Assembly: GCA_947630505.1 (NCBI GenBank) | Contig: CANRHV010000020.1 | Location: forward strand, 1-40,860 | Source: an uncultured Monoglobus sp. | Lineage (GTDB): Bacteria > Bacillota > Clostridia > Monoglobales > Monoglobaceae | Direction of reading: 5' to 3' | Length of the DNA: 40,860 nt | Shown here: positions 1 to 40,860 of the stretch, piece by piece | How the letters are laid out: every line of letters starts with the position of its first letter | Numbering within the stretch: position 1 is the first letter of the stretch | Program-made: the position numbers and the translations under genes | Notes under the pieces: model-generated | What the model saw: the letters and a program-made list of their open reading frames with translations, nothing else | Databases searched by the model: none | Told to the model about the DNA's origin: nothing

Positions 1-1541
1 GCCCCAAGGGCAGAAACGTTGTGCTCGACAAAAAGTACGGCGCTCCCCTTATCACAAACGACGGCGTGACGATCGCCAAGGACATCGAGCTGGAGGACGC
101 GTTTGAGAACATGGGCGCGCAGCTCGTGAAGGAAGTCGCGACAAAGACAAACGACGTCGCCGGAGACGGCACGACCACTGCCACTCTGCTGGCTCAGGCT
201 CTGGTAAGAGAGGGCCTTAAAAACGTTACGGCGGGCGCCAACCCGATGATCGTGAAGAAGGGTATCGCCAAGGCCGTTGACGCGGCGGTCGATAAGATCG
301 TGAAAAACAGCAAAGCGATAGACGGCAAAAACGACATAGCCCGCGTTGCCTCAATATCGGCGGCGGACGAGACCGTCGGCACGCTTATCGCCGAGGCGAT
401 GGAGAAGGTCACAAACAACGGCGTTATCACAGTTGAGGAATCAAAAACTGCCGAGACATATTCCGAGGTCGTTGAGGGTATGCAGTTCGACAGAGGCTAC
501 ATCACACCCTACATGGTGACCGACACCGACAAAATGGAAGCGATCATCGACGACGCTTATATTCTTATCACCGACAAAAAGATCTCGAACATTCAGGAGA
601 TCCTGCCCCTGCTCGAGCAGATCGTTCAGGCGGGCAAGAAGCTTATAATCATCGCCGAGGACGTTGAGGGCGAGGCGCTGTCCACCCTGATCGTCAACAA
701 GCTGCGCGGCACGTTCACCTGCGTCGCGGTAAAGGCTCCCGGCTTTGGCGACAGAAGAAAGGAAATGCTTCAGGATATCGCGATACTGACGGGCGGCCAG
801 GTTATATCCGAGGAACTGGGTCTTGACCTCAAAGAGACTCAGGTCGACCAGCTCGGTCAGGCGCGCCAGGTAAAGATAACAAAAGAGAACACGATAATCG
901 TCGACGGTTTGGGCGACAAGGCACAGATAGACGCCAGGATCCACCAGATCATGGCTCAGATAGAGGAGACCACTTCGGACTTCGACAAAGAAAAGCTCCA
1001 GGAGCGTCTCGCTAAGCTCTCGGGCGGCGTGGCCGTTATCAAAGTCGGCGCCGCTACGGAAGTAGAAATGAAGGAGAAGAAGCTCAGGATCGAGGACGCT
1101 CTCGCCGCGACGCGCGCGGCCGTTGAGGAAGGCATAGTCGCGGGCGGCGGCACGGCCTACATCAACGCTCTGCCCGCTATCGAGGCGGTAATGGAAGGCC
1201 TCGAGGGCGACGAAAAGACCGGAGCCCAAATCGTGCTGAACGCGCTCGAGGAGCCTGTGAGACAGATAGCCTACAACGCGGGCGTTGAGGGCAGCGTTAT
1301 AGTAAACAAGATCAAGGACAGCGAGGAAGGCGTGGGCTACAACGCGCTGACCGGCAAGTACGAGGATATGCTCAAAGAGGGTATCGTCGATCCCACAAAG
1401 GTTACAAGAAGCGCGCTGCAGAACGCGGCGAGCATAGCGGCAATGATCCTCACCACCGAGAGCGTGGTAGCCGACAAGCCCGATCCCGCGGCGGACGCGG
1501 CCGCGGCGGCGGCAATGGCCGGCGGCGGAGGGATGTACTAA
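1..1541 (+). CDS. groL: Chaperonin GroEL (60 kDa), 5' end outside the window
   Basis: ATP-dependent cytosolic folding chamber subunit that works with GroES. The open frame enters the window already in frame ([10 protein letters not shown] is read from the first bases), so by comparison with E. coli GroEL about 32 N-terminal residues are missing to the left. The ATP-site motif [10 protein letters not shown], the apical domain, and the late equatorial segment around [12 protein letters not shown] are all visible. The C terminus is an alanine-rich stretch followed by GGGGMY, the usual flexible tail. groES would normally lie just upstream, outside the window. The TAA stop overlaps the first bases of a repeat motif (AACGTAGGGACTAG), and the terminator that follows lies inside that repeat. 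The apparent GTG start at base 21 is only an internal valine codon. Confidence 0.98.
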
Positions 1542-1641
1542 CGTAGGGACTAGTAATTAGAAAATAGGTACTACGCGGAGATAATCGGGCGAAAAATGCT
1601 CGGCTATCCCCGCGTTTTTTACTAATACTAAATCCTACGTT
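1540..1641. repeat. AACGTAG-bounded short element (A1)
   Basis: A 102-base segment that begins with AACGTAGGGACTAG at 1540 and ends with CCTACGTT at 1634-1641, so its ends are inverted copies of each other (8 bases perfect). It starts inside the groL stop codon and carries the groL terminator. The same terminal motif recurs about eleven times in the intergenic regions of this window. Confidence 0.75.
1574..1620 (+). terminator. Rho-independent terminator of groL
   Basis: A stem of about 17 positions pairs bases 1574-1590 with 1598-1614, with two G-U wobbles and two mismatches, and is followed by TTTTTT at 1615-1620. It lies 33 bases after the groL stop codon and inside the A1 repeat. Confidence 0.85.
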
Positions 1642-1643
1642 GA

Positions 1644-1747
1644 CACCTCATCAGTCACCTGCGGTGACAGCTTCCCCTCAAGGGGAAGCCTCTCCTGCCT
1701 TCCCCCCCTGAGGGGAAGGTGGGCGCCGAAGGCGCTCGGATGAGGTG
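1644..1747. repeat. Two-arm palindromic element, CACCTCATC family (A2)
   Basis: The outer blocks CACCTCATC and GATGAGGTG are perfect inverted repeats. The left arm has hinge AG, the hairpin TCACC-TGC-GGTGA and the linker CAGCT, then CTTCCCCTCAAGGGGAAG. The right arm, read on the other strand, has hinge CCGA, the hairpin GCGCC-TTC-GGCGC and the linker CACCT, then a similar C/G palindrome. It is noncoding; frames across it are low-complexity and differ between copies. Confidence 0.85.
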
Positions 1748-1780
1748 GGAACCTAGCGATTAGTAAATAATAAATAGAAA

Positions 1781-1854
1781 CGGGCGGCCGGGGGCGTCCG
1801 CCCCTACGTGTTTTGCACACCAATTTCGTAGGGGACGGCGCCCTCGACGTCCCG
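1781..1854. repeat. Inverted pair of CGTAGGGG...CGCCCG repeats (A3)
   Basis: Bases 1781-1808, read on the minus strand, begin CGTAGGGGCGGACGCC. Bases 1827-1854 on the plus strand begin CGTAGGGGACGGCGCC. The two copies face outward from a short AT-containing spacer. A related single copy lies at 12385-12409. Confidence 0.65.
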
Positions 1855-1896
1855 TGGTATAAATATGATCTGGCGATTAAGAGCATAAACTCGCAA

Positions 1897-2013
1897 AATA
1901 AAAAACGCGGCACACGAAGTGCCGCGAAAAAATGCGGAACTTCGTTGTCGCCAAACAAACCCGAAATTATACTTTACTTATCAAAGACAGGTATAAAATA
2001 TTCCGCATTTTTT
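1897..2013. other. Intergenic hairpins: minus-oriented terminator-like stem and a 13-base inverted repeat
   Basis: CGCGGCAC (1906-1913) pairs with GTGCCGCG (1919-1926). Read on the minus strand it is followed by a run of T, like a terminator, but there is no minus-strand gene for it to serve. Next to it AAAAAATGCGGAA (1927-1939) is perfectly inverted at 2001-2013 around a 61-base spacer. No convincing coding frame exists between 1855 and 2228. Confidence 0.5.
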
Positions 2014-2162
2014 ACGAAATAAAACCTGTCAAATAAATAAAGCAAGGTTTCTATAATTATTCGGATTTGCTTGGCAAATTTATATTACCACAAACTCGGC
2101 TCTGTGTCAAGACAATATGTTTTTGACATTTAAATGGCCCCTCGCGAAAAGCTGAAAAAACC

Positions 2163-2191
2163 TTGCATTACGCCGCGTTGTATGATAATAT
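2163..2191 (+). promoter_or_regulatory. Probable sigma-A promoter of the LRR protein gene
   Basis: TTGCAT (2163-2168), 17 bases, then TAATAT (2186-2191), 37 bases before the start codon at 2229. A 6-base palindrome, ATTTGC-TTG-GCAAAT (2065-2079), lies about 85 bases upstream and could be an operator. Confidence 0.5.
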
Positions 2192-2228
2192 ATAACAAAA
2201 GGTTATAAAAATAAACGGAGGAGCAGTT

Positions 2229-5200
2229 ATGAGCAAAAAAGTAAAAAAATTTACAGCCTTTATTACGGCATTGACGCTTATATTAACATTGGTTTTTCCC
2301 GCATTCGCCGAAAACGAGCCGAGCGGCTCTGTTTCCGTGCAGTCTCCGCTATTGTCGCAAATTTCATTGACAATAGCGCTCGGTGACTGTGGAGCAAACG
2401 GCGATAACGTCAAATGGACGCTCAGCGACACCGGCGAGTTGACGATAAGCGGCGATGGCGATATGGCCGACTATTCCGCCGCGTCGGATGTGCCGTGGGA
2501 CGGTTACAGGGACAGCATAAATAGTGTTGACATCGGTTATGGGGTAACAAGCGTTGCGCCGTGGGCATTTGCTGACTGCGCAAATTTAAATAATATATCT
2601 TTATCAAACACAATAACCGATATAGGCACCCATGCGTTTTTCTACTGCAAGGGTCTGCATGACATCAACATTCCCGACAGCGTGATGAAAATCGGTTATA
2701 TGGCGTTTACATACGCTCCTGTGGGGAATTGGATAGACGGATTGTGTTACATAGGTAATCATCTGATCGATGTGGATAACGAAAAAATCAGCGGCGTGTG
2801 CACCATAAGAAACGGAACAAAGTGCATAGCCGATAACGTGTTTTTGAACTGCAATCGTTTGGGGATCGTGAATATTCCGTACGGAGTGACCGCGATCGGA
2901 GTGGAGGCTTTCAAAGGCTGCGAATTGCTGCAAACAGTTACCATACCCGGCAGCGTTAAAGAAATCGGGCATTCGGCTTTTGAATATTGCGCAAGTTTGA
3001 CGAGTGCAAATATATCCGAGGGTGTTACGTATATTGGTCCCGGAATGTTTTCAGAATGTAAGGGGCTGAAAAAAATATATATACCGAGAACCGTGACAAG
3101 TATAGGCGACAGCGCGTTTTACCGGTGCGGTATCTTTGATGTTTATTACGGCGGAAGCAAAGAGGATTGGAAAAACATTGATTTTAATATTAACGAATAC
3201 AACGGCAATGATATATTGACGTATTGTGATGTGTATTATAACTATTCCGTGCTTGAGCCGTCAGCGGCGCCGGAGCCGACTCCCGATGCCTCGTCGTCGC
3301 CGTCAACCGCGCCCACCCTTGAGCCCGAGCAGAGTTTTGAACCGCTTGAGACGGGCGTGTTTGAGCTGCCATCTAAGATGTTCAGCGAATACAGCAAAGG
3401 CGAATGGCGTCAAATCGCGTCTCAGAGGCAAAACGGCATTTACTTTTTAAGCGGAAATATCCTTTATTTTTATTCGCTGTCGGACAAAAACGCCGAACCC
3501 GAGGCAGCGCATAAATTTGACGGCGCGATCGTCGACTCGTTTGTGAATAACGGCAAGCTTTATGTTTTGGCGTATACCTATGATTATTACGATGCTAAAG
3601 CTCAATATAATAATAAAGTATGCGTATATAACCTTGATGACAAGATATATGAGGGAGACGTCGCTCTTGAATTTACCGATTTGATAGACGGAGCGTTGGG
3701 CGTTGACAACGACGGAAAAATATACATTGCCTTTAATTATTTTAATTATGATTATTATTCCGAAAGTCTGCCCGTTATGCTTTTTTCCGAGAGCGGCGAA
3801 TTTTTGTCGCAAACCGACAGATATAACGATATACAAAGCTTTGTCGGATTTGACGGCGGCGCCGGCGACTTTTATTACAGCGCTTATAAAGAACGCGATG
3901 ATTTGCCGAGCCCGGGCAGGATGTTTTCTTTGTACCGCGGCAATCGTACGGATAATGATATAACCGTGGAAAACGACGCGTTTCAGGATATATATCACAA
4001 AGGCGTCGAATTATACAATGACTCTTCAGAAATAGTGGGCGGGAAGTATCTCTGCGTTGACACGATGCTGACAGGATGCGAAGGCAAATATACAAGCCCG
4101 TGGGAATCCGGCCTGATAGTTTATGATATAAGCGGGAGCGAAAGTTCGCAGCCAATCAATATTGACAGAACGTATCAGAATTACGGTATCGTCGGAAGCC
4201 GCACGGTGTATAACGAGAAAACAGGTTCTATTATAACGGTAAAGGGTGACGGCCAATGTCTTGCCGAGATAGAGCCTTCCACAGTCAAGGTGATTTATGA
4301 GACCGAGACGGCGTACCCGGTTTATTCGCTGGGAAAGCTCGGCGACTATGTATACGCGATAGAGCGCAAAGGCACGGGGTATTATGCCGGGTATTGTATT
4401 GAAGTGATCGCGTGGAGTATTCCGACAGATGTCAAAATAAACGGCGCTTCGGAAATAGCTGTTGGAGAAAGCATGGAACTGAGCGTCACCGATGACGGAA
4501 GTTTTAGTGATCACAGCTGGAACAGCTCAGACCCGTCGATCCTTTCCGTAAACGACAACGGAGAGGTTTTCGCTTGGAAAGAGGGAGAGGCGGTAATAAC
4601 GGTTACTGCGGCCGGCGGACTGACGGCGGATAAATTGATCAAGGTCAAGCCGAATCCGCAAATCGGAATCCCCGCCGAGGAGCCTGTTTTTCTAAGCGGC
4701 GAGGAGACAAGCAATATTTCAAAAAATGATTATACAACGCGGGCAGCGCCGATTAATTCGTATCTTGAAGAAAACGCGGACGGAACATATACCCGCGTGG
4801 AATACAAGCAGTACAGCGACTGTCTGACAATAGAGGATCTCAATAACAGCGGAGAGTTGCTCGACTCAAGATCAATAGCGCTTGAATTGCCGAAATTCGG
4901 CGGATATTATCGCGGCGGCGATTATAATTATCTGGTGTTCGGCAAAGACAATCCCGAAGAATCCGAAGACGCGGAAATTATGAGAGTGGTAAAATACACG
5001 AGCGATTGGAAACGCGCGGCGGAGGCCTCGGTATACAGCGCCAACACCGTTGAGCCGTTTAGGAGCGGTTCGGTGAGAATGACCGAAACAGACAATAAGC
5101 TCTATATCCACACTTGCCATCGTATGTTTATGGCCGATGATGGTTTAAATCATCAAGCCAATATGACTTATGTTATCGAAGAAAACGGTATGACGGTTGT

Positions 5201-6164
5201 TGATTCATATTTTAAAGTAATGAATATCAAGGTAGGCTATGTCAGCCATTCATTTAATCAATTTATTCAGACCGACGGCGAATATATCTATAGAGTTGAT
5301 CACGGAGACGCCTATCCGAGAGGGATATCACTGACGCGATGCCCGGTTGGAGGCGCGATAAGCGACGGCATTACATATTGTGTACCGTTTTTAATAGAAG
5401 GAGAGACAGGCGATAATTATACGGGAGCTTCCGTAGGCGGCTTTGAGCTCAGCTCGGATAAATGCATAACGGCGGGAAACTCAATCGCCGAAGGTGATTA
5501 CTATAAAGAGAACAATTATTATAACGAGCAAAGAAATATTTTCATCACCGTCACGGATAAAAACTTAAAATCAAGCGAGACAAAGTGGATCACGAGCTAC
5601 ACCGACGGAAATATTACGGTAAAAACACCGTATTTGATAAAACTCGGCGTCGATCAGTTTTTGCTGATGTGGGAAGAGCGCTCCAAGTCCGACGGCGGAA
5701 GCCTAACCAAGCTGCTTTGCCTCGACGGGCGCGGAAATCCTATCGGCGATATCGTGCAAACGACGTTTCCGCTCTCGGATTGCCGACCGATCGTCTGCAA
5801 AGACAAGCTGGTCAGATGGTATTGCGGCAATAACGGCGCGCCGATACTTTGCGAGCTCAATCCTTATGATCTCAATTCCGCCTACAGCGACGCGCCGTTT
5901 GTATCAACGGCTTATATGAGCGGGGATAAGTTAACTGTTAATACTTATCTTTTCAATAGGATAAACGAATGTCAATATATCATCGCGGCCTACAGCGGCG
6001 ACGAACTGATAAATATAAAGACCGATCTAATATACGGAACCGGGAATACTTTGACAAAAAACATAACATGCGTTAAAAAGCCCGACAAAGTAAAAATTAT
6101 GATGTGGGACAACATGGATAATATAGCGCCGATGTATGAGCCGCAGACTGTCGCAATAAATTAA
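2229..6164 (+). CDS. Secreted BspA-like leucine-rich repeat protein with Big_2 domain
   Basis: A 1311-residue exported surface or secreted protein. Residues 1-27 form a signal peptide (lysines, a hydrophobic core, then a cut near AFA-EN). About residues 50-330 are BspA-type (LRR_5) repeats with motifs such as ITDIGTHAFFYCKGL and VTAIGVEAFKGCELL, a fold used in other bacteria for adhesion. A proline/serine/threonine linker follows at about 335-375, then about 350 residues of beta-rich sequence. A group 2 bacterial Ig-like domain spans about 731-807 (VGESMELSV, then GEAVITVTA). The last 90 residues carry a beta-sandwich motif (KIMMWDNMDNIAPM) that resembles one in the protein at 36043. No LPXTG, SLH or C-terminal membrane anchor is seen. 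The gene is AT-richer than its neighbours. The ligand is unknown. The start is set by GGAGGAGC upstream of ATG. Confidence 0.85.
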   Translation: MSKKVKKFTAFITALTLILTLVFPAFAENEPSGSVSVQSPLLSQISLTIALGDCGANGDNVKWTLSDTGELTISGDGDMADYSAASDVPWDGYRDSINSVDIGYGVTSVAPWAFADCANLNNISLSNTITDIGTHAFFYCKGLHDINIPDSVMKIGYMAFTYAPVGNWIDGLCYIGNHLIDVDNEKISGVCTIRNGTKCIADNVFLNCNRLGIVNIPYGVTAIGVEAFKGCELLQTVTIPGSVKEIGHSAFEYCASLTSANISEGVTYIGPGMFSECKGLKKIYIPRTVTSIGDSAFYRCGIFDVYYGGSKEDWKNIDFNINEYNGNDILTYCDVYYNYSVLEPSAAPEPTPDASSSPSTAPTLEPEQSFEPLETGVFELPSKMFSEYSKGEWRQIASQRQNGIYFLSGNILYFYSLSDKNAEPEAAHKFDGAIVDSFVNNGKLYVLAYTYDYYDAKAQYNNKVCVYNLDDKIYEGDVALEFTDLIDGALGVDNDGKIYIAFNYFNYDYYSESLPVMLFSESGEFLSQTDRYNDIQSFVGFDGGAGDFYYSAYKERDDLPSPGRMFSLYRGNRTDNDITVENDAFQDIYHKGVELYNDSSEIVGGKYLCVDTMLTGCEGKYTSPWESGLIVYDISGSESSQPINIDRTYQNYGIVGSRTVYNEKTGSIITVKGDGQCLAEIEPSTVKVIYETETAYPVYSLGKLGDYVYAIERKGTGYYAGYCIEVIAWSIPTDVKINGASEIAVGESMELSVTDDGSFSDHSWNSSDPSILSVNDNGEVFAWKEGEAVITVTAAGGLTADKLIKVKPNPQIGIPAEEPVFLSGEETSNISKNDYTTRAAPINSYLEENADGTYTRVEYKQYSDCLTIEDLNNSGELLDSRSIALELPKFGGYYRGGDYNYLVFGKDNPEESEDAEIMRVVKYTSDWKRAAEASVYSANTVEPFRSGSVRMTETDNKLYIHTCHRMFMADDGLNHQANMTYVIEENGMTVVDSYFKVMNIKVGYVSHSFNQFIQTDGEYIYRVDHGDAYPRGISLTRCPVGGAISDGITYCVPFLIEGETGDNYTGASVGGFELSSDKCITAGNSIAEGDYYKENNYYNEQRNIFITVTDKNLKSSETKWITSYTDGNITVKTPYLIKLGVDQFLLMWEERSKSDGGSLTKLLCLDGRGNPIGDIVQTTFPLSDCRPIVCKDKLVRWYCGNNGAPILCELNPYDLNSAYSDAPFVSTAYMSGDKLTVNTYLFNRINECQYIIAAYSGDELINIKTDLIYGTGNTLTKNITCVKKPDKVKIMMWDNMDNIAPMYEPQTVAIN

Positions 6165-6188
6165 ATAACAAGCGAGGGTGATCTGAAT

Positions 6189-6455
6189 ATGTTAAGACAG
6201 AGCAATGTTGAATCGATACGCGAGGCGACCGACGTGATATTCAGGCTGAGCGACGAAAAAGACGTGAAGGACATGGCGGAGCGGCGCGAGGACGCGCTGA
6301 GAACGGAAAAGACGGCACTGAACACCGCCAGAAAAGAAGGCATAGACATAGGCATGAATCTGGGAATGGAAAAAGGCATGAAACTCATGATAGAAAATCT
6401 GCGCAAGGCGGGTGTCAGCGAGGAGATCATACAAAACGCCGCAAAACAAAATTAA
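6189..6455 (+). pseudogene. C-terminal remnant of an Rpn/PD-(D/E)XK nuclease-type transposase protein
   Basis: An 88-codon frame whose sequence matches only the tail of Rpn-family (TIGR01784-like) proteins: ALRTEKTALNTARKEGID, then glycine-spaced heptads (IGMNLGMEKGMK) and the closing helix MIENLRKAGVSEEIIQNAAK. Full-length members are about 270-300 residues and carry the PD-(D/E)XK nuclease core first; that core is absent here, because a stop codon lies 25 bases upstream in the same frame. It has its own ATG and a weak GAGGGTG site, so a small coiled protein could still be made. I infer a decayed mobile-element gene. It is followed directly by a terminator. Confidence 0.65.
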
Positions 6456-6470
6456 ATGCGGTTAAATTAT

Positions 6471-6495
6471 GCGGGACCTGAGGTCCTGCTTTTTT
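6471..6495 (+). terminator. Rho-independent terminator
   Basis: GCGGGACC-TGA-GGTCCTGC, an 8-base-pair stem with one G-U pair, followed by TTTTTT. It separates the LRR/remnant region from the gatCAB promoter. Confidence 0.9.
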
Positions 6496-6535
6496 AATTT
6501 TTTTATCCAAACCTCGGCTAATCTTTGAAAAAACA

Positions 6536-6564
6536 TTGACAAAAAAATCACGGTTTGCTATAAT
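6536..6564 (+). promoter_or_regulatory. Strong sigma-A promoter of gatCAB
   Basis: TTGACA (6536-6541), a 17-base spacer, then TATAAT (6559-6564), with a TG extension just before the -10. All twelve core bases match consensus. The gatC start lies 43 bases downstream. Confidence 0.93.
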
Positions 6565-6607
6565 TGACCTGATATGTTTAAATTTATTTAATAAAGAGAG
6601 TGATATT

Positions 6608-6895
6608 ATGGAAATTACGAAGGATATGGTTGCTTATGTGGCGGAGCTGTCGCGGCTCAAGCTGAGCGACGAGGAGGCCGAGACCGCCCGCAAGGGACTT
6701 GGCGAGATCATAGGCTACATGGATATTCTCAACAACATCGACACCGAGGGCGTTGAGCCGATGTCCCACGCGTTCGCCGTCAAGAACGTCATGCGCGACG
6801 ACGTTGTGCGCCCGAGCCACGATCGGGCCGAGCTGCTCAAAAACGCGCCCAAGGCCGACGACGAGGCTATCATAGTGCCCAGAACAGTCGAATAA
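6608..6895 (+). CDS. gatC: Asp-tRNA(Asn)/Glu-tRNA(Gln) amidotransferase subunit C
   Basis: A 95-residue subunit that clamps GatA to GatB in the enzyme that converts mischarged Glu-tRNA(Gln), and often Asp-tRNA(Asn), to the correct amidated form. The family signature is visible from the N terminus (VAYVAELSRLKLSDEEAE) through DILNNIDTEGVEPM to the end, and the length is normal. The ATG at 6608 follows AAAGAGAGTG; the frame stays open upstream to 6536, but that stretch holds the promoter and is not coding. It is first in the gatC-gatA-gatB operon and is separated from gatA by 25 bases. Confidence 0.95.
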   Translation: MEITKDMVAYVAELSRLKLSDEEAETARKGLGEIIGYMDILNNIDTEGVEPMSHAFAVKNVMRDDVVRPSHDRAELLKNAPKADDEAIIVPRTVE

Positions 6896-6920
6896 GCGGA
6901 AACCGGAAAGGAAGTATAAT

Positions 6921-8414
6921 ATGAACATTTGCGAAATGACCGCCCTTGAGCTGGGCGCGAAGATCAAGAGCGGCGAGATAAAGGCGCCCGACGCCGTCCG
7001 CGCCGTGCTTGACGAGATAAAAAAGAAGGACCCCTACTACAGCGGCGGCATAAACGCCTATCTGCTGACGATCGAGCAAGAGGCGCTGGAGCGCGCCGAG
7101 GACGTCCAGAAAAGGATTGAGGCCGGAGAGTTTGAGGATTCGCCTCTGGCGGGCGTACCGATCGCTATCAAAGACAACATCTGCACAAAGGGCGTAAAGA
7201 CCACCTGCGCCTCGAAAATATTGGGCGATTTCAAGCCGCCTTACGACGCCACGGTAATCGAAAAGCTGAACGCCGCCGGCGCGGTGATAATAGGCAAGCT
7301 CAACATGGACGAGTTCGCCATGGGCAGCACCGGAGAGACCTCGTTCTACGGCGAGACCAAAAATCCGTGGGATCACGGGCGCGTAACCGGAGGCTCGTCC
7401 AGCGGAGCGGCGGCGGCTGTCGCGGCCTGCGAGGCGCCCTGCGCGCTGGGCTCCGACACGGGCGGCAGCATAAGGCAGCCCGCCTCGTTCTGCGGAGTCA
7501 CGGGCATGAAGCCGACCTACGGCGCGGTGTCGCGCTACGGCCTTATAGCCTACGCCTCGTCTCTTGACCAGATAGGTCCGGTCGCCAAGGACGCTGCCGA
7601 CTGTGCGGCTATACTTGACATAATCTGCGGCAAGGACGAGATGGACGGCACGTCGCTTGACGTCGAGCACAAGAGCTATCTCGACGAGCTGAGCGGCGAC
7701 GTGTCGGGCCTTAAGATCGGCATACCCAAGCAGTGCTTCGGTGACGGCTTAAACGCCGATGTCAAGGCTGCGGTGCTGGGCGTCGCTGAGACGCTCAAGG
7801 CCAAGGGCGCCGAGATAGAGGAGTTCGACATGCCCCTTATAGACTACGCCGTTCCCACTTATTATATCATAGCGGCGGCCGAGGCCAGTTCCAACCTGTC
7901 AAGGTTCGACGGCGTGAAGTACGGCTACCGCGCCGAGGGCTTCGAGGACCTGACCGACCTTTACATGAAGACCCGCAGCGAGGGCTTCGGCGAGGAGGTC
8001 AAGCGCAGGATCATGCTGGGCACCTTCGCCCTGTCCACCGGATACTACGACGCGTACTACAAAAAGGCGCTGCAGGTCAAGGCGCTTATCAAAAAGGCGT
8101 TTGACGAGGCCTACGAGAAATACGACGTTATCTTGTTCCCCGCGGCTCCGACGACCGCCCCGAAAATGGGTGAGAGCCTGTCCGATCCGCTGAAGATGTA
8201 CCTGTCCGACATATACACCGTTTCGGTCAACCTGGCGGGACTGCCGGGAATATCGGTGCCCTGTGGCTTTGACAAGGACGGAATGCCGATCGGAGCGCAG
8301 CTTGTGGGCGCGCCTCTGGGGGACCATGTGATCCTGAACGCGGCGTACGCGTACCAGCAGCTGACCGATTATCACAAAAAAGCGGCCGAGAAATTCGGAA
8401 AGGAGGCGGAGTAA
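6921..8414 (+). CDS. gatA: Asp-tRNA(Asn)/Glu-tRNA(Gln) amidotransferase subunit A
   Basis: A 497-residue amidase-signature enzyme that hydrolyses glutamine and passes ammonia to GatB. The Ser-cisSer-Lys triad can be assigned by spacing from S. aureus GatA: K84 in PIAIKDN, S159 in GGSSSGAAAAV and S183 in GSDTGGSIRQP. The length and C-terminal region (GLPGISVPCG) are typical. The start is ATG after GGAAAGGAAG. The stop TAA is followed after one base by the gatB ATG, so the two subunits are probably translationally coupled. Presence of GatCAB implies that this organism makes at least one of Gln-tRNA or Asn-tRNA by the indirect route. Confidence 0.97.
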   Translation: MNICEMTALELGAKIKSGEIKAPDAVRAVLDEIKKKDPYYSGGINAYLLTIEQEALERAEDVQKRIEAGEFEDSPLAGVPIAIKDNICTKGVKTTCASKILGDFKPPYDATVIEKLNAAGAVIIGKLNMDEFAMGSTGETSFYGETKNPWDHGRVTGGSSSGAAAAVAACEAPCALGSDTGGSIRQPASFCGVTGMKPTYGAVSRYGLIAYASSLDQIGPVAKDAADCAAILDIICGKDEMDGTSLDVEHKSYLDELSGDVSGLKIGIPKQCFGDGLNADVKAAVLGVAETLKAKGAEIEEFDMPLIDYAVPTYYIIAAAEASSNLSRFDGVKYGYRAEGFEDLTDLYMKTRSEGFGEEVKRRIMLGTFALSTGYYDAYYKKALQVKALIKKAFDEAYEKYDVILFPAAPTTAPKMGESLSDPLKMYLSDIYTVSVNLAGLPGISVPCGFDKDGMPIGAQLVGAPLGDHVILNAAYAYQQLTDYHKKAAEKFGKEAE

Positions 8415-8415
8415 T

Positions 8416-9849
8416 ATGGCATGGGAAACAGTAATGGGTCTTGAGGTCCACGTGGAGCTCGCGACCAAATCAAAGATATTCTGCTCGTGCACGACCGAGT
8501 TCGGAGGCGAGCCCAACACGCACTGCTGCCCCATCTGCACCGGAATGCCGGGCACTCTGCCCGTAGTCAACCGTCAGGTGGTGAACTTCGCCATGAAGGC
8601 GGGTATCGCGCTGAACTGCGACATAACGCGCTACAATAAATTCGACAGAAAGAACTATTTCTATCCCGACCTTCCTAAGGCCTACCAGATCTCGCAGCTC
8701 TATCTGCCCATATGCCGAAACGGCAGAGTGCCGATCGAGACCGAGAGCGGCCTCAAGAAGGATATCAGGATACACGAGATACACATGGAGGAGGACGCCG
8801 GAAAGCTTATCCACGACGAGTTCAACGACGAGACCAAGTGCGACTACAACCGCTGCGGCGTGCCCCTTATCGAGATAGTCAGCGAGCCCGACTTCCGCAG
8901 CGCGGAGGAGGTCATCGCGTATCTGACAAAGCTCAAGTCGACCCTTGAATATCTGGGCGTTTCCGACTGCAAAATGCAGGAGGGCTCAATGCGCGCCGAC
9001 GTCAATCTGTCGGTGAGACAGGCGGGAACAGAGGAATTCGGCACCAGGACCGAGATGAAGAACCTGAACTCGTTCAAGGCGATATCAAAGGCGATAAACT
9101 ACGAGGCGAAGCGCCAGATCGACGTGATCGAGCGCGGCGGCAAGGTTATTCAGGAGACCCGCCGCTGGGACGACAACAAGGACAAGAGCTACGCGATGCG
9201 CAGCAAGGAAAACGCGCAGGATTACAGATACTTCCCCGAGCCCGACCTGCCGCCCATCGAGATAGACGACGAGTGGTACGATGCCACAAGGGACAGCCTG
9301 CCCGAGCTGGCGGACGCCAAAAAACGGCGCTATATGGACGAGCTGGGTCTGCCCGAGTACGACGCAGATATGATAACCGGTCAGAAGGCGCTCGCCGATT
9401 TCTTTGAGGAGACCACCGCCCTGTGCGGCAATCCCAAAGAGGTCTCCAACTGGATCATGGGCGAGCTCATGCGCAAGCTGGGCGACGAGGGCATTGAGGC
9501 CAAGGACATGAAGCTGACGCCAAAGGCGCTGGCGACTCTGATCGAGCTGGTGGGCAAAAAGACCATAAATCGCAACAAGGCCAAGGAGATATTCGGAATA
9601 GCATTCAAAGAGGATCTGGACGTTGAGAAATACGTCAAGGACAATAATTTAGAGCAGGTGAGCGACGAGGGCCTTGTGCTCGATATCGTCAAAAAGGTTA
9701 TCGCGAGCAACCCCAAAGCCGTCGAGGACTACAATTCGGGCAACAAGAAGGCCAGCGGCTTCCTGATGGGCCAGTGCATGAAGGAGCTCAAAGGCAAAGG
9801 CAACCCCGGCGTTGTGAACAAGCTTTTAAACCGGGAGCTTAATAAATAG
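8416..9849 (+). CDS. gatB: Asp-tRNA(Asn)/Glu-tRNA(Gln) amidotransferase subunit B
   Basis: A 477-residue subunit that binds mischarged tRNA, phosphorylates its side chain with ATP, and amidates it with ammonia from GatA. The N-terminal catalytic cradle begins with WETVMGLEVHVEL and has the zinc-type cysteines in FCSCTTEFGGEPNTHCCPIC. The conserved TEMKNLNSFKAI segment follows, and the C-terminal helical plus YqeY-like tail ends near SGFLMGQCMKELKGKGNP. It overlaps functionally with gatA (one-base gap). Ten bases after the stop a repeat block begins, so the operon probably ends here. Confidence 0.97.
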   Translation: MAWETVMGLEVHVELATKSKIFCSCTTEFGGEPNTHCCPICTGMPGTLPVVNRQVVNFAMKAGIALNCDITRYNKFDRKNYFYPDLPKAYQISQLYLPICRNGRVPIETESGLKKDIRIHEIHMEEDAGKLIHDEFNDETKCDYNRCGVPLIEIVSEPDFRSAEEVIAYLTKLKSTLEYLGVSDCKMQEGSMRADVNLSVRQAGTEEFGTRTEMKNLNSFKAISKAINYEAKRQIDVIERGGKVIQETRRWDDNKDKSYAMRSKENAQDYRYFPEPDLPPIEIDDEWYDATRDSLPELADAKKRRYMDELGLPEYDADMITGQKALADFFEETTALCGNPKEVSNWIMGELMRKLGDEGIEAKDMKLTPKALATLIELVGKKTINRNKAKEIFGIAFKEDLDVEKYVKDNNLEQVSDEGLVLDIVKKVIASNPKAVEDYNSGNKKASGFLMGQCMKELKGKGNPGVVNKLLNRELNK

Positions 9850-9858
9850 GCATATTTA

Positions 9859-10061
9859 GCCTCGCCCCTTGGGGAGAGGTGGATTTCCGCCATCGGCGGA
9901 AAGACGGAGAGGGGTCAACGTAGAGACTAGGAAATAGGTACTAGGAATATCTCGTGGAGATATCCAATGGTTTTCACACTAGTCCCTAGCCGCTAGTCTC
10001 TAGTACCTATGTTAACCCCTCTCAGTCGCCTTCGGCGCCAGCTCTCCCCAAGGGGCGAGCC
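9859..10061. repeat. Composite two-arm element, ACCCCTCTC family (B1)
   Basis: The left arm, read on the minus strand from 9915, has a light block ACCCCTCT, hinge CCG, the hairpin TTTCCGCC-GAT-GGCGGAAA and linker CACCT, then CTCCCCAAGGGGCGAG. The core (9917-10013) is bounded by AACGTAG and CTATGTT and holds a small ATATCTC/GAGATAT hairpin. The right arm (10014-10061) has the same light block, hinge AG, the hairpin CGCC-TTC-GGCG and linker CAGCT, then the same heavy palindrome. Confidence 0.85.
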
Positions 10062-10102
10062 TTATATCATCCGCCTGCCCTAATTGCTAATCGCTACGTT
10101 CC

Positions 10103-10235
10103 CACCTCATCCGACTTTTTGCCCGTTCGGGCAAAAACTCACCTTCCCCTCAAGGGGAAGGCAGAAAAAGGCTTCCCCTTGAGGGGAAGCTGTCTGCGGC
10201 TTGCCGCAGACTGATGAGGTGTCTAATCACTACGT
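10103..10235. repeat. Two-arm palindromic element, CACCTCATC family (B2)
   Basis: The outer blocks are CACCTCATC (10103) and GATGAGGTG (ending 10221). The left arm has hinge CCGA with the hairpin TTTTTGCCCG-TT-CGGGCAAAAA and linker CACCT. The right arm, on the minus strand, has hinge AG with GTCTGCGGC-AA-GCCGCAGAC and linker CAGCT. The centre holds two CTTCCCC/GGGGAAG palindromes. The right end runs through a reversed AACGTAG motif (10235), beside the ribosome binding site of the next gene. Confidence 0.85.
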
Positions 10236-10256
10236 TGAAAGGAAAATCAAAATCAA

Positions 10257-10826
10257 ATGCTGAATAAAACGTATGTTGTGTTCGACCTTGAGACGGTCTG
10301 CACGGGACCCGACGACAAGGAGCTGCTTGAGATAGGCGCGGTTAAGCTGAAAAACGAAAAAATAACCGAAAGCTTTGAGCAGCTCATAAACCCCGGATAC
10401 AGCATACCCCAGATAATACGGGAGCTGACCGGGATAACGGACGAGATGGTAAAGGATATGCCGACGTCCCGAACAGTCCTTAAGGATTTCAAAAAGTTCT
10501 GCGGAAACGCGGTGCTGGTGGGCCACGATGTGACTTATGATTTAAAATTTCTCAACACCGTGGCGAAAAAGCACCGCATGAAGTTCGGAAACAAGACCTG
10601 CGACACGCTCAAAATGGCGCAGGAGCTTTATCCCGACGAGACCAAGCACAATCTCGGCATCACGTGCGAGCGCCTCGGCGTCTCGAACGACCATCCGCAC
10701 CGCGCGCTCGACGACGCCAAAGCAACCGCCGAGTGCTTTTTAAAGATGAGTAAAATGAAAAAGCCGAAACAGCCGAAACAGGCGAAAGCGGCAAACAAAA
10801 CCAAGCGGCCGAAAACGGCCGGGTAA
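10257..10826 (+). CDS. DnaQ-like DEDDh 3'-5' exonuclease
   Basis: A 189-residue stand-alone exonuclease domain of the PolC/epsilon type. Exo I motif is VVFDLETVCTG (D10, E12), Exo II is LVGHDVTYDLKFL, and Exo III is HPHRALDDAKATAE, giving the DEDDh set with the histidine. The C-terminal 25 residues are a lysine/proline/glutamine-rich basic tail (KPKQPKQAK) that could bind nucleic acid. No polymerase domain is attached, so it may proofread, degrade RNA/DNA ends, or process small RNAs; the substrate cannot be told from sequence. The ATG is about 12 bases after GAAAGGA, which lies at the edge of a repeat, so the element may have changed its promoter or leader. It is 13 bases upstream of the GH13 gene. 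Confidence 0.85.
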   Translation: MLNKTYVVFDLETVCTGPDDKELLEIGAVKLKNEKITESFEQLINPGYSIPQIIRELTGITDEMVKDMPTSRTVLKDFKKFCGNAVLVGHDVTYDLKFLNTVAKKHRMKFGNKTCDTLKMAQELYPDETKHNLGITCERLGVSNDHPHRALDDAKATAECFLKMSKMKKPKQPKQAKAANKTKRPKTAG

Positions 10827-10839
10827 CAGGAGGAAAGTT

Positions 10840-12150
10840 ATGTGGTACGAAAAAAGCGTGTTTTATCAGATATACCCGCTCGGATTTTGCGGAGCGCCCG
10901 CGTCCAATGACGGGGTTTACCAAAATCGCATCAAAAAGGTGATCGACTGGATCCCCCATATTAAAGAAACGGGCTGCGACGCGGTGTATTTCTCGCCGAT
11001 ATTCGAGTCGGACAATCACGGATACGACACCAGAGACTATAAGAAGATAGACTGCCGTCTGGGCGGCAACGAGGATTTCAAAGAGGTGTGCAGGGCCCTT
11101 CATGAAAACGGCATAAAGGTCGTGCTGGACGGCGTGTTCAACCATGTGGGCCGCGGATTCTGGGCGTTTAAGGACGTGCAGGAGAAAAGATGGGATTCGC
11201 CCTATAAGGACTGGTTCCACATCAGCTTTGACGGCAACAGCAATTATAACGACGGTTTTTGGTACGAGGGCTGGGAGGGCCACTTTGAGCTGGTAAAGCT
11301 CAACCTCAGGAACCCCGCCGTCGTGAACTATCTTTTAGAGTGTGTCGACTTCTGGAAAAACGAGTTCGATATCGACGGCCTGCGCCTCGACGTGGCGTAC
11401 TGCCTCGATCAGGACTTTATCAGGACGCTGCGCCACCACTGCAACTCTCTCAAAGAGGATTTTGTGCTGATAGGCGAGCTGCTCCACGGCGACTATAACC
11501 AATTTGTTGCGGACGACAAGCTCCACAGCTGCACAAATTATGAGTGCTACAAGGGCCTGTATTCCAGCATGAACTCGCTCAATATGTTCGAGATCGTGCA
11601 TTCGCTGCTGCGGCAGTTCGGCCCCGACAACTGGTGCCTGTACCGCGGAAAGCACCTGCTCTGCTTTGTTGACAACCACGACGTGACCCGCGTGGCGGAC
11701 ATACTGACCGACAAGAACCATCTGCCGCTGATCTACGGCGTGCTGTTCGGAATGCCCGGCGTGCCGTGCGTATACTATGGCAGCGAGTGGGGAGCTCTCG
11801 GCAAAAAGCAGGACGGCGACCCCGCCCTCAGGCCATGCTTTGAAAAGCCCGAGTTCAGCGAGCTGACGGCGTTTATCTCAAAGCTCGCCAAGGCCCACAA
11901 GGAGTCAAAGGCTTTGTGCTACGGCGATTTCCGCTCGGTGGTGCTCACCAACAAGCAGGCGATCTTCGAGCGCAAATGCGACGACGAGCGCGTGATGGTC
12001 GCGGTCAATATCGAGGGTGCGCCCTACACCGCCCATTTTGACGCGGGCTGCGGCACCGCGGTGGACCTTATCACGGGCGAGACCCACGACTTCGGCGGCG
12101 GCAGCGAGCTCCAGCCCTACAGCGTGCAGTACTGGAAAATGGAAAAATAA
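10840..12150 (+). CDS. GH13 alpha-amylase family glycosidase (cytoplasmic)
   Basis: A 436-residue enzyme of the amylase/cyclomaltodextrinase group acting on alpha-glucan oligosaccharides. It has no signal peptide, so it probably works on imported or stored maltodextrin. GH13 motifs in order: DGVFNHVG (region I); DGLRLDVAY with the nucleophile D184 (region II); LIGELLHGD with acid/base E213 (region III); FVDNHDVTR with the transition-state aspartate D281 (region IV). It starts directly in the barrel (SVFYQIYPLGF) and lacks the N-terminal beta domain common in neopullulanases; a short C-terminal beta domain is present. Start ATG follows AGGAGGAAAG. It is probably co-transcribed with the exonuclease upstream, with no obvious functional link. 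Confidence 0.9.
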   Translation: MWYEKSVFYQIYPLGFCGAPASNDGVYQNRIKKVIDWIPHIKETGCDAVYFSPIFESDNHGYDTRDYKKIDCRLGGNEDFKEVCRALHENGIKVVLDGVFNHVGRGFWAFKDVQEKRWDSPYKDWFHISFDGNSNYNDGFWYEGWEGHFELVKLNLRNPAVVNYLLECVDFWKNEFDIDGLRLDVAYCLDQDFIRTLRHHCNSLKEDFVLIGELLHGDYNQFVADDKLHSCTNYECYKGLYSSMNSLNMFEIVHSLLRQFGPDNWCLYRGKHLLCFVDNHDVTRVADILTDKNHLPLIYGVLFGMPGVPCVYYGSEWGALGKKQDGDPALRPCFEKPEFSELTAFISKLAKAHKESKALCYGDFRSVVLTNKQAIFERKCDDERVMVAVNIEGAPYTAHFDAGCGTAVDLITGETHDFGGGSELQPYSVQYWKMEK

Positions 12151-12159
12151 GAATATGTA

Positions 12160-12335
12160 TGTCTACACTTCCACAGTGAAAACAATAGTGTTATAAATAT
12201 TTGTTTTAATTTATAAATATATATTTGAAAAAAAGTGCAGAAGTGTGGACTTTTCTCTGAAACCAACGTTTTTACGGGCTTTACGGTGTCTACACTTTAT
12301 CAAAATCAGTGTAGATTTTTGTAGACACTGTAGAC
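12160..12335. other. Cluster of GTCTACACT boxes in a convergent intergenic region
   Basis: GTCTACACT occurs at 12161 and 12288 on the plus strand. Inverted or near copies lie at 12242-12250 (AGTGTGGAC), 12308-12316 (AGTGTAGAT) and 12321-12335 (GTAGACACTGTAGAC). The boxes sit in AT-rich DNA between the 3' ends of two convergent genes. No credible gene is present; the plus-strand frame over 12245-12481 runs into repeats. Confidence 0.5.
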
Positions 12336-12384
12336 TTTTATTTATCGACTATATTTTATTCGGAACAAATCAGGCTCCAAAACC

Positions 12385-12409
12385 CGTAAGGGCGGATATT
12401 ATCCGCCCG
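12385..12409. repeat. CGTAAGGGCGGA...CCGCCCG palindrome
   Basis: GGGCGGATA-T-TATCCGCCC forms a 9-base-pair stem (12390-12408), followed by GTTTT. It is related to the CGTAGGGGCGG repeats at 1781-1854 and may also act as a weak terminator behind the GH13 gene. Confidence 0.6.
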
Positions 12410-12413
12410 TTTT

Positions 12414-12597
12414 GCCTCGCCCCTTGGGGAGAGGTGCCCGCTTGCGGACGGAGAGGGGTCAACGTAGGGACTAGAGATTAGTAACTAGGGACTAGGAACC
12501 CCTCTCAGTCACCTTCGGTGACAGCTCTCCCCAAGGGGCGAGCCTGATATCCTCTGTTCGTTCTAGTCCCTAGATCCTATTCCCTAGTCCCTATGTT
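12414..12597. repeat. Composite two-arm element, ACCCCTCTC family (C); inverted twin of 17884-18071
   Basis: The left arm (minus-strand reading) has hinge CCG with the hairpin TCCGC-AA-GCGGG and linker CACCT. The core starts at 12461 with AACGTAGGGACTAG. The right arm has hinge AG with TCACC-TTC-GGTGA and linker CAGCT. Bases 12414-12545 match the reverse complement of 17940-18071 at 131 of 132 positions. The tail (12546-12597) is also related and runs into the 3' end of the nnrE coding frame, supplying its last codons and stop. Confidence 0.9.
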
Positions 12598-13239
12598 GAT
12601 ATCTATCACCGTTATCTTGCCGCAAAAATCCAATGCGGAGACGTGGGCGCGTTTCAGGTACTGCACGGCTATGGTGTGGTCGGCTTTTATCGCGCCGTCG
12701 GCGGGGCTGCCCGAATCGGGCACGCCGCTGGGTATATCCACCGCGAACTTCACCGCGTCGCTGTCGTTTATAATGTCAAACAGCGGCCTCACGCTGTCTC
12801 TCAGCTCGCCGTGAAAGCCCGTGCCGTACACGCAGTCGACGATCACGTCGCAGCCGTAGATCACGGCCGCGCTTATCTTCGGGTCAAATTTTATTATCTC
12901 GATCCCCATAGCCTTCGCCAGCTCGAAATTCTTTATCATAGCCTTCGCCAGCTCGAAATTCTTTATCGCGTCGGGCGTTTTCGGCTCGCCCGACGCCATC
13001 ATGATTATGGGCGTGCCGCCGAAATTTTTTATGTACCTGGCCGCAACATAGCCGTCGCCGCCGTTGTTGCCCGCGCCGACGACGATCAGGCACAGCTTGG
13101 TCTCAAAGTCCTTGGTGTTGTCTTTTATGTATTCCGCGGCGGCTCTGCCCGCGTTTTCCATCATGTCATAGTAAGACATGCCGCGCTCAAAGGCGGCTTT
13201 TTCTATTTCCTTCATTTCGGAGGCTGAAACTATACGCAC
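12577..13239 (-). CDS. nnrE: NAD(P)H-hydrate epimerase (YjeF N-terminal domain)
   Basis: A 220-residue enzyme that interconverts the R and S forms of damaged NAD(P)H hydrate so that the dehydratase NnrD can repair it. The motifs EMKEIEKAAFERG, MMENAGRAAAEY, VGAGNNGGDGYVAARY (nucleotide site) and VDCVYGTGFHGEL, then FAVDIPSGV, are all present. Many bacteria fuse this to the NnrD kinase-like domain; here it stands alone. I place the start at GTG 13239 because GGAGG lies 8 bases upstream and it falls 2 bases after the stop of DUF6062; a longer frame starts at 13311 but is not needed. Residues IKNFELAKAM occur twice in tandem. The last residues (NIGTRE) come from a repeat element. It is last in the minus operon mntP-DUF6062-nnrE. 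Confidence 0.9.
   Translation of the reverse strand: MRIVSASEMKEIEKAAFERGMSYYDMMENAGRAAAEYIKDNTKDFETKLCLIVVGAGNNGGDGYVAARYIKNFGGTPIIMMASGEPKTPDAIKNFELAKAMIKNFELAKAMGIEIIKFDPKISAAVIYGCDVIVDCVYGTGFHGELRDSVRPLFDIINDSDAVKFAVDIPSGVPDSGSPADGAIKADHTIAVQYLKRAHVSALDFCGKITVIDINIGTRE
12908..12967 (-). repeat. Perfect 30-base tandem duplication inside nnrE
   Basis: Two identical 30-base copies (12908-12937 and 12938-12967) encode IKNFELAKAM twice, keeping the frame and adding ten residues to one helix. The lack of any difference between the copies points to a recent event or an assembly artefact. Confidence 0.95.
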
Positions 13240-13241
13240 GG

Positions 13242-13976
13242 TCAGTCCTCCACATCTATCGCGGCCAGCCGCTGTATGGCTCTCGGCAGCGCGTCCTTTG
13301 AGTTTTTCCATGGCTCGTCCTTAAAGCGGTAGTCGAATTTCTGTATGAACCAGTCCACGTCCTCCTGAAGAGTGTCGAGCTGCTTCATTTCAAGGGGGGC
13401 TATGACGCTCAGCAGCTCGGCGTAATCCGCCGCGCTCAGACGCTTTTTGCCCTCCGCCAGCAGCATGTTGAAGTGCTCCAGACAAAAGCCTTTGGAGTTC
13501 TTTATCTTCTCAATGAACTCGGGCTCCTTTTTCCAGAGGTGGAAGAAGGTGCCGATGTAGCTTTTCATGCGGCCCTCCATGCGGTTGCAGGCGTAGCAGG
13601 AGCCCTCAAGCTCGGTGAGGTACGCGTGCGCGGGCGAATCGCTCTCGTCCGCCTTTTTGAACAGGCCCTTTTTCGCGGGCTTTTGCGCCGCCTCCTGATC
13701 AAGCAGCTTTTTCAGCTCGCCGCGGACGTGCTTGAGGTGCGTGCTCGCCATCAGCGCCACGCCCAGGCGGTTCTGCTCGCCGTACATCTGCTCGTAGTGC
13801 TTTTTGCAGAAGCCCAGCTTGTCGGTCTCGCCTCTGATGTCCTCCTCCATGTAGGAGGGGCCCAGGATATAGTTCAGTATATCCGATTCCAGTTTTTTGT
13901 TCAGCGTGCAGAACAGACATTCCCCGTCCTGTTCAAGCGCCTCGTTCACCGGTATGGTGTAAAGTTCCTCTTTCAT
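13242..13976 (-). CDS. DUF6062 family protein, cysteine-rich, probably metal-binding
   Basis: A 244-residue cytoplasmic protein that I recognise as DUF6062, a clostridial family of unknown function. Visible features are two cysteine blocks, each with a CxxC and a later cysteine next to a histidine: CLFC then GFCKKHY in the first half, CYACNRME then GFCLEHF in the second. This suggests two similar metal- or thiol-binding halves separated by a lysine-rich linker (AQKPAKKGLFKKAD). No enzyme motif is seen. AAGGAG upstream of ATG sets the start. It sits 12 bases after mntP and 2 bases before nnrE, so it is co-transcribed with a manganese exporter and a metabolite-repair enzyme. That hints at stress or metal homeostasis but does not prove it. 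Confidence 0.75.
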   Translation of the reverse strand: MKEELYTIPVNEALEQDGECLFCTLNKKLESDILNYILGPSYMEEDIRGETDKLGFCKKHYEQMYGEQNRLGVALMASTHLKHVRGELKKLLDQEAAQKPAKKGLFKKADESDSPAHAYLTELEGSCYACNRMEGRMKSYIGTFFHLWKKEPEFIEKIKNSKGFCLEHFNMLLAEGKKRLSAADYAELLSVIAPLEMKQLDTLQEDVDWFIQKFDYRFKDEPWKNSKDALPRAIQRLAAIDVED

Positions 13977-13988
13977 TTTCTCATCTCC

Positions 13989-14558
13989 TTAAAAATTGAT
14001 TATGCTAAGTCCTTCAAGCAGGATCTTAAGTCCTATTAAAATAAGTATCACGCCGCCCGCGACTTCGGCTTTGGTCTTGAACCTCATGCCGAAGCGGTTG
14101 CCTATCATCACACCGACGATCGACAGCAGAAACGTTATAATTCCTATCGCCGAGGCCGAGGGGATTATGCTGACCTCTAAGAAAGCGAACGACACGCCGA
14201 CCGCCAGAGCGTCAATACTGGTGGCGACCGCCAGCATGGTTATCTCTTTGAAGTCATAGACTATCGCGCCGGAGTCGGCCTCGTTTTCGTGCAGCGCGTC
14301 CCACACCATTTTGCCGCCGATAAACGCCAGCAAAATAAAGGCGATCCAGTGGTCGACGCTGTTTATATAGCTTTCAAACTGCCGTCCCGCCAGCCAGCCT
14401 ATCGCGGGCATCATCGCCTGAAAGAACCCGAAAAAGAACGCTATTATCAGCGTGTATTTAAAATCCACTCTGCGCATTTTAAGGCCCTTGCAGACCGACA
14501 CCGCGAATGCGTCCATCGCGAGGCCGACCGCTATCAGAAACACCTCGTAAAAGCTCAT
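13989..14558 (-). CDS. mntP: Manganese efflux pump MntP
   Basis: A 189-residue membrane protein with about six hydrophobic segments, exporting Mn2+ to prevent manganese toxicity. The two half-repeats each carry the conserved transmembrane aspartate: D16 in GLAMDAFAVS and D116 in ATSIDALAVG. Glycine-rich packing motifs (GGKMVWDAL, GNRFGMRF) match the family, and length is normal. It is first in the minus operon; ATG follows GGGGAGA. A promoter is seen at 14597-14625. The leader is only about 30 bases, so there is no room for the yybP-ykoY manganese riboswitch often found before this gene. Confidence 0.95.
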   Translation of the reverse strand: MSFYEVFLIAVGLAMDAFAVSVCKGLKMRRVDFKYTLIIAFFFGFFQAMMPAIGWLAGRQFESYINSVDHWIAFILLAFIGGKMVWDALHENEADSGAIVYDFKEITMLAVATSIDALAVGVSFAFLEVSIIPSASAIGIITFLLSIVGVMIGNRFGMRFKTKAEVAGGVILILIGLKILLEGLSIINF

Positions 14559-14596
14559 AAAATCTCCCCTGTCAAATAAATACGCTCATTTATTTA

Positions 14597-14625
14597 ATTA
14601 TACCACTTGCGCTATGATAAATCAA
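14597..14625 (-). promoter_or_regulatory. Promoter of mntP-DUF6062-nnrE
   Basis: On the minus strand TTGATT (14625-14620), a 17-base spacer, then TATAAT (14602-14597). The mntP start lies about 40 bases downstream. It diverges from the promoter at 14639-14667. Confidence 0.75.
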
Positions 14626-14638
14626 TATTTTTATTTGG

Positions 14639-14667
14639 TTGACAAACATTAAATCTAATGTTATAAT
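14639..14667 (+). promoter_or_regulatory. Promoter of the SLH/MBL-DUF3006-HD-TtcA operon
   Basis: TTGACA (14639-14644), 17 bases, TATAAT (14662-14667): a full consensus match. The start codon lies 72 bases downstream. Confidence 0.9.
14645..14662. promoter_or_regulatory. Palindromic operator-like site filling the promoter spacer
   Basis: AACATTA-AATC-TAATGTT, perfect 7-base arms with a 4-base centre, lies exactly between the -35 and -10 of the plus-strand promoter and about 20 bases upstream of the divergent mntP -35. A repressor bound here would block the plus promoter and might affect both. Confidence 0.6.
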
Positions 14668-14739
14668 AGCGTAAATGACCCGAAATATATCAAAATAACA
14701 GTATAACAGTAAAAAATAACGCGAAAAGGAGACATTAAA

Positions 14740-16257
14740 ATGCGAAAAAACAAAATTGCCGCGGCATTTCTGATTATATCGCTGATATGCCTCAGCATGT
14801 TTTCGGCGTCCGCCACCGCGTTTTACGACGTGGCCGATGATTTTTGGGCGGCGCCCTATATCACCAGTCTCGAGGCCCGCGGAATAGTCTCGGGCTACGG
14901 CGACGGATTTTTTCTGCCGAACAACAACGTTCAGCGCTGCGAGTACGCCAAAATGCTGGTAAACGCGGCGGGCATTCCCCTGTCGAGCGCCAGGACCAGC
15001 CCGTACGCCGACCTTGACGTCAACGAGTGGTACCTGCCGTATATCAACGCGATAACCGCGCAGATGCCGGGCTACCAGAGCACCACCGCGGGAGACTCCA
15101 GAATATACTTCAAGCCCGAGGACCCCGCCACCAGAGGCGACGTCACCGTGGCGCTGATGCGGGTGCTTAATTATGACCTCTCGCAGTATTATCCGATAAG
15201 GGACGATCTGCTGTCCGACGTGTTTTACGACTACGCCTCGATCCCCAAGCAGGACAGGCCGTACATAGCCGAGGCGGTAAAGCGCGGCTACATAACCGGA
15301 ACGCAGCAGGGCACCTTTGAAGGTTCCGACCCTATCATCCGCTGCGAGGTCTGCGCCGTGCTGTGCAGAGCCTTCCCCGAAAGCGGGACCGCGTATCTTG
15401 ACATGAGCGGTTTCGGCGGCGGAGAGGTGCTGCTGCACGAGAGCGATCAAGCCGAAAACCAAGTACAAAAAGAAATGCCGGAAGAGATCGCCTCCGGCAT
15501 TTCTGATATGAAAGTTTATTTTTTAGACGTGGGCCAGGGCGATTCGGAGTTTATCGAGTTTCCCGACGGAAAGACCATGCTGATCGACGCGGGCACAGCG
15601 GAGCACGGCGCGGCGGTCTGTTCGTTTATAAAAGGACTGGGGCACTCGCGCATCGACTATGTGCTCACAACCCACCCACACGCCGACCATATAGGCGGCA
15701 TGCTCGACGTGCTTGACAATTTCAGCATAGGCGTATTCTATATGCCCGACGCGTCGGCGACCACGCGTACCTTTGAAAAAATGCTGCAAAAGCTTATAGA
15801 CAAGCAGATCGTGACCTATCCCGCGTCGTCGGGTATGACACTCGAAAACGGCTCGTACACGATAGAGTTTTTGGCGCCGATAACGATTTACGAGGACCTT
15901 AACAACTGCTCCGTCGTGACGCGGATAGCCTATGGCGGCAGCGTGTTCCTGTTTATGGGCGACGCGGAAAAAGAGGTCGAAAAGCAGCTCTGCGCCGCGG
16001 CCTACGACAGGCTCAAGGCGGACGTTTTAAAGGTGGGTCACCACGGCTCGTCGTCATCAAGCACCGCCGAGTTTTTGAGCGCGGTGCGCCCGACCTACGC
16101 TGTGATCTCGGTCGGGGCGGGCAATCAATACGGCCATCCCGCCGAAAAGGCGTTGAGCCGTCTGGCGGCGGCCGAGGCGGCGGTGCTCAGGACCGACACG
16201 GACGGCACTGTGGCCTTCGGAGCCGGCCCGAACGGCGTTTACAGACTTGACATTTAA
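14740..16257 (+). CDS. Secreted SLH-domain protein with ComEC/Rec2-type metallo-beta-lactamase domain
   Basis: A 505-residue exported protein. Residues 1-27 are a signal peptide ending near SATA. Residues about 28-215 hold three SLH units (YDVADDFWAAPYITSLEARGIVSGYGDG is the first, cut here into motifs YDVADDFW and GIVSGYGDG), which bind cell-wall polymers. From about 255 the fold is the MBL domain found at the C terminus of ComEC: FLDVGQGDSEFIEF, then the metal site THPHADH (H312, H314, D316, H317), FMGDAEKEVE, and KVGHHGSSSSS. ComEC MBL domains are linked to single-strand processing of DNA during uptake; free-standing secreted forms may be nucleases or phosphodiesterases, but this is inference. 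No membrane channel is attached. Start is ATG after AAAAGGAG. Confidence 0.88.
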   Translation: MRKNKIAAAFLIISLICLSMFSASATAFYDVADDFWAAPYITSLEARGIVSGYGDGFFLPNNNVQRCEYAKMLVNAAGIPLSSARTSPYADLDVNEWYLPYINAITAQMPGYQSTTAGDSRIYFKPEDPATRGDVTVALMRVLNYDLSQYYPIRDDLLSDVFYDYASIPKQDRPYIAEAVKRGYITGTQQGTFEGSDPIIRCEVCAVLCRAFPESGTAYLDMSGFGGGEVLLHESDQAENQVQKEMPEEIASGISDMKVYFLDVGQGDSEFIEFPDGKTMLIDAGTAEHGAAVCSFIKGLGHSRIDYVLTTHPHADHIGGMLDVLDNFSIGVFYMPDASATTRTFEKMLQKLIDKQIVTYPASSGMTLENGSYTIEFLAPITIYEDLNNCSVVTRIAYGGSVFLFMGDAEKEVEKQLCAAAYDRLKADVLKVGHHGSSSSSTAEFLSAVRPTYAVISVGAGNQYGHPAEKALSRLAAAEAAVLRTDTDGTVAFGAGPNGVYRLDI

Positions 16258-16289
16258 TTATATAATAATTATAATTGGAGGCGGTATTT

Positions 16290-16520
16290 ATGCGCGGAAT
16301 TATTGACAGATTCGAGGGCGGATTCGCGGTCGTTGAGACCGACGGCGGCTTTGTGAACATCCCGAGGGAAAAGCTGCCCGCGGGAGCGAAAGAGGGAAGC
16401 GTGCTGGAGATCGGCGCGGACGGCGGCGCGAGTCTTGACGAAAACGCCACGGCCGACAGGGAGAAAATGATACGCGGAATGATGGATCAATTGTTTGACA
16501 GAAGCAAAGGCAATGATTAG
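16290..16520 (+). CDS. DUF3006 domain protein
   Basis: A 76-residue protein starting MRGIIDRFEGGFAVVE, typical of DUF3006, a small beta-rich domain of unknown function that often sits beside secreted ComEC-like MBL genes, as here. No signal peptide or membrane segment is seen. I start it at ATG 16290, which follows GGAGGCGG by 7 bases; an upstream in-frame codon at 16275 would overlap that ribosome binding site. It is 32 bases after the MBL gene and 11 bases before the HD gene, so it belongs to the same operon. The recurring pairing suggests that it works with the MBL protein. Confidence 0.8.
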   Translation: MRGIIDRFEGGFAVVETDGGFVNIPREKLPAGAKEGSVLEIGADGGASLDENATADREKMIRGMMDQLFDRSKGND

Positions 16521-16531
16521 GAGCTGATAAA

Positions 16532-17068
16532 ATGAGTGATTATATTTTGACCTACAGCGGCGCGAAGGTGACGCCGCTTGAGCCGAATCCCGACCAGATA
16601 AACATCACCGACATAGCCCACGCGCTGTCGCTGCTGCCGAGAGCCAACGGACACCTGAAATATTTTTATTCCGTGGCGCAGCACAGCCTAAGCTGCGCGG
16701 TCGAGGCCGAGGCGAGAGGGTATTCGAAAAAGGTCTGTCTGGCCTGCCTGATACACGACGCCAGCGAGGCGTACCTATCGGACATAGTGCGCCCGATAAA
16801 AGTTGTCCTCACCAATTATCTTGAGGTCGAAAAGCTGCTCCAGGAGAGCATATACAAAAAATACCTGCCGGAGCCTCTTACGGACGACGAGCGGGAGCAG
16901 ATAAAGTCGGTGGACGACGCGATACTCTACTACGAGTTTTTGAATATCAGCGGCGTCGAGATACAGGAGTTTGTGCCCGAGATATTCGGCGCGCATGATT
17001 TCAGCCACGAGCCCACGCGGCTCATAGAGGAAAAATTCAAAGAGAGGTTCGGCGAGCTCAGCGGGTAA
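16532..17068 (+). CDS. HD-domain phosphohydrolase (YfbR-like)
   Basis: A 178-residue cytoplasmic metal-dependent phosphohydrolase. The HD-domain histidine appears in SVAQHS, the HD pair in CLIHDASEAYLSD, and a later conserved aspartate in KSVDDAILYYEF. The N terminus (YILTYSGAKVTPLEPNPDQI) and the RPIK motif resemble the small HD proteins related to 5'-deoxynucleotidases that also occur in phages. The most likely substrates are (deoxy)nucleoside monophosphates, but that is a family-level guess. It starts with ATG after TAGGAGCTG, and ends 2 bases before the next gene, so the two are probably translationally coupled. Confidence 0.8.
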   Translation: MSDYILTYSGAKVTPLEPNPDQINITDIAHALSLLPRANGHLKYFYSVAQHSLSCAVEAEARGYSKKVCLACLIHDASEAYLSDIVRPIKVVLTNYLEVEKLLQESIYKKYLPEPLTDDEREQIKSVDDAILYYEFLNISGVEIQEFVPEIFGAHDFSHEPTRLIEEKFKERFGELSG

Positions 17069-17070
17069 AT

Positions 17071-17904
17071 ATGGAAAGATACAGAGAAATAGAAAGATCA
17101 ATAATCAAGACCTACAGAAAGACTATCTGGAAAAAATTCGTGTCGGGCATCAACGAGTACAAAATGATAAACGAGGGCGATAAGATCGCGGTCTGCATTT
17201 CGGGCGGCAAGGATTCCATGCTTATGGCCAAATGCGTCCAGGAGATACATCGTCACGGCGTGGTGCCCTTTGAGGCCGAGTATATCGTGATGGACCCGGG
17301 ATACAGCCCCAAAAATCTGGAGCTTATAAAAGCCAACGCCGAGATATTGAATATCCCCATAAAGATATTCGAGAGCCCGATATTCGATTCTGTCGCAAAC
17401 GTCGGCGACCATCCGTGCTACCTGTGCGCCCGCATGAGGCGCGGCTATCTCTACGAGGAGGCGAAGCGGCTGGGATGCAACAAGATCGCCCTCGGCCACC
17501 ATTTCGACGACGTTATCGAGACGATACTCATGGGTATGCTGTACGGCGCCCAGATACAGACCATGATGCCCAAGCTCCACAGCACCAACCACCCGGGCAT
17601 GGAGCTTATACGCCCGATGTACATGGTGAAAGAGCACGACATAATCAATTGGGCGAACGGAAACGGCCTCGGGTTTTTGCAGTGTGCCTGCCGCTTCACC
17701 GAGAACACCGAGAGCGGCATAGGCGATTCAAAGCGCCTTGAAATGAAGGCGCTTATCAAACATTTCAGAAAAACCAATCCGTATATTGATATGAATATAT
17801 TCAACAGCGTGCGCGATATCAACCTGTCCACCGTGATAGGCTACCACAAAAACGGCGAGCGCCACAGTTTTATGGATGAATACAACGTAGGGACTGGGGA
17901 ATAG
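17071..17904 (+). CDS. TtcA-family PP-loop tRNA thiolase/ATPase
   Basis: A 277-residue N-type ATP pyrophosphatase. The PP-loop SGGKDS is at residues 44-49, the CxxC pair C116/C119 lies in HPCYLCARMRRG, and further cysteines C205/C207 in LQCACRF. This is the TtcA arrangement, where three cysteines hold an Fe-S cluster used to make 2-thiocytidine in tRNA. GHHFDDVIETILM is the conserved central motif. Clostridial members vary, so the exact modified base is not certain. Its last six residues (NVGTGE) and stop codon are read from the edge of a repeat element whose inverted twin ends nnrE the same way. The original C terminus may therefore have been longer or different. It is last in the plus operon. 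Confidence 0.85.
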   Translation: MERYREIERSIIKTYRKTIWKKFVSGINEYKMINEGDKIAVCISGGKDSMLMAKCVQEIHRHGVVPFEAEYIVMDPGYSPKNLELIKANAEILNIPIKIFESPIFDSVANVGDHPCYLCARMRRGYLYEEAKRLGCNKIALGHHFDDVIETILMGMLYGAQIQTMMPKLHSTNHPGMELIRPMYMVKEHDIINWANGNGLGFLQCACRFTENTESGIGDSKRLEMKALIKHFRKTNPYIDMNIFNSVRDINLSTVIGYHKNGERHSFMDEYNVGTGE

Positions 17905-18071
17905 GGTCTAGGGACCAGGAATATCATACGGTTTATATTAGGCTCGCCCCTTGGGGAGAGCTGTCACCGAAGGTGACTGAGAGGGGTTCCTAGTCCCTAG
18001 TTACTAATCTCTAGTCCCTACGTTGACCCCTCTCCGCCCGCAAGCGGGCACCTCTCCCCAAGGGGCGAGGC
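17884..18071. repeat. Composite two-arm element, ACCCCTCTC family (D); inverted twin of 12414-12597
   Basis: It starts with AACGTAGGGACTGG inside the 3' end of the TtcA gene. The left arm, from 17940, has heavy palindrome, linker CAGCT, the TCACC/GGTGA hairpin and hinge AG. The core ends with a reversed AACGTAG motif at 18024. The right arm has hinge CCG, the CCCGC-AA-GCGGG hairpin, linker CACCT and heavy palindrome. The only difference from copy C over 132 bases is a C/T change in a hairpin stem that can still pair as G-U in RNA. Confidence 0.9.
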
Positions 18072-18080
18072 AAATACTAG

Positions 18081-18113
18081 GCTCCCCCTCCTAAAGGAAG
18101 GGGAAGCTTTTTT
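18081..18113 (+). terminator. Terminator-like hairpin behind the TtcA operon
   Basis: GCTCCCCCTCC-TAAA-GGAAGGGGAAGC (18081-18107), with minor mismatches, is followed by TTTTTT. It lies between two repeat elements and may be a decayed arm of one. Confidence 0.6.
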
Positions 18114-18116
18114 GTG

Positions 18117-18165
18117 CCTTCCCCCTTGAGGGGAAGGTGGGCGCCGAAGGCGCTCGGATGAGGTG
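18117..18165. repeat. Single arm of the CACCTCATC family, abutting the pfkA stop codon (D2)
   Basis: Read on the minus strand from 18165: CACCTCATC, hinge CCGA, the hairpin GCGCC-TTC-GGCGC, linker CACCT, then a C/G palindrome. Its first base is directly next to the TAA stop of pfkA, with no gap. The partner arm with hinge AG is missing or has decayed into 18081-18107. Confidence 0.8.
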
Positions 18166-19242
18166 TTAATCTCCGAAGCATATTCCCATTTGGCGGGCTG
18201 TCACTACCTCGTTGCAGTCGGGGGTTACGACCTTGAGCTTGCCCGCAACGTCCTTTAAGGGCACGGGAACTATCTCGTTTTTCTTGAGCGCTATCATATA
18301 GCCGTACTTCTTTTTGGCTATCATTTGCGCCGCGCTGGTTCCGATCCTTGTGGTCAGCACTCTGTCGTAGGGGCAGGGGCTGCCGCCGCGCTGGAAGTGC
18401 CCGGGAACGCACACCCTGATCTCGTTGGGGTGCTTTTCGCGCAGCTCGTCGGCAACGCGGTAGGCGATAGAGGGCTGTTTCATCTTGGCTCTGTGCTTTT
18501 TGAATTCCTTTTTGCTCATGGCGGCCTCCTCTTTGGAGATCGCGCCCTCGGCCACCGCGATTATCGAAAAGCTCTTGCCAATGCTGGCGCGCTTGGCGAG
18601 TTCGCGGTTCACGCTGTCGATATCATAGGGTATTTCGGGCAGGAGAATAACGTCCGCGCCGCCCGCGATCCCCGCGTACAGCGTGAGCCAGCCCACCTTG
18701 TGGCCCATTATCTCAACGATAAACACGCGGCTGTGGGATGTGGCCGTGGTGTGGATGCGGTCGATAACGTCGGTCGCCACGTTCAGCGCGCTGTAGAAAC
18801 CGAAGGTCATGTCGGTGCCCCAGAGGTCGTTGTCGATCGTCTTGGGCAGGCCGATAACGTTCAGGCCCTCCTCGCTGAGCAGGTTGGCGGTCTTGTGGGT
18901 TCCGTTTCCGCCCAGCACCACCAGACAGTCCAGCTTCATTTTTTTATAGTTCTTTTTCATTTTATCGACCTTTGTCAGGCCGTCCTTGTCCTTGTCAAGC
19001 ATGTTCTTGAACGGCTGGCGCGAGGTGCCCAAGATAGTGCCGCCGCGTATCAGCAGGCCCGAAAAATCTATGGGCTCCATCTTGCGGTAAACCCCGTTGA
19101 TGAGGCCGTAATATCCGTTCTTGATGCCGTAGATCTCAAGGTCCGCGCCGAAGTGCTCATAAAGAGCCTTGGCCACGCCCCTGATCGCCGAGTTCAAACC
19201 CTGGCAGTCACCGCCGCTGGTGAGAATACCTATTCTTTTCAT
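18166..19242 (-). CDS. pfkA: 6-phosphofructokinase, atypical (group III-like)
   Basis: A 358-residue glycolytic enzyme converting fructose 6-phosphate to the 1,6-bisphosphate. The N terminus GILTSGGDCQGLNSAIRG, the catalytic PKTIDND segment, the substrate motif MGHKVGWL and VPGHFQRGG are present. The phosphoryl-donor loop reads GGNGT: the glycine at the position of E. coli G104 fits ATP, while the lysine of PKTIDND (glycine in E. coli PfkA) is usual for PPi-type and mixed-group enzymes. Donor choice is thus not settled by sequence, though I favour ATP. Start ATG follows AGGAGG. It sits 24 bases after DUF2344 in a minus-strand cluster. Its stop codon touches a repeat arm. Confidence 0.93.
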   Translation of the reverse strand: MKRIGILTSGGDCQGLNSAIRGVAKALYEHFGADLEIYGIKNGYYGLINGVYRKMEPIDFSGLLIRGGTILGTSRQPFKNMLDKDKDGLTKVDKMKKNYKKMKLDCLVVLGGNGTHKTANLLSEEGLNVIGLPKTIDNDLWGTDMTFGFYSALNVATDVIDRIHTTATSHSRVFIVEIMGHKVGWLTLYAGIAGGADVILLPEIPYDIDSVNRELAKRASIGKSFSIIAVAEGAISKEEAAMSKKEFKKHRAKMKQPSIAYRVADELREKHPNEIRVCVPGHFQRGGSPCPYDRVLTTRIGTSAAQMIAKKKYGYMIALKKNEIVPVPLKDVAGKLKVVTPDCNEVVTARQMGICFGD

Positions 19243-19266
19243 GTGAAAACCTCCTGTTTTATATGA

Positions 19267-19956
19267 TTATTTAAATATTTTCGGATCGTTTATGTCGTAA
19301 AGTATTTTGGTTCTGTGTATGTTGTAGCCCATAACGCGGATGTCCGCGTTTTCGGTAATATATTTTATCAGCACCTCGGCGGCGATCTCGGGCTTTAAGT
19401 TTTTCTGCCCGCCCGCCGACAGCGTGAGATAAAGCTCGATACCCTCGTCCGTGATCTTCGGGGTCACGGCTCCGAGCACAAAATCCATAAGGTTGACCTC
19501 GCGCTCGCCTTTCTTTTTGGTGCGCTTGATTATTTTGACCTCGGGCAGCGCAAAAAATTCTTTGACCGCATTGAGAGCGTTTTCGTCCGCGCCGCCGCAC
19601 AGCAGCGTCAGGCGGTACTCCGCGCCGAAAATATCATTGGCCGAGATGTTCGGGTCGCCGACCGATATTATCCTGATGTCGGGCGGCAGCGCGTCGTTCA
19701 GCCGTTTCATTATCTCACCGTCCGTGGCGCTGTCCTCAAACTCAATGTCCACGCACTCGCACGGGCTTGTGACGCCCACCGAAAGCGGGAGCGAGAACGT
19801 CATTTTCATGTGCGGGTTAAAGCCCCGGCTGTAGACCGCGGGCAGCTCGGCGCGCATGATCGACCGAGTAAAGCAGCGCAGCAGATCCAGGTGGGATATA
19901 TACTTCGCCATGCCCGTCTTGGAAAATCCGAGCCGTCTTTTACTCAAAGCAGACAC
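19267..19956 (-). CDS. DUF2344 / TIGR03936 radical-SAM-linked protein
   Basis: A 229-residue protein with the family's N-terminal signature (RRLGFSKTGMAKYISHLDLLR, shown here as GMAKYISHLD) and the SRGFNPHMKMTFSLPLS motif. It is the standard partner of the TIGR03960 radical SAM protein, sometimes fused to it. Its function is not established; a role in modifying RNA has been guessed because the pair often lies beside rng, rplU and rpmA. Here those genes are not present in the window; pfkA follows instead. The start overlaps the end of TIGR03960 by 17 bases, which suggests translational coupling. Confidence 0.88.
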   Translation of the reverse strand: MSALSKRRLGFSKTGMAKYISHLDLLRCFTRSIMRAELPAVYSRGFNPHMKMTFSLPLSVGVTSPCECVDIEFEDSATDGEIMKRLNDALPPDIRIISVGDPNISANDIFGAEYRLTLLCGGADENALNAVKEFFALPEVKIIKRTKKKGEREVNLMDFVLGAVTPKITDEGIELYLTLSAGGQKNLKPEIAAEVLIKYITENADIRVMGYNIHRTKILYDINDPKIFK

Positions 19957-21793
19957 CCCCTCCGAACGACGCCGCGCCGCAGCCGCCGCATTTTTCGCGG
20001 CAGTCGGGAGTGGTCTTTTCCTCGTACGCCCTCTTGTGCTCTTTTATCAGATACGACTTGGGCACGCCGATATCGGCGTAGTCCCAGGGCAGTATCTCGT
20101 CGTAGGGTATTCTGCGATTCGCGTAAAACGAGGGGTCTATGTTGTTTACCCTGAAAGCCTCCAGCCATTTTTCGTAATCGAAAAAGTCGCTCCAGCCGTC
20201 GAACTTGCAGCCCAGCTCATGGGCGGTGATAAGCACCTCCGACAGCCGTCTGTCGCCCTTGGCGAACACCGCCTCAAGCAGACTGATGTCGCTGTTGTGC
20301 CAATTGTACACTATCTTTTTCGAGCGGATATTTTCTTTCAGGAATCGCGCCTTGTCCTCCATTTCGGAGATAAGGTTCTGCGGCTCCCATTGAAACGGCG
20401 TGAAAGGCTTGGGCACAAAGAAAGAGGTGCTGACGGTTATGCTGACGCTCCTGCCTTTGCGCTCATCGGGCGGTATCGAGAAAAATCCCTCGTCGATCAC
20501 TTTTTTCGCAAGATCGGCTATGCCCTTAACGTCGTCGTAGGTCTCGGTGGGCAGACCCAGCATAAAGTAGAGCTTTATGCGGTTATACCCGCCGCCGAAT
20601 GCGATCCTCGACGTTCTGATGAGGTCGCTTTCTATGACGTTTTTGTTTATAACGTCGCGGAGCCGCTGGGTGCCCGCCTCGGGAGCGAAGGTCAGACCGC
20701 TTTTTTTCACCTTTTGCACCTTTTCCATAAGCTCCATTGAAAAATTGTCCACCCTCAGCGACGGCAGCGACAGATTGATGCGCTTGTCGACCGTCATGCC
20801 GAGCAGCCTGTCGATCAGTTCCTGAAGCTCGCGATAGTCGCTGGTCGAGAGCGACGACAGCGACATCTCCTCGTAGCCCGTGTTTCTGATGCAGCCGTCG
20901 GCTATGCCGCACAGCCGATCAACCGACCGCTCGCGTACAGGGCGGTAGATATACCCCGCCTGACAGAATCGGCAGCCGCGGATGCAGCCGCGGAACAGCT
21001 CGAGCATGATGCGGTCGTGTACCGTCTCCATAAACGGAACGATCAGCTTTTCGGGCGCGTAGCACTTGTCAAAATCGAGTATTATCCGCTTTCTGACCTG
21101 TTTGGGCACGCCCGGGCGGTTGGGCTCAAAGCGCTTTATCGTGTTGTCGTCATTATATTCCACGTCGTAGAATTTCGGCACGTATATGCCGCCGAGGGAG
21201 ACCAGCGACATCAAAAAATCGTCGCGGCTCTTTCCGCTGCCGCGCCATTTTTTGTATTCGTCCATGATCTCGCCGTTGACTTCCTCACCCTCGCCGAGGA
21301 TAAAGAAATCCACCAGCTCGGCCAACGGCTCGGCGTGATAGGCGCAGGGGCCGCCGCAGCATACAAACGGGTCGCCCTCGCCGCGCTCGCGGGTCCTGAG
21401 CGGGATCCCGGCCAAATCGAGCATGTTGACAACGTTTGAGTAGCTCATCTCGTATTGCAGGGTAAAGCCCACGATGTCAAATTCCCTGACCGGCGCGCAG
21501 CTTTCCATCGAGAGCAGGGGAATATCCCGCTCCCGCATAAGCCTTTCCATGTCGTCCCAGGGCGCGAACACGCGCTCGCACACCGTGTCGTCCCGCTCGT
21601 TGAGCATGTGGTACAGTATTTTCATGCCCAGGTGCGACATTCCCACCTCGTAAACGTCGGGAAAGCAAAAGGCGAACGACATCATATCGTCGGTCTTTTT
21701 CTTGTGGACGCTGCCGAACTCGTTTCCTATATAGCGCGCGGGTTTCTGCACCCGACGCAGGCAGTCCTCATAATCGGTTCTGTAGTCTCTCAT
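19940..21793 (-). CDS. TIGR03960 family B12-binding-type radical SAM protein
   Basis: A 617-residue radical SAM enzyme. Residues about 20-190 form a cobalamin-binding-like Rossmann domain (CFPDVYEVGMSHLGMKIL). The SAM cluster motif CIRGCRFC gives C270, C274 and C277, followed by QAGYIYRPVRERS, which is typical of this family. The radical SAM barrel extends to about 480, and the C terminus carries a cysteine cluster (CREKCGGCGAA). The substrate is unknown. The ATG overlaps the stop of the small gene upstream in an ATGA, and GAGGTAAC lies upstream. It is usually the first gene of its operon, so a toxin-like cassette directly upstream and overlapping is unusual. Confidence 0.92.
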   Translation of the reverse strand: MRDYRTDYEDCLRRVQKPARYIGNEFGSVHKKKTDDMMSFAFCFPDVYEVGMSHLGMKILYHMLNERDDTVCERVFAPWDDMERLMRERDIPLLSMESCAPVREFDIVGFTLQYEMSYSNVVNMLDLAGIPLRTRERGEGDPFVCCGGPCAYHAEPLAELVDFFILGEGEEVNGEIMDEYKKWRGSGKSRDDFLMSLVSLGGIYVPKFYDVEYNDDNTIKRFEPNRPGVPKQVRKRIILDFDKCYAPEKLIVPFMETVHDRIMLELFRGCIRGCRFCQAGYIYRPVRERSVDRLCGIADGCIRNTGYEEMSLSSLSTSDYRELQELIDRLLGMTVDKRINLSLPSLRVDNFSMELMEKVQKVKKSGLTFAPEAGTQRLRDVINKNVIESDLIRTSRIAFGGGYNRIKLYFMLGLPTETYDDVKGIADLAKKVIDEGFFSIPPDERKGRSVSITVSTSFFVPKPFTPFQWEPQNLISEMEDKARFLKENIRSKKIVYNWHNSDISLLEAVFAKGDRRLSEVLITAHELGCKFDGWSDFFDYEKWLEAFRVNNIDPSFYANRRIPYDEILPWDYADIGVPKSYLIKEHKRAYEEKTTPDCREKCGGCGAASFGGGVCFE

Positions 21794-22035
21794 CTGTTAC
21801 CTCGTTTTTGTAAATTTAATTTAAACAGCTCGGATTCATTTTCGATCAAATCATTTGCGAGATATTTAAAATCCATATTCTCAATTCCGTATGAGCCGTC
21901 ATTGATTTGTCGCGCAAGCCTGCTTTTGTAATAGATATTCAAAGCGTCTCGCAGCGAAATATTTTTAATTTTTGCGACCTGTGTTATAATATCGTCCTCT
22001 AAATTCTGTTTGTATACGGAATCCATATCATTCAT
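21790..22035 (-). CDS. Small protein, third member of a DUF3791/DUF3990 cassette
   Basis: An 81-residue acidic/helical protein that I cannot assign to a named family with certainty. It begins with MNDMDSVYKQNLEDDIITQV; later IKNISLRDALNIYYKSRLA resembles the short helical partners found beside DUF3990 genes. No signal peptide, membrane segment or catalytic motif is seen. Its ATG lies 2 bases after the stop of the frameshifted DUF3990 frame, and its stop overlaps the TIGR03960 start (ATGA). I infer an antitoxin-like or accessory role from position only. Confidence 0.6.
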   Translation of the reverse strand: MNDMDSVYKQNLEDDIITQVAKIKNISLRDALNIYYKSRLARQINDGSYGIENMDFKYLANDLIENESELFKLNLQKRGNR

Positions 22036-22037
22036 GA

Positions 22038-22519
22038 TTATTCACCAACCTTATATGATTCGACATAATTCAGCGCGGTGTCGAGCACGGCTTGATTTAC
22101 AAAGCAGATTTGGTCATTCATTTTGTAAAACCTCAATTCTTCAAGGACTTTGGATTTGTTCCATATGCCGCGCGCGTACATATCTATGGTTTTAAAAAAT
22201 CATCATTTGCAACTTTGCCGATTATCACGTCGTAATTTTTGTAAGATTCGCCGCCTTTGCGGCAGCCGCATACAAAATCAAGCCAATCTTCATTCTCGCT
22301 TTCAAATCTCAGCACATTGATATTATTGTCTGAAATATCCATTTCGTAAACGTTAACAACGGGAGAACGCCGCATTCTGACAGCCTTGCGTTTTGCCCAT
22401 CTCTCGGCTTGATCTTTGTAGGTAGTAACATAGAATCCCGAGCCAAAATCCAGAAATTTTTTGGAAAAGGCGGTATTCGGTTTTTCTATTTCCAAAACGG
22501 AACCGTGATACACGATCAT
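22038..22519 (-). CDS. DUF3990 (ADP-ribosyltransferase-fold) protein interrupted by a -1 frameshift
   Basis: The ATG at 22519 opens a frame with the DUF3990 signature MIVYHGSVLEIEKPN and FGSGFYVTTYKDQAERWA, the latter resembling the His and Tyr motifs of ADP-ribosyltransferase folds. This frame stops at 22184 after 111 codons (DDFLKP). The typical C-terminal half is present in the -1 frame, directly continuing as TIDMYARGIWNKSKVLEEL and ending with ALNYVESYKVGE at 22038. The junction is TTT TTA AAA C, a canonical -1 slippery heptamer (T TTA AAA). With one slip the product is 160 residues, the usual family length. It may be programmed recoding, a recent inactivating indel, or an assembly error in a homopolymer. 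The start overlaps the DUF3791 stop by 4 bases (ATGA). Confidence 0.8.
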
Positions 22520-22740
22520 ACCGATACACCCCGCTCTCTGACAAATTCGGTTATGTCCTCCACAAGGTATTCGCTGCCCAATGTGTGAAGCGTGTCGTAG
22601 CACGAAATAATATAGTCGTCAAATATTCCCGTGGAATTTAAAATATAATAAACTTCCGACGGGGCGACTTTCCAGTTTTCGGCTAAAATATATATTAAAA
22701 ATAAAGAAAATTTAAGCTCTTTGTCTGTAAACACGTTCAT
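22516..22740 (-). CDS. DUF3791 family protein, likely partner/antitoxin of DUF3990
   Basis: A 74-residue helical protein with the DUF3791 pattern: a hydrophobic helix (FSLFLIYILAENWKVAPSEVY), then IFDDYIISCYDTLHTLGSEYLVEDITEFV (shown in parts: SCYDTLHTLG and VEDITEFV). The family is commonly encoded directly upstream of DUF3990 in Clostridia. I take ATG at 22740 as the start; a GTG one codon earlier (22743) is also possible, and neither has a strong ribosome binding site. It leads a minus-strand cassette coupled by 4-base overlap to DUF3990. An antitoxin role is inferred from size and gene order, not shown. Confidence 0.72.
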   Translation of the reverse strand: MNVFTDKELKFSLFLIYILAENWKVAPSEVYYILNSTGIFDDYIISCYDTLHTLGSEYLVEDITEFVRERGVSV

Positions 22741-22768
22741 CACCGATTTCTTTTATTTTTCTGAATAT

Positions 22769-22797
22769 AGCATAGCATAAAATTTTTGTAAAATCAA
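22769..22797 (-). promoter_or_regulatory. Possible promoter of the DUF3791-DUF3990 cassette
   Basis: On the minus strand TTGATT (22797-22792), a 17-base spacer, then TATGCT (22774-22769), with TATATT a few bases further on. It is a weak match, but it is the best candidate before the minus-strand cluster. Confidence 0.4.
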
Positions 22798-22819
22798 TAT
22801 AATTTAGGCTGATTTTTTG

Positions 22820-22848
22820 TTGCAATGGCGAAAAAAGAGTGGTATTAT
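22820..22848 (+). promoter_or_regulatory. Promoter of the DNA glycosylase gene
   Basis: TTGCAA (22820-22825), 17 bases, TATTAT (22843-22848), only about 20 bases before the GTG start. The leader is very short. Confidence 0.65.
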
Positions 22849-22868
22849 ATATTGCGAGGTGAGCGAAC

Positions 22869-23348
22869 GTGAGCGGAGTGGTCCATCCGATACCGCCGGT
22901 ATTTGATAAAAACTCAAAAATACTTATACTCGGCAGCTTTCCGTCGGTCAAATCGCGGGAGGCGCGGTTTTTCTACGGCCATCCCCAAAACCGATTTTGG
23001 AAAACTTTATCCGCCGTGCTGGGCGCGGACACGCCCGATACTATACCCGAAAAAAAGCGCTTTTTGCTTGAAAATAATATCGCGCTGTGGGACGTGATAC
23101 GCTCCTGCGAGATCAGCGGCTCGGCGGACAGCTCGATAAAAAACGCGGAGCCCAATGATTTTTCGGAGATATTCGCGGCCGCCGATATAGGCGCGGTGTT
23201 CGCCAACGGCGGAACGGCGCACGGACTTTACCGCAAGTTTTTTCCCGATAAAGATATAACAAGGCTCCCCTCGACCAGTCCGGCCAACGCCGCGTTTTCC
23301 CTTGAGCGGCTTGTACGGGAGTGGAAAATTATTTTGGATTATTTATAA
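22869..23348 (+). CDS. DNA-deoxyinosine (hypoxanthine) glycosylase, UDG family 6
   Basis: A 159-residue repair enzyme that removes hypoxanthine formed by adenine deamination. The family-specific N-terminal pattern is clear: HPIPPVFDKNSKILILGSFP, then SVKSREARFFYGHPQNRFW. The downstream loop LPSTSPANAAF is the UDG-superfamily intercalation motif. There is no uracil-type catalytic GQDPYH, which separates it from family 1. The start is GTG 22869 after GAGGTGAG. The length is typical for the family. The next gene, an SLH-GH5 protein, follows after 12 bases, so the two may be co-transcribed without a functional link. Confidence 0.88.
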   Translation: MSGVVHPIPPVFDKNSKILILGSFPSVKSREARFFYGHPQNRFWKTLSAVLGADTPDTIPEKKRFLLENNIALWDVIRSCEISGSADSSIKNAEPNDFSEIFAAADIGAVFANGGTAHGLYRKFFPDKDITRLPSTSPANAAFSLERLVREWKIILDYL

Positions 23349-23360
23349 AGGAGACCCCCA

Positions 23361-24911
23361 ATGAAAAAAAGCGCGAGGATCACCGCCGCTCTTCTGACGG
23401 TCTGCATGGCGCTGCTCTGCGCGGCGTTCACGTTTCCGGACGTGCGCCCCGGCGAGTGGTACACAGAAAATATAGATGCCATGTCGTCAAGCGGCCTGCT
23501 CAATGGCTACGAGGACGGCACGTTCAGACCCGACGGCACGATAACGTACGCCGAGTTTATAAGCGTTGCGGCGAGGTGCGTCGGCGTTACCGCGGCGCAA
23601 AGCGGCTCCCACTGGGCGTCGGGCTACATGAAGCGCGCCTATGAGAGCGGCTGGTACGACTACGACGAGATCTATGAGGCGGACTTCGACAAGCCGATAA
23701 CCCGCCAAATGGCGGTCAAGATAGTCGATCTGGCGTTTGATATCCCGAAAAACGAGCAGGTGAACAACGCCTATTACAAATACATGATGTCGATCAAGGA
23801 CTTCAATGATATACCCGGGCGGTACGGGTACTTGGTCGTGCGCGCCTACAACAACGGAATTCTGACCGGAGACGAGAACGGGAATTTCAACCCGCTCTCA
23901 AACCTGACCCGGGCCGAGGCCTGCGCGATGATCATGCGCGCGAGAGGAAAGGGCTCGGCGTCAGTTCCGCAAGCAGCGGCGCCGACAAATACGGAGCCGC
24001 CGAAGGCCGCGGCGATAAGCGGCGGAGTTTCGCAAAACGGAAAGCTGTCGGTCTCGGGCATCGATCTCGTGAACCAAAACGGCGAGCCGATCGTGCTCCG
24101 CGGCATGAGCAGCCACGGCATACAATGGTACGGGAATTTTGCGTCGCATAACGCGATAAAGAATACCGCGGAATATGGCGCGAACCTGTTCCGCGTCGCG
24201 ATGTACACCGAGGAGAACGGCTATTTAAGCGATCCCGACAGCGTGAAAAGCGCGGCTTACGCGGCGGTCGACAGCGCGATCTCAAACGATATGTACGTGA
24301 TACTCGACTGGCACATACTGAGCGACGGCGACCCGATGGCGCACGTGAGCGAGGCGGCGGAATTTTTCGCCGAGGCGTCCGCGAAATACGCGGGCGTGCC
24401 CAATGTGATATTCGAGATATGCAACGAGCCCAACGGAAACATAAGCTGGAGCGGAAACGTCAAGCCCTACGCCGAGACGATAATTCCGATAATCAGGCAA
24501 AGCGGCGACGCGGTGATACTGGTTGGCTCTCCCACATGGAGCCAGGACATAGACAAGGCGGCCGACGACCCGCTGAGCTTTTCGAACATAATGTACGCCT
24601 GCCATTTCTACGCGGGCACCCACGGCGCGTGGCTCAGGGACCGCATAGACTACGCCCGCTCAAAGGGCGCCCCGATATTTATAAGCGAGTGGGGCACAAG
24701 CGCGGCGGACGGCAGCGGCGGCGTGTTCCTCTCGGAATCGACCGAGTGGCTTGACTTTCTGGCGGAGCGGAACATAAGCTGGGCGAACTGGTCGCTGTGC
24801 GACAAGGTCGAGACCTCGGCTGCGCTGAATTCCGGAACAAATCCCGACGGAGCGTGGAGCGACGCGGATCTGAGCGAGTCGGGAAAATTTGTGTTTTCAA
24901 GATTCAGATGA
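23361..24911 (+). CDS. Cell-surface SLH-GH5 endoglucanase
   Basis: A 516-residue exported glycoside hydrolase. Residues 1-23 form a signal peptide. Residues about 24-195 carry three SLH units (FPDVRPGEWYTENIDAM, and later GILTGDENGNFNPLSNLTRAEA, shown as GILTGDENGNFN) that bind secondary cell-wall polymer. A short Ala/Pro/Thr linker follows. From about 225 a GH5 catalytic barrel begins (LVNQNGEPIVLRGMSSHG), with the acid/base glutamate in FEICNEPNG and the nucleophile in FISEWGTS. The pattern YVILDWHIL is typical of subfamily 2 endo-beta-1,4-glucanases. It likely cuts cellulose or beta-glucan at the cell surface. Start ATG follows AAAGGAG. Confidence 0.92.
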   Translation: MKKSARITAALLTVCMALLCAAFTFPDVRPGEWYTENIDAMSSSGLLNGYEDGTFRPDGTITYAEFISVAARCVGVTAAQSGSHWASGYMKRAYESGWYDYDEIYEADFDKPITRQMAVKIVDLAFDIPKNEQVNNAYYKYMMSIKDFNDIPGRYGYLVVRAYNNGILTGDENGNFNPLSNLTRAEACAMIMRARGKGSASVPQAAAPTNTEPPKAAAISGGVSQNGKLSVSGIDLVNQNGEPIVLRGMSSHGIQWYGNFASHNAIKNTAEYGANLFRVAMYTEENGYLSDPDSVKSAAYAAVDSAISNDMYVILDWHILSDGDPMAHVSEAAEFFAEASAKYAGVPNVIFEICNEPNGNISWSGNVKPYAETIIPIIRQSGDAVILVGSPTWSQDIDKAADDPLSFSNIMYACHFYAGTHGAWLRDRIDYARSKGAPIFISEWGTSAADGSGGVFLSESTEWLDFLAERNISWANWSLCDKVETSAALNSGTNPDGAWSDADLSESGKFVFSRFR

Positions 24912-24930
24912 TTTTTGACCGCGTACCGGC

Positions 24931-24959
24931 TTGACTGCGATAAAAAAATTGACTATAAT
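24931..24959 (+). promoter_or_regulatory. Promoter of the HATPase-lipoprotein genes
   Basis: TTGACT (24931-24936), 17 bases, TATAAT (24954-24959). It begins 20 bases after the GH5 stop codon; the leader to the start at 24988 is about 22 bases. Confidence 0.88.
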
Positions 24960-24987
24960 ATATACACTTTTTAAGCGAGGCATAAGA

Positions 24988-25932
24988 ATGAGCGAGATAA
25001 AAACAACAAACCTCATCGAGTGCTTGACGGACGAGGGCAAAGTATCGTCCGTAGCGCTTCGACACTATATTCAAAGCGGCTTTGAGAGAAAGATGTTCGC
25101 CTTTGACGGCGTTTGCCCGAAGCGAAAATTTACGGATATGGGCGATTTTATCATGAAAGACTTTGAGGACAGTTTTTTCGAGACGCACGACACATACGAG
25201 TATATTCTTGAAAATGAGGATCTATCTCAAAACGGACGCGGTGTTATGCAAAAATCCATGTCGGCGTTGAGCGACGCTTACCTCAGAGCGAGAAACCTGA
25301 ACGAGATATCCCACAGCGGAAGCATAGACGAGGCGGCGTTTGAGCCGATCGAGCTTGCGGAATACGCGGCGCAGTTTGTGCAATACCTGCGCTCGGTGCT
25401 TCCCGATGAGGTCGGAAAAGGCATAAGACTTGTGCGGGGAAGCCGAAACAGCTTGATGTGCGCCGCGGAAAAAACGATGTTGACCTTGATTCTCGTTAAC
25501 TTGGTTCATAACGCGCTGAGGCACAGCCGCTCGGAGGACGGCCGCATTGATATCGCGGTCAGCAGGATAAGAAAATATAACCGCGCCGCGCTGTCTGTGA
25601 TAGACTACGGCATAGGCGTTGACGTTAAAAAGCTGCGCGGCGTTATGGAACGCAACATAGTCAGCGCGGAAAACGGGTTTATTAAATTCAGAAAATACCA
25701 AGGCTGCGGACTGATCGCGTGCCAGCGTATGGCGGACGCGCTCGGAGGAAATATTATGGTCGGAAACGTGGCGGGCGGCGGCGCGATATTCACGCTTGTC
25801 ATGCCCGGTCCAGACGAGGTCAAAAACCGCTTTCCGATGAGTATGAACGACGTTTCGGGGGAGATCGGCCCCAATAAGAAATTGATAAAAATAGTGCTGC
25901 AAAAATTTGTAAGCTATGAAAACAGAAAATAA
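24988..25932 (+). CDS. Cytoplasmic GHKL/histidine-kinase-like ATPase protein
   Basis: A 314-residue soluble protein whose C-terminal half is a HATPase_c domain: N-box LVNLVHNALRHS (N175), G1 box DYGIGVD (D206) and G2 box GCGLIACQRMADALGG. The N-terminal half (residues 1-150) has no transmembrane helix and no recognisable PAS, GAF or HAMP domain. A clear HisKA phospho-acceptor histidine is not seen; NEISHSGSI (around residue 107) is the only candidate. No response regulator is adjacent. It could be a soluble sensor kinase or an anti-sigma-like ATPase. I start at ATG 24988 after AGCGAGG, since the frame extends upstream only through the promoter. The downstream neighbour is a lipoprotein 23 bases away. 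Confidence 0.75.
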   Translation: MSEIKTTNLIECLTDEGKVSSVALRHYIQSGFERKMFAFDGVCPKRKFTDMGDFIMKDFEDSFFETHDTYEYILENEDLSQNGRGVMQKSMSALSDAYLRARNLNEISHSGSIDEAAFEPIELAEYAAQFVQYLRSVLPDEVGKGIRLVRGSRNSLMCAAEKTMLTLILVNLVHNALRHSRSEDGRIDIAVSRIRKYNRAALSVIDYGIGVDVKKLRGVMERNIVSAENGFIKFRKYQGCGLIACQRMADALGGNIMVGNVAGGGAIFTLVMPGPDEVKNRFPMSMNDVSGEIGPNKKLIKIVLQKFVSYENRK

Positions 25933-25955
25933 ATTTTAGACAGGAGTGTTTAATT

Positions 25956-26534
25956 ATGAAAAAGACATTAAAACTTTTGGCCGCGACGGCGGCCGCGGTA
26001 TCGCTGCTGACTTTGGCATCGTGCGGCGGCGGAGGCGCGGAAAACGCGCAGGAGGCGCAGCAGGCCTTCGGAACAGTTATGGACGGCTTCAAAAACGGAG
26101 ACACCAAGGCGATAGAAGAATACGTGGACCTGAGCGCCGACCCGGAGCTGAGCTCGGCTTTGGCGGCGTCGCTCGGCAATATTTCCTATGAGGTCAAGTC
26201 TGTGACGACCGAAGGAAACAAGGCCACGGTAGACGTGTCCGTGACTTCGCTTGACACGTCACAGGTGATGCAGAAGTATATCGAGAGCGTGGCGGCGCTG
26301 GTTTCAAGCCCCGACTATCAGAGCAAAGTCGGCACCATGACAAAAGAGGAATACGACGCGCTGATGGACGAGCAGCTTGAAAAAATATTGTCAAGCGGCG
26401 AGATAGGCACGGTCACGAGCGACGAGACGATAGAAATGACAAAAGACGGCGGAGAGTGGAAACTCAGCGACAGCAGTCTGCCCGACAAGCTGATCGGCAA
26501 CACATTGAGCGCTATAAAGCAAATAAAGCAATAA
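25956..26534 (+). CDS. Lipoprotein, DUF4878/NTF2-like
   Basis: A 192-residue lipoprotein. The signal peptide ends in the lipobox TLASC, with the lipidated cysteine at position 23, followed by a glycine spacer. The remaining domain (QQAFGTVMDGFKNGDTKAIEEY, then GEWKLSDSSLPDKL near the end) has the pattern of NTF2-like DUF4878/DUF5105 lipoproteins, which are common in Clostridia and of unknown function. ATG follows ACAGGAGTG. It lies 23 bases after the HATPase gene, so it may be the sensor or target of that protein; this is inference from position only. Confidence 0.82.
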   Translation: MKKTLKLLAATAAAVSLLTLASCGGGGAENAQEAQQAFGTVMDGFKNGDTKAIEEYVDLSADPELSSALAASLGNISYEVKSVTTEGNKATVDVSVTSLDTSQVMQKYIESVAALVSSPDYQSKVGTMTKEEYDALMDEQLEKILSSGEIGTVTSDETIEMTKDGGEWKLSDSSLPDKLIGNTLSAIKQIKQ

Positions 26535-26539
26535 AACGC

Positions 26540-26568
26540 TTGCAATAATACTCGTCTTGAGTTATAAT
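26540..26568 (+). promoter_or_regulatory. Promoter of secA-prfB operon
   Basis: TTGCAA (26540-26545), 17 bases, TATAAT (26563-26568), 41 bases before the secA start, which itself has TTGGAGG in front. Confidence 0.85.
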
Positions 26569-26609
26569 TAAGCAGTTAAGCGTAAAATAAGATTTGGAGG
26601 TTAACTTTA

Positions 26610-29387
<2,778 letters not shown>

Positions 29388-29421
29388 ACGCGGACATAAC
29401 ACAAAATCAAGAGGTGATAAA

Positions 29422-30535
29422 GTGATAGCATTCGACGAATACAAGCTCGGGCTTGAAAATATGCAAAAAGATATTACGGAACTGAGGGATTCACTTTAAC
29501 TTGGCCGCGCTTAGCGACGAGATAGCCGCGCTTGAGAAAGAGAGCTTCGAGCCCGATTTCTATTCCGACATGGAAAAGGCGGGGCGTACCCTTCAAAAAA
29601 TAAAGGGCCTCAAGGACAAGGTCGCGGCCTTTGACGACTTGTACTCAAAGTGGGAGGACTTAACCGCCCTTGTGGAACTGGGCAACGAGGAGGAGGATGA
29701 AAGCCTGCTCGACGAGGTAAAGCCCGGATATAAGGAGCTCAAGCAGGCGATCGACGCCATGAAGCTCGATACCCTGCTTTCGGGCAAATACGACAGACTG
29801 AACGCCATAGTGACCCTGCACTCGGGCGCGGGCGGCACCGAGGCTCAGGACTGGTGCGAGATGCTTTACCGCATGTACAACATGTGGGCCGACCGCCGCG
29901 GCTTTAAAACCGAGGTCATAGACTATCTGGACGGCGAGGAGGCGGGCATCAAAAGCGTCACGTTTTCAATAAGCGGCCTCAACGCCTACGGATATATGCA
30001 GTCCGAAAAGGGCGTACACCGTCTGGTGCGCATTTCCCCGTTCGATTCGGCGGCGAGGCGGCACACGTCTTTCGCGTCCTGCGAGGTCGTGCCCGAGCTC
30101 GACGAGGAGCTGGACGTTGAGATAAATCCCGACGATCTGAGGATCGACACCTACCGTTCAAGCGGAGCGGGCGGACAGCACATCAACAAGACCGAGTCGG
30201 CCATAAGGATAACTCATATTCCCACGGGCATTGTAGTCACCTGTCAGAACGAGCGCAGCCAGCACAAGAACAAGGAGACCGCCATGAAGGTTCTAAAGTC
30301 CAAGCTGGTGGAGATAGCCGAGCGCGAGCAGAAGGACAGGATCGACGACCTAAAGGGCGTCCAGACCGAGATCGCGTGGGGCAGCCAGATACGCTCCTAT
30401 GTGTTCCATCCATACACAATGGTAAAAGACCATAGAACGGGCTACGAGGTCGGCAACGTGAACGCGGTCATGAACGGCGACATCAACGGATTTATCAACG
30501 CCTACCTAAAGGCGAAATCCAAAGGCGAGATTTAA
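29422..30535 (+). CDS. prfB: Peptide chain release factor 2, made through a +1 programmed frameshift
   Basis: Release factor for UGA and UAA codons. The first frame starts at GTG 29422 (after GAGGTG) and encodes 25 residues ending RDSL, then TAA (29497-29499). A +1 slip at CTT continues as NLAALSDEIAALEKESF to the end; total about 370 residues, as usual. The main frame has the stop-recognition motif SPF (VRISPFDSA) and the peptidyl-hydrolysis motif GGQ ([14 protein letters not shown]). This is the classic RF2 autoregulation: low RF2 lets the ribosome pause and slip. The in-frame stop here is TAA, not the usual TGA. It lies 34 bases after secA and 12 bases before prfA. Confidence 0.95.
29481..29500 (+). 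promoter_or_regulatory. prfB +1 recoding site
   Basis: A Shine-Dalgarno-like GAGGGA (29484-29489), then CTT TAA C (29494-29500). The spacing from the SD-like element to CTT is longer than in the E. coli site, and the stop is TAA. Slip of the tRNA on CTT to TTT moves reading to the AAC codon at 29498. Confidence 0.85.
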
Positions 30536-30547
30536 AGGAGTTAACAT

Positions 30548-31618
30548 ATGTTTGAAAAGCTTTCATTCTTAGAGGAGCAGTTCGAGGAGCTTGCGCGCAA
30601 GATCAGCGACCCCGAGATCATAGCCGATCAGGAGACGTGGCGCAAGCTGTGCAAGGAGCATTCCGATCTGACCCCGATAGTTGAAAAATACAGAGAGTAT
30701 AAAAAGAACAAAGAGACGATAGACGACGCGGCCGCCATGATGGACGACCCCGAGACCGACAAGGAGTTCCGCGAAATGCTGGTCGAGGAGACCAAAGAGG
30801 CCAAGGCCAATATCGAGAAAATAGAAGAAGAACTCAAGATCCTGCTTCTGCCCAAGGACCCCAACGACGACAAAAATGTTATGGTCGAGATCCGCGGCGG
30901 AGCGGGCGGCGACGAGGCCGCGCTGTTCGCGGGCGACCTATACAGAATGTATTCCATGTACGCCGACTCAAAGCGCTGGAAAACCGAGGTGCTGAGCCTT
31001 AATGAGATCGGCATCGGCGGCATAAAAGAGATAACGTTTATGATAAACGGCGAGGGCGCCTACAGCCGCCTGAAATTCGAGAGCGGCGTCCACCGCGTTC
31101 AGCGAGTGCCCGAGACCGAGTCGAGCGGCAGGATACACACCTCGACCGTGACCGTGGCGGTGCTGCCCGAGGTCGACGACGTGGAGGTCGAGATCAATCC
31201 CGACGATCTGGAGATCGACACCTATCGTTCAAGCGGAGCGGGCGGCCAGCATATCAACAAGACCGAGTCGGCCATAAGAATAACCCACAAGCCCACGGGC
31301 ATCGTGGTGACCTGCCAGGACGAGCGCAGCCAGCACAAGAACCGCGAGGCGGCCATGAAGATGCTGCGCTCAAGACTGTACGACAAGATGGAGCAGGAGC
31401 GCAACGCGGCGATCGCGGCCGACAGAAAGAGCCAGGTGGGAACCGGCGACCGCAGCGAGCGCATCAGGACCTACAACTACCCCCAGGGCAGGATGACCGA
31501 CCACAGGATCGGCCTGACGCTGTATAAGCTGGAGCAGATATTAAACGGCGACCTTGACGAGATCATCGACGCCCTTATAACCACAGACCAAAGCGAAAAA
31601 CTAAAACGCACAGAATAA
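30548..31618 (+). CDS. prfA: Peptide chain release factor 1
   Basis: A 356-residue factor that recognises UAA and UAG and releases the finished peptide. The PxT-type recognition motif is [15 protein letters not shown], and the GGQ loop is [17 protein letters not shown]. The N-terminal coiled domain 1 and the C-terminal [17 protein letters not shown] are typical. ATG follows AAAGGAG. It directly follows prfB, so both release factors are made from one operon. The methyltransferase gene prmC, a common neighbour of prfA, is missing; instead the TAA stop overlaps the start of the sua5 fusion by one base. Confidence 0.97.
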
Positions 31619-33132
31619 TGAAAACACTTTTACTCACAAACAAAACATCCGATCTGCAAACGGCTGCGGATCTTATTCGGTCGGGACAAACCGTGGTTTT
31701 CCCGACCGAAACGGTTTACGGCATCGGCGCCGATGCCAAAGACCCCGAGGCCGTTAAAAAAATATTCGAGGCAAAGGGACGTCCGTCGGACAACCCTTTG
31801 ATCGTGCATGTCTCGGACAGATCCCAAATTACAGACGTTGCCGCCGAGGTGACCGATGACGCGCAAAAGCTGATCGACGCATTCATGCCGGGCCCGATAA
31901 CGGTCATATTAAAAAAGCGCCCCGACATCCCGAGCGAGGTGACGGCGGGGCTTGACACCGTGGGCATACGCATGCCGTCAAACAAAACAGCGTCGGAGTT
32001 CCTTCGCCTCTGCGGTAGGCCTGTCGCGGCCCCCAGCGCCAACCTGTCGGGAAAGCCCAGCCCCACGCGGTTTGAGCATTGCGTCGAGGACATGGACGGC
32101 AGAGCCGCGGCTATAATCGACGGAGGCCCCTGCGATGTGGGTATCGAGTCGACCGTTATAGATATGAGCGGCGAGCCTATCATATACCGCCCCGGCCGCG
32201 TGAGCCGTGGGCAGATCGAACAGGTTTTGGGCAAAAAGGTGAGCCTTGCAGCCTCTTTAAAGGACGGCGAAAAGCCCAAGTCGCCGGGGCTCAAATACAA
32301 GCACTATTCCCCGAAGGCGAAAGTGGTGATAATAAAAGGCACCCTCGACGAGGCGGCAAACTGCGTCAACTCGCAGACAAGGCCGACGGGCGTTATTTTG
32401 TTTGACGAGATATTAAAAGAGATAAAGCCTAAGCTCAAAGATGGCGTCATCTGCCTGTCTTTGGGCGGCATAAACAAGCCCGACGAGGCGGCCGCGGCAC
32501 TGTTCGCCGCGCTGCGCAAAACAGATGAGCTGGGCGCGGAGATCGTTTTCGCTCCCGAGATACCCGACACCGACAAATGGGCGGGCGTCCGCAACCGTCT
32601 CTACCGCGCCGCGGGAAACGAGGTGCGCGAGGCGTCCGAGTTCGCCGAAAGCGAGAGATCGGACGTTGAAACTCCGATAAAAAATATTTTGTTTGTTTGC
32701 TCGGGCAACACCTGTCGCAGCCCGATGGCCGAGGGGCTGTTCAATTATTACGCTAAGGAGCGCGGCATGAGCGTTTCCGCCGAGTCGGCGGGACTGTTCG
32801 TGTTCCCCGGCTCAAAGGTTTCAGAGAATTCGGTAAAGGCGCTCGCGGAGCTTGATATAGATATAAGCGGCCACGAGCCGACGCAGCTCGATCTTGAGCT
32901 GATCGGCGGCGCCGACCTGATACTCGCCATGTCGGGCAGCCACAAGAGCGCGATTTGCGCGGCGGCGCCCGAGGCGGACGGCAAGACCTTTACCCTTAAA
33001 GAATACGCGGGCGCAGTCGGAGAGATATCCGACCCGTTCGGCGGCGGAATTGAGATATACAAAAGCTGCATGCTTGATATAAAAAACTGCGTCAAAAAAA
33101 TTATCGCGAGGCTTGACGATCATGAAAATTAA
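31618..33132 (+). CDS. Fusion of threonylcarbamoyl-AMP synthase (Sua5) and low-molecular-weight protein phosphatase (YwlE-like)
   Basis: A 504-residue two-enzyme protein. Residues 1 to about 200 are the YrdC/TsaC domain (RSGQTVVFPTETVYGIGADA, then GRPSDNPLIVHV) that makes threonylcarbamoyl-AMP for tRNA t6A. Residues about 210-335 are the Sua5 lobe (PGLKYKHYSPKAKV). After an acidic linker, residues about 357-500 form a low-molecular-weight phosphatase: P-loop CSGNTCRS with C361 and R367, and the DPFGGG acid loop. The threonine at position 365 is the residue that marks protein-arginine phosphatases such as YwlE, as opposed to Ile/Leu in tyrosine phosphatases. In Bacillus, sua5 (ywlC) and ywlE are separate genes close together. 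The two frames are one continuous ORF here. The start overlaps prfA by one base. Confidence 0.92.
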   Translation: MKTLLLTNKTSDLQTAADLIRSGQTVVFPTETVYGIGADAKDPEAVKKIFEAKGRPSDNPLIVHVSDRSQITDVAAEVTDDAQKLIDAFMPGPITVILKKRPDIPSEVTAGLDTVGIRMPSNKTASEFLRLCGRPVAAPSANLSGKPSPTRFEHCVEDMDGRAAAIIDGGPCDVGIESTVIDMSGEPIIYRPGRVSRGQIEQVLGKKVSLAASLKDGEKPKSPGLKYKHYSPKAKVVIIKGTLDEAANCVNSQTRPTGVILFDEILKEIKPKLKDGVICLSLGGINKPDEAAAALFAALRKTDELGAEIVFAPEIPDTDKWAGVRNRLYRAAGNEVREASEFAESERSDVETPIKNILFVCSGNTCRSPMAEGLFNYYAKERGMSVSAESAGLFVFPGSKVSENSVKALAELDIDISGHEPTQLDLELIGGADLILAMSGSHKSAICAAAPEADGKTFTLKEYAGAVGEISDPFGGGIEIYKSCMLDIKNCVKKIIARLDDHEN

Positions 33133-33565
33133 GTTCGAGATCATGAACGAGAGCCATATCGACGATATGCTCAAGATCGAGAAAAAGTGTTTCCCCGACG
33201 AGCCGTGGACGCGGAGAATGTTTGAAAGCGAGCTTGAAAACATGATCTCGGCCTTTTTGGTCGGTGTCGACGAAAGGGGAGCCGCGGTCTGTTTCGGCGG
33301 AATGTGGCTGATCGCGGACATTGCCGAGATCACCAACATCGCGGTCGACCCCGATCATCGGCGGCTGGGTCTCGGCGAAAAGACGCTGAGCCTGCTTTGC
33401 GACATCTGCCGCGAGAGGGGCGTGTCTCGGATAAATCTTGAGGTCCGTGACGGCAACGACGCGGCGATGGGGCTCTATGAAAAATTCGGATTCGAGCCCG
33501 TGGGCCGGCGCGCGAAATATTACGACAATAAATTCGACGCGATACTTATGACAAAAAAATTATAG
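33122..33565 (+). CDS. rimI: Ribosomal protein alanine N-acetyltransferase RimI
   Basis: A 147-residue GNAT acetyltransferase. The acetyl-CoA loop is [15 protein letters not shown], followed by [31 protein letters not shown] (in parts: [19 protein letters not shown]), which is characteristic of RimI. It acetylates N-terminal alanine, classically of ribosomal protein S18, and is regularly encoded beside t6A genes. I choose ATG 33122, with GAGG ten bases upstream, over a TTG at 33113. The start overlaps the sua5 fusion by 11 bases. The tsaB and tsaE genes that often lie between are absent from the window. Confidence 0.92.
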
Positions 33566-33575
33566 AGGTGGTATT

Positions 33576-34592
33576 TTGAAAATTCTTGCGATAGAGAGCT
33601 CCTGCGACGAGACTGCGGCGGCGGTGGTGGAGGACGGGACGAACGTCCTCTCAAACGTGATAAACACCCAGATAGAGCTGCATAAGCTCTACGGCGGGGT
33701 GGTGCCCGAGATCGCGTCGCGGAAGCATATCGAGAACATAAGCGCGGTAGTCGACAAGGCGCTCGACGACGCGGGCGTTGCGTTAGAAGAGATCGACGCA
33801 GTGGCGGTGACATACGCCCCGGGTCTTATCGGCGCTCTGCTTGTGGGCGTGTCGTACGCCAAAGGTCTGAGCTTCGCCGCGAGCAAGCCGCTGATCCCCG
33901 TGCACCATATCCGCGGACACATCTGCGCCAACTACATAGAGACCCCGAGCCTTGAGCCGCCGTTTGTGTGTCTCGTGGCGTCGGGCGGCCACAGCAACAT
34001 CGTTCATGTGAAGTCTCGGACGGATTACGAAGTCATAGCGTCGACCAACGATGACGCGGCGGGCGAGGCCTTTGACAAGGTATCGCGCGTGCTTGGCCTC
34101 GGCTATCCGGGCGGCCCCGCGATACAGAAGGCGGCGGAGAGCGGCAACAGCGAGGCGGTGCGTTTCCCCAGGGTCAACATGGGCGAGGGCGGCCTCGACT
34201 TCAGCTTCAGCGGAGTAAAGACCGCGGTGCTGAACTATATACACAATCTTGAGCAGCGCGGCGAGGAGATCAACAAAAACGACATCGCGGCCTCGTTCCA
34301 GCAGGCCGTGATCGACGTGCTCTCCGATCATCTCATAACAGCGGCCGAGGAGCGGAGCGTCAAGACTCTCGCTTTGGCCGGAGGCGTGGCGTCAAACCTG
34401 CCGCTTCGGGAGCTGATACAAAAAAAGGCGTTATCGCGCGGCTTTGAGCTCTATTATCCGAGACCCTTGCTCTGCACCGACAACGCGGCCATGATCGGCT
34501 GCGCCGCCTACTATGAGTATCTGGCGGGCAGGCGGGCCGATCTGAGCCTCAACGCGTACGCTAATATGGACATTGAAAACCCGATTGTGTGA
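33576..34592 (+). CDS. tsaD: tRNA N6-threonylcarbamoyladenosine transferase TsaD
   Basis: A 338-residue ASKHA-fold enzyme that transfers the threonylcarbamoyl group onto A37 of ANN-decoding tRNAs, using the product of the Sua5 domain encoded upstream. The metal site HHIRGH gives H111 and H115. Other family motifs are [41 protein letters not shown] and LAGGVASN. The start codon is TTG (33576) after AGAGGTGG; no ATG or GTG fits. It lies 10 bases after rimI and ends the operon; no clear terminator follows. Confidence 0.96.
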
Positions 34593-34651
34593 AATTCGGC
34601 GTATAATATTGTGCAAAACACATAAATTAAGTATAAAATTTCAATTTATTA

Positions 34652-34680
34652 TTGACGTTTTCTATAATTTATGTTATTAT
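34652..34680 (+). promoter_or_regulatory. Promoter of the GltD-like gene
   Basis: TTGACG (34652-34657), 17 bases, TATTAT (34675-34680), in very AT-rich DNA, 47 bases before the start codon. A second TATAAT just downstream (34678-34683) has poorer spacing. Confidence 0.65.
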
Positions 34681-34727
34681 AATTTTAAATATATTTTTGT
34701 GTATTTAAAAATCGGAGGTGTTTTTTT

Positions 34728-35951
34728 ATGGCATTTAATATTATAAGCGAGGCGAAGCGCTGCCTGCACTGCAAAAAACCGATGTGCAGAGAGGGCTGCC
34801 CCATACATACGAATATTCCCGACATGATACAGATGTTTTTAAACGGCAAGATGAACGACGCGGGCAAAATGCTGTTCGACAACAATCCGCTGTCGGTGGT
34901 CTGCTCGCTCGTGTGCAATCATGAGAATCAGTGCCAGGGCCATTGCGTGCTGGGAATAAAGAGCCATCCGGTGCACATCAGCAGCATCGAGAACTATATC
35001 TCGTCGGCGTATCTTGAGCGCCTTGAGTACGAAAAGCCTGAGCCCAACGGCAAAATGGTCGGCATCGTCGGCTCGGGCCCCGCGGGAATCACCATCGCGA
35101 TCGAGCTTGCCAAGCGCGGCTACGCGGTCACCATCTTTGAGGCCAAGGACAAGATCGGCGGCGTGCTGCGCTACGGCATACCCGAATTCAGGCTGCCGAA
35201 GATCATTCTTGACAAATACAAAAAGCTGCTTTTGGAACTGGGCATAAAGATCAGACCCAACGCCACGATCGGCGGCGCGGTCAGCATCGAGGATATTTTC
35301 AGAGACGGATACGACGCGCTGTTTATCGGCACGGGCGTGTGGAAGCCCAACAGCCTCAAGATCAAGGGCGAGAGCCTTGGCAATGTGCACTACGCCATAG
35401 CCTATCTGATAAATCCCGACGAGTACGATCTGGGCAACAGCCTGAATATAATCGGCGCGGGCAACGCGGCCATGGACGTGGCGAGAACGGCCATAAGACA
35501 CGGCGTGCGTTATGTTACAGTGTTCAACCGCACCGATGAGGTGGCGGCCAGCAATCAGGAATACGAATACGCCAAAATAGACGGCGTAATGTTTGAGAAC
35601 CGCAAGATACCCGTTGAGATCAAGACCGACGGCGTGATTTTTGCCGACGCTAAGATAAACGAGGACGGCAGCATCGAAAAGATCGAGGGCACCGAAAAGC
35701 TCTACCCGTCCGATTCGGTCATAATCTCGATCAGCCAGGGCGCTCAGGAACAGATATTGTCGAGGACGAAGGGCATCGACACCAACAAAAAGGGTCTGCT
35801 GATCACTAACAAATACGGCGAGACAACCCGCGACGGCATTTTCGCCTCGGGCGACATAGTCCGCGGCGCCAAGACCGTGGTCGAGGCCGTCAAGTACTCA
35901 AAGCAGGTGGCCGACGCCATGGACGAGTATATGCAGAGCCTTGACAAATAG
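34728..35951 (+). CDS. GltD-like NAD(P)-dependent oxidoreductase (glutamate synthase small-subunit family)
   Basis: A 407-residue iron-sulfur flavoprotein. The N-terminal domain carries cysteines for two 4Fe-4S clusters (CLHCKKPMCREGCP and CNHENQCQGHCVLG). A FAD Rossmann motif follows (GIVGSGPAGITIAIELA), then the NAD(P) motif IIGAGNAAMDVARTA and the FAD-binding end GIFASGDIVRGAKTVVEA. This is the architecture of glutamate synthase small subunit and NfnB/SudB-type partners. The glutamate synthase large subunit or an NfnA partner is not adjacent, so the electron acceptor is open. Start ATG follows CGGAGGTG. It has its own promoter and terminator, thus stands alone. Confidence 0.87.
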   Translation: MAFNIISEAKRCLHCKKPMCREGCPIHTNIPDMIQMFLNGKMNDAGKMLFDNNPLSVVCSLVCNHENQCQGHCVLGIKSHPVHISSIENYISSAYLERLEYEKPEPNGKMVGIVGSGPAGITIAIELAKRGYAVTIFEAKDKIGGVLRYGIPEFRLPKIILDKYKKLLLELGIKIRPNATIGGAVSIEDIFRDGYDALFIGTGVWKPNSLKIKGESLGNVHYAIAYLINPDEYDLGNSLNIIGAGNAAMDVARTAIRHGVRYVTVFNRTDEVAASNQEYEYAKIDGVMFENRKIPVEIKTDGVIFADAKINEDGSIEKIEGTEKLYPSDSVIISISQGAQEQILSRTKGIDTNKKGLLITNKYGETTRDGIFASGDIVRGAKTVVEAVKYSKQVADAMDEYMQSLDK

Positions 35952-35971
35952 TATTTTTAATTGCAAATTAT

Positions 35972-36000
35972 AAGGCGGATTTTTCGATCCGCCTTTGCTT
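35972..36000 (+). terminator. Terminator of the GltD-like gene
   Basis: AAGGCGGAT-TTTTCG-ATCCGCCTT, a 9-base-pair perfect stem, followed by TGCTT. It is nearly symmetric and could also work on the other strand. Confidence 0.8.
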
Positions 36001-36042
36001 CGCAAGCTAAGACAAAACGAATTTTTATTGGGGGATCATACT

Positions 36043-39000
36043 ATGAGACACAAAAGAATTTTGAGCGTTTTTATTATGTTGACGCCGATTATCGCGCTGT
36101 TCGCGTCGATGTTTATGAATTTAGCGGCAGCGGAAATTTCGGATTCAAACGAGCTTCTTGCACTGAAATGTGTACCTTCGGGCGGCAGCGTTTATTTCGA
36201 TGTTGAAAAAGGCGCGAACGCAAAGGGCAATGTGTTCACCGCGATCTATGACGAGAGCGGCGCAACGGTTGACGTAAGGACGAACGAGACATCAGGATGT
36301 TTTTCAGGCTTGAAAGAGGACGCGTTTTATAATGTTAAGTCGTTTTTGTGGAGAGATGACCTGCAGCCCGAGTGTGAGCCGCTTATCGCGGATGTATGGA
36401 CGGAACCCGAGAATTACGCGTATGTTTTGGACGCGGATATGGCGACCGGCTCTTTCGGTGAGCTAAATCCGGTTATTCGTGTTTTGTATAAGAACTCGAA
36501 AATAGCGGAATTGAATCTTGCCGAGGAGATGTTTATAGAAAATCCTCCCGAGTCATTGGGCGGCGGAGAAAGCGTCATTTATAGGTATAAAAATTATTCC
36601 GTTCCCGATATCCTGAATTTGCTGAATGACAGCTTTAAAGGACGCGTTATTAATATGCTTTTGTGCGAGGACGGATATTTAAAACGCGTGAAGCTGGCGG
36701 GAGCGGAGCGCAGCGGATTCACCCTCGGCGCGTTCGGAGAGTATGACTACAATTCGGAAGACCGCGCTGTTTCGGTTATGGGCGGCGACGGAAAAGATTC
36801 TTTTGAGATAAAGGATGATACTCGAGTATTTTTGATCGGAGGCTCGGAGAATAATTATGAGTTTGGAGCCGCCGCGGGCGAGGACGCATACACGACCTGC
36901 GATGTCGTCACGGGCGCGGAGCTTAAACCCATGTCGTCCGATGGCGCCGCCAAAAAGTCGGCCGCGGTGTACACATCCGGTCTTGGCGACAACATCGCTA
37001 AGAGCGTGATAATTTATAATTCAAACGAGGATATTATTCAAAAAGACTCGGCGGCGGTCATCAGCGCCGTTGACGCGGTCATCGTCGGCGGGGAACCGAC
37101 GCTTAGCGTGAGCTTCTATGAAAGTGGGGAATTGATATCATGCGCCGCAGCGTCCGAGACAGTCGGCGATTTGAGTTTGTCCGCGCAGCCGGGAGAGGTG
37201 TTTAAGCTCGGCTTTAAAAACGGGAAGATAGTGTCCGCCGAAAAACTGAGCGGCTTTGAAAGACCCGCGCCAAAGATCAATCCGGGCGAGGATTTCACTA
37301 TAAGCGGTGTACCCGATTATTTGACCGCGAGCGGCGGAGATGCGATATTCGGAGCGGTCCTGGAGCATGACGGCGACAGCCTGAAAATAGCCGAGCTCAA
37401 AAACGGAAAGCCCGATGCTTCCGCGGTCTCGGAAATAAGCTTAAACGACACGGATTCATATTATTGCTGTATTCCGAGCGAGGACGGAACGAGATACGAG
37501 ATCGTGCCGGCGACCGCTCTTGACTTCTCGCTGGACTTCGCCTCAACCGATAATGCGCTGACCAATGACGGATTGCGCGGTAATTATGAGATCGAATACG
37601 GCGGCGTTTCAAAGCCCGCGCCCGCTTGGGGAATGTTAAGCTATGTCTTGATAAATAAGACCGAGAACGGAAATGATATAGTGTGCTACAAGCCCTACGA
37701 TTATGAGTACGACGCTTCGGGCAAGTCTGCAGAGCGCGAGGAAGAATACGCGTATGTTTTGAACGCTGAGTTTGCCTTGACCATGCGCGGCTCAGTTATG
37801 CCGGAACTGAGGATCCTCGACCAAAACGGAGAGATAAAGATCATAGGATTCAATAATCGTGTCTCCGTCACAAATCCGAATCGAGAGTTATTAGATTTGA
37901 TCGGAGCGGATGGCAGTCAAAATAAGATCGATTTCGAATACAAAAAGTATAATATATATGATATGCAGGACTTTTTGGATTCGTTTATCGGCACAGCCGT
38001 GCGTTTGAGCGTTGTCAATAACGGAGTCAATTCGATCACTTTGCCGTATACCGGGACCGATGAGCATGAACGCGAAACCACCTTATCTGTTATTGCCGGT
38101 CCGGACAACGCGTTTGAATATAACAGAGACAATCAGGAATTTCGTATCTCCTTAAAAAGGATCGATGTTAATTCGGATACGATGGTGTTTTTTATAGGAC
38201 AGCCGGGCGACAATTTTGCTTATGGCGAGGCATCGTATGGTCAGCCTGTTGAGGACTGTTGGGTCACGACCGCGTCGGAACTGGCGACTATGAATGGGAA
38301 TCAAACTGCCGTCGCCTACTCGTACAATGATCCTGACGGAATAGCTAATCTGATCTTGCTTTATAATTCGGATAACGCTACAAGTCCGGAGAACGGCGTT
38401 TCTGTTATAACAAATGTCGCGCGGGGCAGAAACGGCAGTCTCAGGTTGACATATTATCAGGACGGCGAGCTCAAAACGGAAGAAACGGTCTCGAACTTTG
38501 CGGCTTTTGATCTAAATCTTAACACGCAGCCGGGCATGCTGTGCAAGTTCGGTCATAAGAATAACGTGATCACTTCGGTAATTCCGTATCTGACATTTTA
38601 CGGCGAGATACGCTCCGATATTCTTTCGAGCGAGACTAATCCGGGCGTTCCGAAAATCGGCACTATTTATAGCGGCGCAAGCGATGAAGAGATCATGTTT
38701 GGCGCCATTGTCAGAAAAAGCGGAAATCGAATCTATATCGCGCCTATGAATAATTTGGATGTTTTGCCCGATTTTAATAACATAACCGGCTTTTCGCTGT
38801 ATAACAGGACTGTAAACTGTTATGTGTACGATGCCGCCAAATCCGCGAGGAGCAGGTGTTCTATCGGCAATCCGGACGAAATATATGTCGACTCGCAGCT
38901 TGCGGGTGACGACGGAGTGCCCACGGGCGCGGAAGTGGTATACAATGATGTTGATATCGGCGCGGTGCCGATCCCGGGAATGTTGGACTACGCGTATATG

Positions 39001-39069
39001 AGAGCATATGATCGAACGGTCGACTTGGTGATTTATGCCCAGAGAAAATATGACTATAAAATCAAGTAA
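36043..39069 (+). CDS. Large secreted protein with internal duplication, unknown function
   Basis: A 1008-residue exported protein. Residues 1-31 form a signal peptide (RHKR, then a hydrophobic run to AAAE). Residues about 38-120 are a beta-sandwich that resembles the C-terminal domain of the LRR protein at 2229; the shared landmark is FYNVKSFLWRDDLQPE versus KIMMWDNMDNIAPM. Then two repeats of about 440 residues follow (about 126-565 and 570-1008). Each starts with YAYVLxA, has IRVL/LRIL and DTRVFLIG/DTMVFFIG landmarks, and ends with PxPxWGMLSYV / PIPGMLDYAYM. No catalytic motif, SLH domain or membrane anchor is seen. I set the start at ATG 36043, after GGGGGATC, because it begins a good signal peptide; the frame is open further upstream but crosses a terminator. 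The gene is AT-richer than housekeeping neighbours. Confidence 0.8.
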   Translation: MRHKRILSVFIMLTPIIALFASMFMNLAAAEISDSNELLALKCVPSGGSVYFDVEKGANAKGNVFTAIYDESGATVDVRTNETSGCFSGLKEDAFYNVKSFLWRDDLQPECEPLIADVWTEPENYAYVLDADMATGSFGELNPVIRVLYKNSKIAELNLAEEMFIENPPESLGGGESVIYRYKNYSVPDILNLLNDSFKGRVINMLLCEDGYLKRVKLAGAERSGFTLGAFGEYDYNSEDRAVSVMGGDGKDSFEIKDDTRVFLIGGSENNYEFGAAAGEDAYTTCDVVTGAELKPMSSDGAAKKSAAVYTSGLGDNIAKSVIIYNSNEDIIQKDSAAVISAVDAVIVGGEPTLSVSFYESGELISCAAASETVGDLSLSAQPGEVFKLGFKNGKIVSAEKLSGFERPAPKINPGEDFTISGVPDYLTASGGDAIFGAVLEHDGDSLKIAELKNGKPDASAVSEISLNDTDSYYCCIPSEDGTRYEIVPATALDFSLDFASTDNALTNDGLRGNYEIEYGGVSKPAPAWGMLSYVLINKTENGNDIVCYKPYDYEYDASGKSAEREEEYAYVLNAEFALTMRGSVMPELRILDQNGEIKIIGFNNRVSVTNPNRELLDLIGADGSQNKIDFEYKKYNIYDMQDFLDSFIGTAVRLSVVNNGVNSITLPYTGTDEHERETTLSVIAGPDNAFEYNRDNQEFRISLKRIDVNSDTMVFFIGQPGDNFAYGEASYGQPVEDCWVTTASELATMNGNQTAVAYSYNDPDGIANLILLYNSDNATSPENGVSVITNVARGRNGSLRLTYYQDGELKTEETVSNFAAFDLNLNTQPGMLCKFGHKNNVITSVIPYLTFYGEIRSDILSSETNPGVPKIGTIYSGASDEEIMFGAIVRKSGNRIYIAPMNNLDVLPDFNNITGFSLYNRTVNCYVYDAAKSARSRCSIGNPDEIYVDSQLAGDDGVPTGAEVVYNDVDIGAVPIPGMLDYAYMRAYDRTVDLVIYAQRKYDYKIK

Positions 39070-39093
39070 AGAATAGCCGCCAAAGCGCGGCGT

Positions 39094-39126
39094 ATCCGCC
39101 TCGTTTACCAAGCGGGGCGGATTTTT
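39094..39126 (+). terminator. Terminator of the secreted protein gene
   Basis: ATCCGCCTCGTT pairs with AGCGGGGCGGAT (12 pairs, with G-U wobbles) around a 5-base loop and is followed by TTTTT. Confidence 0.85.
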
Positions 39127-39172
39127 GTCGCCTTTTGTCATATTAACAATTTATGAATATTTCCTTTTTCGA

Positions 39173-39201
39173 TTGACTGTGTTTTGAAAAAATGGTATAA
39201 T
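39173..39201 (+). promoter_or_regulatory. Promoter of citrate synthase
   Basis: TTGACT (39173-39178), a 17-base spacer, TATAAT (39196-39201), 41 bases before the start codon. Confidence 0.9.
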
Positions 39202-39242
39202 TTATACATGTTTATCAAGTTTTTTGAAGAAGGGGGATTTAT

Positions 39243-40598
39243 ATGAAGCGGGTATCCGAGATTTCTCCGGAAGTGTATGAGCTTTCAAAAAAGTGCGTGG
39301 AAATATATAAGATCGACCCGTCGCTATACGCCAAATACGACGTTAAGCGCGGCCTTAGGGACCTTGACGGAAAGGGCGTTTTAACGGGCCTCACCGAGAT
39401 CTCCGAGATAATTTCCAACAAAGTGATCGACGGAAAAAAGGTCCAGTGCGACGGCGAACTGTACTACAGGGGATATAATATAATCGATATCGTTAGGAAT
39501 TTAAAAGGGCGCAGGTTCGGCTTTGAGGAGACCGTCTATCTGCTTTTGTTCGGTGATCTTCCAAATAAAGATGAGCTCAAGGCGTTTTTAAAGCAGCTTT
39601 CAGAGTATCGCAAGCTGCCCACCAGCTTTGTGCGCGATATTATACTAAAGGCGCCCAGCAGCGACATGATGAACACTCTCCAGCGCAGCGTGCTGACCCT
39701 GTTCGCCTACGACGAAAAGGCGAACGACACGTCTATACCCAACGTGCTGCGCCAGTGCCTTCAGCTGATCGCGCTGTTCCCGTTGTTTTCGGTGTACGGC
39801 TATCAGGCGTATAACCATTACTATGCGGGCAACAGCCTGTTTATACATCAGCCCGTCTCGAGCTACTCGACGGCCGAGAACATTCTGCATTGCCTGAGAC
39901 CCGACGGAAGATTCACCAAGATCGAGGCCGCGATCCTCGACATCGCGCTGATACTCCACGCGGAGCACGGCGGAGGAAACAACTCCACCTTCACCGACCA
40001 TGTGGTGACCAGCTCGGGCACCGATACATATTCGGTCATCGCGGCGGCTCTGGGCTCCCTCAAGGGCCCCAAGCACGGCGGCGCCAACATAAAAGTAGTG
40101 GACATGTTCGAGAACATAAAGGAGAATATTTCCGACTGGAGCGACGAGGATGAGATAAGAGAGTATCTGCGCCGAATGTTAAACGGCGAGGTGAACGACA
40201 AGAGCGGCCTTATATACGGCATGGGCCACGCGGTATATTCGGTGTCCGACCCGAGAGCCAAGGTGTTCAGCTCGTTTGTCAAGCGGCTTTCCGAGGAAAA
40301 AGGCCGCACCGAGGAATACAAGCTCTACGCGATGATAGAGCGGCTCGCGCCCGAGGTGATCGCCGAGAAGCGAAAGATCTACAAGGGCGTCAGCGCCAAC
40401 GTGGATTTCTACAGCGGCTTTGTTTACAAAATGCTCGATTTGCCGACCGAGCTTTTCACCCCGATATTCGCCGTGGCGAGGATCGCGGGCTGGAGCGCCC
40501 ACCGTCTTGAGGAGCTTTTGGGCGGCGGCAAGATCATCAGACCGTCGTATAAAAACGTTTTGCCTCACCGCGAGTATATAGAATACGACAAAAGATAG
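39243..40598 (+). CDS. Citrate synthase
   Basis: A 451-residue enzyme condensing oxaloacetate with acetyl-CoA. The conserved active-site stretches are ALILHAEHGGGNNSTF (first histidine), GSLKGPKHGGANIKV (second histidine) and AVYSVSDPRAKVF (aspartate). The N-terminal 60 residues form a helical extension common in citrate synthases of Clostridia. Methylcitrate synthase cannot be fully ruled out, since no prp genes or other TCA genes lie near. ATG follows AGAAGGGGGA. It has its own promoter and terminator, so it is a single-gene unit. In an anaerobe this would supply 2-oxoglutarate for glutamate synthesis. Confidence 0.94.
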   Translation: MKRVSEISPEVYELSKKCVEIYKIDPSLYAKYDVKRGLRDLDGKGVLTGLTEISEIISNKVIDGKKVQCDGELYYRGYNIIDIVRNLKGRRFGFEETVYLLLFGDLPNKDELKAFLKQLSEYRKLPTSFVRDIILKAPSSDMMNTLQRSVLTLFAYDEKANDTSIPNVLRQCLQLIALFPLFSVYGYQAYNHYYAGNSLFIHQPVSSYSTAENILHCLRPDGRFTKIEAAILDIALILHAEHGGGNNSTFTDHVVTSSGTDTYSVIAAALGSLKGPKHGGANIKVVDMFENIKENISDWSDEDEIREYLRRMLNGEVNDKSGLIYGMGHAVYSVSDPRAKVFSSFVKRLSEEKGRTEEYKLYAMIERLAPEVIAEKRKIYKGVSANVDFYSGFVYKMLDLPTELFTPIFAVARIAGWSAHRLEELLGGGKIIRPSYKNVLPHREYIEYDKR

Positions 40599-40659
40599 TT
40601 CGGAGCTGCGAAATTTGACAGCGTTTACGATTTATTTAGTAAAGATTTTGACGTGTGAT

Positions 40660-40692
40660 TTAAAGAGGCAGGTACGCATCCCGCCTCTTTAA
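40660..40692. terminator. Bidirectional terminator after citrate synthase
   Basis: TTAAAGAGGC and GCCTCTTTAA are perfect 10-base inverted repeats around a 13-base loop, which gives a T run on either strand. Confidence 0.8.
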
Positions 40693-40826
40693 TAATTGTT
40701 TGCTTTATATTGAATAATTACGTCTGAAATTTACGGTTTGCGGAGCGCGGTTTTGAAAGTGGTCGTAAAAGTCATGTTTAAATGCGTGAACGACAGCTTT
40801 GAAGTGGTGAAATTCTTGAAAATTTG

Positions 40827-40835
40827 TGATATAAT
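40827..40835 (+). promoter_or_regulatory. Possible extended -10 promoter for a gene beyond the window
   Basis: TGATATAAT (40827-40835) is an extended -10; the best -35 is GTGAAA 17 bases upstream. The 262 bases after citrate synthase hold no supported gene; the gene served would begin at or beyond the window edge. Confidence 0.4.
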
Positions 40836-40860
40836 TATAGACAAATATTATGGGAAAGAT

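What the first reader, a model, noticed from the sequence alone, without database searches (positions are those of the whole stretch)
22184..22200. DUF3990 toxin-like gene split by a -1 frameshift at a canonical slippery heptamer
The 0 frame (from 22519) stops at 22184, and the missing half of the domain lies in the -1 frame to 22038. The junction TTT TTA AAA C contains T TTA AAA, in the right phase for -1 slippage. The next gene starts 2 bases after the -1 frame stop, as if the long product were the normal one. Either the full toxin is made at a low recoded rate, or it was inactivated by one base in a homopolymer.
Basis: partly seen in the sequence, partly recalled or inferred. Interest (0 to 1): 0.65.

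Follow-up and report, generated by a model that had tools for sequence, protein, structure and literature searches.

The report
Toxin gene broken by one-base loss
A small bacterial toxin gene of a known three-gene toxin-antitoxin-like cassette has lost one base and so its last third; the 'slippery' sequence at the break is a by-product of that loss and not a conserved frameshift signal, so the finding is ordinary.

Summary
In detail: a DUF3990 (PF13151) gene on the minus strand stops at 22184, its C-terminal third continues in the -1 frame to 22038, and T TTA AAA (22196-22190) lies in slippage phase. The recoding reading is not supported. Three same-genus orthologues (Monoglobus MAGs, 87-95% identical over the N-terminal part) sit at the same locus with one uninterrupted 160-codon frame. 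Aligned DNA shows the window one base shorter at the junction, and the relatives' frame holds no slippery heptamer. No stable downstream RNA structure is predicted. Of 79 assessable wider relatives, 75 have an intact frame; broken ones break elsewhere. Even the slipped product would carry F108 where 47/47 relatives have V or I. The heptamer is thus a by-product of a one-base loss. The truncated protein lacks the invariant Q137 and the last strands of the ADP-ribosyltransferase fold, so it is probably inactive. The gene belongs to a three-gene cassette matching PADLOC's phage-defence candidate PDC-M13, inserted between promoter and coding region of a radical-SAM gene and absent from that site in at least five congeners. 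A second, intact DUF3990 copy lies elsewhere in this genome. A consensus error cannot be excluded without reads. Low interest.

The parts
22516..22743 (-). DUF3791 (PF12668) small protein, first gene of the cassette, probable antitoxin or partner
   Evidence: PF12668 67.3 bits; PADLOC PDC-M13A 68.9 bits
22184..22519 (-). DUF3990 toxin-like gene, 0-frame part, 111 codons plus TAG
   Evidence: PF13151 130.5 bits over positions 1-109; PADLOC PDC-M13B 132.5 bits
22190..22196 (-). T TTA AAA heptamer in -1 slippage phase; a by-product of the one-base loss, absent from the orthologues' frame
22038..22190 (-). C-terminal part of the DUF3990 domain in the -1 frame, including the codon for the invariant Q137
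   Evidence: PF13151 112-148, 25.3 bits; alignment A3
21790..22035 (-). third small protein of the cassette, probable antitoxin or partner; its own stop has shifted in this genome by a substitution and a one-base indel near 21816
   Evidence: PADLOC PDC-M13C 31.7 bits; alignment A1
22764..22792 (-). promoter-like site (TTTACA, 17 nt, TG before TATATT); the region is shared by genomes with and without the cassette

Best explanation
This is a broken allele of an ordinary DUF3990 ADP-ribosyltransferase-like toxin gene in a three-gene PDC-M13-type cassette (DUF3791, DUF3990, small third protein). A single base was lost at the junction in this lineage. Translation ends at TAG 22184, giving a 111-residue protein without the last third of the fold, including the invariant Q137 and the final strands (shown by alignment and model), and therefore presumably without enzyme activity (inferred). 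The slippery heptamer and the -1 continuation are what a one-base loss at this T/A-rich spot leaves behind. The cassette is dispensable in the genus and this copy is probably decaying (inferred).
For: Three orthologues at the same locus have one open frame, with the window one base shorter exactly at the junction and no in-phase heptamer in their frame. In 13,361 aligned bases against the nearest relative there are 7 gaps, and this is the only one that breaks the inside of a gene. The third gene of the same cassette carries another indel that moves its stop. 75 of 79 assessable relatives have an intact frame, and split members break at other places without a shared heptamer. The downstream RNA is no more stable than shuffles (z +1.33 and -0.07). 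Q137 is invariant in 47/47, and position 108 is V or I in 47/47 whereas the slipped product would have F. The site is empty in G003, G011, G004, G010 and G005.
Against: Whether the base is really missing in the cell cannot be checked without reads. Polarised substitutions (window 6 synonymous and 8 non-synonymous; G009 9 and 4) only hint at relaxed selection (Fisher P = 0.25). Low-level spontaneous slippage at T TTA AAA is physically possible.
Confidence: 0.7

Rival explanations
1. Consensus or assembly error in a draft genome: the real gene is intact and the toxin is made normally.
For: The genome is a 119-contig draft whose nearest relatives are metagenome assemblies. A singleton frameshift confirmed by homology is often an error according to PMC3711429. 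The break is at a T/A run.
Against: No other gene-breaking indel in 13.4 kb against the nearest relative. The difference is not a plain change of run length, because the relatives' run is interrupted. A second change lies in the same cassette.
Confidence: 0.23
2. Programmed or 'savior' -1 ribosomal frameshifting at T TTA AAA makes a small amount of full-length toxin.
For: Heptamer in correct phase; the -1 product would have exactly the length of the relatives (160 aa).
Against: Not conserved in any relative; no downstream structure above shuffles; no Shine-Dalgarno-like stimulator visible upstream (sequence); the product would carry F108 where 47/47 relatives have V or I.
Confidence: 0.04
3. 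Stop-restart: ribosomes that end at TAG 22184 restart at ATG 22181 and make the C-terminal piece separately; the two pieces reassemble.
For: An ATG follows the stop after two bases and opens a 47-codon frame to 22038.
Against: The ATG is an ordinary internal Met codon of the intact orthologues, and no ribosome binding site is evident.
Confidence: 0.03

Closest known systems
PDC-M13 (PADLOC phage-defence candidate; DUF3791-DUF3990-small protein cassettes)
   Same: All three genes match PDC-M13 models. PDC-M13 is common, with 3,324 loci in a rumen survey (PMC13356809).
   Different: The toxin-like gene is split by a frameshift, and the third gene has an altered stop in this genome.
DUF3990 family (PF13151)
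   Same: Both halves of the domain are present and collinear.
   Different: They lie in two frames; family members are normally one frame.
RES-type and other ADP-ribosyltransferase toxins of toxin-antitoxin pairs (ParT, MbcT, P. putida RES)
   Same: The model of the intact orthologue has this fold: VIA-align Z 9.6 (128 residues, 3.5 A), 9.2 (125, 3.3 A) and 8.2 (123, 3.9 A); Foldseek E 1.8e-4 to P. putida RES.
   Different: Sequence identity 6-10%; different partner proteins; no solved DUF3990 structure found by sequence.
Genes with programmed -1 frameshifting (dnaX-type, insertion-sequence transposases)
   Same: An in-phase X XXY YYZ heptamer at the frame junction.
   Different: Not conserved, no stimulatory structure found, relatives uninterrupted.

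Membership tests
Programmed -1 ribosomal frameshift gene | X XXY YYZ heptamer in the correct phase at the junction | tested here: met
   T TTA AAA at 22196-22190
Programmed -1 ribosomal frameshift gene | Frameshift site conserved among homologues (criterion of PMC3711429) | tested here: not met
   Three orthologues uninterrupted without the heptamer in frame; 75 of 79 relatives intact, split ones break elsewhere
Programmed -1 ribosomal frameshift gene | Downstream stimulatory stem-loop or pseudoknot | tested here: inconclusive
   No stem-loop stability above shuffles (z +1.33 and -0.07); pseudoknots were not modelled
Programmed -1 ribosomal frameshift gene | Trans-frame product made in cells | not testable with these tools
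   needs a reporter or proteomics
DUF3990 (PF13151) | Profile match over the curated cut-off | tested here: met
   130.5 bits against a cut-off of 32.2 for the 0-frame part; the -1 part 25.3 bits
DUF3990 (PF13151) | Complete domain in one frame | tested here: not met
   0-frame covers 1-109 of 152, the rest is in the -1 frame; so it is a broken member, not an intact one
PDC-M13 cassette | Three adjacent genes that match the PDC-M13 component models | tested here: met
   PDC-M13A, B and C hits for the three ORFs
PDC-M13 cassette | Anti-phage activity | not testable with these tools
   candidate status only; no test of function found in the papers searched
ADP-ribosyltransferase toxins of toxin-antitoxin pairs (RES/ParT/MbcT type) | ART fold | tested here: met
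   model of orthologue L058 (pLDDT 91.4) matches ParT, MbcT and RES; the truncated window protein itself was not modelled
ADP-ribosyltransferase toxins of toxin-antitoxin pairs (RES/ParT/MbcT type) | Toxic NAD-dependent activity neutralised by a partner | not testable with these tools
   needs expression tests

The most novel reading that the evidence does not exclude
A one-base loss has turned the toxin gene into one that is expressed only by rare -1 slippage at T TTA AAA, so that a trace of (altered) toxin keeps the cassette active at a tolerable dose: a 'savior' frameshift in a toxin-antitoxin-like module.
Probability: 0.04. Interest if true: 0.5.

Novelty: new member of a known kind. Interest (0 to 1): 0.14.

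Why it matters
It shows that a textbook slippery heptamer at a frame junction can be a by-product of the indel itself, and that a same-locus comparison settles it quickly. The cassette is a clear presence/absence case of a PDC-M13-type module placed between the promoter and coding region of a chromosomal gene, with one copy that is probably decaying.

Tried and rejected
Programmed frameshifting: rejected on lack of conservation and no structure. Operon spacing as evidence that the long product is normal: rejected, because the spacing is the same in the intact relatives. General indel-rich assembly: not supported by the 13.4-kb comparison. Search for a copy of the same allele: nothing in plasmids, only weak partial hits in viral contigs, and no second copy of the locus in the own genome. 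No solved DUF3990 structure was found by sequence. The papers that name DUF3990 (4) and DUF3791 (1) were seen by title and abstract only, did not look like tests of this module, and were not read in full.

Full report
Observation. On the minus strand the ORF from ATG 22519 reads 111 codons and stops at TAG 22186-22184. Its product matches PF13151 (DUF3990) positions 1-109 with 130.5 bits; the -1 frame to TAA 22040-22038 matches positions 112-148 with 25.3 bits. The junction contains T TTA AAA at 22196-22190 in the phase needed for -1 slippage. Upstream lies DUF3791 (PF12668, 67.3 bits), downstream a small ORF from 22035.

Relatives at the same locus. Twelve genomes of the genus are held, the window's own included (Monoglobus, by the titles of matching records). 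Three carry the orthologue upstream of the same radical-SAM gene: G009 (95% identity over the N-terminal part), G006 (90%) and G002 (87%), each with one uninterrupted frame of 160 codons. The DNA alignment puts a single one-base gap in the window exactly at the junction. In the relatives' frame the same T/A-rich stretch encodes V-F-K-T and holds no in-phase X XXY YYZ. The heptamer thus comes into slippage phase only through the one-base loss. The short distance to the next gene is the same or shorter in the relatives (two bases in G009 and G006, one in G002), so it is inherited from the intact operon.

Is it recoding? (a) Conservation: of 80 loci found in a collection of one genome per species, 79 could be judged and 75 keep an open frame through the C-terminal motif. 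The other four are truncated, frameshifted or fused at other positions, and five split members from a survey of 391 genomes of the class break at other profile positions without a shared heptamer. (b) Structure: the 87 and 57 nt downstream fold no better than shuffles (z +1.33 and -0.07), as in the relatives; pseudoknots were not modelled. (c) Chance: in-phase X XXY YYZ heptamers occur at 79 of 11,717 codon sites of the window's genes, 3 of them TTTAAAA. (d) Product: a slipped product would have the right length but F at position 108, where 47 of 47 relatives have V or I. By the published criteria for programmed frameshifts (conserved site in several homologues; PMC3711429) this is a singleton, hence an indel or a sequence error. 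'Savior' indels with low compensatory frameshifting are known (PMC5009743), so a trace of slippage cannot be excluded.

Real allele or error? The genome is a draft of 119 contigs. Against the nearest relative, 13,361 aligned bases hold 7 gaps: two cancel each other, others lie between or at the ends of genes, and only the one at 22198 breaks the inside of a gene. A further indel at 21816, with a substitution, removes the stop of the third gene of the same cassette and extends it to a TGA that overlaps the next start codon. Two such changes in one kilobase, and a non-significant excess of non-synonymous changes in the cassette (6 synonymous and 8 non-synonymous in the window lineage, 9 and 4 in G009; P = 0.25), fit decay somewhat better than random errors, but reads are needed.

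What the protein is. The intact orthologue (L058) was modelled from 47 relatives (pLDDT 91.4, pTM 0.86). It has an ADP-ribosyltransferase fold, nearest to ParT (Z 9.6, 128 residues, 3.5 A), MbcT (Z 9.2, 125 residues, 3.3 A) and P. putida RES (Z 8.2, 123 residues, 3.9 A), with Foldseek E 1.8e-4 for RES. No solved relative was found by sequence. The truncation removes helix 122-129, strand 137-140 with the invariant Q137, helix 143-149 and strand 150-157, and cuts helix 106-116. Loss of activity is inferred from this and was not tested. The role of Q137 in catalysis is an inference from its invariance and its place near the end of the ART fold.

The cassette. All three ORFs match PADLOC's candidate PDC-M13, which is widespread (3,324 loci in a rumen survey, PMC13356809). 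In G003, G011, G004, G010 and G005 the corresponding promoter region is followed directly by the radical-SAM start, without the cassette. In the window, G009, G006 and G002 the cassette sits between them. It is thus dispensable and probably co-transcribed with the radical-SAM gene from a promoter-like site at 22792-22764 (inferred). A second, intact DUF3990 gene (about 42% identical) lies on another contig of this genome between small genes of the same kind, so the genome keeps one complete toxin-like gene of the family.

Verdict. An ordinary broken allele, probably real, with an incidental slippery heptamer.

Noticed in passing
window 21790-22764 (minus strand): The three-gene cassette lies between the promoter region and the start codon of a radical-SAM gene; at least five congeners (L152, L153, L154, L156, L158) have the promoter region directly followed by the gene, an empty site.
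   Followed up: partly
window 21816: The third gene of the cassette has a substitution plus a one-base indel at its end: it loses the relatives' stop and runs on to a TGA that overlaps the start codon of the radical-SAM gene.
   Followed up: partly
L001:1277-2192: A second, intact cassette of small protein, DUF3990 gene and small protein in the same genome, on another contig.
   Followed up: partly
L090:2634-3533: A DUF3990 N-terminal part (about 115 residues) runs in frame into a sequence with a Fic-like motif (HPFQDGNGQTGR): a natural fusion, or a recombination product.
   Followed up: no
window 12482-12547 and 17940-18003: Two short stretches, about 5.4 kb apart, match the same place of relatives in opposite orientation, which points to an inverted repeat around this segment.
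   Followed up: no
window 30082-30289 and 31164-31360: Neighbouring genes share a similar stretch (cross-hits in relatives), probably tandem paralogues.
   Followed up: no
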